Shown: piece by piece, positions 1 through 64,000 of the stretch
Layout of the letters: each line of letters opens with the position of its first letter
Position numbering within the stretch: position 1 is the first letter of the stretch
From: a virus
Strand: one strand, 5' to 3'
DNA: 64,000 nucleotides
Virus record (IMG/VR): IMGVR_UViG_3300030102_008735
Coordinates: 17,422-81,421 of that record
Made by a program: the position numbers and the translations under genes
The notes under the pieces: model-generated
Databases searched by the model: none
What the model was told of the DNA's origin: nothing
Seen by the model: only the letters and a program-made list of their open reading frames with translations

Positions 1-1
1 T

Positions 2-94
2 AATGATGAAAATAGGTATATGTGGACATGTGATGAATGTCAAAGCTCATTGAGTTATCCATCACCAAATGAAATTGAAGATTATTTAAAATAA
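2..94 (+). CDS. C-terminal end of an unknown protein (partial)
   Basis: An open frame enters from the left edge and encodes 30 residues before TAA. It contains CDEC (Cys-x-x-Cys) after a Trp-Thr, as in the second half of a small zinc ribbon, and ends in an acidic helix-like tail. The start and any matching upstream cysteines lie outside the window, so the function is unknown. It stops 7 bases before the next ATG, which fits the operon-like packing of the rest of the window. Confidence 0.5.
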   Translation, partial: NDENRYMWTCDECQSSLSYPSPNEIEDYLK

Positions 95-101
95 AGGTTA
101 T

Positions 102-1034
102 ATGAAAAACTATTTAATTGGATCAAATAATTATGCACTACTTGCTTCTTATCTTTTAAGTGACATAACAATTATACCAACAAGTAAATTTGAAGCAAAC
201 AATGTAGAACCCGAATTCTTACCTAACACTCCGGAAATAATTAATATCGTAAATTCATTAGGACTAAAATATAAGGTAAAAATATTAAATGCATTTTTTG
301 ATGATAGAGGCAAAATATCAACAGTACCTTCAGATTCATTTAAAAATGTATATGCACTATCAACTAGGGGAAAACTTGCAGTTGAAAATAGTTACTTTGA
401 AAAATTTAAAGGTAGCATGGAATATGTTTCAATAAAAAATAAAGGACCATTTGAAAGTTTCTACTTACTATTTAAAGAGATTAAGAAAAATATTGTTCTT
501 AAGGATATGATAGATTCTGAGATAGATTCTATTAGTGTTAAAGATAGTAACATAATACTATCAGATGGAAATATACTTGAATATAAAAGACTAATATGGA
601 CTGGTGATATAAAAAATTTAGATAAAAAACTTAATTTATTTACAAAAAAAATATATGTATATGTATGTGAATACAATAACGAGGCTGATAAAAAAATGTC
701 AAACTTTTTTAGCTTTGGATATTCAACAGGTAAAACATACTTTAGAACTATTTATTTAAAAGACAAAATTGAATATCATTGTATGAAGAGAACATTTAAA
801 GATGAAATTGATGGCAATAAAATAGTAAACAGTTTTAATACGGAACAAATAATTGATAATTTAAGAAAAACAAACATGTATAATATAGATCTAATAAGTA
901 TGTACTCACAGTGGAATTTAGGTTATTCAATTAGTCAAGCATACCGTGATTGTAAAGAATTGTATGAATATTACAATTTAGATAAAAAAATAGGTGATAA
1001 TATTTTTAAATCCCAACAAAATTTGTTATATTAG
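102..1034 (+). CDS. Unknown protein, possible FAD-dependent oxidoreductase relative
   Basis: This 310-residue protein is not confidently recognised. The N-terminus (YLIGSNNYALLASYLL) reads like a degenerate Rossmann beta-alpha start without the GxGxxG glycines. A central segment (SDGNILEYKRLIWTG) resembles the strand-turn-strand before the substrate domain of FAD enzymes such as UDP-galactopyranose mutases. No signal peptide or membrane helix is visible. It is preceded by AAAGGTT and lies just upstream of the nucleotide-metabolism genes. A flavin enzyme acting on a sugar nucleotide is one possibility, but missing glycines make this a weak inference. Confidence 0.5.
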   Translation: MKNYLIGSNNYALLASYLLSDITIIPTSKFEANNVEPEFLPNTPEIINIVNSLGLKYKVKILNAFFDDRGKISTVPSDSFKNVYALSTRGKLAVENSYFEKFKGSMEYVSIKNKGPFESFYLLFKEIKKNIVLKDMIDSEIDSISVKDSNIILSDGNILEYKRLIWTGDIKNLDKKLNLFTKKIYVYVCEYNNEADKKMSNFFSFGYSTGKTYFRTIYLKDKIEYHCMKRTFKDEIDGNKIVNSFNTEQIIDNLRKTNMYNIDLISMYSQWNLGYSISQAYRDCKELYEYYNLDKKIGDNIFKSQQNLLY

Positions 1035-1060
1035 ATAAAATAAATAATAAAGGTTATATT

Positions 1061-1903
1061 ATGAATATTTACAAAAATCTTAATGAAGCATTCTGGCATG
1101 AACTCAATAGTATATCTATAATGGGTAAAAATGTAGAAAGCCGTGGTACAAAACAAAAAGAAATACTTTTTAGAAATTTTACCATAGAAGATCCAACAGA
1201 CTTAGATATAGTTTGGCCAAGTAGAAAATTTAATACAACATATACACTTGCTGAATTTCTTTGGTATCTGTCAAGAAATCCTAACTCAGTTAACATTGGA
1301 AAATTTGCAAGAATTTGGTTAAACATCAAAGATAACGAAGATAATGTAGAATCAAATTATGGCTGTTATGTATTTGGTAGTCAATGGGACTGGGCAGTAA
1401 AAGAATTGTTAGATGACAAGGATAGTCGACGTGCAACATTTGTAATTGGTCAACCATATCACAAAACAAAAAATCCTAATGATATACCATGTACACAATA
1501 TCTTCAATTTTTTATACGTGACAATAAACTTCATATGGGAACATACATGAGAAGTAATGACATTGTATTTGGTATGTCAAATGATATTTTTATATTTTGT
1601 TTGTTTCAACAATTAATGTTTAATGAATTAAAACAACATTACCCTGATTTACAAATAGGTACATACCATCACCATGCAGGAAGTTTACACTTATATGAAA
1701 TGCATTATGATATGGCTGCACAAATATTGGAAGGTGATAGGGCATCTGAGGATTATGAATTCTCAAGCAATATATTTACTCTTAAACCTAATATAACACT
1801 AGATTATATACAACAAAACAATCTGTATTTACCAGCCAAAGATATGACTAAAGAAGAAATTGGTGAATATGCAAAAACAACTGGTGAAAAATTATTTATA
1901 TGA
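1061..1903 (+). CDS. Thymidylate synthase-fold enzyme, probably dCMP hydroxymethylase
   Basis: The 280-residue protein has the thymidylate synthase/dCMP hydroxymethylase core: the phosphate-binding Arg pair R123-R124, catalytic Cys C144 in IPCTQY, the RSND motif at 164-167 and H210/Y212 late in the fold. At the position where thymidylate synthases have the base-selecting Asn (GLPFN), this protein has Asp175 (GMSND). In T4 gp42 the equivalent Asp favours dCMP over dUMP. I therefore infer a dCMP hydroxymethylase (dCMP to 5-hydroxymethyl-dCMP, using methylene-tetrahydrofolate) rather than a dTMP-making enzyme. A dCMP methylase is the main alternative. It overlaps the next gene by 4 bases and sits with dUTPase-like and dCMP deaminase genes. 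Confidence 0.8.
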   Translation: MNIYKNLNEAFWHELNSISIMGKNVESRGTKQKEILFRNFTIEDPTDLDIVWPSRKFNTTYTLAEFLWYLSRNPNSVNIGKFARIWLNIKDNEDNVESNYGCYVFGSQWDWAVKELLDDKDSRRATFVIGQPYHKTKNPNDIPCTQYLQFFIRDNKLHMGTYMRSNDIVFGMSNDIFIFCLFQQLMFNELKQHYPDLQIGTYHHHAGSLHLYEMHYDMAAQILEGDRASEDYEFSSNIFTLKPNITLDYIQQNNLYLPAKDMTKEEIGEYAKTTGEKLFI

Positions 1904-2181
1904 AAAAGAAATCAATACTAAATAAGGCTGATGAAATAATTAATAATCGTTCAGAAGAAAAAGAAAGAATGTACGGTCCTTTTAGTGAAGGAATGGAAAG
2001 GGCTGCAAAAATAGCAAGTGGCATGACAGGTAAAGACTTTACTGCTGAAGATATGTATGCTGCATTGGTTGCACTAAAACTATCAAGACATTCATATAAT
2101 TATCGTGAAGATAATTTATTAGATTGTGTTGCATATTTAGGTGCATTAGATAATTACATAAAGGAGAATAAGAATGGCTAA
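1900..2181 (+). CDS. DUF6378-like phage protein
   Basis: This 93-residue protein has the pattern I know from DUF6378 phage proteins: an N-terminal NNRSEEKERMYGPF segment, a middle tGkdfTaEDMYaaLvaLKLsR stretch and a final EDNLLDCVAYLGALDNY helix. The family is common in phages beside nucleotide-metabolism genes and its role is unknown. The start overlaps the TS-fold gene (ATGA), and the end overlaps the dUTPase-like gene by 8 bases, so the set is probably translationally coupled. Confidence 0.75.
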   Translation: MKKKSILNKADEIINNRSEEKERMYGPFSEGMERAAKIASGMTGKDFTAEDMYAALVALKLSRHSYNYREDNLLDCVAYLGALDNYIKENKNG

Positions 2182-2641
2182 TTTTGATAATGAATGTAAA
2201 GATTTAAATGTAAAGGATTCATATAGTGAATCAACAACTCATTTGCATGATATAATGAGTCACCAAAAGTATATGCAAGAATATACTTATAAGTTAGATT
2301 TTTCAGAAATGACTATTGCTGAAATTATGAAGTTTTGGCATGCAAACAATCATGCAATTATTGATGAAATACATGAAATGACAGATGCTCTAGGTGGAAT
2401 AAAGGATGGCTCAGGTAGTGCGGTTTGGAAGTACTGGAAACAGGATCATAAGAAATACGAGAGTATGAAAATATCAGATCTATCTGAAGGTGATAGAAAA
2501 GAGTTATATATGGAATTTGTTGATGTACTACATTTCCTAATGAACTATGCAGCATCAATAGGTTTGGATGCAAAAACAGTGTATAACTATTATTTTGCAA
2601 AGGCTGAGGAAAATAAGAAAAGACAACACCGAGGATATTAA
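2174..2641 (+). CDS. All-alpha NTP pyrophosphatase, dimeric dUTPase/MazG-like
   Basis: This 155-residue, mostly helical protein carries acidic helices typical of all-alpha NTP pyrophosphatases: DEIHEMTDAL near residues 60-70, then EFVDVLHFLMN near 115-125. The Asp/Glu pattern and the WKYWK segment between them recall the dimeric dUTPase family. It would hydrolyse dUTP (or dCTP in a modified-cytosine phage) to the monophosphate plus pyrophosphate, feeding the neighbouring TS-fold enzyme. Which nucleotide it uses cannot be decided by eye. The start has a good AAGGAGAATAAG ribosome site. Confidence 0.7.
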   Translation: MANFDNECKDLNVKDSYSESTTHLHDIMSHQKYMQEYTYKLDFSEMTIAEIMKFWHANNHAIIDEIHEMTDALGGIKDGSGSAVWKYWKQDHKKYESMKISDLSEGDRKELYMEFVDVLHFLMNYAASIGLDAKTVYNYYFAKAEENKKRQHRGY

Positions 2642-3057
2642 TGGACAAACAAAGTAGATACGACATGGCATATATGAAAATGGCTAAAGAATGGAGTCAA
2701 CTATCATTTGCAAATAGAATGAAGGTTGGTGCAATTATAGTCAAAGACCAGCAAATTATTAGTGATGGTTTCAATGGTATGCCAAGTGGTATGGATAATT
2801 GTTGTGAAGGTAATGACGGACAAACAAAAAAGGAAGTTTTACATGCAGAGGCAAATGCAATTCTTAAATGTGCAAAACATAGAGGAGGTTGTGCAGGTTC
2901 AACTTTATATATTACATTAAGTCCATGCCAAGATTGCGCAAAACTAATTCACCAAGCAGGAATTAAAAGAGTTGTTTACAGTGATATCTATAGACATGGA
3001 AATGGATTAGAATTCCTAAATAGTTGCGGAATAAAAACTGAAAAAATTAATCTATGA
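2641..3057 (+). CDS. Deoxycytidylate (dCMP) deaminase
   Basis: The 138-residue protein has the zinc-dependent cytidine/deoxycytidylate deaminase signature: H68-A-E70 for zinc and proton shuttling and SPC96QDC99 for the other zinc ligands. The KVGAIIVKDQQIISDGFNG strand is typical of dCMP deaminases (ComEB/T4 Cd type). It converts dCMP to dUMP. The ATG overlaps the stop of the preceding pyrophosphatase (TAATG), so the two are probably translated together. Length is usual for the family. Confidence 0.9.
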   Translation: MDKQSRYDMAYMKMAKEWSQLSFANRMKVGAIIVKDQQIISDGFNGMPSGMDNCCEGNDGQTKKEVLHAEANAILKCAKHRGGCAGSTLYITLSPCQDCAKLIHQAGIKRVVYSDIYRHGNGLEFLNSCGIKTEKINL

Positions 3058-3108
3058 AAACACCTGCTTTGAACTTTTCAACTTGTATTTATATGAGAGA
3101 CAAAAAAT

Positions 3109-3384
3109 ATGGTATATGCAAATAAAAAAATAGATTGGAAAATAAATATGGTTACGGTCGGCAATTGTGATGAATGCAAAAGAGTACATCCATTAGTTTC
3201 AAAATTCTGTGCAAAAAATAACATTAAGTTAAACATAATTCCTAATGCGGAATATGATCCAAAGAAATGGAATTTTGTAAATCAAATATGGCCATTTTTT
3301 ATTTTGGAAAAAAATGGTGAAAGTGTTTTAAAAATTAATGGATATAGAGGTGAATTTAAAAAAATTGAAAGGATGATATTATGA
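3109..3384 (+). CDS. Thioredoxin/glutaredoxin-like protein
   Basis: This 91-residue protein has a redox-type motif, NCDECKRVHPLVSKFC, with CDEC placed at the start of a helix as in glutaredoxins. It is followed by a WPFFILEKNGE strand in which the usual cis-Pro is plausible. It could reduce ribonucleotide reductase or another thiol enzyme. An internal ATG 39 bases later is a possible alternative start, but the upstream GAGAGACAAAAAAT supports the longer form. Confidence 0.65.
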   Translation: MVYANKKIDWKINMVTVGNCDECKRVHPLVSKFCAKNNIKLNIIPNAEYDPKKWNFVNQIWPFFILEKNGESVLKINGYRGEFKKIERMIL

Positions 3385-4676
3385 AAATAGGAATAGGTAA
3401 AATGGGGAAATCAATGTTATTTTCTCAAAGTAAATGGGGATTGATTGGTGGCGATGCTGCACCATCAATACTTTACACATCACTGGCATCAATAAATCCA
3501 AACATTACATTTTACATTGTAGGACGTTCTGACTTTTCAAAATTAACCAATGATGAAAAATCAAGACTATTTCCAAACAATAATGTTATAGACTGTTGGT
3601 CAGAAGCTGATATGAAAAATGCACATAGCAAATTTCATGCACCACTTGAATATGTAAACCAACACAACATAAAATTGGATGCATTTGTTATGATGTCAGG
3701 AATGTGTAGTAGTGTTAATATGAATGATATGATTTGGAGTGTAAAGAATCCAGGAAAATATTCAAAGACATTATATCAATTCCATCACTATGCAGGTCCA
3801 ATAATTCACTTTCTAAACATGACGCAAGTTCCAATGTTTACAATTAGTGAAGATCCTAGACACATAAGACTTAATGCAAAAGATTTATTCAATAGGGAAA
3901 AATTTTGTTTAAGTCAAGAAAACTCAGTACAGAAAGTAAAGCATATAGTTAATTATGATGATCAATCAACTGTTGAGTATGATATACCTGTTAAGTATGG
4001 TCAAACTGAAAAGATATTTTTAATTGGTGAAACTAAAAGAAATACATTAGAACTAAAAAAGGATATTCCAATAACAATGTTTATGAATAGTCACACAATG
4101 AAATCAAAAGAAACCAGAAAACCATTCATAGATGAATACATACACAGTAACTTTCCAGATTCAAAGGTTTATGGTAAATGGCCAAAGGAACTACTAGAAA
4201 GTGATAATAGATATGAAGCTATTAGAATGGGAGATATCATGGATGAAGTATTAAGAACAAAATATACATTAGTGGTATCAATAAAGCCAGGGTTTGTAAC
4301 TTGTAAACCTTGGGAAATGATAAATTTTGGAATCATACCATTTTTACATCCAACATATGACACTAACAATCTACTAGGATTTCCAGAATGGCTGCATGTA
4401 AAAGATGCAAATGATTTTAAAAATAAGGTTGAATTTTTAGAAAACAATCCTGATAAGTATATGAAGTTACGTGAATTACTACAAGATATGTTAGAACCAG
4501 AATTTTATGACGGAACATATATGAACAATTTAATTATGAGTAATGTATGTAATATGATAGGTAAAGAATATGAAAATGCTAATCAAGGAACATCAGTAAA
4601 AATGTCATCATTTTCAGAAAAAGAAAGTGTACAGAAAAAATTAAAAAAAGATAAAAAACAAATGGAGTTATTTTAA
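3381..4676 (+). CDS. GT-B-fold glycosyltransferase, candidate DNA glycosyltransferase
   Basis: The 431-residue protein begins MKIGIGKMGKSM and ends with a GT-B-like C-terminal half in which KPWEM (309-313) is followed by a DTNNLLGF turn and a helix pair. The N-terminus and this TxRxWE-like/D-T layout resemble, by eye, T4 beta-glucosyltransferase. Location supports a DNA target: it follows the TS-fold and dCMP deaminase genes and immediately precedes a set of genes that could make an activated sugar. The C-terminus is Lys-rich and ends MELF. A transferase acting on a non-DNA acceptor remains possible. Confidence 0.55.
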   Translation: MKIGIGKMGKSMLFSQSKWGLIGGDAAPSILYTSLASINPNITFYIVGRSDFSKLTNDEKSRLFPNNNVIDCWSEADMKNAHSKFHAPLEYVNQHNIKLDAFVMMSGMCSSVNMNDMIWSVKNPGKYSKTLYQFHHYAGPIIHFLNMTQVPMFTISEDPRHIRLNAKDLFNREKFCLSQENSVQKVKHIVNYDDQSTVEYDIPVKYGQTEKIFLIGETKRNTLELKKDIPITMFMNSHTMKSKETRKPFIDEYIHSNFPDSKVYGKWPKELLESDNRYEAIRMGDIMDEVLRTKYTLVVSIKPGFVTCKPWEMINFGIIPFLHPTYDTNNLLGFPEWLHVKDANDFKNKVEFLENNPDKYMKLRELLQDMLEPEFYDGTYMNNLIMSNVCNMIGKEYENANQGTSVKMSSFSEKESVQKKLKKDKKQMELF

Positions 4677-5041
4677 TGAATGATACAAGACCTAAAACAA
4701 TATTTTGTGATATAGATGGAACATTGGTTGAACATATGAAACCTAGCGAAGCAACCACGCCTTTTTCACGAATGAAACCTTTACCAGGTGCAGTTGATAA
4801 ATTATTAGAATGGGAAAGAAAAGGGTACAATATTATACTTACAACTGGTAGAAGAAATTGTGCAAGAAAACAAACAGAAGAACAATTAGCAAATGCAGGT
4901 ATAGTTTATGATCAATTGATTATGGGATTTGGTGGTGGAAAGAGATATTTAATCAATGATAGAAAACCTAATGGTCAAGAAGACTATGCAGTTGCAATAA
5001 ACATAGAAAGAAATACAGGAATTGGAAATATAGAATTATGA
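4676..5041 (+). CDS. HAD-superfamily phosphatase
   Basis: This 121-residue protein has HAD motif I as D12-I-D14-G-T, motif II as TTGR, and a late INDRKPNG segment for motif III/IV. It is cap-less and short, like the C0-type phosphatases that remove the distal phosphate of sugar bisphosphates (GmhB, KdsC) or the phosphatase of polynucleotide kinase. The next gene is a SIS isomerase overlapping it by 4 bases, so I favour a sugar-phosphate phosphatase in the same pathway. Substrate is inferred from context only. Confidence 0.75.
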   Translation: MNDTRPKTIFCDIDGTLVEHMKPSEATTPFSRMKPLPGAVDKLLEWERKGYNIILTTGRRNCARKQTEEQLANAGIVYDQLIMGFGGGKRYLINDRKPNGQEDYAVAINIERNTGIGNIEL

Positions 5042-5589
5042 ATTACGCTGAATTAAAAACAACAGTGATGTCAGAAATAAATGATGTATTAACATCAGTA
5101 GATGAAAAATCATTAGACATAATGTGTGACATAATACAATCATCAAATAAAATAGTTGTAGCTGGTGCCGGTAGAATGGGGTATTCAATAAAATGCTTTG
5201 GTATGAGATTAGGTCATATGGGATATCAAGCTTGGACTTTAGGTGATTCAACTGTACCTCAAATAGGAAAAGGTGATTTACTAATAGTTGCATCAGGAAG
5301 TGGTGAAACTGAAACCATCTACAATATAGTTTTAAAAGCAAAACAGAATCGTGCAAAGGTGATATTAATAACAACTAAAAAGGAATCAAGAATGGCTTCT
5401 TCATCAGACCATTTAGTAATTATGAATGCCGTTTCTGCCTTTACAGGTGATAGAGGAACTATTCAGCCTATGAAAACATATGTAGAGCAGTCATTACTTA
5501 TCTTATTGGATATTATGGCACTAAAACTTATGCAAGAGTCTGGTGAGACAAATTTCACAATGTCAAAAAGGCATTCACTTTTAGAGTAG
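5038..5589 (+). CDS. SIS-domain sugar-phosphate isomerase (PHI/KdsD-like)
   Basis: The 183-residue protein is a single SIS domain: GAGRMGYS at 43-50 forms the first phosphate-binding loop and ASGSGET at 85-91 the second. The MRLGHMGYQAWTLGDSTVP segment is characteristic of 6-phospho-3-hexuloisomerases, which are related to arabinose-5-phosphate isomerases. It would interconvert a ketose phosphate and another keto- or aldose phosphate. The start overlaps the HAD gene. The adjacent epimerase and nucleotidyltransferase-kinase suggest a dedicated sugar-nucleotide pathway rather than ribulose-monophosphate metabolism. Confidence 0.85.
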   Translation: MNYAELKTTVMSEINDVLTSVDEKSLDIMCDIIQSSNKIVVAGAGRMGYSIKCFGMRLGHMGYQAWTLGDSTVPQIGKGDLLIVASGSGETETIYNIVLKAKQNRAKVILITTKKESRMASSSDHLVIMNAVSAFTGDRGTIQPMKTYVEQSLLILLDIMALKLMQESGETNFTMSKRHSLLE

Positions 5590-5594
5590 AAAAT

Positions 5595-6293
5595 ATGAAA
5601 AACAAATTTATGATAGGTGCATCTTTAATATGTGGAAATCAAGCAGATTTAAAAGGTGACGTTGAATTACTAAAAAAATCAGGTCAAGTTGACTTTTTAC
5701 ATGTTGATACTATGGATGGATTGTTTGTACCTAGATATGGAATGTATCCTGAACAAGTAAAACACATTAAAGAAATATGCGACATACCTGTAAATGTACA
5801 TATGATGGTATCAAATCCTGAACCATTCATTGACTGGTTTGCAGAATCAGGTGCTGATATAATTACAATTCATGTAGAACCTAATCAGCAATTAGGAAGA
5901 ACTATTGCAATGATAAAAAAGGCAGGATGTAAAGTTGGACTTGCATTTAATATACATTCACAATATCATATCATTGAAAGTTTTATAGATGATATAAGTT
6001 TAGTTATGTTAATGGCAATAAATCCGGGAATCCTAGGACAAGGTTGTTGGCCAGGAATCTACAATAAGATTGATAGATTTAGAAAGTATTTGGACAACAA
6101 CGGAAGAAGAGATGTTATAATTGAGATAGATGGAGGTGTAACACCAGAAACAGCTCCTAAATTAATAAAGGCAGGTGCAAATATGTTAACTTGTGGAACT
6201 GGAACAATATATAGACCTAAAGAGGCACCATTAGATATTAAGATTGGTCAATTTAAAAATAAAGTAAATAGGGAATTAGAATATGCAGTATAA
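5595..6293 (+). CDS. Ribulose-phosphate 3-epimerase family protein
   Basis: The 232-residue TIM barrel has the expected metal and catalytic residues: H36-x-D38 in HVDTMDG, H69-M-M in the third strand, and D179 in EIDGGV. The family inverts C3 of ketose phosphates such as D-ribulose-5-phosphate or D-allulose-6-phosphate. The substrate here is unknown. It lies 5 bases after the SIS isomerase and overlaps the next gene by 11 bases, implying one transcript and one pathway. Confidence 0.9.
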   Translation: MKNKFMIGASLICGNQADLKGDVELLKKSGQVDFLHVDTMDGLFVPRYGMYPEQVKHIKEICDIPVNVHMMVSNPEPFIDWFAESGADIITIHVEPNQQLGRTIAMIKKAGCKVGLAFNIHSQYHIIESFIDDISLVMLMAINPGILGQGCWPGIYNKIDRFRKYLDNNGRRDVIIEIDGGVTPETAPKLIKAGANMLTCGTGTIYRPKEAPLDIKIGQFKNKVNRELEYAV

Positions 6294-7911
6294 AGTATTA
6301 TTAACAACTTCAGGTATAGGTAGTAGATTAGGTGAAATAACCGACTATACAAATAAAGGATTAGTCAAGGTTGGTAAAAAACCAGCAATATCTTACATTA
6401 TTGAATCATATCCAAAAACAATGGAATTTGTTGTAACCATAGGATACTTTGCAGACCATGTAAGACAATTTCTAAACATTGCATATCCTGATAGAAAATT
6501 TACGTTTGTGGAAATTGATAACTATTCAGGTGAAGGAAGTAGTTTAGGATATTCTCAATTATGTGCAAAGGAACATTTACAATGCCCATTTATATATAAT
6601 GCATGCGATACTATAGTACTTGATACAATACCCGAACCTGATAGAGATTGGGTAGGTGGATTTAAACAAAAAGGATCCAGCCAATATGACAGCTATTGTG
6701 TTACAAATGGTGATGTTAAAGAGTTTTATACTAAAGGAAATATAGATTCTGATTATGTATATATTGGACTAATAGGTGTTAATGATTATGAAAACTATTG
6801 GGAAACAATGGAAAAACTATATAATGAAGATCATAATATGAGATCATTATCAGATCTATATTGTGTAAAGAATCAACTAAAAGAAGGCAAAAAAATATAT
6901 CACAAACAATTTATGACATGGTATGACATAGGAAATGTTGAGTCTTTAAATAAAGCAAGGACTGATATTCCAGACTCATTTAATATTTTAGATAAGTTAG
7001 AAGAATCTATTTATTTATTTGATGACCATGTTATTAAGTTTTTTGCAAATGAAAAAATGTCAACACAAAGAGTTGATAGAGCATCTATCCTTGATGGTAT
7101 GGTACCAAAGATTGTTGCTAAATCCCCAAACTTTTATAGATATGAATATGCCGAAGGTGATTTATATTCAAAGGTTGCAAATCCAATTACATTTGTTAAA
7201 CTATTAGATTGGGCAAAGGAAAATTTATGGAAAGAAAATGATGTTGTTAGTGAAACAGATTTTAGAAAAGCATGTATAGATTTTTACTATGAAAAAACAA
7301 TATCAAGAATAAATAAGTTTTATGATTCAACTCGTAACCTTGATAAAGTAGAAACGATTAATGGTTTGCAAACACCAACAATAAATGAAATGCTTAAAGC
7401 CATAAATAGTGATTGGTTATGTAAGCCAAAACAAACAGGCTTTCATGGTGACTTTATATTAGACAATATAATTTTAGGAGAAGAAGGATTTACTTTACTT
7501 GATTGGAGACAAAATTTTGGAGGTCTTATTGAGTGTGGTGATATGTATTATGACTTGGCAAAACTTAATCACAACTTAGTAGTTAATCATGAAATAGTAA
7601 ACAATAATCAATTTAAAGTTACAAAATCAAAAGATAATATTATAGTTGATATACATAGACGTCAATCCCTAATTGAATGTCAACAGGTTTATCATAAATG
7701 GATTGTTGATAACGGATATGATTTAAGTAAAGTAAAAGTTTTAACATCTTTGATTTGGTTAAATATGTCCGCACTTCACCATCATCCATTTGATGAATTT
7801 TTATATTATTATGGAAAATACACATTATTAAAAACATTAGGAGAATTAGAAAATGAATACGTTCCAACCTACAAACTTCAGTCCTCTAACAAAGTCTCAA
7901 ACATACTTTAA
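6283..7911 (+). CDS. Sugar-1-phosphate nucleotidyltransferase fused to APH-like kinase
   Basis: The 542-residue protein is a two-domain fusion. Residues 1-230 form a nucleotidyltransferase: TTSGIGSRL near 8-16 is the nucleotide loop, and NKGLVKVGKKP near 24-34 carries the usual Lys. Residues about 240-530 form an aminoglycoside/choline kinase-like fold with HGD at 388-390, the downstream Asn, and DW at 407-408 for metal binding. The fusion could phosphorylate a sugar at C1 and activate the product as an NDP sugar. LicA/LicC-type choline activation is an alternative, but the flanking isomerase and epimerase favour a sugar. Confidence 0.8.
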   Translation: MQYKVLLTTSGIGSRLGEITDYTNKGLVKVGKKPAISYIIESYPKTMEFVVTIGYFADHVRQFLNIAYPDRKFTFVEIDNYSGEGSSLGYSQLCAKEHLQCPFIYNACDTIVLDTIPEPDRDWVGGFKQKGSSQYDSYCVTNGDVKEFYTKGNIDSDYVYIGLIGVNDYENYWETMEKLYNEDHNMRSLSDLYCVKNQLKEGKKIYHKQFMTWYDIGNVESLNKARTDIPDSFNILDKLEESIYLFDDHVIKFFANEKMSTQRVDRASILDGMVPKIVAKSPNFYRYEYAEGDLYSKVANPITFVKLLDWAKENLWKENDVVSETDFRKACIDFYYEKTISRINKFYDSTRNLDKVETINGLQTPTINEMLKAINSDWLCKPKQTGFHGDFILDNIILGEEGFTLLDWRQNFGGLIECGDMYYDLAKLNHNLVVNHEIVNNNQFKVTKSKDNIIVDIHRRQSLIECQQVYHKWIVDNGYDLSKVKVLTSLIWLNMSALHHHPFDEFLYYYGKYTLLKTLGELENEYVPTYKLQSSNKVSNIL

Positions 7912-8215
7912 GACTTGGGGTGAGAATAAGTCTGAATTATTAAAAGATCTATTCACAGACGATATATTATTACAAGACTGGGATAATAAAGCAACTGGTA
8001 TAGATGAAGTATTAGAGGCAAATGCAGCAATATTTGCCGGTGTAACAGATATTAAAGCAGTTCCTTTAATGATAAGAGTTGTTGATAACATAGCCTATTG
8101 TGAACTAGAAGTATTAGTAAAGGCAGAAGGTACTATAAGTAAAATTTTAGTATTGGATATAATAACTTTTGACGAGGAAGGAAAAATTAAATCAATAAGA
8201 GCATATAAAGGGTAA
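7853..8215 (+). CDS. SnoaL/NTF2-like small protein
   Basis: This 120-residue protein has the alpha+beta cone pattern of SnoaL/NTF2-like proteins: an N-terminal helix (SQTYFKTWGENKSELLKDLF), then the turn DDILLQDWDNKATGIDEV and long strands ending TFDEEGKIKSIRAY. Such folds serve as isomerases, dehydratases or binding proteins. The gene overlaps the end of the kinase fusion by 59 bases in another frame, but an AGGAGAATTAGAAA ribosome site directly upstream supports the start. It probably acts with the sugar-activation genes; its reaction is unknown. Confidence 0.7.
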   Translation: MNTFQPTNFSPLTKSQTYFKTWGENKSELLKDLFTDDILLQDWDNKATGIDEVLEANAAIFAGVTDIKAVPLMIRVVDNIAYCELEVLVKAEGTISKILVLDIITFDEEGKIKSIRAYKG

Positions 8216-8217
8216 AC

Positions 8218-9465
8218 ATGAAACACGCAACAATAATTCCTTTAATAGGTGGTATGACACTTGCAAATAAAAAGATAACTGGTAAAGATCCAGAAGTTAT
8301 ATTATCATACTCACCGTTTAAGGCAAACGATAGTCACATAACCAAATATCTTCCAAAAGTACCATATAAAGTATTAGATGATATGGGAGATGATGAAAAA
8401 AATATATTAATTGAAAAACTAAAAGGAAAACTTGATTTTGTTTCAACTGTTTGTCCTTGTGCAGGATTGGCAGGTACAAATACTGCACCTAAAACAAGTA
8501 GTAAAGGTCGTGGAGCACATGCAGAACAAAATCAATGGATGTATAAAAGTGCAAAGCTAATTTTAGAAGATATAAAACCAAAAGTATTTTGGGGAGAAAA
8601 TGCGCCAGGCCTATTTACTAAAATGGGTGTAGAGGTTGCAGATAATCTTAGAAAAATTGGTGAAGATGCAGGATATAGCTTTTCAATGATTAAGACAAAT
8701 ACAGAGCTACATGGAATACCTCAGAGAAGAATTAGAACATTTTATTTTTTCTGGGATAGTCCTTCTCCACCACTCTTTAATTGGGTTAAGAGAGATACTC
8801 CAAAACTATTAGACTATCTTGGTGAAATACCAAAAGATGCAACACAATTTGATATGAGAATATGGATGGATCCCGTTACTGTTAAATATCCACCATATAA
8901 ATTTTTATTAGATAAATTAGGTTTGACTCATGAACAAATGGTTAAAAAAGTTGGAAAGGGAACTGTATTTAGATATATGCAAGACAATGATTTATTTGAT
9001 GAGTGCCTAGACTGGCTAAAAGTACACGCACCAAATGATGGTCCTAGTGGAGGAAAACCTGGAACAAATACTTATATTGATATCATTAATCATATAAAAA
9101 ATAAATTGGCTGATGGGAAAGGATATTGGGATAGTTCACCGCATTTATTTCACGAATCATTTAATGCAGTTATTGGAAGAAATATGTTTGATGGTGTACA
9201 TCCAATTGAAAATAGATATATGAGTGTTAGAGAATATATTCATATGATGGGAATGCCTCATGACTTTGAACTTGACAATATTAAAAACATAAATCATATT
9301 GCACAAAATGTTCCTGTAGGTACGGCATCAGATATGACTCAACATGTTGTTGACTATATAAACGGAAAGTCATCATTATCAGATTCAAAGTTTTTAAAAC
9401 AAGATAATGTTTCTAGAAAAACTGATGTAATTACAAATGAAAAACAACTTGAACTTTTTTCATAA
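8218..9465 (+). CDS. DNA cytosine-C5 methyltransferase-like protein
   Basis: The 415-residue protein has C5-methyltransferase motifs in order: catalytic Cys81 in CPCAGLA (motif IV), ENAP at 127-130 (motif VI), GIPQRRIR from 166 (motif VIII) and SVREYIHMMGMPHDFE near the C-terminus (motifs IX-X). Motif I is divergent (PLIGGM instead of FxGxGG). The motif VIII to IX gap would hold the target recognition domain. It may methylate specific phage or host sites, or act in base hypermodification given the neighbouring genes. It ends ELFS, similar to the ELF end of the glycosyltransferase. Confidence 0.8.
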   Translation: MKHATIIPLIGGMTLANKKITGKDPEVILSYSPFKANDSHITKYLPKVPYKVLDDMGDDEKNILIEKLKGKLDFVSTVCPCAGLAGTNTAPKTSSKGRGAHAEQNQWMYKSAKLILEDIKPKVFWGENAPGLFTKMGVEVADNLRKIGEDAGYSFSMIKTNTELHGIPQRRIRTFYFFWDSPSPPLFNWVKRDTPKLLDYLGEIPKDATQFDMRIWMDPVTVKYPPYKFLLDKLGLTHEQMVKKVGKGTVFRYMQDNDLFDECLDWLKVHAPNDGPSGGKPGTNTYIDIINHIKNKLADGKGYWDSSPHLFHESFNAVIGRNMFDGVHPIENRYMSVREYIHMMGMPHDFELDNIKNINHIAQNVPVGTASDMTQHVVDYINGKSSLSDSKFLKQDNVSRKTDVITNEKQLELFS

Positions 9466-9469
9466 AATA

Positions 9470-9501
9470 TTTTTTTATATCGTGAGAAATGGTTATATTT
9501 A
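9470..9501 (+). promoter_or_regulatory. Phage promoter element (T7-N14-GGTTATATTTA)
   Basis: A run of seven T is followed after 14 bases by GGTTATATTTA. The same two boxes at identical spacing occur before 14977 and 58308, with a close variant before 60730. The ATG at 9506 begins 4 bases after the motif, so a transcript from this promoter would be leaderless or nearly so. Confidence 0.6.
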
Positions 9502-9505
9502 ATAT

Positions 9506-9733
9506 ATGTCACCGGAAATACAAAAAATAATATATGAAGCAGCCATAAAGGCAGGTGACGAACTAAAAGGTAAACTGCCTCCCCACCGCTTTCATCCTAA
9601 TGGAAGAAACCCATATGCGCATGTATTCGAGAGAATAAAAAGTAAAATGGGTAAAAGCTATAAGGAATGTCAAGACTGGGAGGCAGATAAAATATTGGAT
9701 TTAATAGAATACTATGTTAAAAATCCATGCTAA
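9506..9733 (+). CDS. Small conserved-looking phage protein, unknown
   Basis: This 75-residue soluble protein has a motif-like core (PPHRFHPNGRNPYAHVF, then two amphipathic helices with KECQDWEADKILDLIEYY). No known family is recognised. It is the first gene after a promoter motif and directly precedes the DNA polymerase, so it may belong to early or replication functions. The start is fixed by the promoter 4 bases upstream and the absence of an earlier in-frame ATG. Confidence 0.65.
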   Translation: MSPEIQKIIYEAAIKAGDELKGKLPPHRFHPNGRNPYAHVFERIKSKMGKSYKECQDWEADKILDLIEYYVKNPC

Positions 9734-9755
9734 CTAATAATAAAATTATTGCTAT

Positions 9756-12242
9756 ATGAAAAACAATTTTAAACTATCAAGAATTACAAGTAAATTTGAC
9801 AAAGGTTATTTTAACATATATCAATTTGGTTATGATGAAAACAATAAATTTGTAACTAAAGTTGATAAAATAAGAGACTATTTTTACTACTCTGCAAATA
9901 ACATTGATGATATAATGGACACACCTAACATGGATTTTGGGGATACACAGTTCTATGATAGCTTTAATGGTGAAAAAGTAAATAAAGTTTTCTATAATTC
10001 CATAAAGATAAAAAATAAAATTGTTAGAGAAAAAGCACCAAGAACATATCATGGAGATGTAAGCCCAGAGTTTAAACATATACTCGATAAAGGTTTAGAA
10101 TGGACTAATAATAGACATATTATTTATTATGATATTGAGACATGGGTAGACTTAGAAAATCCAACGGACAATAAACCAGAAAATGCCAAACAACCAATAA
10201 CATCAATACAGTGTTATTCAACTGATAAGAAACAATATTTTGTATTTGCATGGCACCCAGAAAAAACAAAAGACTTATCTGAGCCTTCAATGAAAACTGA
10301 AGGAAACACAACTTATGTAATGTGTAAAGATGAAGAAGATGTAATTATGGGATTCATAAATTTACTATCAATTAGTCATTGTGATATTTTAACAGGGTGG
10401 TACTGTTCAGGTTATGATATGCCATACATTATTAATAGATGTAAAAAACTAGGACTACCTTATGAAGAGATATCTCCAATCAAAGATGTATTTATGAAAA
10501 GGCGTGGTGAATATTGGAGAATTAACATACGAGGACTAGATCACGTTGATATGATGGAGGCTTTACAAGATATGGGTTACAATCTTCCTAATTGGAAATT
10601 AGCAACGGCATCAAAGGAAATACTTGGTATGGGCGAAATGGAAAAGTTAACAGAAGTCACTTGGAGAGATTGGATTGATAACTTTGACGGATTTATTAAG
10701 TATGGTATACGTGATGTACAAATATTGAAAGAAATATCTGAAAAGATACAGATGTTTGAATTATATACAACATTACAGCAAATTAGTAACATAGAAATAT
10801 TAACACATGCATTTTTTAAATCGGTTGTAGTTGATAACTATATACTTAAAGAATTTCATGGCCAACTTGCGTTTCCAACTAGAAGAACAGGAAAAAGACA
10901 AAATTACGCCGGAGCAATAGTGTTCAATCCAACAGAACCCGGCCGCCATAAAGATGTAACTGTAATGGACTATACTTCACTATATCCTACAAGCATTATG
11001 GCATTTAACATTAGCCCAGAAACATTTATATGTTCTAAGCAACAATGTGATTCTGCAGGATTTAAAATAGATGAAGTCATTGATAAATTAAAATCAGAAA
11101 ATACTCCTTACATAGATACTGGAGAAGACAGTACTTTATTTGGTGATAGATATCTTTTTTATGGCCATGATGAAAAGGAAGGACTATTACCTTATGTATT
11201 AAGAAAGCTTTTTCTAAAAAGAGTTGAAATAAATAAAAACTTATCGGAAGGTAAATATAAAGGTGATGAAAAAATTGCAATGGAAAAAAGGCAATGGACC
11301 TATAAGATCATCTTAAACAGTGCTTATGGTGCAATGGGATTCCCATTCTTTAGATTATATAAACCTGAATGTGCAGATGCAATTACATACTTTGCAAGAC
11401 AGGCATTAAAGTTTGCAACCGTTAAGTTTAATAGTGATCATAAAGTTTTATATGGTGATACTGATAGTATATTTGTAAAGTCAAATGGAAAGTCTGAAAA
11501 TGAAATGAAAGATGCATTGGTTGAATTTAATCATCAATTAAGAAATGAATTTATAGCAAAATACAATACAGGACTACCAGATGAATATATGTTAATGGAC
11601 CTTAAGTTTGAATATGATTTAGAATACATATATTTTGGAAACTCAAAAAAGAGATACTATGGAATAGTAAGGGATACAGGTAAAAAGTATATTAGAGGTA
11701 TGAACATTATTCGTAAAGATGCACCAACATTTTTAAAGAAGGCATTAAATGTTGTAACTGAAATGGCTGTAAGAGACAAATTAACATTGGATCATTTAGT
11801 AAAGTTAAGACAGAAAATAACAACTATTGACTATAAGGATATTGGAATATCAAAAAAGTTTACTAAAAAGTTTAATCAGTATACAAAAAATAAACCTCAA
11901 CATATAAAGGCATCAATGTGGGCCAATGATAAATTAGGAACATCAATTACACATACAGATACTCCATATCTATTTTATATAAAAAGTAAATGTGAAGATG
12001 ATCTTAAACCTAAAGAAAGACAAACTGCAATATGTTTAAACGAAGAAGATTTGCATCTAATAGATAAGCATAATGAAATATTTGAAATTGATTATGATAC
12101 ATACTATAAGAAGCAAGTAACTGAACAATTAAAAGAATTTGATTTAATACCAAACGTAAAAAAGTTACTAGAAAATGAAAAAAATAACAATGAATTTAAT
12201 ATTTATTCTGGTAAAGAGGTTACAGGATCACATATAAATTAG
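9756..12242 (+). CDS. Family B DNA polymerase with 3'-5' exonuclease (T4 gp43-like)
   Basis: The 828-residue protein has an exonuclease domain with Exo I as D126-I-E128 (YDIETW), and later the DxxSLYP motif A at D405 (DYTSLYPT), a Kx3NSxYG motif B near 525-535 (KIILNSAYGAMG) and motif C YGDTDS at 566-571. All catalytic carboxylates are present. Size is close to T4 gp43 (about 900). It would be the replicative polymerase. The C-terminus lacks a clear PCNA-like box. The start lies 22 bases after the previous stop. Confidence 0.95.
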   Translation: MKNNFKLSRITSKFDKGYFNIYQFGYDENNKFVTKVDKIRDYFYYSANNIDDIMDTPNMDFGDTQFYDSFNGEKVNKVFYNSIKIKNKIVREKAPRTYHGDVSPEFKHILDKGLEWTNNRHIIYYDIETWVDLENPTDNKPENAKQPITSIQCYSTDKKQYFVFAWHPEKTKDLSEPSMKTEGNTTYVMCKDEEDVIMGFINLLSISHCDILTGWYCSGYDMPYIINRCKKLGLPYEEISPIKDVFMKRRGEYWRINIRGLDHVDMMEALQDMGYNLPNWKLATASKEILGMGEMEKLTEVTWRDWIDNFDGFIKYGIRDVQILKEISEKIQMFELYTTLQQISNIEILTHAFFKSVVVDNYILKEFHGQLAFPTRRTGKRQNYAGAIVFNPTEPGRHKDVTVMDYTSLYPTSIMAFNISPETFICSKQQCDSAGFKIDEVIDKLKSENTPYIDTGEDSTLFGDRYLFYGHDEKEGLLPYVLRKLFLKRVEINKNLSEGKYKGDEKIAMEKRQWTYKIILNSAYGAMGFPFFRLYKPECADAITYFARQALKFATVKFNSDHKVLYGDTDSIFVKSNGKSENEMKDALVEFNHQLRNEFIAKYNTGLPDEYMLMDLKFEYDLEYIYFGNSKKRYYGIVRDTGKKYIRGMNIIRKDAPTFLKKALNVVTEMAVRDKLTLDHLVKLRQKITTIDYKDIGISKKFTKKFNQYTKNKPQHIKASMWANDKLGTSITHTDTPYLFYIKSKCEDDLKPKERQTAICLNEEDLHLIDKHNEIFEIDYDTYYKKQVTEQLKEFDLIPNVKKLLENEKNNNEFNIYSGKEVTGSHIN

Positions 12243-12244
12243 TT

Positions 12245-12541
12245 ATGAAAAATTACTATCAACAATATTTAGACAATCATTCAAATCCAAAATGTAGACT
12301 ATTACATTTTATTGGACAGTGGTTTACAATATTTTTTACAATTGGTGTAATTTATTTTCAGTACTGGTTATTGGTACCTTTTATTCCTCTAGTAGTATAT
12401 CCTTTTGCAATAAGTGGCCATTACTTTTTTGGCAACAAAGGTGAAAAACCATCATTTACTAAAATGGGATTTTTACAAGCAAAGCTATCCGATTGGAAAA
12501 TGTTTTTTGATATACTACGAGGAAAGATAACAATATGGTAA
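12245..12541 (+). CDS. Mpo1-like (DUF962) small membrane protein
   Basis: The 98-residue protein has the DUF962/Mpo1 layout: NHSNPKCRLLHFIGQW near the N-terminus, two hydrophobic segments around 25-60, a conserved ISGHYFF, and a terminal KMFFDILRGK. The yeast Mpo1 member is an iron-dependent dioxygenase of 2-hydroxy fatty acids. The histidines needed for that are at least partly retained here. It is very short, a probable integral membrane protein, and unusual in a phage replication region. Its stop is 20 bases before groES. Confidence 0.65.
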   Translation: MKNYYQQYLDNHSNPKCRLLHFIGQWFTIFFTIGVIYFQYWLLVPFIPLVVYPFAISGHYFFGNKGEKPSFTKMGFLQAKLSDWKMFFDILRGKITIW

Positions 12542-12561
12542 AATTAATTTAGGAGATAAAA

Positions 12562-14502
<1,941 letters not shown>

Positions 14503-14503
<1 letters not shown>

Positions 14504-14754
14504 TGAATATGAATAAAAACCAAGGGTTAAATCTAAATATAAATCCAAATGAATTGGATGATGTTGTTTGCGATAGTTGTGGAAACTCTACATTTATACA
14601 GGCAGTACTATTAAAAAGAATTCCGGCATCTCTATCGCCAAATGGAAAAAAGACTTTTTTACCAATGCCTATATTTGAATGTAGTGAATGTGGAAATGTA
14701 AACGATGAATTGATACCTAAAGTAAAAGGAAGTGATGACGAAATTATCAAATAA
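14503..14754 (+). CDS. Zinc-ribbon protein
   Basis: This 83-residue protein has two Cys pairs, CDSC near residue 23 and CSEC near 60, separated by a 30-residue hydrophobic and basic loop. That is a classical zinc ribbon, as in many small phage proteins. Its partner is unknown. The ATG overlaps the groEL stop (TAATG), so it is on the chaperonin transcript. Its end overlaps the next gene by about 20 bases. Confidence 0.7.
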
Positions 14755-14941
14755 GGTAGAACATCCAAACCACTATAACCAAGGAATTGAAATGTGGGAC
14801 TATGCAATGTCTCATAATCTTGATTTTATGGAAGGTAATATTGTAAAATATGTTACCAGGTGGCGTCACAAAAATGGAATTGAAGACCTACTCAAAGCCA
14901 AACAATACCTTGATAAGCTTGTAGAAAAAAACACTAAATAA
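14735..14941 (+). CDS. DUF3310 family phage protein
   Basis: The 68-residue protein has the DUF3310 pattern: VEHPNHYNQGIEMWDYAMSH, then GNIVKYVTRWRHKNGIEDLLKAKQYLDKL. This family is widespread in phages and its function is not established. The ATG at 14735 is preferred; a GTG one codon earlier is possible. AGGA lies just upstream, inside the end of the zinc-ribbon gene. Confidence 0.85.
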   Translation: MTKLSNKVEHPNHYNQGIEMWDYAMSHNLDFMEGNIVKYVTRWRHKNGIEDLLKAKQYLDKLVEKNTK

Positions 14942-14973
14942 TTTTTTTATCCCAATAGAAATGGTTATATTTA
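14942..14973 (+). promoter_or_regulatory. Phage promoter element (T7-N14-GGTTATATTTA)
   Basis: Seven T, then 14 bases beginning ATCCCAAT, then GGTTATATTTA. The T-run plus ATCCCAAT and the GGTTATATTTA box are identical to those at 58259-58290. The nuclease ATG at 14977 follows after 3 bases, so the transcript would start at or next to the start codon. Confidence 0.6.
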
Positions 14974-14976
14974 GTT

Positions 14977-15903
14977 ATGCAACTTAAAACACCTAGAGAT
15001 TTAGCAATAAAGGCAAGAATGATGGGTAAGAAGACAATTTCTTACAGTCAATTCAATATGTATAAAACTTGCCCGCATCAATGGAAGTTAAACTATATAG
15101 ATAAACATAGGGACTTTGAACCTTCTATATATCTAACATTTGGTACCTCCATGCATGAAGTTATTCAACATTATTTAGATGTTATGTACAATGACTCAAT
15201 AAAGGCGGCTGATAATATTGATCTTCATAAAATGCTTAAAGAAAGAATGGCACATAATTACAAGGAGACTTGCGATGAATTTGGTGAACACTTTTCTAGT
15301 AAAGATGAAATGATGGAGTTTTACTGGGATGGAGTTGAAATCATAGATTATCTAAAAAGAAAGCGTGGTGGATACTTTAGCAAAAAAAATTGTGAGTTGG
15401 TTGGAATTGAAATGCCTATTTTCCATGAAATAGAATCCAATCCAAATATTATGATGACTGGATTTATTGATCTTGTCATTAAAGAACATGATAGGATAAA
15501 AATAATAGATATAAAAACCAGTACTATGGGATGGAAACCTGCACAGAAAAAACAAAATGGTGACCAACTTAGAATCTATAAGGAATATTTTGCAAAACAA
15601 TATCATGTTGATGTTAAAGATATAGAAGTTGAATATTTTATTGTTAAAAGAAAATTATATGAAAATTTAGATTTTCCTCAAAGAAGAATACAGCAATATA
15701 GGCCTGCTGCCGGTAAACCAAGTTTATCAAAGGTAAATAAAAATTTAAATAAATTTATTAAGGAAGCATTTACAGTTGATGGAAAACATAACAAGGACGG
15801 TATATACCCAGCAATAAAAGGCGAAAAGAATAAAAATTGTAGATGGTGTCCCTTTAAAACTAATTATGAATTATGTCCTAAGGAAAATAGAGTATTGGTA
15901 TGA
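14977..15903 (+). CDS. PD-(D/E)XK nuclease, Cas4/AddB-like with Fe-S cysteines
   Basis: The 308-residue protein has the RecB-family nuclease core: SYSQFNMYKTCPHQW near the N-terminus, D165 in GFIDLVI, and D178-I-K180 (IIDIKTS), followed by GDQLRIYKEY, the QhxxY-like helix. Cys32 plus Cys288, Cys291 and Cys300 form the four-cysteine iron-sulfur site seen in Cas4 and AddB. It would be a 5'-3' or 3'-5' DNA exonuclease for replication or recombination. No helicase domain is fused. It ends overlapping the SLOG gene by 4 bases. Confidence 0.85.
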   Translation: MQLKTPRDLAIKARMMGKKTISYSQFNMYKTCPHQWKLNYIDKHRDFEPSIYLTFGTSMHEVIQHYLDVMYNDSIKAADNIDLHKMLKERMAHNYKETCDEFGEHFSSKDEMMEFYWDGVEIIDYLKRKRGGYFSKKNCELVGIEMPIFHEIESNPNIMMTGFIDLVIKEHDRIKIIDIKTSTMGWKPAQKKQNGDQLRIYKEYFAKQYHVDVKDIEVEYFIVKRKLYENLDFPQRRIQQYRPAAGKPSLSKVNKNLNKFIKEAFTVDGKHNKDGIYPAIKGEKNKNCRWCPFKTNYELCPKENRVLV

Positions 15904-16298
15904 AGATTGGAGTTATAGGAAATTCAAGATATGAAAACAAAAGACGAATAAAAAAAGTCATATTTGATCTTAAGAATAGGTTTGGTGATAAATTAATTGT
16001 TGCAACTCTAGGAAACAGAAATGGTGCAGAAAAATATGTAAAGAAATATGTACTAGAAATGGGAATGCAATATAAAGAATTTAATCCTGCGCATACGCAA
16101 AAAACTTTATACAGTGCAATGAATGAATCATACTACAATAAACCATATCGTCCTAGAAATTTTTTTCATAGAAATACAATGTTAGTAAAATATATTGACT
16201 ACATAATTGCATTTATTGATAATGCACCAGAAACTGGGATTGATGATATTTTAAAAAATGCAAAAAAATTTGAAAAAAAAGTAATGGTAATTGAATAA
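15900..16298 (+). CDS. SLOG-superfamily (YpsA/DprA-like) protein
   Basis: This 132-residue Rossmann-like protein starts MKIGVIGNSRYENKRRI and continues VATLGNRNGAEKYV, giving the GxR and GxxxGAE loops of SLOG proteins that bind nucleotides or nucleotide-derived ligands. Later segments (KYIDYIIAFIDN, KKFEKKVMVIE) complete the fold. Phage members of this group are common and of unknown role. It overlaps the nuclease gene by 4 bases. Confidence 0.65.
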   Translation: MKIGVIGNSRYENKRRIKKVIFDLKNRFGDKLIVATLGNRNGAEKYVKKYVLEMGMQYKEFNPAHTQKTLYSAMNESYYNKPYRPRNFFHRNTMLVKYIDYIIAFIDNAPETGIDDILKNAKKFEKKVMVIE

Positions 16299-16311
16299 TA
16301 TTTGTTTCATT

Positions 16312-16335
16312 TATATATTTATATTCAAATATATA
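16312..16335. promoter_or_regulatory. Inverted repeat / promoter region before the RHH gene
   Basis: TATATATTT and AAATATATA form a perfect 9-base inverted repeat around ATATTC. The stretch lies between the SLOG stop and the ribbon-helix-helix gene at 16356 and contains a TATATTTA-like promoter box. It could be an autoregulatory operator, but its all-A/T composition makes chance likely enough that I keep the confidence low. Confidence 0.35.
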
Positions 16336-16355
16336 GATATACAAGGATATGAATT

Positions 16356-16544
16356 ATGAAAAATGGATTGATGAAATTAACTTCTGTAAAAATTAAAAAT
16401 GATTTACATCGTAAGTTTAAAATTAAATGTATTGAGGATGATATAACAATTCAAAAAATACTAAACAGGTCTATACATTTATACTTAAATAATCGTGATT
16501 TTAAGCAAAAAATATTAGAAACAACAATTGGAAACAATTTATAG
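16356..16544 (+). CDS. Ribbon-helix-helix DNA-binding protein
   Basis: This 62-residue protein reads as a strand (MKLTSVKIKNDLHRKF) followed by two helices (KIKCIEDDITIQKILNRSIHLYLNN), the usual ribbon-helix-helix arrangement of Arc/MetJ/CopG-type repressors. It probably works as a dimer on the DNA. It precedes the long glycan locus and follows an inverted repeat, so it may regulate itself or that locus. Confidence 0.6.
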   Translation: MKNGLMKLTSVKIKNDLHRKFKIKCIEDDITIQKILNRSIHLYLNNRDFKQKILETTIGNNL

Positions 16545-16561
16545 ATTAAGGAATAAAGGTT

Positions 16562-18022
16562 ATGGATATAAAATTACCAAAATTAAAAAAGATTAATCTC
16601 AACAAAGTAAAAAAGAAAAAGATACTTTTAATGTCAGATGACATGAGGGTACATAGCGGTATAGGAACAATGTCAAAAGAATGTGTAATTGGTACTGTAC
16701 ATAAATATGACTGGGTACAATTGGCAGGTGCAATAAAACATCCAGAGGAAGGAAAGGTTATTGATATGTCAGCTGATGTTGCAAAACTATCAGGAGTTGA
16801 TGATGCATCAGTTAAACTATACCCAATAACAGGATATGGAAGTTCCGATATCTTACGCCAAATAATTGATCTTGAAAAACCAGATGCAATACTACATTTT
16901 ACAGATCCAAGATTTTGGGGATGGTTATATAATATGGAACATGAAGTAAGACAACAAATTCCAATAATGTATTACAACATCTGGGATGATCTCCCATACC
17001 CACATTGGAATGAAAATTTTTATGAATCATGCGATTTACTTATGGCAATATCAAAACAAACATATAACATTAATGCAAATGTTTGTCAAAGAAAGCCTAG
17101 GACAGATTGGGACTTAACATATGTACCTCATGGAATAGATGAAAAATCGTACTTTCCAATAACTCAAGATCATAAAAATTATGAAGATTATATAAAATTT
17201 AAAAATCATTCACTCAATAATAAGGAATATGATTTTATTTTAATGTACAATAGTAGAAACATTAGAAGAAAAAGTACCTCAGATTTAATGTTAGCATTTA
17301 GATTATTTTGTGATAGCATTCCTAAAGAAAAGGCAGATAAATGTGTAATTATACTACACACAGATCCTGTTGATGATGCAGGTACTGATTTACCAGCCGT
17401 ATCTAAAAACATAATGAATGGTCACAATGTTATATTTTCAAATAAAAAACTTGATAGCAAGCACTTAAACTATTTATATAATATGGCAGATCTAGGATGT
17501 AATATTAGTTCAGCCGAAGGGTTTGGATTAAGCTGTATGGAATCAATAATGTCAGGAACTCCAGTGTTAGTCAACTGCATAGGAGGTTTACAGGACCAAC
17601 TAGGACTAACAAAGGACGATGGTACACCTGTTACATTAGAAGATTATAACACTAAGTGGCCAAGTAATAGTGATGGAAAATATAAAAATCATGGCGAATG
17701 GTCGTATGTTGTATGGCCTCAACATAATCTTCAAGGTTCTCCAATGACACCATACATTTATGATTCAAATTGTAACATTAGAGATGTGGCATTACAAATA
17801 AAAAAGGCATATGAAAATAGAGATAAGTTAAAAAAGCAAGGTTTAGTTGGTAGGGAATGGGCAATTGAGAATGGATTCACTGCAAAAGGAATGTGTGATT
17901 CAATGATTAAATCTATTGAAGGTTGCTTTGAAAATTGGAAACCTAGAAAAAGATTTACATTAATTGATACTAATGAACCTAAACCGATATACCCAGATGG
18001 TATAATATTGGAGGAGATATAA
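16562..18022 (+). CDS. GT-B glycosyltransferase (GT4-like)
   Basis: The 486-residue protein opens with a Lys-rich tail, then KILLMSDDMRVHSGIGTMSKE, a GT-B N-terminal start with a glycine turn. The C-terminal donor domain includes ILMYNSRNIRRKSTSDLMLAF and SSAEGFGLSCMESIMSGTPVLV, with the ExFGxxxxE nucleotide-sugar signature. It is a retaining-type glycosyltransferase opening a long glycan locus; donor and acceptor are unknown. Confidence 0.85.
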   Translation: MDIKLPKLKKINLNKVKKKKILLMSDDMRVHSGIGTMSKECVIGTVHKYDWVQLAGAIKHPEEGKVIDMSADVAKLSGVDDASVKLYPITGYGSSDILRQIIDLEKPDAILHFTDPRFWGWLYNMEHEVRQQIPIMYYNIWDDLPYPHWNENFYESCDLLMAISKQTYNINANVCQRKPRTDWDLTYVPHGIDEKSYFPITQDHKNYEDYIKFKNHSLNNKEYDFILMYNSRNIRRKSTSDLMLAFRLFCDSIPKEKADKCVIILHTDPVDDAGTDLPAVSKNIMNGHNVIFSNKKLDSKHLNYLYNMADLGCNISSAEGFGLSCMESIMSGTPVLVNCIGGLQDQLGLTKDDGTPVTLEDYNTKWPSNSDGKYKNHGEWSYVVWPQHNLQGSPMTPYIYDSNCNIRDVALQIKKAYENRDKLKKQGLVGREWAIENGFTAKGMCDSMIKSIEGCFENWKPRKRFTLIDTNEPKPIYPDGIILEEI

Positions 18023-18025
18023 GTT

Positions 18026-19303
18026 ATGAATAAACCACTTTTAATTATGAGTGCACCAGTTGCAACCAGGTCAGGGTATGGGGATCACTCAAGGGATTTA
18101 TTAAGAAGCTTAATTGCAATGGATAAATATGATATAAAGGTTATGAGCCAAAGATGGGGTGACTGTCCATTAAATGCACTTAATGATAAAGAAGATCAAG
18201 ATATAATATCCAGACTATGGTTTGGAAATCAGCTTCCTAAACAACCTGATATATGGATTCAGGTAACAGTACCTAATGAGTTTCAACCAGTTGGTAAATA
18301 TAATATTGGTGTTACAGCAGGTATTGAAACAACTCATATATCCCACCAATGGATAGAAGGTTTAAATAGAATGGACTTAAACATAGTTCCATCTGTACAT
18401 TCACGAAATAGTATTCTCAATTCAGTATATGATAAAATGGATGAAAAGACTAAACAGAAAGTTGGTGAACTTAAATGTGAAAAACCAATTGAAGTTTTAT
18501 TTGAAGGCCTTGATACTAATGTATTTAAAAAAGTATCTGATGCACCATTATCCTTTGTAAACGAAATGAAAAATATAAAAGAAGAATTTTGTTTTCTATT
18601 CGTTGGTCACTGGCTAAAGGGTGATTATGGTCATGATAGAAAAGATGTTGCTGGTATGATAAAAACATTCTGTGAAACTTTTAAAGGTCATAAAACTCCA
18701 AAGCCTGCACTAATACTAAAATCAAGTCATGCAACGTTTAGTGTAATAGACAGGGAACAAACAATAAACAAAATAAATGAGATTAAACAAATGGTTGGTG
18801 GATCTTTACCAAGTATATATGTACTACATGGTGATATGACTCAAGAAGAAATGAATGCATTATATAACCATCCAAAGGTTAAGGCTCATATTAGTTTTAC
18901 TCATGGTGAAGGATTTGGTAGGCCACTATTAGAAGCAAGTTCTACTCAAAAGCCTGTCATTGCAAGTAATTGGTCAGGGCATATAGATTTTTTAAAACAT
19001 TCAGTATTACTTCCAGGCCAATTGAATAATGTACATAAATCAGCTGCTTGGAAAGATGTTATATTGAAAGAATCAAAATGGTATTATGTTGATCATGCAT
19101 ATGCAAAAAAAGTTCTAAAAGCAGTATACAAAAAATATAAAAAGTTTTTACCTGCAGCTAGAATACAGGCCAAGTATACAAGAGACAACTTTAGTTTAGA
19201 TAAAATGACAAAGGATTTTCAAAGTATATTGGAGTCATCAGTACCAGCTGTACCGGAACAAGTTAAATTAACCTTACCTAAATTGAAAAAAGTGGGAGTA
19301 TAA
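18026..19303 (+). CDS. GT-B glycosyltransferase (GT4-like)
   Basis: This 425-residue protein starts LLIMSAPVATRSGYGDHSRDLL and has the donor-site signature FTHGEGFGRPLLEASSTQKPVIAS followed by NWSGHIDFL, standard for GT4/GT1-type GT-B enzymes. It lies 3 bases after the preceding transferase and shares its overall plan, suggesting successive transfers on one glycan. The C-terminus is extended by a LPKLKKVGV tail similar to the first transferase's LPKLKKINLNK start. Confidence 0.85.
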   Translation: MNKPLLIMSAPVATRSGYGDHSRDLLRSLIAMDKYDIKVMSQRWGDCPLNALNDKEDQDIISRLWFGNQLPKQPDIWIQVTVPNEFQPVGKYNIGVTAGIETTHISHQWIEGLNRMDLNIVPSVHSRNSILNSVYDKMDEKTKQKVGELKCEKPIEVLFEGLDTNVFKKVSDAPLSFVNEMKNIKEEFCFLFVGHWLKGDYGHDRKDVAGMIKTFCETFKGHKTPKPALILKSSHATFSVIDREQTINKINEIKQMVGGSLPSIYVLHGDMTQEEMNALYNHPKVKAHISFTHGEGFGRPLLEASSTQKPVIASNWSGHIDFLKHSVLLPGQLNNVHKSAAWKDVILKESKWYYVDHAYAKKVLKAVYKKYKKFLPAARIQAKYTRDNFSLDKMTKDFQSILESSVPAVPEQVKLTLPKLKKVGV

Positions 19304-19304
19304 A

Positions 19305-19784
19305 ATGGATAATAAAACCATTGATAAAGAAACATTAGATATAAGTCCTTTTACAGGAAATAAAGATGTACTAATTGAAAATGACCAAACTAATGGTGAA
19401 AGTAGATTATGTTTAGTATCAGGATATAATACTAGGGAATTATACAAAATAGATAATCCTGATGTTGAAAAGTTTGAATCAACTTCAACTGAGTTAATAA
19501 GAAGCCTAAGGTATGAAGATAAAAAATTAGGTCAGTACTGGTATTTAACAACGGTTGTAACTGACAAAGGAATGATATATCCAGACCACCATGAAGTTGA
19601 TGGATATGAATGGATATTTGCACCACTCATAACAATTGATGAAAGTGAAAAGGAAAAATATCCTATACCAGATAAACCTGGTGAATTCTATGCACAACGT
19701 TTAGCAATAGAAGTACAAAGGAAGTTTCATAAAGATAGTTTCATGGCAGCATGTAGAGAACTAGGAGCGCTTAGAGCACAATAA
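19305..19784 (+). CDS. Unknown phage protein
   Basis: A 159-residue soluble protein with no recognised domain. Visible features are a hydrophilic N-terminus, CLVSGYNTRELYKI, a KLGQYWYLTTVVTDKGMIYPDHHEVDGYEWIFAPL stretch typical of a beta-rich core, and a helical end. It interrupts the run of glycosyltransferase genes, with start and stop tightly packed (1-base overlap with the next). It could be a virion or assembly protein rather than a glycan enzyme; nothing in the sequence decides it. Confidence 0.6.
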   Translation: MDNKTIDKETLDISPFTGNKDVLIENDQTNGESRLCLVSGYNTRELYKIDNPDVEKFESTSTELIRSLRYEDKKLGQYWYLTTVVTDKGMIYPDHHEVDGYEWIFAPLITIDESEKEKYPIPDKPGEFYAQRLAIEVQRKFHKDSFMAACRELGALRAQ

Positions 19785-20377
19785 TGCCTAGAAAATCTGA
19801 CATAGCAAAAAAGTCAAAGTTTCTGTTTGCTCACTTAAGATTAGGTGGAATTAAGAAAGCAATAACAGTTAATTCTTTAGAATCTGGTATGATTGTTGAA
19901 GCTGTATATACATCTGATTCAAAATCAGGTGGAGGCGATAGATATATGCTTCTTATTTTAAATCCATCTAAGTCAGGAAAGGTGCATGCATTATCTTTAG
20001 GTGATATATCTGTAAATTCATTTAATGTATTGGTAAAAGAATTTGGTGTCTCACTAAATGGATCCTTTAATGACAAAGGATTTAAAGCAAAAGGTTTACA
20101 TCTAGAAGAGTCACCTCAATCCGTGTATAATGATTTAGATTCAAAGTTTAAAAAGAATTCACCATTTTCAGGAAGTTACAGAACACTATTTAAAGGAGGA
20201 TTTAAAAAATTACTTCTATGTGATTATGAATTTGATGAAACAATTGTTAATAGGGATTTACCAAGATTAGAAATTGAAAAGAAATTGGAATCTTTAAATC
20301 CTAAGGATGACCTTGCAAAAAAGTTAACTGAGGAAATGAATCAGTTACCAGAGAATAAAATATTAAGACCTAACTAG
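19784..20377 (+). CDS. Unknown phage protein
   Basis: The 197-residue protein is not recognised. It has a basic N-terminus (MPRKSDIAKKSKF), a beta-like core (GGGDRYMLLILNPSKSGKVHALSL), and a helical, charged end. It is coupled to the unknown gene before it by an ATG/TAA overlap and is also embedded among glycosyltransferases. The pair may be an older phage unit around which glycan genes accumulated. Confidence 0.6.
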   Translation: MPRKSDIAKKSKFLFAHLRLGGIKKAITVNSLESGMIVEAVYTSDSKSGGGDRYMLLILNPSKSGKVHALSLGDISVNSFNVLVKEFGVSLNGSFNDKGFKAKGLHLEESPQSVYNDLDSKFKKNSPFSGSYRTLFKGGFKKLLLCDYEFDETIVNRDLPRLEIEKKLESLNPKDDLAKKLTEEMNQLPENKILRPN

Positions 20378-20387
20378 GGAATTAGAC

Positions 20388-21017
20388 ATGAAGATAAGTT
20401 ATGCAATAACAGCATGTAATGAACATAAAGAAATAGAAAGATTATTAACATTTCTATTTGAACATAAGAGGGATGAAGATCAAGTTGTGGTTCAAGTTGA
20501 TATGGATAATGGAACAAAAAAGGTTGTGGATATATGCGAAAAGTTTGAAAACAGACCACTAGATGAATATAAACTACATGAATACTCATTAAATAAAAAT
20601 TTTGCAGAATATAAAAACTATCTTAATAAAAATTGCGATGGAAATTGGATATTTCAAATAGATGCAGATGAACAACCAAGTGAATATTTAATTAAAGCCC
20701 TCCCTTTTATTTTAGAAGCAAATCAAGATACAGAAGCATTTTGGGTACCAAGGGTAAACACAGTTGCCGGCATAACAGATTCTCACGTTGCTAAATGGGG
20801 TTGGAAAATGAATGAATATGGTTGGGTTAATTTTCCTGACTGGCAGATGAGAATATATAAAAATAATGAAAATATATATTGGATTAAACCTGTACATGAA
20901 CAATTAAAAGGCTATACAAAATTTACCAATCTGCCAGCAGAAGAAAAGTTTGCATTATATCATCCAAAGGATATTGGAAGACAGGAAAAACAAAATGCAT
21001 TTTATGAGACAATATAA
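20388..21017 (+). CDS. GT2-family glycosyltransferase
   Basis: The 209-residue GT-A protein has ISYAITACNEHKEIERLL at the start, a QVVVQVDMDNGT strand-turn and the DADE metal-binding motif (FQIDADEQP). A late WQMRIYKN and PVHEQLKG match the small GT2 group related to lipopolysaccharide core beta-transferases. It overlaps the next gene by one base (TAATG). Donor unknown. Confidence 0.85.
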   Translation: MKISYAITACNEHKEIERLLTFLFEHKRDEDQVVVQVDMDNGTKKVVDICEKFENRPLDEYKLHEYSLNKNFAEYKNYLNKNCDGNWIFQIDADEQPSEYLIKALPFILEANQDTEAFWVPRVNTVAGITDSHVAKWGWKMNEYGWVNFPDWQMRIYKNNENIYWIKPVHEQLKGYTKFTNLPAEEKFALYHPKDIGRQEKQNAFYETI

Positions 21018-21886
21018 TGGCTGAATTTTGGAGACTATATAACAATAAATTATACAGGCTATACGATACTTCTGAATTAGGTTTCCCTGAAGCAGATCCT
21101 TCATATATACCTGATGAATATTTAAGTAGTAAGAATTTTGTTCTATTTAGAACCTGTCATGCAATTGGTGATTGGGCAATCCTATCAGCCATGCCTAGAT
21201 TGCTAAAAAGAAAATATCCTGACTGTAAAGTATATTTACCATCTGAAAAATTATTAGAATCAATATTTGAAATGTATAGACATCAGTGGGGATCTTGGAA
21301 TAATCCATTTAGTAATGTTACAAAGGTATTTGAAAACAATCCCTATATAGATGACTATGTTGATTCAGTTGAAGGTGATGTTTTTCATGATCACTATAGA
21401 ATTTATCCAAAGGATAAAAATATTCCTTTAATAAAACAAATGTTAAAGTTTTGGCAATTTAAAGAAAACGAAATGAATGATTGCCAACCAGAATTATACT
21501 TTTCAGAAAAAGAAAAAGAATTAGGTGACAAAATAATAAATGAACATTCATCAGGTAAAATAGGCACAATACTTTTATCAGATAGATTTGATTATTCACC
21601 TAAAAAAATTGAAAAAATACAAAACTTAATTAATGAAAATGATTTTGAATATTTCTATTGGACAAGTATACCTAACACTGGATTAAATTTTAAAAAGGCT
21701 TTAGATATGAGACACATTGATATTAGAGTTCAGTGGTATATAAAAACAAAGTCAAATATAAATATAGGTAATCAGACAGGTGTTAATGATATGATTGCAA
21801 GATACGCACCAACCTATACTATACCTCACGGAGAGTTGGAATCGAGTTTAGGAGGAAATGTTATAGAGGATCAAAACTATATATGA
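21017..21886 (+). CDS. GT9/heptosyltransferase-like glycosyltransferase
   Basis: The 289-residue protein has, after an unusual 45-residue N-terminal extension, FRTCHAIGDWAILSAMPRLLKRKYPDCKVYLPSE, which matches the GD(x)xxxxPxLxxLkxxyP start of ADP-heptose transferases. The C-terminal half is shorter than usual and its donor site (TGVNDMIARYAPTYTIPHG) is only loosely conserved. Probable GT-B transferase; the substrate need not be heptose. Confidence 0.65.
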   Translation: MAEFWRLYNNKLYRLYDTSELGFPEADPSYIPDEYLSSKNFVLFRTCHAIGDWAILSAMPRLLKRKYPDCKVYLPSEKLLESIFEMYRHQWGSWNNPFSNVTKVFENNPYIDDYVDSVEGDVFHDHYRIYPKDKNIPLIKQMLKFWQFKENEMNDCQPELYFSEKEKELGDKIINEHSSGKIGTILLSDRFDYSPKKIEKIQNLINENDFEYFYWTSIPNTGLNFKKALDMRHIDIRVQWYIKTKSNINIGNQTGVNDMIARYAPTYTIPHGELESSLGGNVIEDQNYI

Positions 21887-22569
21887 AAAAAGTAATATAC
21901 ACAGCAATATTTGGCGACTACGATAACTTACATGAACCTGAAGTTATACCTCCTGGATTTGACTTCATATGTTTTACTGATTGTGATTTTAAAAAGGAAG
22001 ATACTGTTTGGGATATTAGGAAGGTAACTCCAATATATCAAGATTCAACCAGAAATGCAAGAAAGTATAAAATATTGGCACATAGGTATTTATCTGAATA
22101 TGATTTTAGTTTATGGATAGATGGAAATAAAATTATAGTTGGTGATGCAAATAATTACATAAACATGTTAGGTGATCTATCTTTTGCAACCTTTGATCAT
22201 ATGAAATGTTTTGACAAAAGAAACTGTGTATATAAAGAAGCACAAGCAATATTTGATTTAGGAAGTAATGATAGTAACAATTGGAAAGATAGTCCACCAG
22301 TTATAGTTAAACAAATGGAAAAATATCAAAGAGAAGACTACCCAGGAAATAATGGTTTAGTTTTTACTTCGAATTTAGTTAGAATGCATAATGACGAAAA
22401 ATGTATAAATGCAATGGAAGAATGGTGGACTGAACTTAAGTACGGATCTAAACGTGATCAACTTAGCTTTAATTATGTTGCTTGGAAAAATAATTTTAAA
22501 TTTAACTATCTACCCGGCGATGGTCGTGATGATGGTTATGTTAAGCAGGTTATTGGCCATAAGAAATGA
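21883..22569 (+). CDS. TOD1/MUCI70 (DUF616)-type glycosyltransferase
   Basis: The 228-residue protein has the domain signature known from plant TOD1/MUCI70 and bacterial DUF616 proteins: VIYTAIFGDYDNLHEPE, FICFTDCDF, RNARKYKILAHRYLSEYDFSLWIDGN and a central FDHMKCFDKRNCVYKEA. The DGN replaces a DxD. It is a GT-A-like enzyme of unknown donor. Overlaps of 4 bases with both neighbours keep it in the same operon. Confidence 0.8.
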   Translation: MKKVIYTAIFGDYDNLHEPEVIPPGFDFICFTDCDFKKEDTVWDIRKVTPIYQDSTRNARKYKILAHRYLSEYDFSLWIDGNKIIVGDANNYINMLGDLSFATFDHMKCFDKRNCVYKEAQAIFDLGSNDSNNWKDSPPVIVKQMEKYQREDYPGNNGLVFTSNLVRMHNDEKCINAMEEWWTELKYGSKRDQLSFNYVAWKNNFKFNYLPGDGRDDGYVKQVIGHKK

Positions 22570-23600
22570 AAAAGATTCTTTTTGTGACAACTCAGTATAG
22601 AACTGGAGAAAGAATATATCCTGTTTTGCCTTGGCTGTGCAAAAATTTTAGTGTTGACCTATTCAGATCATATCAGATGGACTATAGCCACAAATGGGTT
22701 GGTGATATTGATATGAGAAAAATATTTGACCAAAAGTACATCAACTTATTTAAAAAAGTATATGCACTTTCAGAATTTTCATCTATAAACGTATCTGATT
22801 ATGACATAATATTAACTGATGACAACAGAAGTAGAAATTTATTACCTGAATTTTACAAAAATAGAAAAGGAATAATGATAGGTTGTAGTCATGGAAATGC
22901 AACTGTGAAACATTACAATCACAATTATGGAAAGGCATTTGATAAATGTTTTGTATTTGGTGATAAAGAAAAGGAAGACCATACAATTCCTATTGGTATT
23001 CCTGCAAATGATAACTTAAAAAAATATAGAAACATTGAAAAAGAACACATATTAATAATAGTTAACTTCCTAGGAAATCGTTCGCATCCATTTAGGGTTT
23101 CATTTGATAAAAAATTATTTTTCAATTGTAATCTCCATCATTTACAAAAGTACTATAAGAAGAAAATTATTTTAAAATTAAAAAGTAGGGCTGATGAAGG
23201 TGGATATGAAAAAAACCTATCCTATTTAAATTCAATAATGCCTAGTGATTTAGATTGGTCAGTTACAATAGATAGCAAAAATGATAATGAATTAATTGCA
23301 AAATCCTGTTGTGTAATATCTGCACCATCAACACTTACATTTAAATCAATACAATTATCAATACCTACAGTGGTAATAAATGATTCTGGGCAAATAGGAT
23401 TATTTAATGATTTTTGTGGTTTAGTTGATATTAATAGTGTTGGTCAAAATAGATTAAAAATATTTGAAAATTTAATTATGCAAGAGTCAAATAGTAATTT
23501 ACTTAATGATTTTATTTTAAAAACAATAAAGGGTGGAAGTAATTTTTCGTCAACTAAAATCATGATAAAAGAATTGGAAAAAATATCAAATGAAATATAA
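22566..23600 (+). CDS. GT-B-like transferase, unknown donor
   Basis: The 344-residue protein begins KKILFVTTQYRTGERIYPVLPWL and has a C-terminal CCVISAPSTLTFKSIQLSIPTVVIN, the Ser-Pro-Ser/Thr loop seen in GT-B enzymes related to glycerophosphotransferases and UDP-GlcNAc 2-epimerases. Middle part is Asn/Lys-rich and divergent. It is assigned mainly by fold-like pattern and its place in the glycan locus. Confidence 0.55.
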   Translation: MKKILFVTTQYRTGERIYPVLPWLCKNFSVDLFRSYQMDYSHKWVGDIDMRKIFDQKYINLFKKVYALSEFSSINVSDYDIILTDDNRSRNLLPEFYKNRKGIMIGCSHGNATVKHYNHNYGKAFDKCFVFGDKEKEDHTIPIGIPANDNLKKYRNIEKEHILIIVNFLGNRSHPFRVSFDKKLFFNCNLHHLQKYYKKKIILKLKSRADEGGYEKNLSYLNSIMPSDLDWSVTIDSKNDNELIAKSCCVISAPSTLTFKSIQLSIPTVVINDSGQIGLFNDFCGLVDINSVGQNRLKIFENLIMQESNSNLLNDFILKTIKGGSNFSSTKIMIKELEKISNEI

Positions 23601-24522
23601 AACAATAGCACTCATAACACCGGTAAGTCATTTAAATGGAATTGGTGAACTACTAAAATCAAAGGGGTTAGTATACTATTTGGAAAATGGTAATAAATAT
23701 GAAGTTAGAAATTTATTACTTAAAACTAAAGCAAATACTATACTGTGTAATCCTAATCAGCAAACATATAAAATAGATAGCCAATTATTAGATGGTACTA
23801 ATGTAAAACTAATAAATACATGTTCTACAGGTATGAATCATATAGATGTAGAATATTGTAATAAAAATAATATTGAAATATATTCATTAACTAAAGATAT
23901 GGATTTAATAAATAATCTACCATCAACATCGGAGTTGGCATTTGGTTTAATGATGTCTCTTTTACGAAAAATACCAGATTGTAAAAATCACGTTAGTAAT
24001 TATGAATGGGACTATACTCAATTTATGGGAAGACAAGTTAAAGACTTAAACATAGGAATAGTTGGTTATGGTAGATTAGGTAAAATGATGTCTGATTATT
24101 GTAAAGCCTTTGGTGCAAAAGTTACAATATATGATCCATACGTGTTTCCTTCACAACATAAATCAAACCTAGTTGAAATGTTTAAACAATGCGATGTAAT
24201 ATCACTTCATGTTCACGTAACAAATGAAACTATTGGAATAATAAACCAAGAATTATTTTCAAATATCAAGAAAAATTGTTATATTGTAAATACAAGCAGA
24301 GGAGAGATAGTTAATGAAGTTGATGTTGTAAATGCACTCAAAAGTGGAAAGTTAACAGGTTATGCAACTGATGTTATTGAAAATGAGTTTGATGATTTAC
24401 ATAAGTCAACAATAATTAAAGCAATGAATGAAGGTGAAAACATAATAGTAACTCCACACATCGGAGGTATGACTTATGAAGGACAACAAAAAGCATATGA
24501 ATGGGCAATAAATAAATTATGA
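23590..24522 (+). CDS. D-isomer-specific 2-hydroxyacid dehydrogenase
   Basis: The 310-residue protein has the NAD-binding GxGxxG as GIVGYGRLGKMM, CDVISLHVHVTNETIGIIN, NTSRGEIVNEVDVV and the C-terminal VTPHIGGMTYEG His, with Glu in VIENEF; the expected Arg, Glu and His catalytic triad is present. Such enzymes reduce 2-keto acids or oxidise 2-hydroxy acids (PGDH type). Directly upstream of NeuA- and NeuB-like genes, it may prepare or modify an acid sugar precursor. It overlaps both neighbours. Confidence 0.85.
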   Translation: MKYKTIALITPVSHLNGIGELLKSKGLVYYLENGNKYEVRNLLLKTKANTILCNPNQQTYKIDSQLLDGTNVKLINTCSTGMNHIDVEYCNKNNIEIYSLTKDMDLINNLPSTSELAFGLMMSLLRKIPDCKNHVSNYEWDYTQFMGRQVKDLNIGIVGYGRLGKMMSDYCKAFGAKVTIYDPYVFPSQHKSNLVEMFKQCDVISLHVHVTNETIGIINQELFSNIKKNCYIVNTSRGEIVNEVDVVNALKSGKLTGYATDVIENEFDDLHKSTIIKAMNEGENIIVTPHIGGMTYEGQQKAYEWAINKL

Positions 24523-25058
24523 AAGTATTAGCAATTATACCAGCAAAAACAGATTCAAAAAGATTACCAAAAAAGAACTTGCAAAAAATAAACGGTAAAA
24601 CATTAATTGAACATTCTATTGATTATGCAAAAGAATGTAAATATGTAGATGATATAATTTTATCAACTGAATCATCGGATGTTATAAGTATAGCTATTCA
24701 AAATAGCATAAGAGGTATTATTAGAGATAAAAGTTTATGTGGAGATACTGAAGTTACTGATGTATACATTGATGTATTAAATAATATTGATGAAAAATAT
24801 GACTATGTTGTATGCCTTCAACCAGATCATCCTGATAGAGAACATTCTCTTAAATACTGTTTAGATTATATGATAGATAATAATTATGATGACATTATAA
24901 CAATAGAACCTAATTTCAAAAGAAGTGGTTCAGTTAGAATATTTAAGTATGAACATTTATTGAGTGGAAATGTAAGTAAAAGAATTGGCTGCATTAAAGA
25001 TGACGCAACTGATATACATTACCAAAAAGATTTAGAAAAAGCAAGAAAAAGATTATGA
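24519..25058 (+). CDS. CMP-nonulosonate cytidylyltransferase-like (NeuA type)
   Basis: The 179-residue protein opens VLAIIPAKTDSKRLPKKNLQKINGKTLIEH, matching the CTP-binding AxxxSKxxPxKN loop of CMP-sialic acid synthetases, with later CLQPDHPDRE where the family has QPTSP. It is shorter than typical NeuA (about 220), lacking some of the dimerisation part. It is likely to activate the acid made by the next gene, giving a CMP-nonulosonate; the Asp-His change in the QPTSP loop makes other NTP sugars possible. Confidence 0.75.
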   Translation: MKVLAIIPAKTDSKRLPKKNLQKINGKTLIEHSIDYAKECKYVDDIILSTESSDVISIAIQNSIRGIIRDKSLCGDTEVTDVYIDVLNNIDEKYDYVVCLQPDHPDREHSLKYCLDYMIDNNYDDIITIEPNFKRSGSVRIFKYEHLLSGNVSKRIGCIKDDATDIHYQKDLEKARKRL

Positions 25059-25882
25059 TACAAGTAATAGCTGAAATAGGATGGAATCATTGTGGTGATA
25101 TGGAATTGGCAAAGAAAATGATTAAGGCTGCCGCCGATAATGGAGCTACATATGCAAAATTTCAAACATGGAGTGTAGACAGATTAAAGCCAGGTAGTTG
25201 GGACAATGATGGAAGACGTCAAATATATGAAAAGGCTGAACTATCCAAAAAGGATCATATTGATTTAATAAACTACTGTAATAAAGTTGGCATTAAATTT
25301 TTATCAAGTGTATTTAGTATTGATGATGCAATGTTATTATTTCAATTAGGATGTGAAGAAGTTAAAATACCAAGCTTTGAATCTAGAAATCATTCACTTA
25401 TTAAATATTGTGATAATAATTTCAATACTGTGTTTATGTCTACAGGTACATCAACAATGGACGAGATAACAGAGTCTTGTGATTTAATTAGTCAACGTAC
25501 TAAGCTATATCTTCTTCATTGTGTTTCAACATATCCATGTAAACCTGAAATTGCAAATATTAGAAAAATTGAATCATTAAAAAGGGCATGTCATTTACCA
25601 ACTGTGGCATATGCTGATTGGATAGGATATAGTGATCATATGCAAGGAGTTGAATCAGCTAAGGTTGCAATAGGATTTGGTGCAACAGTTATTGAAAAGC
25701 ATTTCACTATAGATAACAATTTACCAGGCCGTGATAATAAGTTTGCAATATTACCGCATGAATTAAAGGATTTATCTAACTTTATTGAATTAAGAGAAAA
25801 GATGATGAAGGATCATGGTGATGATTATCAAGATTGTGAATTAGATTCAAGAAAAAATTATACAGGAAGATTTGATGGATAA
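25055..25882 (+). CDS. NeuB-like N-acylneuraminate/nonulosonate synthase, short form
   Basis: The 275-residue protein is the TIM-barrel part of NeuB: AEIGWNHCGDMELAKKMIKAAADNGATYAKFQTW, KIPSFESRNHSLI, STGTSTMDEI, LLHCVSTYPCKPE, GYSDHMQG and EKHFTID with the metal and phosphoenolpyruvate residues. The C-terminal SAF (antifreeze-like) domain of usual 340-residue enzymes is absent. It should condense phosphoenolpyruvate with a hexosamine-derived aldehyde to make a nonulosonic acid. It overlaps the NeuA-like gene by 4 bases. Confidence 0.85.
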   Translation: MIQVIAEIGWNHCGDMELAKKMIKAAADNGATYAKFQTWSVDRLKPGSWDNDGRRQIYEKAELSKKDHIDLINYCNKVGIKFLSSVFSIDDAMLLFQLGCEEVKIPSFESRNHSLIKYCDNNFNTVFMSTGTSTMDEITESCDLISQRTKLYLLHCVSTYPCKPEIANIRKIESLKRACHLPTVAYADWIGYSDHMQGVESAKVAIGFGATVIEKHFTIDNNLPGRDNKFAILPHELKDLSNFIELREKMMKDHGDDYQDCELDSRKNYTGRFDG

Positions 25883-26513
25883 TATAAGTATAGTAATTAG
25901 GAATAGAAATGAAAAGGATTATATTGGATTTGCAATACAATCTTGTCTAGACTTTTTTAAAGATCCTGAAATAATAATTGTTGATAATGGTACAACTGAT
26001 GATTCATTAAGAATAGTTGACCTATTTAACTGGTCTAATATTAGAGTAATGAACATAAATAACTACTCACCAGGAATTGCATTAAATACAGGGGTAAGAC
26101 AAACATCAAATTCTCATGTTTTAATAATGTCAGCTCATACACAAATAACTAAACTTAATGCCGATATAAAAGGCTTATTAAATGAATACAAAGCAGTGTT
26201 TGGAAACCAAATACCCATTTATAGAGGTAAGAGAATAAATAAAAGATATATATGGTCTCACTTTATTAAAGGTGATGTAATGAACATGTTTTCTAAAATT
26301 GAAGATAGACATTTTTTACATAATGCATTTTGTTTTTATGATAGGGATTTTTTATTGGAACATCCATTTGATGAAACTTTAGCTGGAAAAGAAGACAGGT
26401 ACTGGGCCGATAATTTGGTAAATGTATTGGGTGAAAAATATTTCTATACATCACAACTTGAATCAAATCATTATTGGACACCAAATGGTGCAACATGGAA
26501 GGGATTAGGATAA
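25875..26513 (+). CDS. GT2-family glycosyltransferase
   Basis: The 212-residue GT-A protein starts NISIVIRNRNEKDYIGFAIQS, has VDNGTTDDSLRIV as the nucleotide loop, and NSHVLIMSAHTQI where DxD is usually found, so the metal motif is degenerate. Later DETLAGKEDRYWADNLV fits a GT2 acceptor loop. The ATG at 25875 is preferred over a TTG one codon earlier because AGGAAG stands 5 bases upstream. Confidence 0.75.
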   Translation: MDNISIVIRNRNEKDYIGFAIQSCLDFFKDPEIIIVDNGTTDDSLRIVDLFNWSNIRVMNINNYSPGIALNTGVRQTSNSHVLIMSAHTQITKLNADIKGLLNEYKAVFGNQIPIYRGKRINKRYIWSHFIKGDVMNMFSKIEDRHFLHNAFCFYDRDFLLEHPFDETLAGKEDRYWADNLVNVLGEKYFYTSQLESNHYWTPNGATWKGLG

Positions 26514-26514
26514 T

Positions 26515-27309
26515 ATGAAAGTAGCATTATGTTTATATGGATTGGTTGGAAGCACAGCAGGTAAATCATCTGATAAAAAGGGTGGTACAAAGGAAGTTTT
26601 AAATTTATGTTATGACGCATTTAAAAAAATGATAATTGACAAAAACGATACTGATGTTTTTTTCCATACATGGGACACTGATGTTGAAAATGAATTGGTT
26701 GAAAAATATGAACCAAAAAAATATCACTGTGAAAATCAAATTGTTTTTCCTATGGGTAAATGGGCAAATGATGTATGTACTAAATATGAAGGAAAAGTTA
26801 ATTTTGATATAAGAAAACGAATTCAGTCACATTATAGTAGATGGTATAGTACACAGGAAGTTTTAGATTTAAAATCACAACATGAAAATGAAAAAGGTTT
26901 CAAATATGACATGGTTATGATATGTAGGTTTGATGTTGTATGGAATAAGCCAGTAATTTTTAAACAATTTAATAATGAACTTTTCTATATATCAAATACA
27001 TATAAAAGAAACAAACCTTGGGGTTGGCCTTTTGGAAAGGAGATGGACGAAGTTGATGACCTGTGGTTCTTTTCAAATAGTGTTAACATGGATAGGTTTG
27101 GTATATTATTTGAAATGATTGATTCATATATGGAATCAGGTTGCCCAGATTACAATGGAATATCCAATCATATGTTGGCAAAATGGCATTTAGAAAAGTT
27201 AGGTTTATTACCAGATAGTATAGGATTTGCTTTTCGCAATGATTGGTTTGGAATGACATTTTTACATACATCTCCAACGGCTAGACATTTTTATGGAGTT
27301 AAGATATGA
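26515..27309 (+). CDS. Unknown, possible glycosyltransferase
   Basis: The 264-residue protein starts MKVALCLYGLVGSTAGKSS and has VFFHTWDTDVENELVEKY and YDMVMICRFDVVWNKPV, phrases I associate with phage and viral sugar-transferase-like proteins whose FHTWD and RFD motifs take the place of DxD. No signal peptide. Its partners on both sides are glycan enzymes, so an acceptor-transferring role is reasonable; the family is not firmly identified. Confidence 0.6.
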   Translation: MKVALCLYGLVGSTAGKSSDKKGGTKEVLNLCYDAFKKMIIDKNDTDVFFHTWDTDVENELVEKYEPKKYHCENQIVFPMGKWANDVCTKYEGKVNFDIRKRIQSHYSRWYSTQEVLDLKSQHENEKGFKYDMVMICRFDVVWNKPVIFKQFNNELFYISNTYKRNKPWGWPFGKEMDEVDDLWFFSNSVNMDRFGILFEMIDSYMESGCPDYNGISNHMLAKWHLEKLGLLPDSIGFAFRNDWFGMTFLHTSPTARHFYGVKI

Positions 27310-28946
27310 GAATAGTTGGTTTCCAATCTGGTGCACACGATGTAGCTTACTGCATATTAGAGAATGGTGTACCAATTATACATGAAGAACTTGAAAGATT
27401 AATAAGAATAAAGGAACCTAGAGGTGATGGTTTAAAAATGTACTTTGATAGGGTAGGTGAAGATTTACATGTAGATAATTTTGCATTTGGAAATCCAGGA
27501 TTTGCATATCCAGGTGATAGTGAAAAGGCAAAGAAAATGAGAAAAGATTGTTATAATCAATCTTCAATGGATGCAATGGAAAGGGTACTAGAAAAAAGTG
27601 GAGGTAAAATGCATGAAATAGGACATCACCAAAGTCATGCAGCAAATGCATTTTTCTCAAGTAATTTCAATGATGCTATAATATTCACTATAGATGGTGG
27701 TGGAGTTGATTTTGCAATGCCGCATCAACTAAAAGGTGGTAGTCATATTCAAACTGCAACCACTGTTTGGTTAGGAAAAGAAAATAAGATACACCCAGTT
27801 GATATAATGGATGTAAAGTTAAGAAATATTGGATCACCTTGGAGATTATACACTAGGCAAATATTTGGACTATCATCAGGATATCCTAAAGGTAACCAAG
27901 TTGGAACAGTTATGGCATTGGCATGTGTAGGAAATCCTGATAAATATTTTAGTGAATTTCTTTATGGATTTGAAGCAGGTGGTGGTGGTCATACACCTTT
28001 AACAAAAGGAATATGCGAAAAGTATAGAAAAATTGTACAGAGGTCTGAACAAGATAAGTATGATGTAGCGGCTGCAATACAAAAGGCAACTGAAATAGCA
28101 ACATTTGAATTTATGGATTTTCATATCAAACAAGGAAACTATAAAAACATATGTTTATCTGGAGGAGTGGCATTAAATTGCTTAATGGTTGGAAAAATGT
28201 TGGATTGGTGGCCTGGTGTAAATATTTATGTTGACCCTGTCCCATATGATGGAGGATTGGCTATTGGTTGTGCAAGATATTTATGGCATCATATATTAGA
28301 TAATCCTAGAATAGAGTGGAAAGATAATTCTTCACCATACCTAGGAACAAAGTATGATTTGGAAGACATAGAGACTGCAATAGATAATCATAATGTAAAG
28401 TATAGAAAAGTTACAGATGATGATATTGTAAAAATGTTATGTGATCAAAAGATAGTGTCAGTATTTGGTGGAGGTTCAGAATCAGGAAGAAGGGCATTAG
28501 GAAATAGAAGTATACTTGCTGACCCAAGATATAAGGAAATGAAAGATACTATTAATGAAAAAGTAAAACACAGGCAGTGGTTTAGACCATTCGCACCTGC
28601 TATATTATCTGAAGAAACTAAAAATTGGTTTGAAAAAGATGTTAATAGTCCGTATATGAGTTTTGCAATTCCATTCAAAAAAGAAGTAAGGGACAAGGTA
28701 CAAGCAGTTGTACATTTTGACGGTACAGGTAGATTACAGACAGTTAGTAAAAATGATAATAAATGGTTTCATGGATTAATATCAAAATTTAAGAAAAAAA
28801 CAGGAGTACCAGTTTTATTAAACACGAGTTTTAATGATAGAGAACCAATTGTAGAAACACCGGAAGATGCAATAAAATGTTTTATGGGTACAGATATTGA
28901 CGTCTTATACTTTTTTGATGTTGGTTTAATAGTGGAGAAAAAATAA
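27306..28946 (+). CDS. Carbamoyltransferase (NodU/CmcH type)
   Basis: The 546-residue protein matches O-carbamoyltransferases: HHQSHAANAFFSS (the metal-binding His pair of the Kae1/TsaD-like half), IFTIDGGGVDF, NIGSPWRLYTRQIFGL, LSGGVALNCLMVGKM and a C-terminal FGGGSESGRRALGNRSILADPR plus RPFAPAI. It would use carbamoyl phosphate and ATP to carbamoylate a sugar hydroxyl. Both domains are intact and the length is usual. In the glycan locus it likely decorates a sugar. Confidence 0.9.
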   Translation: MRIVGFQSGAHDVAYCILENGVPIIHEELERLIRIKEPRGDGLKMYFDRVGEDLHVDNFAFGNPGFAYPGDSEKAKKMRKDCYNQSSMDAMERVLEKSGGKMHEIGHHQSHAANAFFSSNFNDAIIFTIDGGGVDFAMPHQLKGGSHIQTATTVWLGKENKIHPVDIMDVKLRNIGSPWRLYTRQIFGLSSGYPKGNQVGTVMALACVGNPDKYFSEFLYGFEAGGGGHTPLTKGICEKYRKIVQRSEQDKYDVAAAIQKATEIATFEFMDFHIKQGNYKNICLSGGVALNCLMVGKMLDWWPGVNIYVDPVPYDGGLAIGCARYLWHHILDNPRIEWKDNSSPYLGTKYDLEDIETAIDNHNVKYRKVTDDDIVKMLCDQKIVSVFGGGSESGRRALGNRSILADPRYKEMKDTINEKVKHRQWFRPFAPAILSEETKNWFEKDVNSPYMSFAIPFKKEVRDKVQAVVHFDGTGRLQTVSKNDNKWFHGLISKFKKKTGVPVLLNTSFNDREPIVETPEDAIKCFMGTDIDVLYFFDVGLIVEKK

Positions 28947-29713
28947 TGAAAAATATAGTATTTATACCAAATGTAAAATTTAATGGAAGAGGTGGAAACT
29001 ACCACTACTCAATAAAGAGTTGGACACATTGGTGTAAAAAAAATAATTGTGAATTGTTAGTTTGGGAAGATCCTATTCATGATCCTAACTTTATGACTAT
29101 TATGTGGCAAAGATATTATTTGTTTGATATACTAAAGGCAAATGAAATAGATTATGATCAAATACTTATGGTTGATGCAGATACAATTGTACATCCAGAT
29201 TGTCCTAATTTCTTTAATGAAACTGAACATAAATATTGTGGAGTAATGAATGATGGATGTTATGAATGGGTATTAAGAAGTTTAAATGTTTACAGCAAAA
29301 ATGTATTTAATGGTGATTGGGTAAATCCTTGGGAATATATAAATGGAGGGTTTCAAATAGTTAATAAGAAACATAAAGATTTTTTTGATAGTGTTGTAAA
29401 ATTTTATTTAGATAATCAGAAAAATCTCTATTCAATACAAAAAGCAAACGGATTAGGCACTGACCAAACTCCAGTTAACTTTTTAATAAAAAATAGCGAT
29501 GTTGAATTAAAGATATTACCTCAATGTTATAACTTACACCAAATGGCTACAAAAAATCTATTATTTTTACATGAGTCACATTGGTGGGGCGATACACTAG
29601 AAAATATGTATAAATCTGGATGGGTATATCACTTTAATGCTATGCCAGGAAATCCTTTAAATAGAAACACAAATTATTGGTTAGAGAGATGTTACAATGA
29701 ACTTTACGGATAA
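28946..29713 (+). CDS. GT-A glycosyltransferase
   Basis: This 255-residue protein has a GT-A layout with a DxD site, YDQILMVDADTIVHPDCP, after WQRYYLFDIL. Further on are WEYINGGFQIVNKKH, a ING(G)-type acceptor helix, and a LHESHWWGDTLENM end. It resembles galactosyl- or mannosyltransferases of the GMA12/MNN10 style. It overlaps the previous stop (TAATG) and the next gene by 17 bases. Confidence 0.75.
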   Translation: MKNIVFIPNVKFNGRGGNYHYSIKSWTHWCKKNNCELLVWEDPIHDPNFMTIMWQRYYLFDILKANEIDYDQILMVDADTIVHPDCPNFFNETEHKYCGVMNDGCYEWVLRSLNVYSKNVFNGDWVNPWEYINGGFQIVNKKHKDFFDSVVKFYLDNQKNLYSIQKANGLGTDQTPVNFLIKNSDVELKILPQCYNLHQMATKNLLFLHESHWWGDTLENMYKSGWVYHFNAMPGNPLNRNTNYWLERCYNELYG

Positions 29714-30665
29714 AAAAATTGCATTCTTTACTGAAATGCCTTTTATTGGAAAGGTAGGTAGGGATCATATACACATGAGAACTGAATTTGCTCAAATGTG
29801 TGCAATGGAGGTTGATCATTATTCATATTACAATTTAGAAAGATTATTTACAAAACACACTGGGTATGATCATGTAATAATGTTAGTTAGTAAAACAACT
29901 AAGCTAAGAGATTGGATGGTAGATCATGATCTTATGCATTATGCAAGATATATGGGTAAAAAGGTTTGGTTTATGCAAGAAGCAACATGTTGGATTCACC
30001 AAACAATGAAACTACACCACCAGATTAATCACTATAATTTATTAAATGAAGTTGATGGAATATTGGCTGAAAATTTTACAGACTTTGAATACTATCGTGG
30101 TATAGCTCCAGAAAAGCCTGTTCATGTAATTCCAACACTTATGATTGAAGAACCTCTTTTAAATGCAAGAAAAGTTGAAAGAGAAGACAAATCAATGATA
30201 GGTGGAAACTGTAATAGTTGGTATGGTGGATTTGATTCATACTTAGTTGCAAGTCATTTTAAAAATAAAATAAGTGTACCTAAAATGAGAAATGTTGAAA
30301 ATGAAAATCAATTAGATAATCTGGAAATATTACCTCATATAAAATTTAGAGAATGGATATATCATTTGGCATCGTATAAATATGCTGTTCACTTAATGCC
30401 TTCAGTCACTGCAGGTACATTTAGTTTAAACTGTTCATTTTTAGGAATACCTTGTATAGGATATAAACAATCTGATACACAAAGATTATGCCAACCAGAT
30501 TTATCAGTTAATCATTGGGATTTAGAAAAAGCAATGCATCTTGCAAAACGTCTTAAAGAAGATGATAAATTCTATAAGCACTGTAGTGAAACAGCAATAG
30601 AAAATTATAACAAACACTTCAATGAAGAAGTATTTATTAAACATATGAGAAAAGTTTTATCATGA
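29697..30665 (+). CDS. GT-B-like glycosyltransferase
   Basis: The 322-residue protein has IAFFTEMPFIGKVGRDHIHMRTEFAQM at the N-terminus, a central DGILAENFTDFEYYRGI (a typical interdomain helix with the acceptor), and a donor-like HLMPSVTAGTFSLNCSFLGIPCIGYK where GT-B proteins have the ExxG/PxxS loop. The Rossmann halves are divergent. Assignment rests on pattern and context. Confidence 0.55.
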   Translation: MNFTDKKIAFFTEMPFIGKVGRDHIHMRTEFAQMCAMEVDHYSYYNLERLFTKHTGYDHVIMLVSKTTKLRDWMVDHDLMHYARYMGKKVWFMQEATCWIHQTMKLHHQINHYNLLNEVDGILAENFTDFEYYRGIAPEKPVHVIPTLMIEEPLLNARKVEREDKSMIGGNCNSWYGGFDSYLVASHFKNKISVPKMRNVENENQLDNLEILPHIKFREWIYHLASYKYAVHLMPSVTAGTFSLNCSFLGIPCIGYKQSDTQRLCQPDLSVNHWDLEKAMHLAKRLKEDDKFYKHCSETAIENYNKHFNEEVFIKHMRKVLS

Positions 30666-31861
30666 AAATAAGTTTTATTCAACCAAGTAGAAACAATCTT
30701 AAGTATTTAAAATGGTCTTATGATTCAATTAGAAAAAATCAAGGTGATCACACTGTGGAAATTTGTGTGGCTGATGATTTTTCTAATGATGGTACATGGA
30801 ATTGGTGTCAAGAAACAATGAAGAATGATTCTAATTTTAAAGCAATTAGAAATGAAGGACCAACTAGATTAGGACATACAATACTATATGACAGATTAGT
30901 TAATGAAGTGGCAAGTCATGACATCTGTATGATATATCATGCCGATATGTATTTATGCCCAGATGCATTAGATGCAATTGAAAGATATATAAAACCAAAA
31001 GAAATTGTATCATTAACAAGAATAGAACCACCACTACACCCAGAAGGACCAGAAAAAATATTAAAAGATTTTGGAATAGAGCCTGAAGAATTTAAAGAAG
31101 ACGACTTATTACATTTTTTATATAGAAATGAAAAATTATTAGGAAGAGTTACTGAAGGTATATTTGCTCCATGGGCTTTCTATAAAAAAGATTTTCAGGA
31201 GATAGGTGGCCATGATAAAATATTTGCACCTCAATCAAAAGAAGACACTGATATATTTAATAGGTTTCAATTGAATGGGGTTAAATTTACTCAAACATGG
31301 CGAGGTTGTGTTTATCATATGACTTGTAGAGGTAGTAGGTTTGCCGATGGTGCAAAAAGAAATCCTGATGGTCAAGTATTTATGAAGAACAGGGAAACAG
31401 ATGAATGGTTGAAACAAAATCAAAAAGCAACTAGGGAATTTATTAGAAAATGGGGACACTTTTGTAAACATGATGAATATATGAAACCAATTATTCCACC
31501 GAAGTATGATATAGGATTTGTCATTAATAATATCCATGAACAATTAATAGGTGCTTTAGAACCTTGGTGCAGTACAATATATACCGATGATAGTTATATT
31601 CCAATCGGAGATTATATTGAGAATGAAGATACATCATTTGATATGAATGCTAAATTTAAACCACTATCTAGTAAAAAGGAAAATGATATTTTAGTTGAAA
31701 TAGAAGGAAGATTATTTAACCAAAACGATTTTCAGTATATACAACAACTGTCTGAAATAATCAATGATAGTGGTGAAATAGGATCTTTTAATTTAGGCAA
31801 TTTAAAAATAACCATTAATAGTTTAAATACATATGAAAAGGAATTGATAGTCTGTGAATAA
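30662..31861 (+). CDS. GT2-family glycosyltransferase with C-terminal extension
   Basis: The 399-residue protein is a GT2-type GT-A enzyme: ISFIQPSRNNLKYLKWSYDSI, then CVADDFSNDGTWNW and MIYHADMYLCPDAL (HAD for DxD), and FQEIGGHDKIFAPQSKEDTD near 185-205. After about residue 280 there is an extra acidic domain of about 110 residues (DSYIPIGDYIENEDTSF) with no clear relatives, perhaps a targeting part. It overlaps the next gene by 8 bases. Confidence 0.75.
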   Translation: MKISFIQPSRNNLKYLKWSYDSIRKNQGDHTVEICVADDFSNDGTWNWCQETMKNDSNFKAIRNEGPTRLGHTILYDRLVNEVASHDICMIYHADMYLCPDALDAIERYIKPKEIVSLTRIEPPLHPEGPEKILKDFGIEPEEFKEDDLLHFLYRNEKLLGRVTEGIFAPWAFYKKDFQEIGGHDKIFAPQSKEDTDIFNRFQLNGVKFTQTWRGCVYHMTCRGSRFADGAKRNPDGQVFMKNRETDEWLKQNQKATREFIRKWGHFCKHDEYMKPIIPPKYDIGFVINNIHEQLIGALEPWCSTIYTDDSYIPIGDYIENEDTSFDMNAKFKPLSSKKENDILVEIEGRLFNQNDFQYIQQLSEIINDSGEIGSFNLGNLKITINSLNTYEKELIVCE

Positions 31862-32933
31862 GTTTATACATATATTAGGTGCTAGACCTCAATTTGTTAA
31901 AGCAGGTATAATTGTTAATAAGATGATCAATAAAGGATGGGACTGTAAAATAATTCATACAGGACAACACTTTGATTCAAATATGTCAGATATCTTCTTT
32001 AGTGAAATGAATTTACCAACTCCAGATTACAATTTAGGTATACATTCAATGTCACATGGTGAAATGACTGGAGAAATGATTATACAAATTGAAAGATTAT
32101 TGGTTAAAGAAAAACCAGACTTTATAGTTATTTATGGTGATACAAATTCAACTTTGGCCGGTGCAATTGCTGCAAAGAAATTAGATATAAAAATTATTCA
32201 TATTGAAGGCGGAATAAGAAATTATGATTTTAAAATGCCTGAAGAAATAAATAGAATATTGGTTGATAAAATATCAAACATAGTACTTTGTCCAACAGAA
32301 CATTCAATGGACAATATGATTATGGAAGCATGTGATAGACATGAACAAAAATGTTATTTTACAGGTGATATAATGTATGACTGTTATTTACAATCAAAGA
32401 ATATTTTTAAATATGATAATGTTCCTAATAACGATTATGCATTAGTAACAATCCATCGCCAAGAAAATGTTGATGATCACATAGAACAAATTGTTGATTT
32501 TCTAAATTCAGTAAATGAAAAAATACAAATTTTATTTCCTATACATCCTAGAACTAGAAATAAAATAAATAAAGAAAAACTAACTAATAGAGTCAAGTTT
32601 AAAACAATAGATCCAGTTGGTTATTTAAATATGCAAGGACTTATAGAAAAAAGTAGTTTTGTAATTACTGATAGTGGAGGTTTGATTAAAGAGGCATACT
32701 ATCATAAAAAACCAAGCCTGTGTTTATTGAAAAATCCAGTTTGGCCGGAACTAGAAAAGGCTTCTATAAATTCATGGATTGGCGATTCAGAATTACTAAA
32801 TAAATGTGATAGTATAATTTATGGATTGGAATATATGAATAAACATATTGATGCACAACACCAAAAAAGTCATATTTTTGGAAATGGTACAACATGTGAT
32901 TTAATAATTAAAAGTATTGAAGAAAATATATAA
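31854..32933 (+). CDS. UDP-GlcNAc 2-epimerase (non-hydrolysing, WecB/WbpI-like)
   Basis: The 359-residue protein (GTG start) has the family motifs: ILGARPQFVKAGII, HTGQHFDSNMSDIFF, YGDTNSTLAGAIAAKKLDIKIIHIEGGIR, PEEINRILVDKIS, VTIHRQENVD, and DSGGLIKEA. The Asp, Glu and His residues for uridine binding and C2 inversion are kept. It would epimerise UDP-GlcNAc or UDP-2,3-diacetamido-glucuronate to the manno form. It overlaps the previous gene by 8 bases and is followed by a WlbA-like dehydrogenase. Confidence 0.9.
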   Translation: MNKFIHILGARPQFVKAGIIVNKMINKGWDCKIIHTGQHFDSNMSDIFFSEMNLPTPDYNLGIHSMSHGEMTGEMIIQIERLLVKEKPDFIVIYGDTNSTLAGAIAAKKLDIKIIHIEGGIRNYDFKMPEEINRILVDKISNIVLCPTEHSMDNMIMEACDRHEQKCYFTGDIMYDCYLQSKNIFKYDNVPNNDYALVTIHRQENVDDHIEQIVDFLNSVNEKIQILFPIHPRTRNKINKEKLTNRVKFKTIDPVGYLNMQGLIEKSSFVITDSGGLIKEAYYHKKPSLCLLKNPVWPELEKASINSWIGDSELLNKCDSIIYGLEYMNKHIDAQHQKSHIFGNGTTCDLIIKSIEENI

Positions 32934-33799
32934 TGAAAAAATTTGCATTAATAGGGGCAAGCGGCTATATAGCACCAAGACATGTTGAGGCAATAAAACA
33001 TATAGGTGGTGATTTAGTTGCATTACTAGATCCATATGACGGAATAGGATACATAGATAAATATTTTCCTAATGCATCATACTTTAAGGAAACTGAAAGA
33101 TTTGATAGACATTTAGACAGACTTAGGAGAAAGGGAAATGGAGTGGATTATGTATCAATATGTTCCCCAAATTATTTACATGATTCTCACATAAGACTAG
33201 GACTAAGGAATGGTGCAAATATAATATGTGAAAAACCTATAGTACTAAAACATGAACACATACAGTCGCTTTTAAATATACAGAATGAAACAGGAAAAAC
33301 AATAAATACTATTTTGCAATTAAGACATCATCCAACAATAGTTTCACTAAGAGAAAGATTTAAGGATACAAAAAATATTCATGACATTACCTTAAAATAT
33401 ATAACTCCAAGAGGGTTGTGGTATAAGTATTCATGGAAAGGTGATATAGATAAATCAGGTGGTGTAGCATCAAATATTGGTGTACATTTTTTTGATATGC
33501 TAATTTGGATTTTTGGAAATGTAAGAATTGTTGATGTAAAAAATACTGAGACAAGTTCAAAAGGTACTCTTATACTTGATAATGCAAATGTAAAATTCAA
33601 CCTAAGTATAAATCAAGAAGATTTACCTTGGAATGAATGGAAAGCATTTAGGTCTATAACAATAAATGGTGAAGAACTTGAGTTCTCAGACGGATTTACA
33701 GAATTACATAACGTTAGTTATGATAAGATTATTAATGGAAATGGATGGGGTTTAACCGATGTTGAAAAAACTATAGAATTAGTCGAGAAATTAACATGA
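32933..33799 (+). CDS. Gfo/Idh/MocA oxidoreductase (WlbA/WbpB-like)
   Basis: The 288-residue protein has FALIGASGYIAPRHVEAIK, VDYVSICSPNYLHDSHI and ANIICEKPIVL, in which the Lys of EKP is the catalytic residue. GLWYKYSWKGDIDKSGGVASNIGVHFFDMLIWIFG is specific to WlbA/WbpB enzymes that oxidise C3 of UDP-GlcNAc-uronate. It sits between the 2-epimerase and, later, a hexapeptide acetyltransferase, which fits the diacetamido-uronic acid pathway. Confidence 0.85.
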   Translation: MKKFALIGASGYIAPRHVEAIKHIGGDLVALLDPYDGIGYIDKYFPNASYFKETERFDRHLDRLRRKGNGVDYVSICSPNYLHDSHIRLGLRNGANIICEKPIVLKHEHIQSLLNIQNETGKTINTILQLRHHPTIVSLRERFKDTKNIHDITLKYITPRGLWYKYSWKGDIDKSGGVASNIGVHFFDMLIWIFGNVRIVDVKNTETSSKGTLILDNANVKFNLSINQEDLPWNEWKAFRSITINGEELEFSDGFTELHNVSYDKIINGNGWGLTDVEKTIELVEKLT

Positions 33800-34770
33800 A
33801 AGATAATATAATAATATATGTATCATCAAAAAATAACTATGATATGTTGGAACATGAAGTACTTAAAAATATAAAACTTAATGGGTTTGAGTTTATTAAT
33901 GTTGATGACAATTCATATGATATTGAAAAGGAAAATGGTATTGATCTATGTAAAGAAAAAAACATAACATTTTTGGAAAATGAAGGCATAGGAGTACAAT
34001 GGGCAACTCAAACTTTAATTAATTTCATAAATAAAAATAGACCTAATTGTAAATGGATATTATGTTTTCAGCATGATAATTATCCTATAACTCCAAACTT
34101 TTTTGAAAGAATAAGTAATCTTACTAATACTGGAAAAATTGACGAGTTTGGCTTATTAGGATTCAATGTACTTGACAGGGGCAAATATTGTAAGAACCAT
34201 TATGAAAAGTGGAAAGACGGAGAATATGTACCAGGAATGTTAGGTCTTTGTCATTTAAGTGTAAAAAGTGAAAGTAAAAGATGGATATCGCCTAGTCACA
34301 ACTATGACCTATGTGTAGATAATTGGGATAACTGGAAAAATCCGTTTATAGTTGAAATGCCTATGTGGGCAGCTGTTGGAATAAATGTTAAAAAGTGGAA
34401 TGATAATATAGAACCTTGTAATGATTATAGGTTTCATCTTTGGTTACCAGATATTGCAATGAAATTTAATTCATTAAATATTCCAACAATTATTCTTCCT
34501 AAATTATATTGTATGAATGATCAGGACTTAAAGGAAAAATATGACATACCTAGTAAGTCAGTTACCTCAGGATTTAAACATTATTTTGGTGATGTAAGTT
34601 CAAAGGATTCTCAAAAAATATTTAATTCAAGATGGGGTTGGAAATATAATGATGCAAAAAATACTTTTGGTAAAGTTGAAAAAAAATATAGTAATACTTT
34701 ATTAAGTGATTATTTCAATAATGATCCATATAAAGGTGCTTTAAAAACATACGACTTTGGAGAATACTAA
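33796..34770 (+). CDS. GT-A-like glycosyltransferase, unknown
   Basis: The 324-residue protein starts IIIYVSSKNNYDMLEHEVLKN and shows NVDDNSYDIEKENG with CFQHDNYPITPNFFERI, a possible HDN replacing DxD. LWLPDIAMKFNS late in the chain and aromatic acceptor-like loops fit a sugar transferase. No strong family match; assigned from context and GT-A pattern. Confidence 0.5.
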   Translation: MKDNIIIYVSSKNNYDMLEHEVLKNIKLNGFEFINVDDNSYDIEKENGIDLCKEKNITFLENEGIGVQWATQTLINFINKNRPNCKWILCFQHDNYPITPNFFERISNLTNTGKIDEFGLLGFNVLDRGKYCKNHYEKWKDGEYVPGMLGLCHLSVKSESKRWISPSHNYDLCVDNWDNWKNPFIVEMPMWAAVGINVKKWNDNIEPCNDYRFHLWLPDIAMKFNSLNIPTIILPKLYCMNDQDLKEKYDIPSKSVTSGFKHYFGDVSSKDSQKIFNSRWGWKYNDAKNTFGKVEKKYSNTLLSDYFNNDPYKGALKTYDFGEY

Positions 34771-35729
34771 TGAATATAATGGTAACAGGTGCAGCAGGAC
34801 TTATAGGTTCGCATTTAGTTGATAAACTATTGGTTGATGGCCATAATGTAATTGGTTTAGATAACCTATCATTTGGAACAGCTGACAATTTAAAATTTGC
34901 AAGAAAATTTAAAAATTTTATATTTCATAAAAATCAATCTAAAAATTATTCTAATATTGATTTTGTGTTTCACTTAGCATCTGGTAAAAAGGCATATCCT
35001 AATAGCTCAAAAAATATTATGAGTCAAGAAATGTCATGTTCTGATGTGCTAAAAAATAATTCACAAATGATTATGGATATATCAAAATATTGTATGCAGA
35101 GAAACATTCCTATGATATTTACTTCAACATCAGATGTATATGGAGATCATCATGATTTTAAAGAAAGTAGTTCAGTACAAATAGGACCAACAAATATTGA
35201 GAGGTACAGTTATTCAATGACTAAATTATTTGAAGAACAATATCTTTTAAATTTATATAATGAAAATAAAATAAATGTATGCATTCCAAGAATATTTGGA
35301 TGCTTTAGTGAAAGGTCAAAAAAAGGTTGGTCTGCAGGACATATTCCAATTTTTATTAATAATGCATTAAATAATAAAGACATTGTAATTCATGGTGACG
35401 GAAAGCAAACACGTACAATGGTTTATGTAAGTGATATTGTTGAAGGACTAATTAAAATAATGGAAAACTTTGAAAAAGTAAATGGTGAAATAATCAATCT
35501 AGGTGGTGAAGAAGAAATGAGTATATATGATCATGCAAAAATGATATTGGAAATCACAAACTCAAATTCAGATATAAAATTTGTTGATGAAAAGTCAATT
35601 CATGGAAAGTACAAGGACATAAGAAGAAGAAAACCTAACTTAACAAAAATAAAAAATTTATTAGGATTTAAACAGAAATCCAATTTTAAAGAATCCCTAA
35701 TAAAAGTAATAGATGATTGGAAAAATTAA
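34770..35729 (+). CDS. NAD-dependent sugar epimerase/dehydratase (extended SDR)
   Basis: The 319-residue protein has VTGAAGLIGSHLVDKLLVDGH (NAD loop), FHLASGKKAYP, TSTSDVYGDHHDF and the YSMTKLFEE YxxxK active site. It lacks clear residues that would distinguish an epimerase from a dehydratase. It is placed just before a GalE-like gene. The ATG overlaps the preceding TAA. Confidence 0.85.
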   Translation: MNIMVTGAAGLIGSHLVDKLLVDGHNVIGLDNLSFGTADNLKFARKFKNFIFHKNQSKNYSNIDFVFHLASGKKAYPNSSKNIMSQEMSCSDVLKNNSQMIMDISKYCMQRNIPMIFTSTSDVYGDHHDFKESSSVQIGPTNIERYSYSMTKLFEEQYLLNLYNENKINVCIPRIFGCFSERSKKGWSAGHIPIFINNALNNKDIVIHGDGKQTRTMVYVSDIVEGLIKIMENFEKVNGEIINLGGEEEMSIYDHAKMILEITNSNSDIKFVDEKSIHGKYKDIRRRKPNLTKIKNLLGFKQKSNFKESLIKVIDDWKN

Positions 35730-35730
35730 A

Positions 35731-36642
35731 ATGAAAAAATTACAAAGAGCAATAGTAACTGGTGGGGCTGGATTTATAGGATCACATTTAGTTGATAAAT
35801 TAATTGATATGGGAGTAAGAGTTACTATTATTGATGACTTTTCAACAGGTAAACGTGAAAACATCAACCCAGCCGCATATTGTTGGGAACAGGATTTATC
35901 AACAGTCGAGGTAAGTACTCTAACTGAATATATGAAAAATGTAGATGTAGTATTTCATATGGCTGCATTGGCAAGAGTTCAACCATCAATAGAAAATCCT
36001 GTAGACTATCATAATGTAAATGTTACAGGTACACATAACTTATTGGTTGCTGCAAGGGATGGAGGAGTAAGAAGATTTATATACAGTTCGTCAAGTTCAA
36101 TATATGGTGATGCAAAAGTTCCAACATTAGAAGAACATCCAAAAAATCCAATGTCACCTTATGCACTACATAAATTAATTGGAGAACAATACTGTAAATT
36201 GTTTAATACATTATATAATATTGATGCAATATCATTAAGATACTTTAATGTATATGGTGACAGAATGTCATTGGATGGTGCATATAGATTGGCCATTCCA
36301 ATATTTGCAACTCAAATCAAAGAAGGTAAACCTTGTACTATTAATAATGATGGTAATCAAAAAAGAGACTTTACTTATGTAGGTGACGTTGTTGAAGCAA
36401 ATATATTGGCAGCAATGGATGAAGATATTAAAGGAGAAGTATTTAATATTGGTAATGGAAATAACTATTCAGTTAATGAACTAGTTGATATGATGGGTGG
36501 AGAAAAAAGTTATGGTAATAAAGTTATCGAACCATTTGAAACTTTAGCCGATAATTCAAAAGCTTATTTTGATTTTGGCTGGAGTCCAAAAGGAAATTTA
36601 GAAAAATGGATAAAAAATTATATGGAGAAATTAAGGTTATGA
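35731..36642 (+). CDS. UDP-glucose 4-epimerase-like SDR (GalE type)
   Basis: The protein (303 residues from ATG 35731, just after the preceding stop; an in-frame ATG 18 bases earlier is possible) has VTGGAGFIGSHLVDKLID, FHMAALARVQPS, SSSSSIYGDAKVP and the YALHKLIGE YxxxK motif, followed by RYFNVYGDRM and RDFTYVGDVVEA. This is the common UDP-hexose 4-epimerase pattern. Whether the substrate is UDP-Glc(NAc) or a uronate is open. Confidence 0.85.
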   Translation: MKKLQRAIVTGGAGFIGSHLVDKLIDMGVRVTIIDDFSTGKRENINPAAYCWEQDLSTVEVSTLTEYMKNVDVVFHMAALARVQPSIENPVDYHNVNVTGTHNLLVAARDGGVRRFIYSSSSSIYGDAKVPTLEEHPKNPMSPYALHKLIGEQYCKLFNTLYNIDAISLRYFNVYGDRMSLDGAYRLAIPIFATQIKEGKPCTINNDGNQKRDFTYVGDVVEANILAAMDEDIKGEVFNIGNGNNYSVNELVDMMGGEKSYGNKVIEPFETLADNSKAYFDFGWSPKGNLEKWIKNYMEKLRL

Positions 36643-36845
36643 AAAAATCAAAAAGAGGAAGACCACCAAAAAAAGTAAAAAAATGGAATCCTATGTATAC
36701 TAAAATTATGGTTAGAAAAATTTTACAAGAAAAGCTTAGGGAAAATGATCATGATATAGCGGAGTTGGTTGACATAAGATCTAAATTTATAGACTCAGTA
36801 TTGGAGGAACTTGATAAAACCGTTAAGGGAGAAAATGAACAATGA
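36639..36845 (+). CDS. Small AT-hook-like protein
   Basis: From the ATG overlapping the epimerase stop (36639), this is a 68-residue protein starting MKKSKRGRPPKKVKKW. RGRP flanked by basic residues is a canonical AT-hook, which binds the minor groove of A/T-rich DNA. The remainder is a charged helix pair (KILQEKLRENDHDIAELVDI, KFIDSVLEELDK). It could bind the AT-rich phage DNA or act as a regulator. Confidence 0.6.
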   Translation: MKKSKRGRPPKKVKKWNPMYTKIMVRKILQEKLRENDHDIAELVDIRSKFIDSVLEELDKTVKGENEQ

Positions 36846-37717
36846 AAAAAATAGGAATAGTTGGTAGAGGATTTGTTGGCTCAGCAGTTGAATATGGATT
36901 TTCACCACAAACAGGATGTGATGCACAAGTTATGATTTATGATAAAGATCCGTCAAAGAGTATACATTCTTTGGAAGAAACTGTAAATAATTCAGACTTT
37001 ATATTTATATCTGTACCAACACCTTCAAATCCAGATGGCAGTATGAATGTTGATATACTACATTCTGCACTTTCTGAAATAGAAAAAATAAATAAAAGAA
37101 AAGGAAATATATTTTTAATAAGATCAACTGTTACCCCTGGAACTACAACTTGGTTAGCAAGAAATTTTACAAAACTTAATATAGTTTTTAATCCTGAGTT
37201 TTTAACAGAAAGATCTGCTAGATTTGACTTCATAAATCAATCAAGAATAATTCTTGGAGGTAGAAAAAGAAACACGGCAAGAGTTTCAGAACTATTTAGA
37301 TGGAGATTTGGTGATTCAATGTCAATAATTGAAACAAACTTTGAAACGGCAGAAATGATAAAGTACATGAATAATTGTTATTTTGCAACAAAGGTATCCT
37401 TTATGAATGAAATGAAAATGGTTGCTGATGAGTGTAGTGTAGACTGGGACATGGCTGTTGAAGGATTTGTTCGTGATGGAAGAATAGGTCATAGTCACTT
37501 AGCAGTTCCAGGTCCTGATGGTAGAAAAGGATTTGGTGGAAGTTGCTTTCCAAAGGATGTACAAGCAATGATACATTTTGGTGAAGAACTAGGATTAGGT
37601 ATGCATACACTAAATGGTACTTGGAAAACTAATTTAACTGTAAGACCTGAAAAAGATTGGGAACAACTAAAAGGTAGAGCAGTTGTAGAAAATAAAGGAG
37701 AAGAAAATGATTCATGA
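36842..37717 (+). CDS. UDP-glucose/GlcNAc 6-dehydrogenase, short form (WbpA/Ugd-like)
   Basis: The 291-residue protein has IGIVGRGFVGSAVEYGF, DFIFISVPTPSNPDG, IRSTVTPGTT, VFNPEFLTERSARFDF, and the catalytic Cys235 in GFGGSCFPKD. The usual C-terminal UDP-binding domain of about 140 residues is missing, so the chain stops some 56 residues past the Cys. It would oxidise C6 of UDP-Glc or UDP-GlcNAc to a uronate. Activity without the third domain needs testing. It lies beside the acetyltransferase of the same pathway. Confidence 0.8.
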   Translation: MKKIGIVGRGFVGSAVEYGFSPQTGCDAQVMIYDKDPSKSIHSLEETVNNSDFIFISVPTPSNPDGSMNVDILHSALSEIEKINKRKGNIFLIRSTVTPGTTTWLARNFTKLNIVFNPEFLTERSARFDFINQSRIILGGRKRNTARVSELFRWRFGDSMSIIETNFETAEMIKYMNNCYFATKVSFMNEMKMVADECSVDWDMAVEGFVRDGRIGHSHLAVPGPDGRKGFGGSCFPKDVQAMIHFGEELGLGMHTLNGTWKTNLTVRPEKDWEQLKGRAVVENKGEENDS

Positions 37718-38096
37718 AACAGCAAATGTTTTTGATTCTGCAATACTTGGTGAAAACGTAAAGGTTGGAGCATTTGCAGAAATAGGAAGAAACGTTGAAA
37801 TAGGGGATGGTTCAAACATATCTGCAGGAGTTTATATTCCTGAAAATGTTGTGATTGGTAAGAATGTATTTATAGGACCTCATGCAGTATTTACAAATGA
37901 TAAAAAACCACCATCAAATGGCGAATGGAGAAACACTGAAAAGACTTATGTAAATGATGGTGCGTCTATAGGTGCAAATTCAACAATACTTCCTTCAGTT
38001 ACAATTGGAAAGAATTCATTAATAGGTGCAGGTTCAGTTGTCACTAAAAATGTTCCAGATAATACAACAGCTTATGGAAATCCAGCAAAATGGTAG
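37707..38096 (+). CDS. Left-handed beta-helix acetyltransferase (WbpD/WlbB-like)
   Basis: The 129-residue protein consists of hexapeptide repeats (I/V-x-x-G-x-x), for example VKVGAFAEIGRNVEIGDGSN and IGANSTILPSVTIGKN. The IGPHAVFTNDKKPPSNGEW loop is typical of UDP-2-acetamido-3-amino-uronate N-acetyltransferases (WbpD/WlbB). It would acetylate the 3-amino sugar made in the WlbA branch. It is slightly short (WbpD is about 190). Ends in NPAKW. Confidence 0.85.
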   Translation: MIHETANVFDSAILGENVKVGAFAEIGRNVEIGDGSNISAGVYIPENVVIGKNVFIGPHAVFTNDKKPPSNGEWRNTEKTYVNDGASIGANSTILPSVTIGKNSLIGAGSVVTKNVPDNTTAYGNPAKW

Positions 38097-38317
38097 AATA
38101 CTATTTAATATATAATAACGAAGATGAACCTATAACTATAGGTACTGATAATGGCTTTGGCGTTTTCTGGACAGATCAAGGAATGACAGCATTAATGAAC
38201 ATGGTTGATAAACATCCTGAAGAATTAGTGAATGTAATAATAAAAACAGATAAAGGAAAAAAATTTGGAATAACAGAATTCCTAGAGAAAATAAAAAATT
38301 TAAAGGTTAGAACATAA
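38090..38317 (+). CDS. Unknown small protein
   Basis: A 75-residue soluble protein overlapping the acetyltransferase end by 7 bases. The pattern EYYLIYNNEDEPITIGTDNGFGVFWTDQGMTALMNMVDK suggests a short beta-hairpin plus helix. No family recognised. It forms a tight group with the next small gene. Confidence 0.5.
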   Translation: MVEYYLIYNNEDEPITIGTDNGFGVFWTDQGMTALMNMVDKHPEELVNVIIKTDKGKKFGITEFLEKIKNLKVRT

Positions 38318-38442
38318 TGACTCCAAAATTAGATTTAAAAAAAGTTTTTGAAATAGACGATGATATTATCCTAAAAAAACAAAAAATAAAAAAAAGAAAG
38401 GATAAAACTGAAAAACAACAGAAAAAAAACAATAATAAGTAA
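38317..38442 (+). CDS. Very small basic protein
   Basis: A 41-residue ORF begins at the ATG that overlaps the previous stop (TAATG) and ends TAA. It has an acidic segment (KVFEIDDDII) and then a strongly basic, Lys/Gln-rich tail (KKQKIKKRKDKTEKQQ). The overlap and lack of other content suggest a real gene, but the low complexity makes it uncertain. Confidence 0.4.
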   Translation: MTPKLDLKKVFEIDDDIILKKQKIKKRKDKTEKQQKKNNNK

Positions 38443-38450
38443 TATATACA

Positions 38451-38458
38451 TATATTTA
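38451..38458 (+). promoter_or_regulatory. TATATTTA promoter box before a GTG start
   Basis: TATATTTA lies in a 20-base gap after the preceding gene, with 6 bases between TATATT and the GTG start at 38463. If it is the -10/-7 box, transcription begins at the start codon. No upstream T-run is seen, so it is weaker than the promoters at 9470 and 14942. Confidence 0.4.
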
Positions 38459-38462
38459 TATA

Positions 38463-38720
38463 GTGTCAGCAAAGAAAAATAAAATAAAGTACGGAAACTA
38501 TTTATGTAACGTTGGATACTTTGATATTCGACAAAAAATAGTACTCTCTAAAAAAATAAAAAAGTCCGGAAAACTAGTTTCAACTAAGGGCTCAGTTGAC
38601 ATCTTTGTATATCATGGCAAACACCAGGTTGCTGGACCGTTTAAGGATAAAGCTTTGGCGATTGAAAAAGCAAATAAACTATTAAGTGAAAATTTTAAAT
38701 ATGATAAACATAGAAAGTAA
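38463..38720 (+). CDS. Unknown small basic protein
   Basis: An 85-residue protein from a GTG start. It is Lys-rich, with a strand-rich centre (DIRQKIVLSKKIKKSGK and VDIFVYHGKHQVAGPFKDKALAIEKANKLL). The latter part resembles small phage AP2-like or integrase-like DNA-binding modules, but not enough to claim it. The end overlaps the next gene by 20 bases. Confidence 0.5.
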   Translation: MSAKKNKIKYGNYLCNVGYFDIRQKIVLSKKIKKSGKLVSTKGSVDIFVYHGKHQVAGPFKDKALAIEKANKLLSENFKYDKHRK

Positions 38721-38889
38721 TCTCATAGGAAAAAAGGTTAAAGCAACTGAAACTATTACAACTCATAATGGTGCAATATATGCTGGTACTATTCTAAAAG
38801 TAAATGATATTAGGTCAGAAAAATTAATGGTTGAATGTCCTATGGGAAAGATACATTGGCTATCTAAAAATCATATAACTCTTATGTGA
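38701..38889 (+). CDS. Unknown small protein, SH3/KOW-like
   Basis: From the ATG at 38701 this is a 62-residue protein: NLIGKKVKATETITTHNGAIYAGTILKV then MVECPMGKIHWLSKNHITLM. The alternation of short strands with glycine turns resembles an SH3-like barrel. An upstream in-frame ATG at 38686 would lengthen it by 5 residues. No function known. Confidence 0.5.
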   Translation: MINIESNLIGKKVKATETITTHNGAIYAGTILKVNDIRSEKLMVECPMGKIHWLSKNHITLM

Positions 38890-38891
38890 GA

Positions 38892-38930
38892 TTGATATTT
38901 ATTTAATAATTAAAAATCAAACCTTAGGAG
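38892..38930 (+). promoter_or_regulatory. Promoter-like box and ribosome site
   Basis: TTGATATTTA, a variant of the phage box, occurs in the 48-base gap before the L,D-transpeptidase-like gene, followed by TTAGGAG 7 bases before its ATG. The AGGAG is one of the strongest ribosome sites in the window. Confidence 0.35.
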
Positions 38931-38937
38931 TTTATAT

Positions 38938-39540
38938 ATGTACACAAAAGAAAAAATTGAAGCCGCTGTTAAATCTAAAGGATATGCTTGGTTTGAAACA
39001 GGCGACTATAATCTTAACATAGTAGGTGTTAGAAATTCTGAAACTGGCACTGAAGTAACAAACAAATTTGACGATAAAATTACGCTATCATTTATGTGTG
39101 ATGGACAATGGGAATTTTATTGTTATGATTGCACAACAGATCCTGGAAGATACTGGGTTGAAAACATTATGAGAAAAGAAGGTGTAGCTGTCTTAAAGGA
39201 AGGACAATACAGAGGAAGCCATATTATTAGATTGCATCAAGGTAGATATGAAGCATTAGGTCAAGATAGAAATGTAACAGTTTACAGGGATAATAACAAA
39301 GATGGTAAATATGACCTAGATCCAAACAATACTCAAACAGGACTATTTGGAATCAATATTCACAGGGCTACTAAATGGGGTGGTAAAAAATCTAGCCAAG
39401 TAGATAAGTGGAGTGCAGGATGTCAAGTAATAGCAGCTAATGATGATTGGCATGAATTTATGGATATATGTAGAGTTGCTAGGGATAAGTGGGGTAACAG
39501 ATTTACATATACTCTACTAGAAAGTAAAGATATAATATAA
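38938..39540 (+). CDS. L,D-transpeptidase-like (YkuD) protein
   Basis: The 200-residue protein has the YkuD catalytic arrangement H142 in INIHRA and S159-A-G-C162 (SAGCQV), 17-20 residues apart, where Cys is the nucleophile. The N-terminal half includes YYC/DxT-type loops without a signal peptide. It could cut or crosslink peptidoglycan during lysis or DNA entry, or process a virion protein. No transmembrane segment is visible, so export would need a holin or virion delivery. Confidence 0.6.
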   Translation: MYTKEKIEAAVKSKGYAWFETGDYNLNIVGVRNSETGTEVTNKFDDKITLSFMCDGQWEFYCYDCTTDPGRYWVENIMRKEGVAVLKEGQYRGSHIIRLHQGRYEALGQDRNVTVYRDNNKDGKYDLDPNNTQTGLFGINIHRATKWGGKKSSQVDKWSAGCQVIAANDDWHEFMDICRVARDKWGNRFTYTLLESKDII

Positions 39541-39550
39541 GTAAATTTCA

Positions 39551-39577
39551 TTTTTTGAAGCCACTATATTATATTTA
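39551..39577 (+). promoter_or_regulatory. Promoter-like element before the first tagged protein
   Basis: TTTTTTGAA is followed 8 bases later by ATTATATTTA, the same geometry as TCAA-N8-GTTATATTTA at 56394 and 55543. The start codon lies 50 bases downstream and has its own AGGAAAAGAAAA ribosome site. Confidence 0.45.
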
Positions 39578-39627
39578 TATTAATAGATATATAGTGAAAA
39601 AAGCTTATAACATAGGAAAAGAAAATT

Positions 39628-40863
39628 ATGAAAAAATCCCAACTAAGAAAACTGATAAAGTCTACAATCTCCGAAGTTTTATCAGAAGCAAGAATCAAAA
39701 AAGGAAGTATTGTAATTGCCAAAACAGGTGTACACAAAGGTGATAAACATGAAGTAATACATGATTTTGGAAATGGAAAATTCAATGTTACACCTCTTTC
39801 ATTTAGAAACAAATATCGTATGGGAGCTGCCGGTGCAGATGCTAAGGACTTAATACTTGTTAAAGAAACTAGAGAACAGGTACTTAATGAAAGGTTTGCG
39901 TCACGATTAGTACAAGACATGTTTAATAAAATGACTAGGTCTAGGGGATTTGGTAGTAGAGGAGACAAAAAGTTTTTTAATGCAGCATCAAAAGCGTATG
40001 GTATTGAATGGGATAAATTATCTGATGACGCAATATCAGGTCCTACTGCAAGGATGAAAAGACAAGGCCTTGAGTTTATACTATCAAAGACAAATCAAAC
40101 AGTAAAAGGTACTGGGAAGTATGATTATGAACGTGCTATTCAAGCAGGACAATTATTAGGTGTTGCAATGAATGGTAAAGCAGTATACTTTGGAAAGAGT
40201 GGATTGAAAACTGGTGCACCTAGTAGCCGTGATTTTCCTGAATATGTAGGACTTAATGTAATGGGATTTAAAAATGCAGATAGCATTATCAAAAGACTTA
40301 GTCCTAATGTTGAAGTATACCAAGTAGACATTAGTAAAGCTGGTGGTGCTAAGGAAAAACAACAAGCTAGGAAAGATGCAAGAAGAGGAGCAACTGCACT
40401 TCTGGACTTTAATACAATTAAAAGAGAAAACCAAGCAAGATATGAAAAGGCACTAAGAGATAGGTTGGCAAATTCAAGTCCTGTTGATCAGGCCTATAAA
40501 ATGGTTGAGGCCACTCAAAAAATGGCAGTTGCAGTTTCAAATAAAGATATTGAAATGTTGAAAAAAGGAATGGTCAGGGATAGTTGGTCTAGTAGAGGTG
40601 GTCAAATCAATAATGCATACAATCAAATGTTTACATCAATGCAAAGATTACTAAGTTTTGAAAATCAAGCAATCAAGGCAGCCGATAAAGATAAGGCAAT
40701 GAAATTGAAAAATGGTGAAAAACCTGCATGGAGTGAAGAAAAGTATTATTTAGATCAAATGATATCCGAGGCACGTAATATACAAAGAGTGTTTAAGGAA
40801 CTAAAAGCTGATTTATCTAAACTTAGCAAAGATAAAGACTATGTATCAATAAATCCAAGATAG
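39628..40863 (+). CDS. Large tagged protein, probable capsid internal protein
   Basis: The 411-residue protein begins with an amphipathic tag (LRKLIKSTISEVLSEA, residues 6-21) that is repeated in variant form on later proteins. It is followed by a KOW-like segment (KKGSIVIAKTGVHKGDKHEV) and a VLNE site at 85-88. The rest is rich in Lys, Arg and Ala with helix-like charges. By analogy with T4 internal proteins, tag and LNE could be prohead-protease sites. No enzymatic motif is sure. Confidence 0.6.
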   Translation: MKKSQLRKLIKSTISEVLSEARIKKGSIVIAKTGVHKGDKHEVIHDFGNGKFNVTPLSFRNKYRMGAAGADAKDLILVKETREQVLNERFASRLVQDMFNKMTRSRGFGSRGDKKFFNAASKAYGIEWDKLSDDAISGPTARMKRQGLEFILSKTNQTVKGTGKYDYERAIQAGQLLGVAMNGKAVYFGKSGLKTGAPSSRDFPEYVGLNVMGFKNADSIIKRLSPNVEVYQVDISKAGGAKEKQQARKDARRGATALLDFNTIKRENQARYEKALRDRLANSSPVDQAYKMVEATQKMAVAVSNKDIEMLKKGMVRDSWSSRGGQINNAYNQMFTSMQRLLSFENQAIKAADKDKAMKLKNGEKPAWSEEKYYLDQMISEARNIQRVFKELKADLSKLSKDKDYVSINPR

Positions 40864-40872
40864 GAGATCCAA

Positions 40873-41172
40873 ATGAAACTAAAAAAATTAATCAATGAAC
40901 ATCATATTTTAGGAGATCTTCCATCATCAAAATTGAAAAAAATGAAGTGGAATCCAGTAACTGAAGAAGAAAAACTAGATGAAGCTCCAATGGATAAATC
41001 ATTTGCAAAAGATTTTGAAAAAAGTACAAATGCATTTATTAATCACGTTCAATCAGAAATGAAAAATTCAGATAGTGGAGCCGACAGATTGGTGTTTAAA
41101 AAAATGTTACAAAATCTTCGAACAGTACAAGGCTACCCACAATTAATGACAAGATTGGTAGGAAGTAAATAA
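40873..41172 (+). CDS. Small tagged protein (capsid-targeting-like N-terminus)
   Basis: A 99-residue charged helical protein starting MKLKKLINEH, one of ten starts in the window with M-[IK]-x-L-K-x-I-x-x-E. The segment EEEKLDEAPMDKSFAKDFE contains a further LDE. If capsid-targeted, it may be processed and packaged. It overlaps the next gene by one base. Confidence 0.55.
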   Translation: MKLKKLINEHHILGDLPSSKLKKMKWNPVTEEEKLDEAPMDKSFAKDFEKSTNAFINHVQSEMKNSDSGADRLVFKKMLQNLRTVQGYPQLMTRLVGSK

Positions 41173-41429
41173 TGCAAACATTTAATGATTCAGAATGGAG
41201 AAGAAAAATTCGTGAAACATCAATGACACGAGGATTTACAGCTGCTGTTGAAAAATTAAAAAAGGTTCAACTTCAACAACAGGAGCTTAGGAAAGATTTT
41301 GTGAAAGAACAAGATCCTAAAAAGAAAGAACAATTAAAAAATAAATTAGTGAAATTGCATAAAGATGTACAAAAGGCTGAGGCTGAATTCAATAAGGCAG
41401 TTTTAAACGAACCAATAGACTTGGACTAA
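41172..41429 (+). CDS. Small coiled-coil protein
   Basis: The 85-residue protein is almost wholly charged helix: KLKKVQLQQQELRKDFVKEQDPKKKEQLKNKL and KAEAEFNKAVL. This suggests a coiled coil. It is coupled to the tagged gene before it by ATG/TAA overlap. No family match. Confidence 0.5.
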   Translation: MQTFNDSEWRRKIRETSMTRGFTAAVEKLKKVQLQQQELRKDFVKEQDPKKKEQLKNKLVKLHKDVQKAEAEFNKAVLNEPIDLD

Positions 41430-41442
41430 AGGATATTAAATT

Positions 41443-41763
41443 ATGGCAAAACGAGCAAAAAAAGTAAAAAAAGTTGTTAAGAAAGCGGTTAAAAAGACCG
41501 TTAAAAAAGTTTTAGATAAAACAACTGTTGATGAAAAAGTGGTTAAACACGTAAATGAAAATAGAAGTTTATACAATTTAATTTTATGTTACATTAAATG
41601 TTATGGTGGATATGTATTAGCATTAGGAGCTGGTTGCACATTCGGCGTTAATATTTGGGCAGGATTAGGATTAATAGTTGCAGCAGCAGCTTGGGGATGG
41701 TGGTCTACATGTGGATGTAAATTATGTAAAGGAGGTAAAAAAGGAAGTTGCTGTAAGGAATAA
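41443..41763 (+). CDS. Lys-rich, membrane-anchored, Cys-rich small protein
   Basis: The 106-residue protein has three parts: an N-terminal basic stretch (KKVKKVVKKAVKKTVKKV) like an antimicrobial or histone-tail helix, a hydrophobic segment at about 55-85 (YVLALGAGCTFGVNIWAGL) that would cross a membrane, and a Cys-rich end (WWSTCGCKLCKGGKKGSCC). The ending could bind a metal or form disulfides. No known family; export and role unknown. Confidence 0.5.
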   Translation: MAKRAKKVKKVVKKAVKKTVKKVLDKTTVDEKVVKHVNENRSLYNLILCYIKCYGGYVLALGAGCTFGVNIWAGLGLIVAAAAWGWWSTCGCKLCKGGKKGSCCKE

Positions 41764-41768
41764 CTGTT

Positions 41769-42158
41769 ATGGATAAGTATGTTTATAGAGGTAAATTAGA
41801 AAGAGTTGTTGACGGAGATACTATTGATGCTCTTATTGATGTTGGCTTTGATATTTGGATTAAGAAAAGAATCAGATACAAAGGAATTGACTGTTGGGAA
41901 AGTAGAACTAGAGACTTAGAAGAAAAAAAGAAAGGCCTAGCTGCTAAAGAAAGAAATAAAGAGCTCTTAGAATCAGTGAGTTCTAAACCAGGACTTTTTA
42001 GATTAAAGAGTTATGGTGTTGGAAAATATGGTAGAGTTCTTGGTGAAATATTCATAGAGGATACAGAAGGTAAACAATATAGTATAAATGAAACTTTAAT
42101 AAACGAAGGCCATGCATATACATATGAAGGTGGTAAAAAAAAATTATTTAAAGGATAG
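41769..42158 (+). CDS. Staphylococcal nuclease-like protein (thermonuclease family)
   Basis: The 129-residue protein has VVDGDTI (D15, D17), the RYKGIDCWES stretch with R36, D41 and E44, and KYGRV with R89. These are the equivalents of SNase R35, D40, E43 and R87. It therefore should bind calcium and cut DNA or RNA. There is no signal peptide, so it acts inside the cell or in the virion. Confidence 0.85.
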   Translation: MDKYVYRGKLERVVDGDTIDALIDVGFDIWIKKRIRYKGIDCWESRTRDLEEKKKGLAAKERNKELLESVSSKPGLFRLKSYGVGKYGRVLGEIFIEDTEGKQYSINETLINEGHAYTYEGGKKKLFKG

Positions 42159-42164
42159 AATATT

Positions 42165-42527
42165 ATGAAAATGAAAAACATACTTAGTGAAAAAGGCAAA
42201 GGACTTTGGCATAATATTCATGCAAAGAAAAAACGTGGTGAAAAATCAGATCCTAGATCTAAATCATATAAGGCAGCAGTAAAAGCAGGCGAGAAAATAA
42301 GAAGAAGTGAAACAACTAAGGACGGGGTTAATGTACCTGCACCACCAAATGTAACAGGACTTTTAAATGCCAACATGGATGAATTACTTATGGATATTAA
42401 TGATCCTAAAACATTAAAAGAATTAGCAAAAAAACTTTATGAAAAATTAGTTTTCTATAGGGACAAACAGAAGAGAATCAGAAGATTTGATACTGAAAAG
42501 AGTAAAAACGATAAATTAAGGAAGTAG
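42165..42527 (+). CDS. Tagged small basic protein
   Basis: The 120-residue protein starts MKMKNILSEK, another example of the shared N-terminal tag. A GLWHNIHAKKKRGEKSDP segment resembles a small phage domain (DUF6321 is my best recollection), followed by two helices with LMDINDPKTLKELAKKLYE. It may be a packaged internal protein. It follows the nuclease gene by 6 bases. Confidence 0.55.
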   Translation: MKMKNILSEKGKGLWHNIHAKKKRGEKSDPRSKSYKAAVKAGEKIRRSETTKDGVNVPAPPNVTGLLNANMDELLMDINDPKTLKELAKKLYEKLVFYRDKQKRIRRFDTEKSKNDKLRK

Positions 42528-42559
42528 TTTTTACTATACTAAATAAAGGGGAAAATGTT

Positions 42560-42712
42560 ATGAAAGTTAATTGGATAAATGGCTTTGATGCCGGAAACAA
42601 AAAAGAGAAGTACTATCTTGAATTTAGAGTTGGTACTTTTACTATTTTAGAAATAAAATGGGAAAAATCTAGATTTAGATTTATGTTATTAAATATGGGA
42701 TTTGAAATATGA
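42560..42712 (+). CDS. Small unknown protein
   Basis: A 50-residue ORF after a strong AAAGGGGAAAATGTT ribosome site. Its TGA overlaps the ATG of the giant secreted protein (ATGA). The sequence has hydrophobic strands (YYLEFRVGTFTILEIKW, FRFMLLNMGF) and no signal peptide. It may be translated together with the following gene. Confidence 0.5.
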   Translation: MKVNWINGFDAGNKKEKYYLEFRVGTFTILEIKWEKSRFRFMLLNMGFEI

Positions 42713-45700
42713 AAAAATTTCTGTTCAGTTTATTGTTGTTACCACTGTTTGTAATTTCACAAGACACAATTGTTGATCCACCATCTTATGGGTCAATTAT
42801 GGAACCAGTCACTTTTAGATTGGATCTGAACGATATCACAGATGAGATACCTAATTATGAAGATGCACAAGTATTTATACAAACTAGTGTTGCAAATTGG
42901 GTTGACATACCAATGGAGGATATTGGAGGAAATGGTATATGGAGAAAGAATATTAATATTAGTCATCCGGAAGATGAAAACATAGATGTATTTTATAGAT
43001 TTAAGATAACATCTTTTGGTGATAATGGTTTACCATATACAATGTGGGAAGGAGGTAATGTAGATACTACTTGCCTTTTTGATCCCGGTACTCAAGGTTT
43101 AGCACAAGGTGATATAAGACAGATACTATTTCCGCAAGAGTTAATTGATAATGGTACTTATGTTAATCCAACAGGTGAATATAAATTAACACATTGCTTT
43201 AATGAATGTGGTAATGAACCATGCGCACCAGAAGTAATAATATATGATTCTTGGATCAATATAGATGTTCATACGGATGATTGGCCTGAAGAAACAACAT
43301 GGGAATTAGTAGATTCAAACGAAAATGTAATAGCAGAAGGTGGCCCATACGATTTAGATCAAACTTTATATAGTGAAATAGTAGAATTAAATTCGGGAGA
43401 ATATTATTATTTCTTATTTGATTCTTATGGTGATGGTTTATGGACAGGTGGGTATGTTGAAATAACAAATACATGTGATAGCGTATTATTTTTTCATGAA
43501 GGATCATTTACCGGAAATACAATTGAAGAAATAGAAAATGGTGCAGAGTGGGAACAAAATGAATTAATAGAATCATTAACAATTGCACCATGCGCTCCAC
43601 CAACATTAGGCTGTACAGATGAAATAGCAATCAATTTTAATGAAGAAGCATATGAAGACGACGGAACATGTGAATATTTAGAAGGATGTACAAATGAAAA
43701 TGCATCTAACTATGATCCAGAGGCGGCAGTATTTCCATCAGGACTAATTTTTCCAGGAGGTAGTTGTAATACCACTGTGTGGGGACAAAACTATTTTGGT
43801 GTAGATCCTGATTTTTATTTTAATGGAAACCAAGATATATTTGAAGTTGGTAATAAATTATACATAGGTGAAAATACTTTCTATGTAGATTTTGTTGCAG
43901 AGGTTCAAGGTAACTGTAATGCTCCAGCAGTATTAATTTATGTATGTTATACAGAGGCAGAAGCTGATGGAAACTTAGGAACATTTTCACCAGGACTAAA
44001 TGTTAATGCTGTAGTAGGTGAATATTGGTATATGGACCCATGTACATTTATTTATGGTTGTACAGATCCAAATGCATTAAACTTCAATCCTGAAGCAGGG
44101 GTTAATGACGGTTCTTGTATCAATATACCAGGTTGTACAGATCCAACATCTAATATGTACAATCCAGCAGCAACTATAGATGATGGTTCATGTGATGGAA
44201 CCGACATATCTTGTTCTCCAGGAAAGACGGTAGTAACAGTAGAAATAACATTAGATCAATATCAAGAAGAAACTGGCTGGGCAATTTATGACGGAGGAGG
44301 AACTGTATTGGATTTAGTTGCACCAGGAACATATAGTGATATTCCTGATTATGGTATTGTTGAAAAACAAGTTTGTATTGATAATGGAACATCAGTTTTA
44401 TTTAGTATAACAGATACTTATGGTGATGGTTTAGCTGGTTCAATATGGGGTGGTGTAGATGGATCTTGGATAGTATATACTCCTTGTGATACACTTTCAA
44501 CTGGTGGTGGTAATTTTGGTCCTATATTTCAAGAAAACATATTTGTTCAAGAATGTATTGATGAAGTAATACCAGGATGTACAGATTCTGATTATGTGGA
44601 ATATGATGTTTATGCTACAGAGGACGATGGAACTTGCTTAAATTTAAATGTTTATGGCTGTACAGATACTGATGCATATAATTACGATGAAGAAGCAACT
44701 TCAACACTATTTACTCCAAATTGTGATAATACATTAACATTGCAAGATTGGGGTGATAATGGCTGGGCTGGATCTTTCCTAGTAGTAACACAAGGTGATG
44801 ATTGGTGGGGACCATTTACATTGGAGTCAGACCAATTACAATTAGACACAGTTTTAAATTTAAATACATCTGAAATGGTAAACACTTATTTTTACTCCTT
44901 TGGAAATTCTCAACAAACGGCAGAACAATGTAGATTTACAATAACAAATCCAGTAGGATTGGTAATAGCAAACGGAGGAACAAATCCATATACAAATCCA
45001 ATACTATCTTACAATCAATATGGATTTATATACAAGGCAGAAGCTAAGTGTGGTGATAGTTGCATACCAAAAATTTATGGATGTTTAGATGAAGAGGCTA
45101 TTAATTATATAGCAACAGCAAATACAACTGATGGCTCATGTTATTACAATCCAGGTTGTGATAATGAAGCATATACTGAATATTATACTTACATAGATGA
45201 ATATGGAGTAGAAGCCGACTTTAATGATGGTTCATGCGAAGAGTTTGCAGTATTTGGATGTATGGATGATACACAATTTAATTTTGATTATAATGCAACA
45301 GTTAATGCAACAGCAATAGGGGATCCTACAGATCCATGTATACCTTACATATTAGGATGTACAGATGGAACTGCATTTAATTATGATCCAAATGCTAATT
45401 TTGATTTTGATGGATTGATTTGTGAACCGTTCATTTATGGATGTACTGATGAACTAGCATTTAATTACGATTCATCCGCTAACTCAGATAATGATTCTTG
45501 TATTCCAGTAGTTTATGGTTGTACTGAAGATGATGCCTTTAATTATGATATAGAAGCAAATGTAGATGATGAATCATGTATACCAGTAATAGAAGGATGT
45601 ACACAAACAAATCAATTTAATTATGATCCAGAAGCCAATACAGACGATGGTTCGTGTTATCCATTTGTTTATGGTTGTTTAAATCCTAATTCATATACCT

Positions 45701-47646
45701 ATAATGATTATGATAATGATGGTGTAGGAAATCCACTAACAGGAATAGATGGTGTAGATGTAAACACAAATAATAATTTATGTGAACCATTTATATACGG
45801 TTGTTTGGATGAAACAGCATTTAACTATAACCCTGAAGCAAATACAGAAGATGAAAACAATCCATGTGAGCCATTTGTTTATGGCTGTATGGATCCTACA
45901 CAATTTAACTTTAACATCAATGCAAATACGGATGATGGTTCATGTATTGAATATGTATATGGATGTACAGATCCAGAAGCATTTAATTATGATGAGTTAG
46001 CAAATACAAATGTTGGCTGTGTATCATTTGTTTATGGCTGCACAGATCCTGAAGCTTTTAATTACAATCCTCAAGCCAATACAGAAGATGGTAGTTGTGA
46101 AGAAGTAGTAATAGGATGTACAGATGATACAGCCAATAATTATAATGAACTAGCAAACACTAACTCAGGCTGCATATATCCATCATTAGGATGTACAGAT
46201 CCAGAAGCATTCAATTTTGACATCAATGCAAATGTTGATGATGGTAGTTGTGAAGAAGTAATAATTGGCTGCACCGACAATACTGCATTAAATTATGATG
46301 ACTTGGCGAATACTAATAGTGGATGCATTTATCCTATTTTAGGCTGTACAGATCTTGAAGCATTTAATTTTAATGTTAATGCAAATACAGATGACGGAAG
46401 TTGTGTTCCAGTTATAATTGGTTGTACTGATTCTACTGCTAATAATTATGATGAAACAGCAAATACTAATAGTGGATGTATTTATCCAGTACTTGGTTGT
46501 ACTGACCCCAATGCATTTAATTATGATGTTAATGCCAATGTAGATGATGATAGCTGTGAGCCAGTAATTATTGGTTGTACAGACGACACAGCTCTTAACT
46601 ATAACTCTTCTGCAAACACAAATTCAGGATGTACTTATGCAATATATGGATGTACAGATCCAAATGCATTTAACTATGATGTTAATGCAAATGTTAATAA
46701 TGGTTCATGTATAGATGTTGTAATTGGATGTACAGATTCAACCGCATTAAATTACAATTCAAATGCCAATACTAATAACGGTTGTATATATCCTATTTTA
46801 GGTTGTACGGATGAAGAAGCATTTAACTATAACTCAAATGCCAATACAGATGACGGAAGTTGTATTCCTCTTATATATGGATGTACAGATAATACAATGT
46901 GGAATTACAATGAAGAAGCAAATACTGAGAATGGTTCTTGTATAGAATTCGTTTATGGCTGTATGGATTCAACAGCATTTAATTATGATCCAACAGCCAA
47001 TACTGATAATGGAACTTGTATTCCATTTATTTATGGTTGTACAGATCCTAGTGCGTTTAACTATAATGTAGATGCAAACACTGAAGACTTTTCGTGTATT
47101 GAAGTTGTGATAGGTTGTACTGACCCAGATGCAATTAATTATGATCCACTGGCAAATACAGATTCAGGAGCTTGTATAGATGTATTAACAGGATGTACTG
47201 ACGTTGATGCATATAATTATAGTTTCACAGCAAATACAGACGACGGAAGTTGTGTTTATGATGCAGGATGTAGTGGAGGACCTGGTGTTCCATATTGGTT
47301 ACCTAATGAATGTTTTGCATGGGTAATATCAGTAGACGATGAATGTTGTGATGGAGAATGGGATTCATTCTGTGTTGAATTATATAATTACTGTGATTTA
47401 GGATGGCCTATAGATTTACAGGAAATAAATAGGGAATTATTAATATATCCAAACCCAGTTACAAATATGTTAACTATTTCTGGATATTATGATTCTAATG
47501 TTGATATTTATGATATGAAAGGACAACTAGTAATATCAAAGGAAAAAGCAAACAGCATAGATATGTCAAGATTACCAGCCGGCATATATAATTTAAAAGT
47601 TTTATATAACAATAAGATAATTAATCAAAGGATAACAAAACAATGA
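42709..47646 (+). CDS. Giant secreted Cys-repeat protein with T9SS sorting tail
   Basis: The 1645-residue protein starts with a signal peptide (KKFLFSLLLLPLFVISQ). After a 300-residue mixed beta-rich domain come about 33 imperfect repeats of 25 residues with GCTD-x-x-A-x-NY-x-x-x-ANxDDGSC, and a final Cys-rich block (ECCDGEWDSFC). It ends in a type IX sorting domain of about 70 residues (YPNP at 1580-1583, GQLVISKEK, LPAGIYNLKVLYN), the Por-type C-terminal signal of Bacteroidota. It should be exported to the cell surface or medium. The presence in a phage is unusual; a role in the cell-surface change or adhesion is inferred. Confidence 0.85.
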   Translation: MKKFLFSLLLLPLFVISQDTIVDPPSYGSIMEPVTFRLDLNDITDEIPNYEDAQVFIQTSVANWVDIPMEDIGGNGIWRKNINISHPEDENIDVFYRFKITSFGDNGLPYTMWEGGNVDTTCLFDPGTQGLAQGDIRQILFPQELIDNGTYVNPTGEYKLTHCFNECGNEPCAPEVIIYDSWINIDVHTDDWPEETTWELVDSNENVIAEGGPYDLDQTLYSEIVELNSGEYYYFLFDSYGDGLWTGGYVEITNTCDSVLFFHEGSFTGNTIEEIENGAEWEQNELIESLTIAPCAPPTLGCTDEIAINFNEEAYEDDGTCEYLEGCTNENASNYDPEAAVFPSGLIFPGGSCNTTVWGQNYFGVDPDFYFNGNQDIFEVGNKLYIGENTFYVDFVAEVQGNCNAPAVLIYVCYTEAEADGNLGTFSPGLNVNAVVGEYWYMDPCTFIYGCTDPNALNFNPEAGVNDGSCINIPGCTDPTSNMYNPAATIDDGSCDGTDISCSPGKTVVTVEITLDQYQEETGWAIYDGGGTVLDLVAPGTYSDIPDYGIVEKQVCIDNGTSVLFSITDTYGDGLAGSIWGGVDGSWIVYTPCDTLSTGGGNFGPIFQENIFVQECIDEVIPGCTDSDYVEYDVYATEDDGTCLNLNVYGCTDTDAYNYDEEATSTLFTPNCDNTLTLQDWGDNGWAGSFLVVTQGDDWWGPFTLESDQLQLDTVLNLNTSEMVNTYFYSFGNSQQTAEQCRFTITNPVGLVIANGGTNPYTNPILSYNQYGFIYKAEAKCGDSCIPKIYGCLDEEAINYIATANTTDGSCYYNPGCDNEAYTEYYTYIDEYGVEADFNDGSCEEFAVFGCMDDTQFNFDYNATVNATAIGDPTDPCIPYILGCTDGTAFNYDPNANFDFDGLICEPFIYGCTDELAFNYDSSANSDNDSCIPVVYGCTEDDAFNYDIEANVDDESCIPVIEGCTQTNQFNYDPEANTDDGSCYPFVYGCLNPNSYTYNDYDNDGVGNPLTGIDGVDVNTNNNLCEPFIYGCLDETAFNYNPEANTEDENNPCEPFVYGCMDPTQFNFNINANTDDGSCIEYVYGCTDPEAFNYDELANTNVGCVSFVYGCTDPEAFNYNPQANTEDGSCEEVVIGCTDDTANNYNELANTNSGCIYPSLGCTDPEAFNFDINANVDDGSCEEVIIGCTDNTALNYDDLANTNSGCIYPILGCTDLEAFNFNVNANTDDGSCVPVIIGCTDSTANNYDETANTNSGCIYPVLGCTDPNAFNYDVNANVDDDSCEPVIIGCTDDTALNYNSSANTNSGCTYAIYGCTDPNAFNYDVNANVNNGSCIDVVIGCTDSTALNYNSNANTNNGCIYPILGCTDEEAFNYNSNANTDDGSCIPLIYGCTDNTMWNYNEEANTENGSCIEFVYGCMDSTAFNYDPTANTDNGTCIPFIYGCTDPSAFNYNVDANTEDFSCIEVVIGCTDPDAINYDPLANTDSGACIDVLTGCTDVDAYNYSFTANTDDGSCVYDAGCSGGPGVPYWLPNECFAWVISVDDECCDGEWDSFCVELYNYCDLGWPIDLQEINRELLIYPNPVTNMLTISGYYDSNVDIYDMKGQLVISKEKANSIDMSRLPAGIYNLKVLYNNKIINQRITKQ
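43609..47265 (+). repeat. 33 imperfect 25-residue Cys repeats
   Basis: Coding repeats within the giant protein, each about 75 bases, with a GCTD...NYD...AN.DDGSC core. From 46036 to 46800 they alternate strictly between a DGSC..VVI type and an NSGCIYP type, suggesting a two-repeat unit (about 153 bases) duplicated several times. DNA identity is low between units, so the array is old or under drift. Confidence 0.8.
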
Positions 47647-47861
47647 GAATATTACTAATAACAATAATTATGACATTAAGTTCATGCATGGTATCACAAA
47701 AATCATTTGAAGATAAATGTTGTAAAATAGAATCAGAAATTGAAGAATTAAAAAGTAGATGTAATGGTATGGATTTAAAAGAACAAATTTTAAGACAAGC
47801 TATTGAAGATTTACAAGATAAACAAGAACTAAAACCACCTCACGACCCGGCAAATGAATAA
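47643..47861 (+). CDS. Small lipoprotein with coiled-coil tail
   Basis: The 72-residue protein has a lipoprotein signal (LLITIIMTLSSC, Cys15 acylated) followed by a charged coiled-coil-like stretch (IESEIEELKSRCNGMDLKEQILRQAIEDLQDKQ). It overlaps the giant gene (ATGA) and the next lipoprotein. It may be a spanin-like or envelope anchoring protein; no specific match. Confidence 0.6.
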   Translation: MRILLITIIMTLSSCMVSQKSFEDKCCKIESEIEELKSRCNGMDLKEQILRQAIEDLQDKQELKPPHDPANE

Positions 47862-48387
47862 ATCAATTTACATATTACTAATTTTAATATTATCAGGTTG
47901 TTATGTAACTTCATATACACCAGATCCAATATATGAAGATAATTATCATTCATCTGAAGTTTATTGGGCAAATGATTATGAAATAGGTGGTGATCCTTAT
48001 TGGGGATATTGGAGTGGATTCTATTACTATTATGGTGTTCCCCATTATTATCCTTGGTGGTATTACTATCAGTTTATACCTCCATATCACTATCATGTAC
48101 ATTCCCATATACATATTCAATGTAATAATGGAAACTATGTTTATGGACATAGGGGAACAGTAATAAATAATAAAATTGAAAAGAAATTTATTCCAACCAT
48201 TAAATCAAAAAATAATAGTGATAAATCATTTGTATTTCCAAAAAACTGGAAAAGAGATAGTGGTATAAAATATAATATAAATAAATTAAACTATAATAGG
48301 ACTTTTGGAAAACAATACAGAAGTAATTCAATAAATAAACAAAATAATAACCGAAACAAAATAAATACAACGAGGCGAAAAAAATGA
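47854..48387 (+). CDS. Tyr/Trp/His-rich lipoprotein
   Basis: The 177-residue protein has a lipobox (LLILILSGC) and a central aromatic part (YWGYWSGFYYYYGVPHYYPWWYYYQF and HYHVHSHIHI), then an Asn/Lys/Arg-rich end. This resembles Bacteroidota outer-membrane lipoproteins with His/Tyr-rich cores that may bind metal. It could be secreted with the giant protein. Function unknown. Confidence 0.6.
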   Translation: MNKSIYILLILILSGCYVTSYTPDPIYEDNYHSSEVYWANDYEIGGDPYWGYWSGFYYYYGVPHYYPWWYYYQFIPPYHYHVHSHIHIQCNNGNYVYGHRGTVINNKIEKKFIPTIKSKNNSDKSFVFPKNWKRDSGIKYNINKLNYNRTFGKQYRSNSINKQNNNRNKINTTRRKK

Positions 48388-49442
48388 AAAAGATTCTAGT
48401 TTTATTATTACTTCCTCTACTATGTTTATCTCAAAAAGATGATAAAAAATTTAATCTAGGTAAAGAAGTAAAAAAAGTTTTTAAGTTTTCAACATTCTAT
48501 GCAGGGGCTAATGGGGGATCATCATTAACGGATGATAATATATATTCTATAACAACTGGCACATTAGATCAAGGAATAATTGAAACTCCGTTTGATTATT
48601 CAATTATATTTGGGGTAAGAAAAATTGCAAGATTTGGATACTTACCTAAAGAATCATTTAAAAAAGGAAATGAAAATTCTTTTTCAGATGCAGCTACTAT
48701 GGGTAAGGTAACAGGATTTGAGTTTTTATTTGAGGCTGAATATAAAAGACAGCAAGGTTTAACATTTTTTGATCAACATCATTTTTTAAGATATGTTGCT
48801 GATAGGTGGATGACCAAAGCTGAATTTGTAAAGGATGGATTTGCTGATATTGAATACTTTGAAGCATCATTAAGATATAGATTAAAAGTAAATAGAAAAC
48901 TATCATTTACAGTAGGAACGGCACAAAGACTATCTGAACCTTATGGATTTAATCCACTAGACGATTGGATATTACAAAATGGTAATTTGCATTATACATA
49001 TTTAGCACTACAAGAAGGATATGAAATAGATCCATTCAATGAAGTATACACAGACCCAAGTGGAAAAGTAGTCGCAAATTCAAATGAAGTATGGGAAGAA
49101 GTTGTTATACCTCAAATGCTAGATGATTACGTAATAAGCGAAAAGAATAAACTACCAAATGTTTGGAATTACTCAGTGATTGCAGGATTTGATTACTATA
49201 GTTACAAAAAAGATTATTGGTTACATGCATGGGGTAATGTTTTACCATTGCATTGGTTAGATGATAATGAATATTCATATAATACGTTTAATGGTGGAAA
49301 TTGGATAGATTATAGTGGAGGTTTAATCTTTGGATATTGGTTTAATAAAAATATGGGAATATTTATAGAAGGTAAATATAACAAATATTGGAATAGAGAA
49401 TGGCACAATTTTAGCTTTGGTGTCAATTACAAGATATTTTAG
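48384..49442 (+). CDS. Outer-membrane beta-barrel-like protein
   Basis: The 352-residue protein has a signal peptide (KKILVLLLLPLLCLSQ) and a chain of alternating aromatic-ended strands ending FGVNYKIF, with the final Phe typical of outer-membrane barrel proteins. Strands such as FTVGTAQRLSEPYGF and YWLHAWGNVLPLHW suggest a barrel of medium size. It may serve as a surface receptor block or porin. Confidence 0.6.
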   Translation: MKKILVLLLLPLLCLSQKDDKKFNLGKEVKKVFKFSTFYAGANGGSSLTDDNIYSITTGTLDQGIIETPFDYSIIFGVRKIARFGYLPKESFKKGNENSFSDAATMGKVTGFEFLFEAEYKRQQGLTFFDQHHFLRYVADRWMTKAEFVKDGFADIEYFEASLRYRLKVNRKLSFTVGTAQRLSEPYGFNPLDDWILQNGNLHYTYLALQEGYEIDPFNEVYTDPSGKVVANSNEVWEEVVIPQMLDDYVISEKNKLPNVWNYSVIAGFDYYSYKKDYWLHAWGNVLPLHWLDDNEYSYNTFNGGNWIDYSGGLIFGYWFNKNMGIFIEGKYNKYWNREWHNFSFGVNYKIF

Positions 49443-49452
49443 GAGATAAATA

Positions 49453-49737
49453 ATGGCAAAAGAATTAAATGAAGATACCTCGTTTAAGGTTAGTATAAAA
49501 ACATTAGGAGCTATCGCCGTGTTTATTTTTACCATAGTTGGTCTATGGTTTACACTACAGGCAGATATTGCAGAAGCAAAGGAATTACCTGTACCTCCTC
49601 CTGCTGATGTAACAAGGATGGAATTTGATATGAAGGATAAAAACATACGATTGACTATTCAGAATACACAAAAAGATGTTGAAGAAATAAAAGAAGATCT
49701 TAGGCGTATTGAGGATAAAATCGATAGATTAAAATAA
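49453..49737 (+). CDS. Single-span membrane protein with coiled coil
   Basis: The 94-residue protein has one hydrophobic segment (GAIAVFIFTIVGLWFTLQA, about residues 19-37), a short proline-rich spacer (LPVPPPADV) and a C-terminal coiled coil (DVEEIKEDLRRIEDKIDRLK). The layout fits a small inner-membrane anchor such as an i-spanin, or a phage protein of unknown role. Confidence 0.55.
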   Translation: MAKELNEDTSFKVSIKTLGAIAVFIFTIVGLWFTLQADIAEAKELPVPPPADVTRMEFDMKDKNIRLTIQNTQKDVEEIKEDLRRIEDKIDRLK

Positions 49738-49748
49738 GGAATTAGAGT

Positions 49749-50087
49749 ATGAAAAAATTATTAACATTATTATTATTAGTTCCATTTTTATGTTTGTCTC
49801 AAACACCTTGTGACGAAGATATTTGTGTAGTACAATTTAATGCTGCATGGAATTCAGGAAATGATGTAGAGTGGCACGGTAAATTAAAAGACTGTGAAAT
49901 TAAATACATAGACATTGCAGCAAATCCAACAGCCGGTACTAAATATAAAATAACAGTTGTACCAACAATTATAGTTTTTAATGGTGAAGAAGTTAAAAGA
50001 TTTGAGGCAGATATTTCATTTGCAATCAAAGAATCAAAGGGCGATATACAAGAAGTTGTAGACGAACTTGTAATGGATCAATTCTGA
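49749..50087 (+). CDS. Periplasmic thioredoxin-fold protein without CxxC
   Basis: The 112-residue protein has a signal peptide (KKLLTLLLLVPFLCLSQ) then a thioredoxin-like fold: VVQFNAAWNSGNDVEW, in which the usual WCxxC is replaced by WNSGN, and VVPTIIVFNGEEVKRFEAD containing the cis-Pro. Cys residues outside the motif (TPCDEDIC) remain. It is unlikely to be an oxidoreductase of the normal type; it may bind a partner. Confidence 0.65.
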   Translation: MKKLLTLLLLVPFLCLSQTPCDEDICVVQFNAAWNSGNDVEWHGKLKDCEIKYIDIAANPTAGTKYKITVVPTIIVFNGEEVKRFEADISFAIKESKGDIQEVVDELVMDQF

Positions 50088-50275
50088 TGTCACATAAAGT
50101 TTTCATTCGCCACACATACATTTACAAGTGCTCAGACGAAGAGTGTGGAGGTGAATGGAAAATAAATGAAGCAGTTGATCTTGAAAGATTAAACTGTCCC
50201 CACTGTGGTAAAAATGATACAGTTCACTATGTAATGGTGGATCAAAGAGAGAAGTATCAAAGAAAATGGGAATAA
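50087..50275 (+). CDS. Small zinc-ribbon protein
   Basis: A 62-residue protein with CSDEEC near residue 15 and CPHC near 37, spaced as a zinc ribbon, and a basic end (VDQREKYQRKWE). It is coupled to the preceding gene by an ATG/TGA overlap, although the previous gene is exported and this one is cytosolic. Confidence 0.6.
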   Translation: MSHKVFIRHTYIYKCSDEECGGEWKINEAVDLERLNCPHCGKNDTVHYVMVDQREKYQRKWE

Positions 50276-50323
50276 CTACCACTTAAATTATCCGTTTGTA
50301 TATGTCTTTATTATCCTTAATTT

Positions 50324-50330
50324 GATATTT
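50324..50330 (+). promoter_or_regulatory. Weak TATATTTA-like promoter box
   Basis: GATATTT lies 8 bases before the ATG at 50339 in a 63-base gap otherwise without features. Its upstream sequence lacks the T-run of the stronger promoters, so this is only suggestive. Confidence 0.3.
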
Positions 50331-50338
50331 ATTATTGT

Positions 50339-50983
50339 ATGAAATCATTAATGAACATATTAAATATGGATAAAATTGTGTACACTCAGAATGTATTACC
50401 TAAACATGAAAAGAAATTAAAAAGTCATGGTGGTATGTTTGAGGATTTTGACATATTTCAATTTAAAGCACTACCTCCACCAAATAATAGTTCATTAAAA
50501 ACAAAACAAGAAATAAGATACATACAAAACATTCCAAAAAATGAAAAGGTAATTTTGGCAACTGATGACATAACAAAATACTTTGGTGACTACATCAATG
50601 ATATAGGTTATACATTTCCAGAGGATAAGATTGAAAACATCCTTCAGGATTCATCTAAAGTGATATTGAAACTCAAATATCATCATAATAGGCCTAGGCC
50701 AAAACAAATGGCAGATATACTTGGAATGGATTTAGATACAACATATACGGACACAATGGAAACTCCATCATACCCTAGTGGCCACTCTACGCAAGGAATA
50801 TTAGTTGCACTTATTCTTAGTGACCAATATCCTGAATTAAGAACAACATTAATGGATATGGGAAAAAAAGTATCATTTGCAAGACTTTCGGCAAAGGCAC
50901 ACTATCCAAGTGATTCAAATTTTGGAGAAGAATTAGGAATTGCATTGTATAAACATTATGTAAAAGATAGGAGCAAAAAGTGA
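50339..50983 (+). CDS. PAP2-superfamily phosphatase
   Basis: The 214-residue protein has the three PAP2 motifs: K-x-x-x-x-x-R118-P119 (KYHHNRPRP), PSGH at 146-149 and R182-x5-H188-x3-D192 (ARLSAKAHYPSD). These form the vanadium-haloperoxidase-like active site. Signal and clear transmembrane segments are absent, so it is a soluble phosphatase; a nucleotide or lipid substrate is possible. The first 110 residues are unique. Confidence 0.85.
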   Translation: MKSLMNILNMDKIVYTQNVLPKHEKKLKSHGGMFEDFDIFQFKALPPPNNSSLKTKQEIRYIQNIPKNEKVILATDDITKYFGDYINDIGYTFPEDKIENILQDSSKVILKLKYHHNRPRPKQMADILGMDLDTTYTDTMETPSYPSGHSTQGILVALILSDQYPELRTTLMDMGKKVSFARLSAKAHYPSDSNFGEELGIALYKHYVKDRSKK

Positions 50984-51870
50984 AACTAAAAGTATTCAAA
51001 AAATTATTAAGAAACGAAATAATTAATGTATTGAAAGAAAATGCTGTTCCTGATCATGATGGTAAATCTGCCCCATTTGGTTCTGGGTATAAAAAAATGA
51101 ATGAACTTGATGACAATGAAGGGCAAATGGCTAAAGCACAACTTGAACGTTCAATGGAATATTCAAAAATGATATACGATTTTATGATTGATTTTGGTGG
51201 TGACTCTGATAAGTTACAGTTTCCTGCATGGGTTCAGTCAAAGTTAACAAAGTCAATGGACTATTTACAAAGTGTATACAATTATTTAGATGGCAAGGAT
51301 GGATTGGCAGATGATCCATCAGCATTAAGAAAGAAACAGGAATCTCATGTATATGGTCATGATGATGAAGATAGTGAATTAAATGAAGCTAGTTTTGCTG
51401 GTGATGTATCATCAATTAGAAAGGGTCTCAGATTATTCAAAATAGATTCTCCTAAAACATATAAAATATTAGATAGAAAATTCAAACTAACTAAGATATT
51501 AAATGTCCTTAATAAGTTGCAAGATTATATGGATGATGTCGAAGATGGAAAGATAAAACTTGGTGAAAGCAAATTAAATGAAGATGTATTCAAATCATTT
51601 TTAAGAGATGACCCAGCATTCAAATTATATACTGCAAAAAATACTGATAACCGAAAAAGTGTAATGGCTAGAAAAACTGACAGGACTTTTGATGATGGAG
51701 TGCCAGTACTAAAATTTATTGCAAGAGCACCAAAAAAACCTGCACCTTTGCCAAAAGGTTCATTTAAGATTATAGAAGACAATAAACATGGTTGGTGGTA
51801 TTACCAAGTTGGTAGTACATGGTATGGTATAAGACAAAAAGATTATGGAACACCACCATTTGAATATTAA
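50980..51870 (+). CDS. Tagged protein with internal LNE sites
   Basis: The 296-residue protein starts at a GTG overlapping the preceding stop, with an amphipathic tag (VFKKLLRNEIINVLKENA) like that on the 39628 protein. LNE occurs at 134-136 (SELNEASF) and 199-201 (SKLNEDVF). The C-terminal part (GSFKIIEDNKHGWWYYQVGSTWYG) looks like a small SH3-type domain. The layout suggests a precursor cleaved by a prohead protease. Confidence 0.6.
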   Translation: MKLKVFKKLLRNEIINVLKENAVPDHDGKSAPFGSGYKKMNELDDNEGQMAKAQLERSMEYSKMIYDFMIDFGGDSDKLQFPAWVQSKLTKSMDYLQSVYNYLDGKDGLADDPSALRKKQESHVYGHDDEDSELNEASFAGDVSSIRKGLRLFKIDSPKTYKILDRKFKLTKILNVLNKLQDYMDDVEDGKIKLGESKLNEDVFKSFLRDDPAFKLYTAKNTDNRKSVMARKTDRTFDDGVPVLKFIARAPKKPAPLPKGSFKIIEDNKHGWWYYQVGSTWYGIRQKDYGTPPFEY

Positions 51871-51890
51871 TTAATGGAGAAAAATAAATA

Positions 51891-52520
51891 ATGCCATATA
51901 CAATTAGAAAACAGAAATGTAAGCAAGCTGATGGTGACTCTGGAAGTTATGTTCTTTCATATACTTCTAAAAAAGGTAAAAAATATAATAACTGTCACAC
52001 TTCTAAAAAAGGAGCTCAAGACCAGATTGCTGCAATAGAAGGACCTAGAGAAATGGCTGAAAATTTTAAAGAACTATTAAAGAAAGAAGTTAAAAAAGCA
52101 ATTGCTGAAATCGCTTCAGATGAAAGTAAAGTAAAACATAATAGACATTTAGATGAAGAACTACTAGTTCGTAATGAAGACCGTGAATGTTTTATTGAAT
52201 ACATAAAGGAAACATGTAGACCTGAAAATATCCAAGAAGCCGAATATCAAGGAAGACAGGTTAAATTAAATAAAGTAACTAGGACTACCGGTGATAAGAA
52301 ATTTCAGGTATATGTTAAAGATCCAAAAACAAAGAATATTAAAAAGATATCATTTGGTGATGGAACAGGTCTTAGTATTAAAACAAAAGATCCAGATAGA
52401 AGAAGAAACTTTAGAGCAAGACACAATTGTGACACTCCTGGACCTAAAACAAAAGCAAGATACTGGTCATGTAGAATGTGGTCAGGACCAGATGCTGTTA
52501 AGAATATGTTAAAGAAATGA
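51891..52520 (+). CDS. Virion-type protein with Cys-rich ends
   Basis: The 209-residue protein starts with a beta-hairpin segment (YTIRKQKCKQADGDSGSYVLSY) followed by NCHTSKKGAQDQIAAIEG. Residues about 54-70 (MAENFKELLKKEVKKAIAEI) resemble the tag of its neighbours but lie inside the chain. The end (FRARHNCDTPGPKTKARYW) is a motif I associate with T4-like phage structural or hypothetical proteins. Function unknown. Confidence 0.55.
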   Translation: MPYTIRKQKCKQADGDSGSYVLSYTSKKGKKYNNCHTSKKGAQDQIAAIEGPREMAENFKELLKKEVKKAIAEIASDESKVKHNRHLDEELLVRNEDRECFIEYIKETCRPENIQEAEYQGRQVKLNKVTRTTGDKKFQVYVKDPKTKNIKKISFGDGTGLSIKTKDPDRRRNFRARHNCDTPGPKTKARYWSCRMWSGPDAVKNMLKK

Positions 52521-52810
52521 TAAAACTAAAAAACATAATAGAAATGAATAGGATTGGTAATTTTACCTGGTCCGGACATATTGAAAGGGGAAGATCATTA
52601 GATAATACTGTTGGTGGTCAACCTGCTGGAAAATCGGTTCCTAGACGTGTTGCTGAAGATGACTATGCAGGAACACCAGCTGGTATATCCCTTAAGAATG
52701 AATTTGTTGGTGCAATATCTTTAGGCTTACTTATTAAATTTTTAGTAAGATACTTAAAAAGAAATCCTCAACATATGAATAAAATAAAATCATTTGTAAA
52801 AAAACTATAA
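52517..52810 (+). CDS. Tagged small protein
   Basis: This 97-residue protein begins MIKLKNIIEMN, another shared-tag start. A Gly/Arg-rich middle (WSGHIERGRSLDN and QPAGKSVPRRVAEDDYAG) precedes a hydrophobic helix (FVGAISLGLLIKFLVRYLKR), which might anchor in a membrane or bind the capsid interior. It overlaps the previous stop by 4 bases. Confidence 0.55.
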   Translation: MIKLKNIIEMNRIGNFTWSGHIERGRSLDNTVGGQPAGKSVPRRVAEDDYAGTPAGISLKNEFVGAISLGLLIKFLVRYLKRNPQHMNKIKSFVKKL

Positions 52811-52821
52811 GTGGAATAATT

Positions 52822-53721
52822 ATGATAAATTTAAAAAACATAGCAGAAGAAAGTAATTTAATTCCTAAAGACACAGGACCTATATTTGGATATCTCAATG
52901 AAATATCTACAAAGCAAGGATTAGAAGATGTAATGAAAGGAAGAACTACTTCTATTGAAGGTATTAAAGTATCAAAGGACTTAGCCCAAGGTTTAATGAG
53001 TTTTATTAATATGTCACCTTATGGTAGAAAATATGGTAAACAAATAATGAAAGGTCGTTTTGCTTCATTAATTCGTCCAGCAAATGCATTTGGAGTTGAA
53101 CGATATCTATCACCAAAAGCCAAAAAGGAATTTAAAACAATATTTAAAAATATGAAATCTTCTAATGAAATAAAGGAAGAAAAGAAAGATATCTTACTTG
53201 GAAAAAAGAAAGGGCCAGCTGGAGCAGATCCAAAAAAGACTCCAGGATATTACAAAGGACTTTCTAAAAAAGATAAAGAGGAAAGGTCTAGGGTGATAAA
53301 AAGAAGAACAGCAATGGACGATGATGATCCAGATGCATATAAAGCATTTAGAAGCGATAAAGGTGTAAAGACAAAACCATCGGTTCATACAAATAAATTT
53401 AAAAAAATGTTTGGTGAACAAAAGTGGAATACTTTAAGAGAAGTATTTAGAATGTCAAAAGGTCTAAATGAAATGAGTGCAGCTGTAAAAAAAGCACTAA
53501 AAACAAAAGCTGAAAAATCAGGAATGCCATTTGGAGTACTTAAGCAAGTATTTAATAGAGGAATGGCTGCATGGAAAACAGGACATAGGCCTGGGGCAAG
53601 TCAACAACAATGGGGATATGCAAGAGTAAATAGTTTTGCAACAAAAAGTCCAGGAACTTGGGGTAAAGCAGATAAAGATTTAGCTAAAAAAGTTAGAGAT
53701 AGGAAGAAGAAAAAGAAATGA
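52822..53721 (+). CDS. Tagged protein with DUF5872- and DUF5824-like domains
   Basis: The 299-residue protein begins MINLKNIAEE (tag) and has YLNEIS at 24-29. A middle segment (YKGLSKKDKEERSRVIKRRTA) resembles DUF5872, and the end (AWKTGHRPGASQQQWGYARV) resembles DUF5824, both recalled from phage and viral proteins. LNE at 215-217 (GLNEMSAAV) precedes the last domain. This arrangement is like a polyprotein with domains separated by cleavage sites. Confidence 0.65.
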   Translation: MINLKNIAEESNLIPKDTGPIFGYLNEISTKQGLEDVMKGRTTSIEGIKVSKDLAQGLMSFINMSPYGRKYGKQIMKGRFASLIRPANAFGVERYLSPKAKKEFKTIFKNMKSSNEIKEEKKDILLGKKKGPAGADPKKTPGYYKGLSKKDKEERSRVIKRRTAMDDDDPDAYKAFRSDKGVKTKPSVHTNKFKKMFGEQKWNTLREVFRMSKGLNEMSAAVKKALKTKAEKSGMPFGVLKQVFNRGMAAWKTGHRPGASQQQWGYARVNSFATKSPGTWGKADKDLAKKVRDRKKKKK

Positions 53722-53969
53722 TAAAATTAACAGATATATTGATCCAGGTATGTAATGAAGATGTTAGAAAAGTTGGCAATAAATTTTGTGCATATGTAGA
53801 TGATAAACTAACTAAGGCTGAAAAAGAAAACAATCCTAAAAAATATAAAGGTAAAAAGATTGGAAGTATCCAAAGAACTAAATCTGGTAAACCTAGAATG
53901 AAAGCACGTGCATGTTACCAGTCAAGAAAAAAGGCCAATAATGCAATGGCAGCTGCAATGATGGGATAG
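53718..53969 (+). CDS. Tagged small basic protein
   Basis: The 83-residue protein starts MIKLTDILIQVC, a weak version of the tag without the final Glu. It is basic (KKYKGKKIGSIQRTKSGKPRMKARACYQSRKKANN). It overlaps the preceding gene by 4 bases. It may bind DNA inside the capsid. Confidence 0.5.
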   Translation: MIKLTDILIQVCNEDVRKVGNKFCAYVDDKLTKAEKENNPKKYKGKKIGSIQRTKSGKPRMKARACYQSRKKANNAMAAAMMG

Positions 53970-53973
53970 AAAA

Positions 53974-54246
53974 ATGATTAAATTAAAAACCATATTGGAA
54001 AAATTTGATAGTAAAGCTCAGCAGAGGTTTCTATATGCAACAGATCCTAAAGCCGCAAAAGAAAAAGGCGAAAAAATGACCAAAAAGGATTATGAAGAAT
54101 TACCAGATAAAGTAAATGAAATTAGCCCAGGCCCTTTTGGAATAACAATGGCTATAGGAGTAATATTGAAAGCACTATTAAAGTGGTATCAACAAGCAAA
54201 CTCGTCTGATAAGAAAAAACTAAAAAAGTTTGTGGATGATCTGTGA
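53974..54246 (+). CDS. Tagged small protein
   Basis: This 90-residue protein begins MIKLKTILEKF (tag). Next is a SKAQQRFLYATDPKAAKEKG segment typical of small phage proteins, a KVNEIS site at 46-51, and a C-terminal hydrophobic helix (FGITMAIGVILKALLKWYQQA). The end overlaps the next GTG by 4 bases. Confidence 0.55.
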   Translation: MIKLKTILEKFDSKAQQRFLYATDPKAAKEKGEKMTKKDYEELPDKVNEISPGPFGITMAIGVILKALLKWYQQANSSDKKKLKKFVDDL

Positions 54247-55214
54247 TTAATCTAAAAGACATATTACCTGAAGCAGAAAAAAGGACCCCAAGAAAAAAAG
54301 GCCAAAAGAAGAAAAGTAGTAAACATTCTGATTTATTTACTGATGAAGATCCTAAAGGTACAATTCATGGACTAGGATTTAAAGATGCCAAAACGGCGAG
54401 TGCCGGTGTTGCTAAAATCAATAAGGCCAAACGAACTCATGCACATAAAGTTCAGGCAACATTGGTAATGAAACAACGTGCAAAAGTTGCAAAAGAAAGA
54501 ACAAAGGATCCAGAAAAGAAAAAAGATCTAAATGCAGCCTTTAGAGTATGGTCAGCACATTTAGAAAAACTTAAAGCAAAGACTAAAAAAATGAATGAAA
54601 TGAGTGCAACGGCAAAAAAGCATGGTAAGTTTGGTTTAACAAATGTACCGTTTCCTACAGAAGAACCTAATGAATTTGCATATATGGATTTTGTGAATTA
54701 CATCAAAAAAAATGAAAAGAAAATGATTAAATTTCTTAAACCAATTAGACCTGATGCAATGTTTAAAGCTTTAGAAAATATATGGTCAGGATGGGATAGA
54801 AAAACTAACCAAGGAGCTTTTTCAAATATTCGAGGCAATAAGTTTGGTAGAAAACTAGTTTTAATGCTAAGAAATGATGGTTTATTATTTAATAAGGACA
54901 GTAATAAGATAACAAACCTTAAGGAGAAAAGTATGAAATTAAAAAAAATAGCAGAAGCATCAAATGTCTGGAAAATATTTGATATGAAACAAAAGTTACA
55001 AGGTGATATCATAGATCTTGAAATGGATATGAAAATGATCAATAAAGATTTAAGCCAACTTCATAAGGATATGGAACAGGAAGCTGAACCGGAAGGTGGT
55101 CCTAAAGCCACTATGTATGGTAGAGAGATTGAAAAGAAAGAAAAAGAATATAAAAAGAAAAAAATGGAATTCAAAAAACTTATGGCTAAATTAGATAGAT
55201 TAGAGATGTTTTAA
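54243..55214 (+). CDS. Tagged protein; second tagged start nested in frame
   Basis: The 323-residue frame begins at GTG with INLKDILPEAE (tag). Its first part is basic (KKGQKKKSSKHSDLF) with GFKDAKTASAGVAKINKAKR and a helical domain, then MNEMSA at 117-122. At residue 231 (base 54933) a second tag, MKLKKIAEAS, appears, preceded by AAGGAGAAAAGT, a strong ribosome site. The final 93 residues are a coiled coil (KKEKEYKKKKMEFKKLMAKLDRLEMF). This looks like two tagged genes joined in frame or a nested start. Confidence 0.6.
   Translation: MINLKDILPEAEKRTPRKKGQKKKSSKHSDLFTDEDPKGTIHGLGFKDAKTASAGVAKINKAKRTHAHKVQATLVMKQRAKVAKERTKDPEKKKDLNAAFRVWSAHLEKLKAKTKKMNEMSATAKKHGKFGLTNVPFPTEEPNEFAYMDFVNYIKKNEKKMIKFLKPIRPDAMFKALENIWSGWDRKTNQGAFSNIRGNKFGRKLVLMLRNDGLLFNKDSNKITNLKEKSMKLKKIAEASNVWKIFDMKQKLQGDIIDLEMDMKMINKDLSQLHKDMEQEAEPEGGPKATMYGREIEKKEKEYKKKKMEFKKLMAKLDRLEMF
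54933..55214 (+). CDS. Possible nested tagged protein (in-frame internal start)
   Basis: An ATG at 54933, in the frame of the larger ORF, has AAGGAG at 54921-54926 and would give a 93-residue protein starting MKLKKIAEAS. It shares the tag with nine other starts, while no conserved domain crosses the junction. It may be made as a separate short product as well as the C-terminal part of the long one. Confidence 0.5.
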   Translation: MKLKKIAEASNVWKIFDMKQKLQGDIIDLEMDMKMINKDLSQLHKDMEQEAEPEGGPKATMYGREIEKKEKEYKKKKMEFKKLMAKLDRLEMF

Positions 55215-55301
55215 ATAACAAGGGAAGCACAACGGCGGTGACGCTATGAAAAAATGTTTCAAAATCGGTTAATTAAAGGTTGCTATTTGATATATATTAA
55301 T

Positions 55302-55526
55302 ATGAACACGTATAATCATGTGGTAACGCATAAATATAGAAGAATAAATGGTCAGCAGGCCTTTTTGGTTAATTTAGTAGATGGGGCTTCAGGAAGTCCT
55401 CTAGAATCAAAAGTTGCTGATACAGAAAAAGAAAAGGTTATGATCGCAAATCAAATGGCTGAAAAGCATTCAGTTTCAAAAATAAGTCACAACACAGGAT
55501 ATTCATTAGTGGCTAAAAATCAATAG
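55302..55526 (+). CDS. Unknown small protein
   Basis: From ATG 55302 this is a 74-residue protein: MNTYNHVVTHKYRRINGQQ then LVNLVDGASGSPLESKV and KHSVSKISHNTGYSLVAKNQ, a small beta-rich fold. A longer in-frame ATG at 55254 is less likely because the intervening TTGATATATATTAAT looks like a promoter box. No family match. Confidence 0.5.
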   Translation: MNTYNHVVTHKYRRINGQQAFLVNLVDGASGSPLESKVADTEKEKVMIANQMAEKHSVSKISHNTGYSLVAKNQ

Positions 55527-55543
55527 GAAATGTTTTAATATAT

Positions 55544-55564
55544 CAAGTTTTTTTGTTATATTTG
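55544..55564 (+). promoter_or_regulatory. Bacteroidota-like promoter of the barrel gene
   Basis: ATCAA, then 7-8 T, then GTTATATTTG. TATATTTG matches the Bacteroidota -7 consensus TAnnTTTG exactly. The start codon at 55638 lies 74 bases downstream, so this gene has a true 5' leader with a hairpin. Confidence 0.6.
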
Positions 55565-55576
55565 TATACTAAGAAA

Positions 55577-55594
55577 ATTGCTCATGAGAGCAAT
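55577..55594 (+). promoter_or_regulatory. 5' leader hairpin
   Basis: ATTGCTC and GAGCAAT form a 7-base perfect stem with loop ATGA. It is not followed by a T-run, so it is not a terminator. It lies early in the leader of the outer-membrane barrel gene and could stabilise the mRNA or regulate translation. Confidence 0.5.
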
Positions 55595-55637
55595 CTAAAC
55601 TGAAGGGATGAGATAGGAATAGAAATAGGAGAATTAT

Positions 55638-56051
55638 ATGAGAAATTTAATTTTAACATTAGCTTTAGTATGTGGATTTGTTTTCACATCAGAAGCACAA
55701 AACGCTAAAGGCGATTGGTATGTAGGAACTGGTGATATCACTGGAGTTTCTTGGACTGACTGGGCAATTGATGCAACAGTTGGTTATGCATTTACGGATG
55801 CATTAATACTAGGCGGAAGCATATCTCAGGATAATGCAGATGCTGATATGAATCTAGATTTTTATGCTAGATACTTTTGGAACGGTGTGTTTATTCACGC
55901 TGGCATGAATGGTCTCAACTTTGATGAGATGGAGTTAGGTATAGGTAAACAACTTTCTTTAAGAAATAATGTTTATGTAGACCCAACATTAATTTACAAT
56001 GCGGGAGCTGAAACTGTAAACCTAGGAATAGGTTTCGGATTTAAGTTCTAA
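55638..56051 (+). CDS. Small outer-membrane beta-barrel protein
   Basis: The 137-residue protein has a signal peptide (LILTLALVCGFVFTSEAQ) and about eight short beta strands with alternating hydrophobic residues (YVGTGDITGVSW, ATVGYAFTDALILGGSIS, VNLGIGFGFKF), ending in Phe as outer-membrane barrels do. It resembles small OmpW/OmpA-like porins. Strong promoter, leader and AGGAGA ribosome site suggest high expression. Confidence 0.75.
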   Translation: MRNLILTLALVCGFVFTSEAQNAKGDWYVGTGDITGVSWTDWAIDATVGYAFTDALILGGSISQDNADADMNLDFYARYFWNGVFIHAGMNGLNFDEMELGIGKQLSLRNNVYVDPTLIYNAGAETVNLGIGFGFKF

Positions 56052-56110
56052 TTTAAACCTACATCACCTTCAGTAATTATTAATCTTTAAAAAATTTAAA
56101 GGAGAAAACA

Positions 56111-56335
56111 ATGGATTCAGTAATCAAACATGTAAATGGATTTTTCGGTGGATTAGGTACTTTAATGTTAGCTATCTTACCAGTAACAATCTTATGGCAA
56201 GTACTTACAGGTACTACTGTGTTTGGAATGGATGTTATTGCTAATCTCTCTACTCTTGTAAGTTCACTAGGTAATGGTGGATTTGTAGGACTAGTAGTAT
56301 TAGTAATAATTGCTTCATTCTTTATGAAGAAATAG
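56111..56335 (+). CDS. Small two-helix membrane protein
   Basis: The 74-residue protein has two hydrophobic stretches (GFFGGLGTLMLAILPVTILW and GFVGLVVLVIIASFF) joined by TGTTVFGMDVIANLSTL. Ribosome site AAAGGAGAAAACA. It is co-transcribed with the barrel gene and followed by a terminator. A holin is possible but not shown; the Met-Phe pattern is common in small phage membrane proteins. Confidence 0.6.
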   Translation: MDSVIKHVNGFFGGLGTLMLAILPVTILWQVLTGTTVFGMDVIANLSTLVSSLGNGGFVGLVVLVIIASFFMKK

Positions 56336-56355
56336 TTACTTTTTATTAGTATTAG

Positions 56356-56390
56356 AAGGCCTCAGAGAAATTTGGGGCCTTTTTATTTTA
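56356..56390 (+). terminator. Rho-independent terminator
   Basis: AAGGCCTC pairs with GGGGCCTT (one T-G wobble) across a 10-base loop AGAGAAATTT. The stem is followed by a T-rich tail (TTTATTTTATTTT). It is the clearest terminator in the window and ends the barrel/membrane-protein unit. Confidence 0.85.
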
Positions 56391-56417
56391 TTTTGTCAAT
56401 AATTTTTGTTATATTTA
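56391..56417 (+). promoter_or_regulatory. Promoter (TTTTGTCAAT / GTTATATTTA)
   Basis: TTTTGTCAAT, then 7 bases, then GTTATATTTA. The same two boxes with the same spacing occur at 60660-60686 (second box GTTATTTTTA). It begins immediately after the terminator and drives the small genes from 56425. There are 9 bases between TATATT and the ATG. Confidence 0.6.
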
Positions 56418-56424
56418 TTTATCT

Positions 56425-56595
56425 ATGGAAACAACAGCATTTAATAAAGGATGGAAAATAATATCATCCTGTAAAGATAGGGACCAAATATATGTGGCAT
56501 TTAACTATGTTAACAATTTTAGAAATATGTTTGGTCATACATTAAAATATAGATATTTATACAACTATTGTGTTAAAAGAAAAAAATTATTATGA
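56425..56595 (+). CDS. Small unknown protein
   Basis: A 56-residue ORF starting right after the promoter. METTAFNKGWKIISSCKDRDQIYVAFNYVNNF resembles a short alpha+beta fold with no family match, and the end is basic (YCVKRKKLL). Overlaps the next gene (ATGA). Likely the first gene of a new transcript. Confidence 0.5.
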   Translation: METTAFNKGWKIISSCKDRDQIYVAFNYVNNFRNMFGHTLKYRYLYNYCVKRKKLL

Positions 56596-56702
56596 ATAAA
56601 TATTGGACAACAAATACAACTTATGGTGATATTGAAATAAATTACATAATAACCAAAACAGATAAGGAGATTACGCATGGGTATGAACAAGAGATATGTT
56701 AG
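56592..56702 (+). CDS. Very small unknown protein
   Basis: A 36-residue ORF beginning at ATGA overlap with the previous stop and ending TAG 26 bases inside the next gene. It includes YWTTNTTYGDIEINYIITKTDK. Real status is uncertain; it may only be a coupling leader. Confidence 0.35.
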   Translation: MNKYWTTNTTYGDIEINYIITKTDKEITHGYEQEIC

Positions 56703-56910
56703 TAAAGAAAATCTAATCAGGGAATATAGGGATTCAGGAATGGCTGGAGTTGAAGAATTTTTACTATCAGCTGATGCATTAATAATAATGGATGACTTTA
56801 CTTCTACAGTTGTAGAATACTTTGGAAGTGAAATGATTAATGACTCTGAAAGATGGAATGAAATATCTAGACTTATTTCCTTTGAATCAATAAAGCATGG
56901 ATATAGTTAG
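56677..56910 (+). CDS. Unknown small acidic protein
   Basis: The 77-residue protein has AAGGAG 8 bases before its ATG. It is helical and acidic (LIREYRDSGMAGVEEFLLSADALIIMDDFTSTVVEYFG). It overlaps the next gene by 14 bases. No recognised family. Confidence 0.55.
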   Translation: MGMNKRYVSKENLIREYRDSGMAGVEEFLLSADALIIMDDFTSTVVEYFGSEMINDSERWNEISRLISFESIKHGYS

Positions 56911-57415
56911 AAAGAGACATAGTAAAAGACCACTGTTAAAGGCTGAAATAGAGTTAGCCATGCAAAACACAAGGTCAAATAAAGAAGCCGCTAGGTTTCT
57001 AGGTGTATCATATAATACATATAAAAAATATGCAAAAATGTATAAGGATGATGATACACAAAAAACTCTTTTTGATAAACACTTAAATCTTTTTGGACGA
57101 GGTATACCAAAAAAACGTGATTATCATAAGATTCCTTTAAATGAAATACTTGAAGGTAAACATCCAACATATCCACGAAATATACTAAAAGAAAGATTAA
57201 TAAAGCATGGCTACAAGGATGGTTCATGTAGTAATTGTGGATTTTGTGAATCTAGGGTAAGTGATGGTAAAATACCACTTCTTTTAGAATTCTATGATGA
57301 AAATACCAATAACTTAGGTATAGATAATCTATACTTATTATGTTATAATTGTCACTATTTACTAATAGGTGGACTAAATGTAAAGAAATCTAATAAATTA
57401 ATGGGAATGGACTAA
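56897..57415 (+). CDS. HTH plus HNH-like zinc domain protein
   Basis: The 172-residue protein has an N-terminal HTH (SNKEAARFLGVSYNTYKKYAK, residues about 27-47) and a C-terminal zinc-finger-like fold with CSNCGFC, LLLEFYDENTNNLGIDNLYLLC and YNCHYL. This is the layout of HNH endonucleases, but the first catalytic His is replaced by EFYDE. It may be a DNA-binding regulator rather than a nuclease. Confidence 0.6.
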   Translation: MDIVRKRHSKRPLLKAEIELAMQNTRSNKEAARFLGVSYNTYKKYAKMYKDDDTQKTLFDKHLNLFGRGIPKKRDYHKIPLNEILEGKHPTYPRNILKERLIKHGYKDGSCSNCGFCESRVSDGKIPLLLEFYDENTNNLGIDNLYLLCYNCHYLLIGGLNVKKSNKLMGMD

Positions 57416-57416
57416 T

Positions 57417-57971
57417 ATGAAAACAGCAATAAAAACAATATTTTTTATAGGATTTACAATTTTATTATTATTTGTATTAAATCAAAATAAAGAAATAGAA
57501 AAATTACATCAAAAGGAAAAAGAATATCATGAAGCACTAGATTTTTTAGATGATATGATAGATAGTTTAAATTTAGAAATAAAAGATCTATTAAAGGATT
57601 TAGATTCTATACCTTCTCCAATAAATGTAAAAGCAACAATGTATCACCCAGTTGAATCACAATGTGATAGTGATCCTTTGATAACGGCTGACGGTAGTAA
57701 AATAGATCCTCATAATGTATCAGATTGGAATTGGATTGCCGTTAGTCAAGATATGCTACTAAAAAATGGTGGAATTTTTGAATACGGAGACCAGGTATAT
57801 ATAAAAGGAACTCATAAGGATGGGGTTTATACAATACATGACTGTATGAATAAAAGAAAGACAAAACAAATTGACTTTTTAGAATCAATAGGTACTAAAC
57901 AATATAAGTATGATAATGTAGAAATATTTGCATTAGATATGTACTCAGAGGTGTATGCGTCAAATGAATAA
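57417..57971 (+). CDS. 3D-domain (double-psi barrel) cell-wall protein
   Basis: The 184-residue protein has an N-terminal membrane helix (TIFFIGFTILLLFVLNQ), a coiled coil (KEIEKLHQKEKEYHEALDFL) and a C-terminal 3D domain: VKATMYHPVESQCDSDPLITADGSKID, WIAVSQDML, GDQVYIKGTHKDGVYTIHDCMNKR. The Asp residues of the domain are present. This fold occurs in MltA-like and Rpf-like wall enzymes. It may act on peptidoglycan at lysis. Confidence 0.7.
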   Translation: MKTAIKTIFFIGFTILLLFVLNQNKEIEKLHQKEKEYHEALDFLDDMIDSLNLEIKDLLKDLDSIPSPINVKATMYHPVESQCDSDPLITADGSKIDPHNVSDWNWIAVSQDMLLKNGGIFEYGDQVYIKGTHKDGVYTIHDCMNKRKTKQIDFLESIGTKQYKYDNVEIFALDMYSEVYASNE

Positions 57972-58218
57972 AAGAAATAATGAATTCTATATTTTAATAA
58001 AGTGGCATTACAATCCAACAACAAATGCAGTTGGAAAGAAAAAGAACTTACCAGTATTAATGTTAGATTCTCATGGAGATCCGTTAGAATTTGATGACAA
58101 AGATTCAGCAAATGAATTTTTGGAAATAATGAATATCAATACTAATCAAGGATTTAGATATGAAGTTAGACAGATAGGTAAGAAATATCTAAAAGTTAAT
58201 CAGAAAAACTGCAATTGA
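57964..58218 (+). CDS. Unknown small protein
   Basis: An 84-residue protein from ATG 57964 (an in-frame ATG at 57955 is possible). FYILIKWHYNPTTNAVGKKKNLPVLMLDSHGDPLEF is strand-rich and the end (GFRYEVRQIGKKYLKVN) is basic. Its TGA lies at the start of the first palindrome of the next promoter region. Confidence 0.5.
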   Translation: MNKRNNEFYILIKWHYNPTTNAVGKKKNLPVLMLDSHGDPLEFDDKDSANEFLEIMNINTNQGFRYEVRQIGKKYLKVNQKNCN

Positions 58219-58249
58219 CAAATTGTCATTAAATTCTGACATATTGTCA
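58216..58249. promoter_or_regulatory. Two tandem palindromic operator-like sites
   Basis: TGACAAATTGTCA (58216-58228) and TGACATATTGTCA (58237-58249) are near-identical, perfect palindromes of the form TGACAWATTGTCA, 21 bases centre to centre (two turns of helix). They lie directly upstream of the T7-N14-GGTTATATTTA promoter of the SWIM/ligase unit. They look like the binding sites of a dimeric repressor acting on this promoter. Confidence 0.7.
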
Positions 58250-58258
58250 CCTAAAAAA

Positions 58259-58290
58259 TTTTTTTATCCCAATTTAGTTGGTTATATTTA
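58259..58290 (+). promoter_or_regulatory. Phage promoter element (T7-N14-GGTTATATTTA)
   Basis: Seven T, then 14 bases starting ATCCCAAT, then GGTTATATTTA. It shares its upstream and downstream boxes with the promoter at 14942. It drives the SWIM protein and DNA ligase genes, 18 bases upstream of the ATG at 58308. Confidence 0.65.
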
Positions 58291-58307
58291 TATTAAATAA
58301 AAACAAT

Positions 58308-58625
58308 ATGGCTAACAAGCAAATTAAGAAAATAAAGCATAATCATCCAATTTATCCACCCAGTTTAATGAATTTAAACGGAAAAAAATACTTAATGCCT
58401 GGATGGGTAGAAGTACCAAACAATACTACATTGGATGATATTGATTGGACTCCACCTAAACAACCAGAAACAACTGGTGAGTGGGAGTTTGAGAGTTCAA
58501 GTAGTCCTGGCGTTATGTACAAAGTAACAGAAGTTAGTGGTTCATTAAAATGCGACTGTCCTGGACATCAATATAGAAAAGTAAAGTGTAAACACATAAA
58601 ATCAGTAGAGAATGATAGACAATAA
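58308..58625 (+). CDS. SWIM zinc-finger protein
   Basis: From ATG 58308 this is a 105-residue protein. The C-terminus has a SWIM motif: LKCDCPGHQYRKVKCKHIKSV, that is Cys-x-Cys-x(n)-Cys-x-His. The first part (HNHPIYPPSLMNLNGKKYLMPGWVEVP) is unique. It overlaps the ligase start by 14 bases, suggesting cooperation in repair. The TTG start 30 bases earlier is inside the promoter box and is rejected. Confidence 0.75.
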   Translation: MANKQIKKIKHNHPIYPPSLMNLNGKKYLMPGWVEVPNNTTLDDIDWTPPKQPETTGEWEFESSSSPGVMYKVTEVSGSLKCDCPGHQYRKVKCKHIKSVENDRQ

Positions 58626-59898
58626 TTTAGGAATATTAAATCAATTTGTAAATGAAATGAAAAGTACTTCTTCACTTAATGAAAAGAAGGCTATCATAGA
58701 TAGTTACAAAGACAATGAATTTGTTATGAAGGCTATAAGATATACTTATGATCCATATAAAAAGTATAATGTCACAAGTAAAAATTGTAAAAAGAATAGT
58801 CATTTAACAACAAAGTACCCTCACGATACAATATTTAATTTATTAAAACATTTAGATAGAAGAACTTTTACTGGCCATTCAGCAATTGAGGTTGTAAATG
58901 GATTTGTTGAAGCAAATAAAGAATATGAAGATCTAATTTTTGGCATTCTTGATAGAAATATTGAAATAAGAGCAAATGCTAGTGTATTTAATAAAATAGT
59001 TCCAGGACTTGTACCAACATTTGATGTTGCATTGGCAACTAAATATGAACCAAGATTTTGTGATTTTGATAATGAAGAGTGGTTTGCAAGTAGAAAATTG
59101 GATGGCGTAAGATGTATTGTTAGAAAAGAAGGCGATACTATCAAAGCTTTCTCAAGAGCTGGGAATGAATTCACAACTTTACAAAAAGTATTAGATGATG
59201 TAGCAATGATGCCAGGTGACTTTGTTTTAGATGGGGAGATATGTTTGATGGATGAAAATGGCAATGAAGATTTTCAAGGTATCATGAAACAAATCAAAAA
59301 GAAAGAACATACTATTGAGAATCCAAAATTTGTTATATTTGATTACATAACACTAAAAGAATTTGATACAAAGGAAGGAACTACAAGGTTATCGGACAGA
59401 ATAGATGGATTGTCGGTACTTAATAAATCTTTAGAAAAAACATTAAGTGTATTGGACCAACATAAAATTGAAAGTGAAGAAGAACTTTTAGAGGTGACAG
59501 CTGAAGCTGAAGCCAATGGTTATGAAGGAGTTATGTTAAGAAAGAACGTTGGTTATGAAGGTAAGAGAAGCAAGAATCTTTTAAAATGTAAAAAATTCCA
59601 TGATGCTGAATATATTGTTGAAAGTATTGTAAATGACACAATGAGATTTATTGAAGATGGACAAGACGTTGAAAGAGAAACATTAAGTTATATAACAATA
59701 ACTCATAAGGGATATGAAGTAAGAGTAGGTTCAGGATTCTCTAAAGAGCAAAGAGAAAAGTATTACACAAATCCAGAATCTCTTATAGGAAAAACAATTA
59801 CCGTACAATATTTTGAAGAAAGTAAAAACCAACAAGGGGAATTGAGTTTGAGATTCCCAACCATAAAACATATATTTGAAAATGGAAGAAATGTCTAA
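58612..59898 (+). CDS. ATP-dependent DNA ligase
   Basis: The 428-residue protein is an ATP-dependent ligase. The adenylated Lys is K162 in the motif I sequence RKLDGVR, followed by IKAFSRAGNEF (motif III) and DFVLDGEICL (motif IIIa), then EGVMLRKN (motif IV) and NLLKCK (motif V). The N-terminal 150 residues are a helical DNA-binding part like T4 gp30. It would seal Okazaki fragments. Length is slightly short of T4 ligase. Confidence 0.9.
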   Translation: MIDNNLGILNQFVNEMKSTSSLNEKKAIIDSYKDNEFVMKAIRYTYDPYKKYNVTSKNCKKNSHLTTKYPHDTIFNLLKHLDRRTFTGHSAIEVVNGFVEANKEYEDLIFGILDRNIEIRANASVFNKIVPGLVPTFDVALATKYEPRFCDFDNEEWFASRKLDGVRCIVRKEGDTIKAFSRAGNEFTTLQKVLDDVAMMPGDFVLDGEICLMDENGNEDFQGIMKQIKKKEHTIENPKFVIFDYITLKEFDTKEGTTRLSDRIDGLSVLNKSLEKTLSVLDQHKIESEEELLEVTAEAEANGYEGVMLRKNVGYEGKRSKNLLKCKKFHDAEYIVESIVNDTMRFIEDGQDVERETLSYITITHKGYEVRVGSGFSKEQREKYYTNPESLIGKTITVQYFEESKNQQGELSLRFPTIKHIFENGRNV

Positions 59899-60301
59899 TA
59901 AAAAGATTGATATGGACTATGATGGTATGGGTAATCAAGGAAGATTTCCAGAACCAATAAAAAAACCAATAAAAAAAATAAATAATATGAAAGATACTAC
60001 AGGAAAATTTTTAATGTTTGCAATAGCATTTTTATTGACAATGTTAATTATGTTAACAGGATGTGAAAAAGAGGAATTTATAGATGACTCAGAATGTTGC
60101 ACAGAATGTTGTGAACCTCAAAGAATAAAGCCAGAGGTAAGCATGATTGAATCTGTTAAGCCAAATGTTAGTACAATTGAACAAGTATGTTGTGATTGGG
60201 ACGCTGCAAATTTTCAGTTTGAATTTCAAGGTCATAATGTAAATCAATTGTATTTTACAAATAGCTCATTATGTAATGATGAATTATGTGTTTACTACTA
60301 A
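59891..60301 (+). CDS. Cys-rich lipoprotein-like protein
   Basis: The protein (136 residues from ATG 59891; earlier starts overlap the ligase) has a cytosolic-like first 32 residues, then a signal peptide/lipobox: MKDTTGKFLMFAIAFLLTM followed by LTGCEKEEF. A second start at 59987 would produce the standard lipoprotein. The mature part has an unusual Cys cluster (CCTECCE and VCCDWD) that may bind metal or form disulfides. Confidence 0.55.
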   Translation: MSNKKIDMDYDGMGNQGRFPEPIKKPIKKINNMKDTTGKFLMFAIAFLLTMLIMLTGCEKEEFIDDSECCTECCEPQRIKPEVSMIESVKPNVSTIEQVCCDWDAANFQFEFQGHNVNQLYFTNSSLCNDELCVYY

Positions 60302-60353
60302 ATAAAAATTTCTAAAAATAAGAGTAATTAAATAGAAAAAATATTTATATAAT

Positions 60354-60629
60354 ATGGAAGAATTATTCAAATATGGATTTAATGATAGAGGAGAAGTTGA
60401 TGAAATGGTTGACTTAATAAGAGATGAAACTCTAAATGTAGGATTTTTAATGATAGTTGAGAATACTTATGAAGACCTAAAGTCATTAGGAATAGAAAAT
60501 CCTAGAGCCATTGCACAAAAGTTGATAGAGTATTTTGAATCTACTGAAGAATATGAAAAATGTTCTAGGTTACTTAAATTTATCAAAAAATCTAAAAAAG
60601 TTATTAACAATTCTAAAAAAAATGCATAG
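60354..60629 (+). CDS. Unknown small helical protein
   Basis: The 91-residue protein is helical and acidic: RGEVDEMVDLIRDETLNVGFLMIVENTYEDLKS and ENPRAIAQKLIEYFESTEEYEKCSRLLKFI. A TATTTA box about 7 bases before the ATG suggests a leaderless transcript. No family recognised. Confidence 0.55.
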   Translation: MEELFKYGFNDRGEVDEMVDLIRDETLNVGFLMIVENTYEDLKSLGIENPRAIAQKLIEYFESTEEYEKCSRLLKFIKKSKKVINNSKKNA

Positions 60630-60654
60630 TTGGGAGAAAAAAGTTGTGAAAAAA

Positions 60655-60686
60655 TTTTTTTTTGTCAATTGTTATGGTTATTTTTA
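60655..60686 (+). promoter_or_regulatory. Phage promoter element (T9...GGTTATTTTTA)
   Basis: A T-run of nine, then GTCAATTGTTAT, then GGTTATTTTTA. The first T7 plus 14 bases plus GGTTAT(T)TTTA matches the spacing of the other three members. It also contains TTTTGTCAAT, as at 56391. It precedes the VWA-peptidase gene at 60730. Confidence 0.55.
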
Positions 60687-60729
60687 TATATAACAAATTG
60701 GAAATAGTAGTTAATTAAAAAGACAATTT

Positions 60730-62811
60730 ATGAATAATAACAATACATATGGAAACTCATCATTTTGGTTCAATGACCAATGGAATAACGAAGACGGATT
60801 TGATGTAATTACTGGTGAAGCTTTAGAAGTAAAACCTGGTAAAGACCTCATAAAATTAGCAGCATATCAACGTGCAATTGCAAACTTCGTAAATATAGTT
60901 ACTGGTCAAAATATACCGGTAAAATTTAAAAATAATAATGATGGTAATAGTTACACTGATGGCAAATCTGTTACAATCAGTTCTAACTTAAAAGAAAAAG
61001 ATTTTGATCCAGCTGTTGGATTAGCATTACACGAAGGTAGTCATATAAAACTTACCGACTTTAAAGTTCTTAAAGATTTAGTTGATGGAGATCTTTTCCC
61101 TGATGAAATAGTTGATTTTATTATGATGAAATATAGTGTTGACAAATGGGTTGCTCATAACTATATTGTCAAGTATGTAAAAATGTTACTTAACGTAATA
61201 GAAGACCGTAGAATAGATAACTTTATTTACAATTCTGCTCCAGGATATCAAGGATACTACCATGCAATGTATGATAGATACTTTAATTCTAAAATAGTTG
61301 ATAAAGGTCTTAAATCATCTGAAAAGAGAGAAGCAAACTGGGAATCTTATTCATTTAGAATTATCAATATTACTAATCATAATCGTGATATGAAAGCATT
61401 ACCTGGTCTTATGAGGATATGGAAAGTATTAGACCTTAAAAATATTGGTAGATTAAAAAACACTCGTGATTCATTAGATGTAGCATATGAAATATTCAAA
61501 ATAGTTGAACAGTATATACCAGCTAAAGAAGATAGTGAATGTAAAGGTAAATGTGATAGTGGTAATGGTTCTGAAAATGGTAACGGAAATGATACTACAT
61601 GTACAGGAATAACATCAGATGATGGTTCTATTGCAGAAGGTGGAGAGGCTAAAAAAGGTTCAAGCAATAAAGGTGGTTCTACACAGGCACCAGAATTATC
61701 AAGTTCTCAGCAAAGACAATTGGCCAAAGCAATTGAAAAGCAAGAAACAATGCTTAATGATGATATCAAAAAAACTGGCCTTAGTAAAAAGGATGCAACT
61801 ATTCTTAATACATTATCAAAATCAAATTCATATTCAACACAGAAAGTTGCTCAAGGAGTAGAATATAATAATGATTGGCAAAACCGAGTATGTAAAGGCG
61901 TAAATGTTCTTATTGTTGATAATGTAACTAAAAAAACAATTGAAGACGATACATTTGATATTTTCTTAAAATCAAATGGTATGAATGATAGGGATCATTA
62001 TTCTGATTTTAAAGTTTCTGAAATGACAAATACTATTGACGAAGGATTTAGATTAGGTGCAAGATTAGGTACTAAACTAAAGGTAAGAAACGAGGTTAGA
62101 AAATTGGATTTTAATAGATTACCTAAAGGACGTTTAGATAAAAGATTATTGGCATCACTAGGATATGGTTCTCAAAATGTATTTAAAACTTCAGTATTTG
62201 AAAAGTTTAATGCTGCAAATATTCATGTAAGTATTGATGCTAGTGGTAGTATGTCTGGTGCAAGATACCATAAGGCAATGGTTACAGCTGTTGCAATTGC
62301 TAAAGCTGCACAAATGGCAGGAAATATAAATGTACAAATATCATTTAGAACAACTTGTGAATTAAACAGGATTCTTACACCAGTTATTATTATGGCATAT
62401 GATAGTAGAAAAGATAATATCCACAAAATTAAAAGTATATTTCCTCATGTATGTAGATTAGGTGTAACACCAGAAGGATTATGTTTTGAAGCAATACAGA
62501 AACAAATATTAGAATCATCTAATGATATGGATAGTTACTTTTTAAATCTTTCAGATGGTGAACCTTGGTTTAAGCAAGAAGGTACAGGATTTGAATACTA
62601 TGGTTCTAATGCCATTAAACATGGTAAAGGTGAAGTCAACAAAATGAGAGATAAAGGTGTAAATGTTTTAAGTTACTTCATAGATGGTAATAAAGCATCA
62701 GGGTCTTGGATTAGATTTATGGAAATGTACGGAAAAGATTCAGAAGCAATAGATACAACAAACATAACTCAGTTAGCAAAAACATTAAATAATATGTTCT
62801 TAAAAAAGTAA
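60730..62811 (+). CDS. VWA-domain protein with HExxH-like metallopeptidase domain
   Basis: The 693-residue protein has H101-E102-G-S-H105 in an ALHEGSHIKLTDF context, a metal-binding site like a zinc peptidase. After a helical region and a Gly/Ser/Asn-rich linker (about 270-320) comes a VWA domain with the MIDAS motif D503-A-S-G-S507. VWA-plus-peptidase proteins occur in large phages and in CobT-like chelatases; the role here may be assembly or remodelling of a complex. All MIDAS residues are present. Confidence 0.75.
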   Translation: MNNNNTYGNSSFWFNDQWNNEDGFDVITGEALEVKPGKDLIKLAAYQRAIANFVNIVTGQNIPVKFKNNNDGNSYTDGKSVTISSNLKEKDFDPAVGLALHEGSHIKLTDFKVLKDLVDGDLFPDEIVDFIMMKYSVDKWVAHNYIVKYVKMLLNVIEDRRIDNFIYNSAPGYQGYYHAMYDRYFNSKIVDKGLKSSEKREANWESYSFRIINITNHNRDMKALPGLMRIWKVLDLKNIGRLKNTRDSLDVAYEIFKIVEQYIPAKEDSECKGKCDSGNGSENGNGNDTTCTGITSDDGSIAEGGEAKKGSSNKGGSTQAPELSSSQQRQLAKAIEKQETMLNDDIKKTGLSKKDATILNTLSKSNSYSTQKVAQGVEYNNDWQNRVCKGVNVLIVDNVTKKTIEDDTFDIFLKSNGMNDRDHYSDFKVSEMTNTIDEGFRLGARLGTKLKVRNEVRKLDFNRLPKGRLDKRLLASLGYGSQNVFKTSVFEKFNAANIHVSIDASGSMSGARYHKAMVTAVAIAKAAQMAGNINVQISFRTTCELNRILTPVIIMAYDSRKDNIHKIKSIFPHVCRLGVTPEGLCFEAIQKQILESSNDMDSYFLNLSDGEPWFKQEGTGFEYYGSNAIKHGKGEVNKMRDKGVNVLSYFIDGNKASGSWIRFMEMYGKDSEAIDTTNITQLAKTLNNMFLKK

Positions 62812-62815
62812 AGAT

Positions 62816-63187
62816 ATGAATGAAAAAAGGTTATATGAATTTCAAAAAATAAAGAAATCAATCAAAAGAAAATTTCCAAATGCAACTACAAAGTTTTCAA
62901 CTTCAGCAGGATATAAAGTTGAAGATGGAAATGGTAAGGCAATTATTGCAAATTATCCAGATCTGTGTTACTCGGATACAGTATTTGGTGCTTGGAAAAA
63001 CACAAATATTGTTCTACATTGGAATAATATCGAGAATAGAAATGTAAAAAAATCAAGAATAGACATAAAGAATATTGTTGGAAATAGTGACAATATACCA
63101 GCAAAGGAGGGTTGGGAATATAAAGATTCTCATGTTTCAAATACTGGTGAAGTTTATGACGAAGCAAATCAATTAATGGAGGAATAA
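62816..63187 (+). CDS. Unknown protein
   Basis: The 123-residue protein is basic at its N-terminus (LYEFQKIKKSIKRKFPNATTKFSTSAGYKVEDGNGK) and has a strand-rich middle (IVLHWNNIENR), with an acidic C-terminal end. It lies 4 bases after the VWA gene and may be a partner. No recognised family. Confidence 0.55.
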   Translation: MNEKRLYEFQKIKKSIKRKFPNATTKFSTSAGYKVEDGNGKAIIANYPDLCYSDTVFGAWKNTNIVLHWNNIENRNVKKSRIDIKNIVGNSDNIPAKEGWEYKDSHVSNTGEVYDEANQLMEE

Positions 63188-63190
63188 AAT

Positions 63191-63400
63191 ATGTATTATG
63201 TAGCAAACGTTAGATTCACAGACGATAGTCGTAAAGGTGCAAAACAATTCACAAAGGAGTTTTTAGTAGAGGCAGTAAGTATTACTGATGCTGAAACGAC
63301 TTTAACACGAGCTTTAACTGAGGAGGGAACAATATTGGACTATGAAGTTAGAGGTATACGTGCAAGTAGAATTGAAGAAGTTTATGCAAAGCCTGAATAG
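63191..63400 (+). CDS. DUF4494-like protein
   Basis: The 69-residue protein matches the DUF4494 pattern: YYVANVRFTDDSRKGAKQF followed by KEFLVEAVSITDAETTLTRAL and a final DYEVRGIRASRIEEVY. This small domain is common in Bacteroidota and their phages and is of unknown function. It supports the host assignment. Confidence 0.7.
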   Translation: MYYVANVRFTDDSRKGAKQFTKEFLVEAVSITDAETTLTRALTEEGTILDYEVRGIRASRIEEVYAKPE

Positions 63401-63402
63401 TT

Positions 63403-63567
63403 ATGGCATGGGAAGATTTATTCTGGGAAATTCACAAGTATGTTGAAGACTCAGGGAAGAAGAAACAGTTTAATGAAGAACTAAAAAAGCTTGAAGAAGA
63501 TGAACAATGGAGATACAGTGACACAAGATCATTGTGGCAAGAGGCTTATTACAGGATACAGGATTAA
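63403..63567 (+). CDS. Small unknown protein
   Basis: A 54-residue helical, charged ORF (LFWEIHKYVEDSGKKKQFNEE) that begins 2 bases after the DUF4494 gene and overlaps the next ATG (TAATG). Position and coding pattern support a real gene. Confidence 0.5.
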   Translation: MAWEDLFWEIHKYVEDSGKKKQFNEELKKLEEDEQWRYSDTRSLWQEAYYRIQD

Positions 63568-63815
63568 TGAAATCATTAGTAACGGGAAAAATAGATATGA
63601 AAGTACATATTTGGATAGATAAAAATGATGTTAGTAATTTGGCTAATGGAAAAACGGATATAGATTTTTGGTATAGGAAGCCTAGCTTTCCTAATAAGAA
63701 AAATAGAGAAACTGTAATGGTATCAACATCAGCTGATACATTTCAAGCCTTGTTAGATCATGAGGCAGTAGATGATATTCAAGATGATGAATTTTTGGAA
63801 GCATTTGGTGATTAA
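63567..63815 (+). CDS. Unknown small protein
   Basis: From the ATG overlapping the previous stop this is an 82-residue protein: MKVHIWIDKNDVSNLANGK, then PNKKNRETVMVSTSADTF and an acidic tail. A longer in-frame GTG at 63534 would overlap the previous gene by 34 bases and is less likely. Unknown. Confidence 0.55.
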   Translation: MKSLVTGKIDMKVHIWIDKNDVSNLANGKTDIDFWYRKPSFPNKKNRETVMVSTSADTFQALLDHEAVDDIQDDEFLEAFGD

Positions 63816-64000
63816 TGACTATGCCAAGAAAAACTAAAATAACATATGCATATCATGACTATGTCCATGCATGGAAAACATTAAAGGAAGCAAAAAGAAA
63901 CTATGACCTTGGTCTAATTTTGAGAGAAGAACTTTTTGATCACCAAATGTTTGAACACGAAATGGAATGCGAATTTATAGATGTGCTTAAGAGTAGATAA
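63815..64000 (+). CDS. Unknown small protein
   Basis: A 61-residue protein that ends exactly at the right edge with TAA. The sequence is helical and aromatic-rich (YAYHDYVHAWKTLKEAKRNYDLGL). It overlaps the previous gene's stop (TAATG). No family recognised. Confidence 0.5.
   Translation: MTMPRKTKITYAYHDYVHAWKTLKEAKRNYDLGLILREELFDHQMFEHEMECEFIDVLKSR

Follow-up and report, generated by a model that had tools for sequence, protein, structure and literature searches.

The internal proteins IPI, IPII and IPIII of phage T4 and its Alt protein carry a capsid-targeting sequence (CTS) and are processed by the prohead protease gp21 (PMC9026906, PMC3012670). The cleavage motif of this protease is L/I-X-E, with the cut after the Glu, and the 10 N-terminal residues of IPIII are enough for targeting to the head (PMC9026906). 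The T4 core proteins gp22, gp67 and gp68 each undergo several gp21 cuts after the same motif (PMC9026906). In phages and conjugative elements, the so-called polyvalent proteins form many-domain mosaics that are predicted to travel with the DNA and that were likened by their authors to viral polyproteins (PMC5512222). The NMNAT of cyanophage S-SCSM1 was found in virions (PMC9602691).

The locus analysed here is located in a 64,000-nucleotide stretch of viral DNA, referred to as the window, and centres on a frame of 323 residues. In its best reading, which we consider likely, this frame codes for a head-cargo polyprotein of a T4-like phage that would be cut by the prohead protease, and a probable internal start would also yield its last module, referred to as module C.

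The phage and its likely host

The window belongs to the 81-kb viral record G000. It contains a long run of glycosyltransferase-, sugar-nucleotide- and epimerase-like genes (18026-38096, + strand) whose extent is unusual for a T4-like phage. A secreted-type protein of 1,645 residues with many GCTDxxAxNYxxxANxxxGSC repeats, also unusual for a phage, is encoded at 42709-47646 (+ strand). Its C-terminus is a Por_Secre_tail sorting domain (type IX secretion), which is typical of Bacteroidota. GroES-like and GroEL-like genes are found at 12562-14503 (+ strand), and such genes are annotated at a similar place in the isolated Flavobacterium phage immuto, in which the core of module C also occurs. The Por_Secre_tail protein, the GroES and GroEL genes as in immuto and the module C core in immuto together make a Bacteroidota host likely.

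A cluster of tagged genes

Many genes of the cluster begin with a short tag that resembles the N-terminus of the 323-residue frame. The cluster genes and their neighbours are the following:

39628-40863, + strand: tagged gene (MKKSQLRKLIKSTISEVLSEA) whose body has a homologue in the protease-capsid operon
40873-41172, + strand: tagged gene (MKLKKLINE)
42165-42527, + strand: tagged gene (MKMKNILSE)
50980-51870, + strand: tagged gene, LNEA and VLKEN-type sites in its interior
51891-52520, + strand: mosaic cluster gene, no clear tag
52517-52810, + strand: tagged gene (MIKLKNIIE)
52822-53721, + strand: tagged mosaic gene (MINLKNIAE), DUF5824 in the C-terminal part
53718-53969, + strand: weak-tag gene (MIKLTDILIQ, expected Glu absent)
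53974-54246, + strand: tagged gene (MIKLKTILEK), directly upstream of the 323-residue frame and overlapping it

The products are rich in basic residues, with a Lys and Arg content of 17-28% against 12.8% across all genes. The initial annotation had judged its readings consistent with a growing tandem family. The cluster does share the tag and exchangeable modules, but the bodies of its proteins are mostly unrelated. A gene in the protease-capsid operon of three relatives (G001, G004 and G007), located between a tagged gene and the capsid gene, is similar to residues 77-408 of the 39628-40863 product, which is possibly a paralogue of a head protein. In relatives, the same tag is also carried by a zeta-toxin-like kinase (L164:11579-12283), a NUDIX protein (L161:15979-16491) and a protein whose FDFDDTL motif is HAD-like (L184:16076-16603), and these tagged enzymes may be injected.

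Organization of the 323-residue frame

The frame starts with a GTG codon, and the sequence GTGA at this point overlaps the stop codon of the preceding tagged gene (53974-54246). Its parts are arranged as follows:

54243-55214, + strand: long frame of 323 residues, GTG start, comprising tag, module A, module B, second tag and module C
54243-54272, + strand: N-terminal tag MINLKDILPE, CTS-like, with a predicted cut after Glu10, similar to tags elsewhere in the cluster and in relatives
54273-54599, + strand: module A, residues 11-119, second half mostly helical, widespread in marine phages (AlphaFold2 mean pLDDT 78)
54600-54926, + strand: module B, residues 120-228, with a C-terminal LKE, found in relatives G007, G010, G002, G001 and G004 with differing neighbours
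54921-54926, + strand: AAGGAG, possible ribosome-binding site doubling as the Lys-Glu codons of LKE (AAAGAA or AAGGAA in relatives)
54927-54956, + strand: 30-nt cassette KSMKLKKIAE, i.e. spacer, internal ATG 54933 and second tag, missing from the direct B-C fusion of G007
54957-55211, + strand: module C, residues 239-323, helical hairpin, predicted mature product of 85 residues

The ATG at 54933 is residue 231 of the 323-residue frame and is separated from AAGGAG (54921-54926) by the spacer AAAAGT (54927-54932). From there on the frame has 93 residues, beginning MKLKKIAEAS. The position of this nested tag, its first residues, the AAGGAG and the 6-base spacer had all been given in the initial annotation and proved right on checking the sequence.

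The 93-residue form of module C was modelled confidently by AlphaFold2 as a helical hairpin (mean pLDDT 90.6). This model had no fold match at an E of 0.001 or better in a search of a viral library, and neither had the model of module A in a search of the PDB. Weak matches to MIT domains and other helical bundles were set aside. The 323-residue frame had no match in Pfam or PHROG, both of which were searched with ten cluster genes.

Shuffling of the modules among relatives

Module A is found in many marine phage contigs and also in cyanophages and a pelagiphage. It terminates at a stop codon in several phages and is fused to other proteins in others; in G001 it forms a stand-alone tagged gene of 110 residues (tag MIKLKHLLEE). 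In Synechococcus phage Bellamy, the hypothetical protein gp123 (618 residues, L138:3989-5845) combines module A with DUF192 and DUF6321, and its gene is located between the small and large terminase genes. Module B is present in few phages with varying downstream partners, and was not seen alone among the relatives compared. The first module of the cluster gene 51891-52520 sits after module B in G002 and G010. Module C lies inside longer frames in 75 of the 78 scorable relatives. In G012, it constitutes a stand-alone gene of 93 residues beginning MKLKRILE/TSSAWK (here and below, the slash marks the position after the Glu of the motif). The nested frame and this gene align end to end without gaps, tag included, with 58% identity over 93 of 93 residues. 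At least one relative thus has the tag at the N-terminus of a gene product, in keeping with the view of the initial annotation that the nested part is a tagged gene. The modules are thus shuffled across relatives, A (in G001) and C (in G012) also existing as separate tagged genes, and long frames of shuffled modules with protease-type sites at their borders are the usual state of the family.

Modules B and C are joined directly in G007 and G004, with neither internal ATG nor tag. Relative to G007, exactly 30 nucleotides are added in frame in the window, AAAAGTATGAAATTAAAAAAAATAGCAGAA, between the Glu of LKE and the first Ala of module C. This difference was read by codon-level comparison, as the gaps were ill placed in a MAFFT alignment of the DNA. 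A tag cassette that was gained or lost would explain it no less well than the loss of a stop codon. The latter event, i.e. the disappearance of a stop between two tagged genes, had been put forward in the initial annotation. It was not borne out, as none of the relatives compared has neighbouring modules B and C with an intervening stop; the direct B-C fusions and the predominance of module C inside longer frames also speak against it.

Predicted cut sites at the module borders

The borders were studied in 70 proteins collected by homology to the cluster genes of the window, the motif not being used in their selection. The motif [ILV]xE is located within 5 residues of 43% of the left and 42% of the right borders of shared segments, against 17% at random positions in the same 70 proteins (sd 3%, maximum 26%). 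No border enrichment was observed for seven control motifs in which D, K, N, S, G, A or Q replaced E. The borders, defined with BLAST, depend in part on one another, so that what carries the argument is the difference from the control motifs rather than a formal P value. Ala most often follows the Glu of the border sites, and [ILV]xE directly precedes module C in 14 of its 14 full-length copies.

Against this, [IL]xE is a short motif that charged proteins often contain, and more than half of the module borders have no [ILV]xE within five residues. Two sites of the 323-residue frame are also atypical, MNE having Met in the first position and LKE being followed by Lys, which is not the favoured residue. 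On balance, we consider cutting of the chain between its modules quite probable.

The tag and head assembly

The tag looks like a T4-type capsid-targeting sequence, i.e. a short N-terminal peptide ending with (I/L)xE, the site of the gp21 prohead protease. A short peptide ending with (L/I)xE is present at both candidate starts of the frame (MINLKDILPE at 54243 and MKLKKIAE at 54933). A protease of the S77 (gp21) type was found above the curated cut-off in 6 of the 14 records searched, the remainder consisting mostly of fragments, and the positive records include relatives carrying module C. The protease and Gp23 were not seen in the window's own record, which is incomplete. The S77 proteases of G001, G004 and G007 retain the conserved His- and Ser-containing motifs, and the gene abutting the protease carries the same tag in each of these genomes (MKLRNLLKE, MKLKRILKE and MKLKQILHE, respectively). 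A small immuto gene adjoining the protease gene of that phage matches a part of the tagged gene 16735-17058 of G007. The tagged gene beside the protease was considered as the gp22 scaffold and rejected for this role, since the position and composition of an acidic gene immediately preceding the capsid gene agree better with gp22. Gp23-type capsid proteins are encoded by the longer relatives and contain LITE/A, LISE/A, LIDE/N or LVTE/N, which by analogy would be the position where gp23 is cut.

A further connection is provided by cyanophages. The virion NMNAT of S-SCSM1 begins with MKSFLQFLKE/AAE and its S-SM1 homologue with MKKFSAFLNE/AE, and L020 and L028 contain fusions of module A with NMNAT-related enzymes. 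The cargo set gave no homology match at E 1e-3 with the S-SCSM1 and S-SM1 stretches, so the link with cyanophages relies on the tag, the NMNAT family and the module A fusion, not on shared modules B or C. Targeting of the 323-residue chain to the head is considered very probable.

A probable internal start at 54933

In the window, a Shine-Dalgarno match of at least 5 nt is found upstream of 22 of the 85 chosen gene starts and of 49 of the 1,738 ATGs inside genes; Shine-Dalgarno-like sites are therefore used moderately by the phage. The ATG at 54933 is the sole in-frame ATG of the window genes that is preceded by AAGGAG. In six related genomes, a tag-like sequence follows only 2 of 4,462 internal in-frame methionines, for comparison with 3 to 8 gene starts per genome. 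One of these two methionines is that at 54933 and the other lies inside the window gene 2174-2641, with no AGGAG-type motif just upstream. As GAG represents 12% of the Glu codons and AAG 24% of the Lys codons, AAGGAG is expected for about 3% of Lys-Glu pairs, and the same Lys-Glu is written AAAGAA or AAGGAA in relatives, unlike in the window. The RNA at 54933 is fully open (MFE 0.0 kcal/mol), as it is at only 11% of the gene starts and 1.5% of the internal ATGs. The anatomy of an internal start is complete, with ribosome-binding site, spacer, start codon and open RNA, as the initial annotation had suggested from the first three, and this nested start signal goes beyond chance, with the caution that AAGGAG also encodes the Lys-Glu of the LKE motif closing module B.

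The exact junction pattern was searched in all viral contigs and was found in one other contig only. This contig is 99% identical to the window and its start and tag show no difference at all, so that conservation of the nested junction says little. A pattern scan of related loci revealed no convincing further nested tag, with two weaker candidates in L084 and L142. The second tag and the tag of 52822-53721 have a local alignment score of 18, unrelated gene starts reaching at most 14; this is suggestive of a copy of the latter tag, an origin that is not claimed here. The odds that the internal start is in use appear somewhat better than even.

Proposed mechanism and alternative explanations

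From the features described above, we infer translation from either start, cleavage, packaging and delivery. The 323-residue chain would be translated from the GTG at 54243, in coupling with the preceding tagged gene. MINLKDILPE would act like the capsid-targeting sequence of the T4 internal proteins and bring the chain into the prohead core, where a gp21/S77-type protease would cut after (I/L/M)xE at ILPE/A, MNE/M, LKE/K and IAE/A. Modules A, B and C would in this way be freed inside the head and delivered with the DNA. The ATG at 54933, with its AAGGAG and open RNA, would probably also allow module C to be made alone with its own targeting tag. Because the cut at IAE/A would give an identical mature module C of 85 residues from the chain and from the internal start, the effect of the nested start would be a higher dose of module C, with no new protein created. 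The initial annotation had considered that two products may come from one frame. This is probable, but the route is likely mainly proteolysis, since the tag ends with a prohead-protease-type site and such borders are usual in the family; internal initiation is a probable second route.

The start features could alternatively be the relic of an older stand-alone tagged gene. Only the long chain would then be made, the second tag region would now be just a linker with a protease site and module C would be cut from the chain. Such a relic would account for the 75 of 78 scorable relatives in which module C has no start of its own, and would agree with the moderate use of Shine-Dalgarno sites by the phage and with the coding role of AAGGAG in LKE. 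That an AAGGAG unlike the codons of relatives, a 6-nt spacer, an ATG and open RNA are all intact together argues against it, and we regard it as rather unlikely. The nested junction might also be an artefact, a real stop codon between two tagged genes having been lost by sequencing or assembly error in a metagenome assembly whose junction occurs in just two contigs. This is hardly credible given that the second, 99% identical record has the same junction without difference and that B and C are fused directly in two other phages.

Two other explanations concern the products rather than the start. If [ILV]xE were merely a linker flavour, the long frame would be a normal multi-domain protein whose modules stay fused and which loses no more than its N-terminal tag, as the T4 internal proteins do (PMC9026906); cleavage of the present chain is, after all, predicted from sequence. 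The Glu-specific enrichment exactly at the borders, absent with other residues, the 14 of 14 copies of module C bordered by [ILV]xE and the cutting of T4 core proteins into several pieces by gp21 render this improbable. Still more doubtful is the idea that the tag is unrelated to heads, being instead a common 5' element for translation or regulation or a different sorting signal, and resembles a CTS by accident. The tag is indeed short and rich in Lys and Leu, and targeting is putative. Nevertheless, a tagged gene abuts the prohead protease in three genomes, the motif is present at the protein level at inner borders too, and modules are common to the cluster genes and to genes of the protease-capsid region. 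The preferred reading thus remains that of a head-cargo polyprotein with a probable second start for module C.

Comparison with known systems

T4 is already known to have internal proteins with a CTS and core proteins that are cut at several sites, and injected multi-domain proteins are known as polyvalent proteins (PMC5512222). A cargo polyprotein with prohead-protease sites at its borders and an inner tag and start was not found described in the literature, of which coverage was partial, and its novelty is therefore provisional. In its general form, the model states that marine T4-like phages of Bacteroidota string small interchangeable modules in any order behind one head tag, have them cut within the prohead by its protease and dose one module through an internal tag and start, a generalization to which we give an even chance. 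If it is true, many 'hypothetical proteins' of marine T4-like phages would share a role as head-packed cargo delivered with the DNA, and their mature products would be predictable by in silico cutting after [IL]xE. The packaging principle of T4, one tag for one protein, would extend to polyproteins, with a hint at how these phages could put together further sets of injected proteins from existing modules. A tag doubling as an internal cut site would make the joining of modules neutral for the end product.

The cluster resembles the T4 internal proteins in its N-terminal tag of about 10 residues ending with (I/L)xE, in the occurrence of this common tag on several small, unrelated, lysine-rich proteins and in the presence of an S77 protease in relatives. 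It differs from them in having several modules per frame with predicted sites at the borders, and a second tag with a possible start inside a frame. Several cuts after L/I-X-E per polypeptide are a feature of the T4 core proteins gp22, gp67 and gp68; the T4 pieces mostly exit the head, whereas the pieces of the present chain are modules that recur among phages and are encoded by separate tagged genes too. The mosaic of domains predicted to travel with the DNA recalls the polyvalent proteins. In contrast with their large enzyme domains and often embedded peptidase (PMC5512222), the modules are small here and the prohead protease is separate; no polyvalent domain or embedded peptidase was found in the 323-residue frame with Pfam and PHROG.

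The S-SCSM1-type NMNAT/cytidylyltransferase (PMC9602691) is comparable by its virion location, its MKSFLQFLKE/A-type tag and its relatives fused to module A, but it is an enzyme of phages with a cyanobacterial host and lacks modules B and C. A counterpart from an isolated phage is gp079 of Flavobacterium phage immuto (NC_055915; L191:10708-13233), a protein of 841 residues that contains the module C core and whose genome has an annotated prohead core protein serine protease and Gp23. The same gp079 also has a DPVGKEDxDINNDG module that resembles part of the protease-adjacent tagged gene of relatives and the virion protein 92 of S-SCSM1. Unlike in the window, module C is internal in gp079, without start or tag, and the model is testable in this isolated phage.
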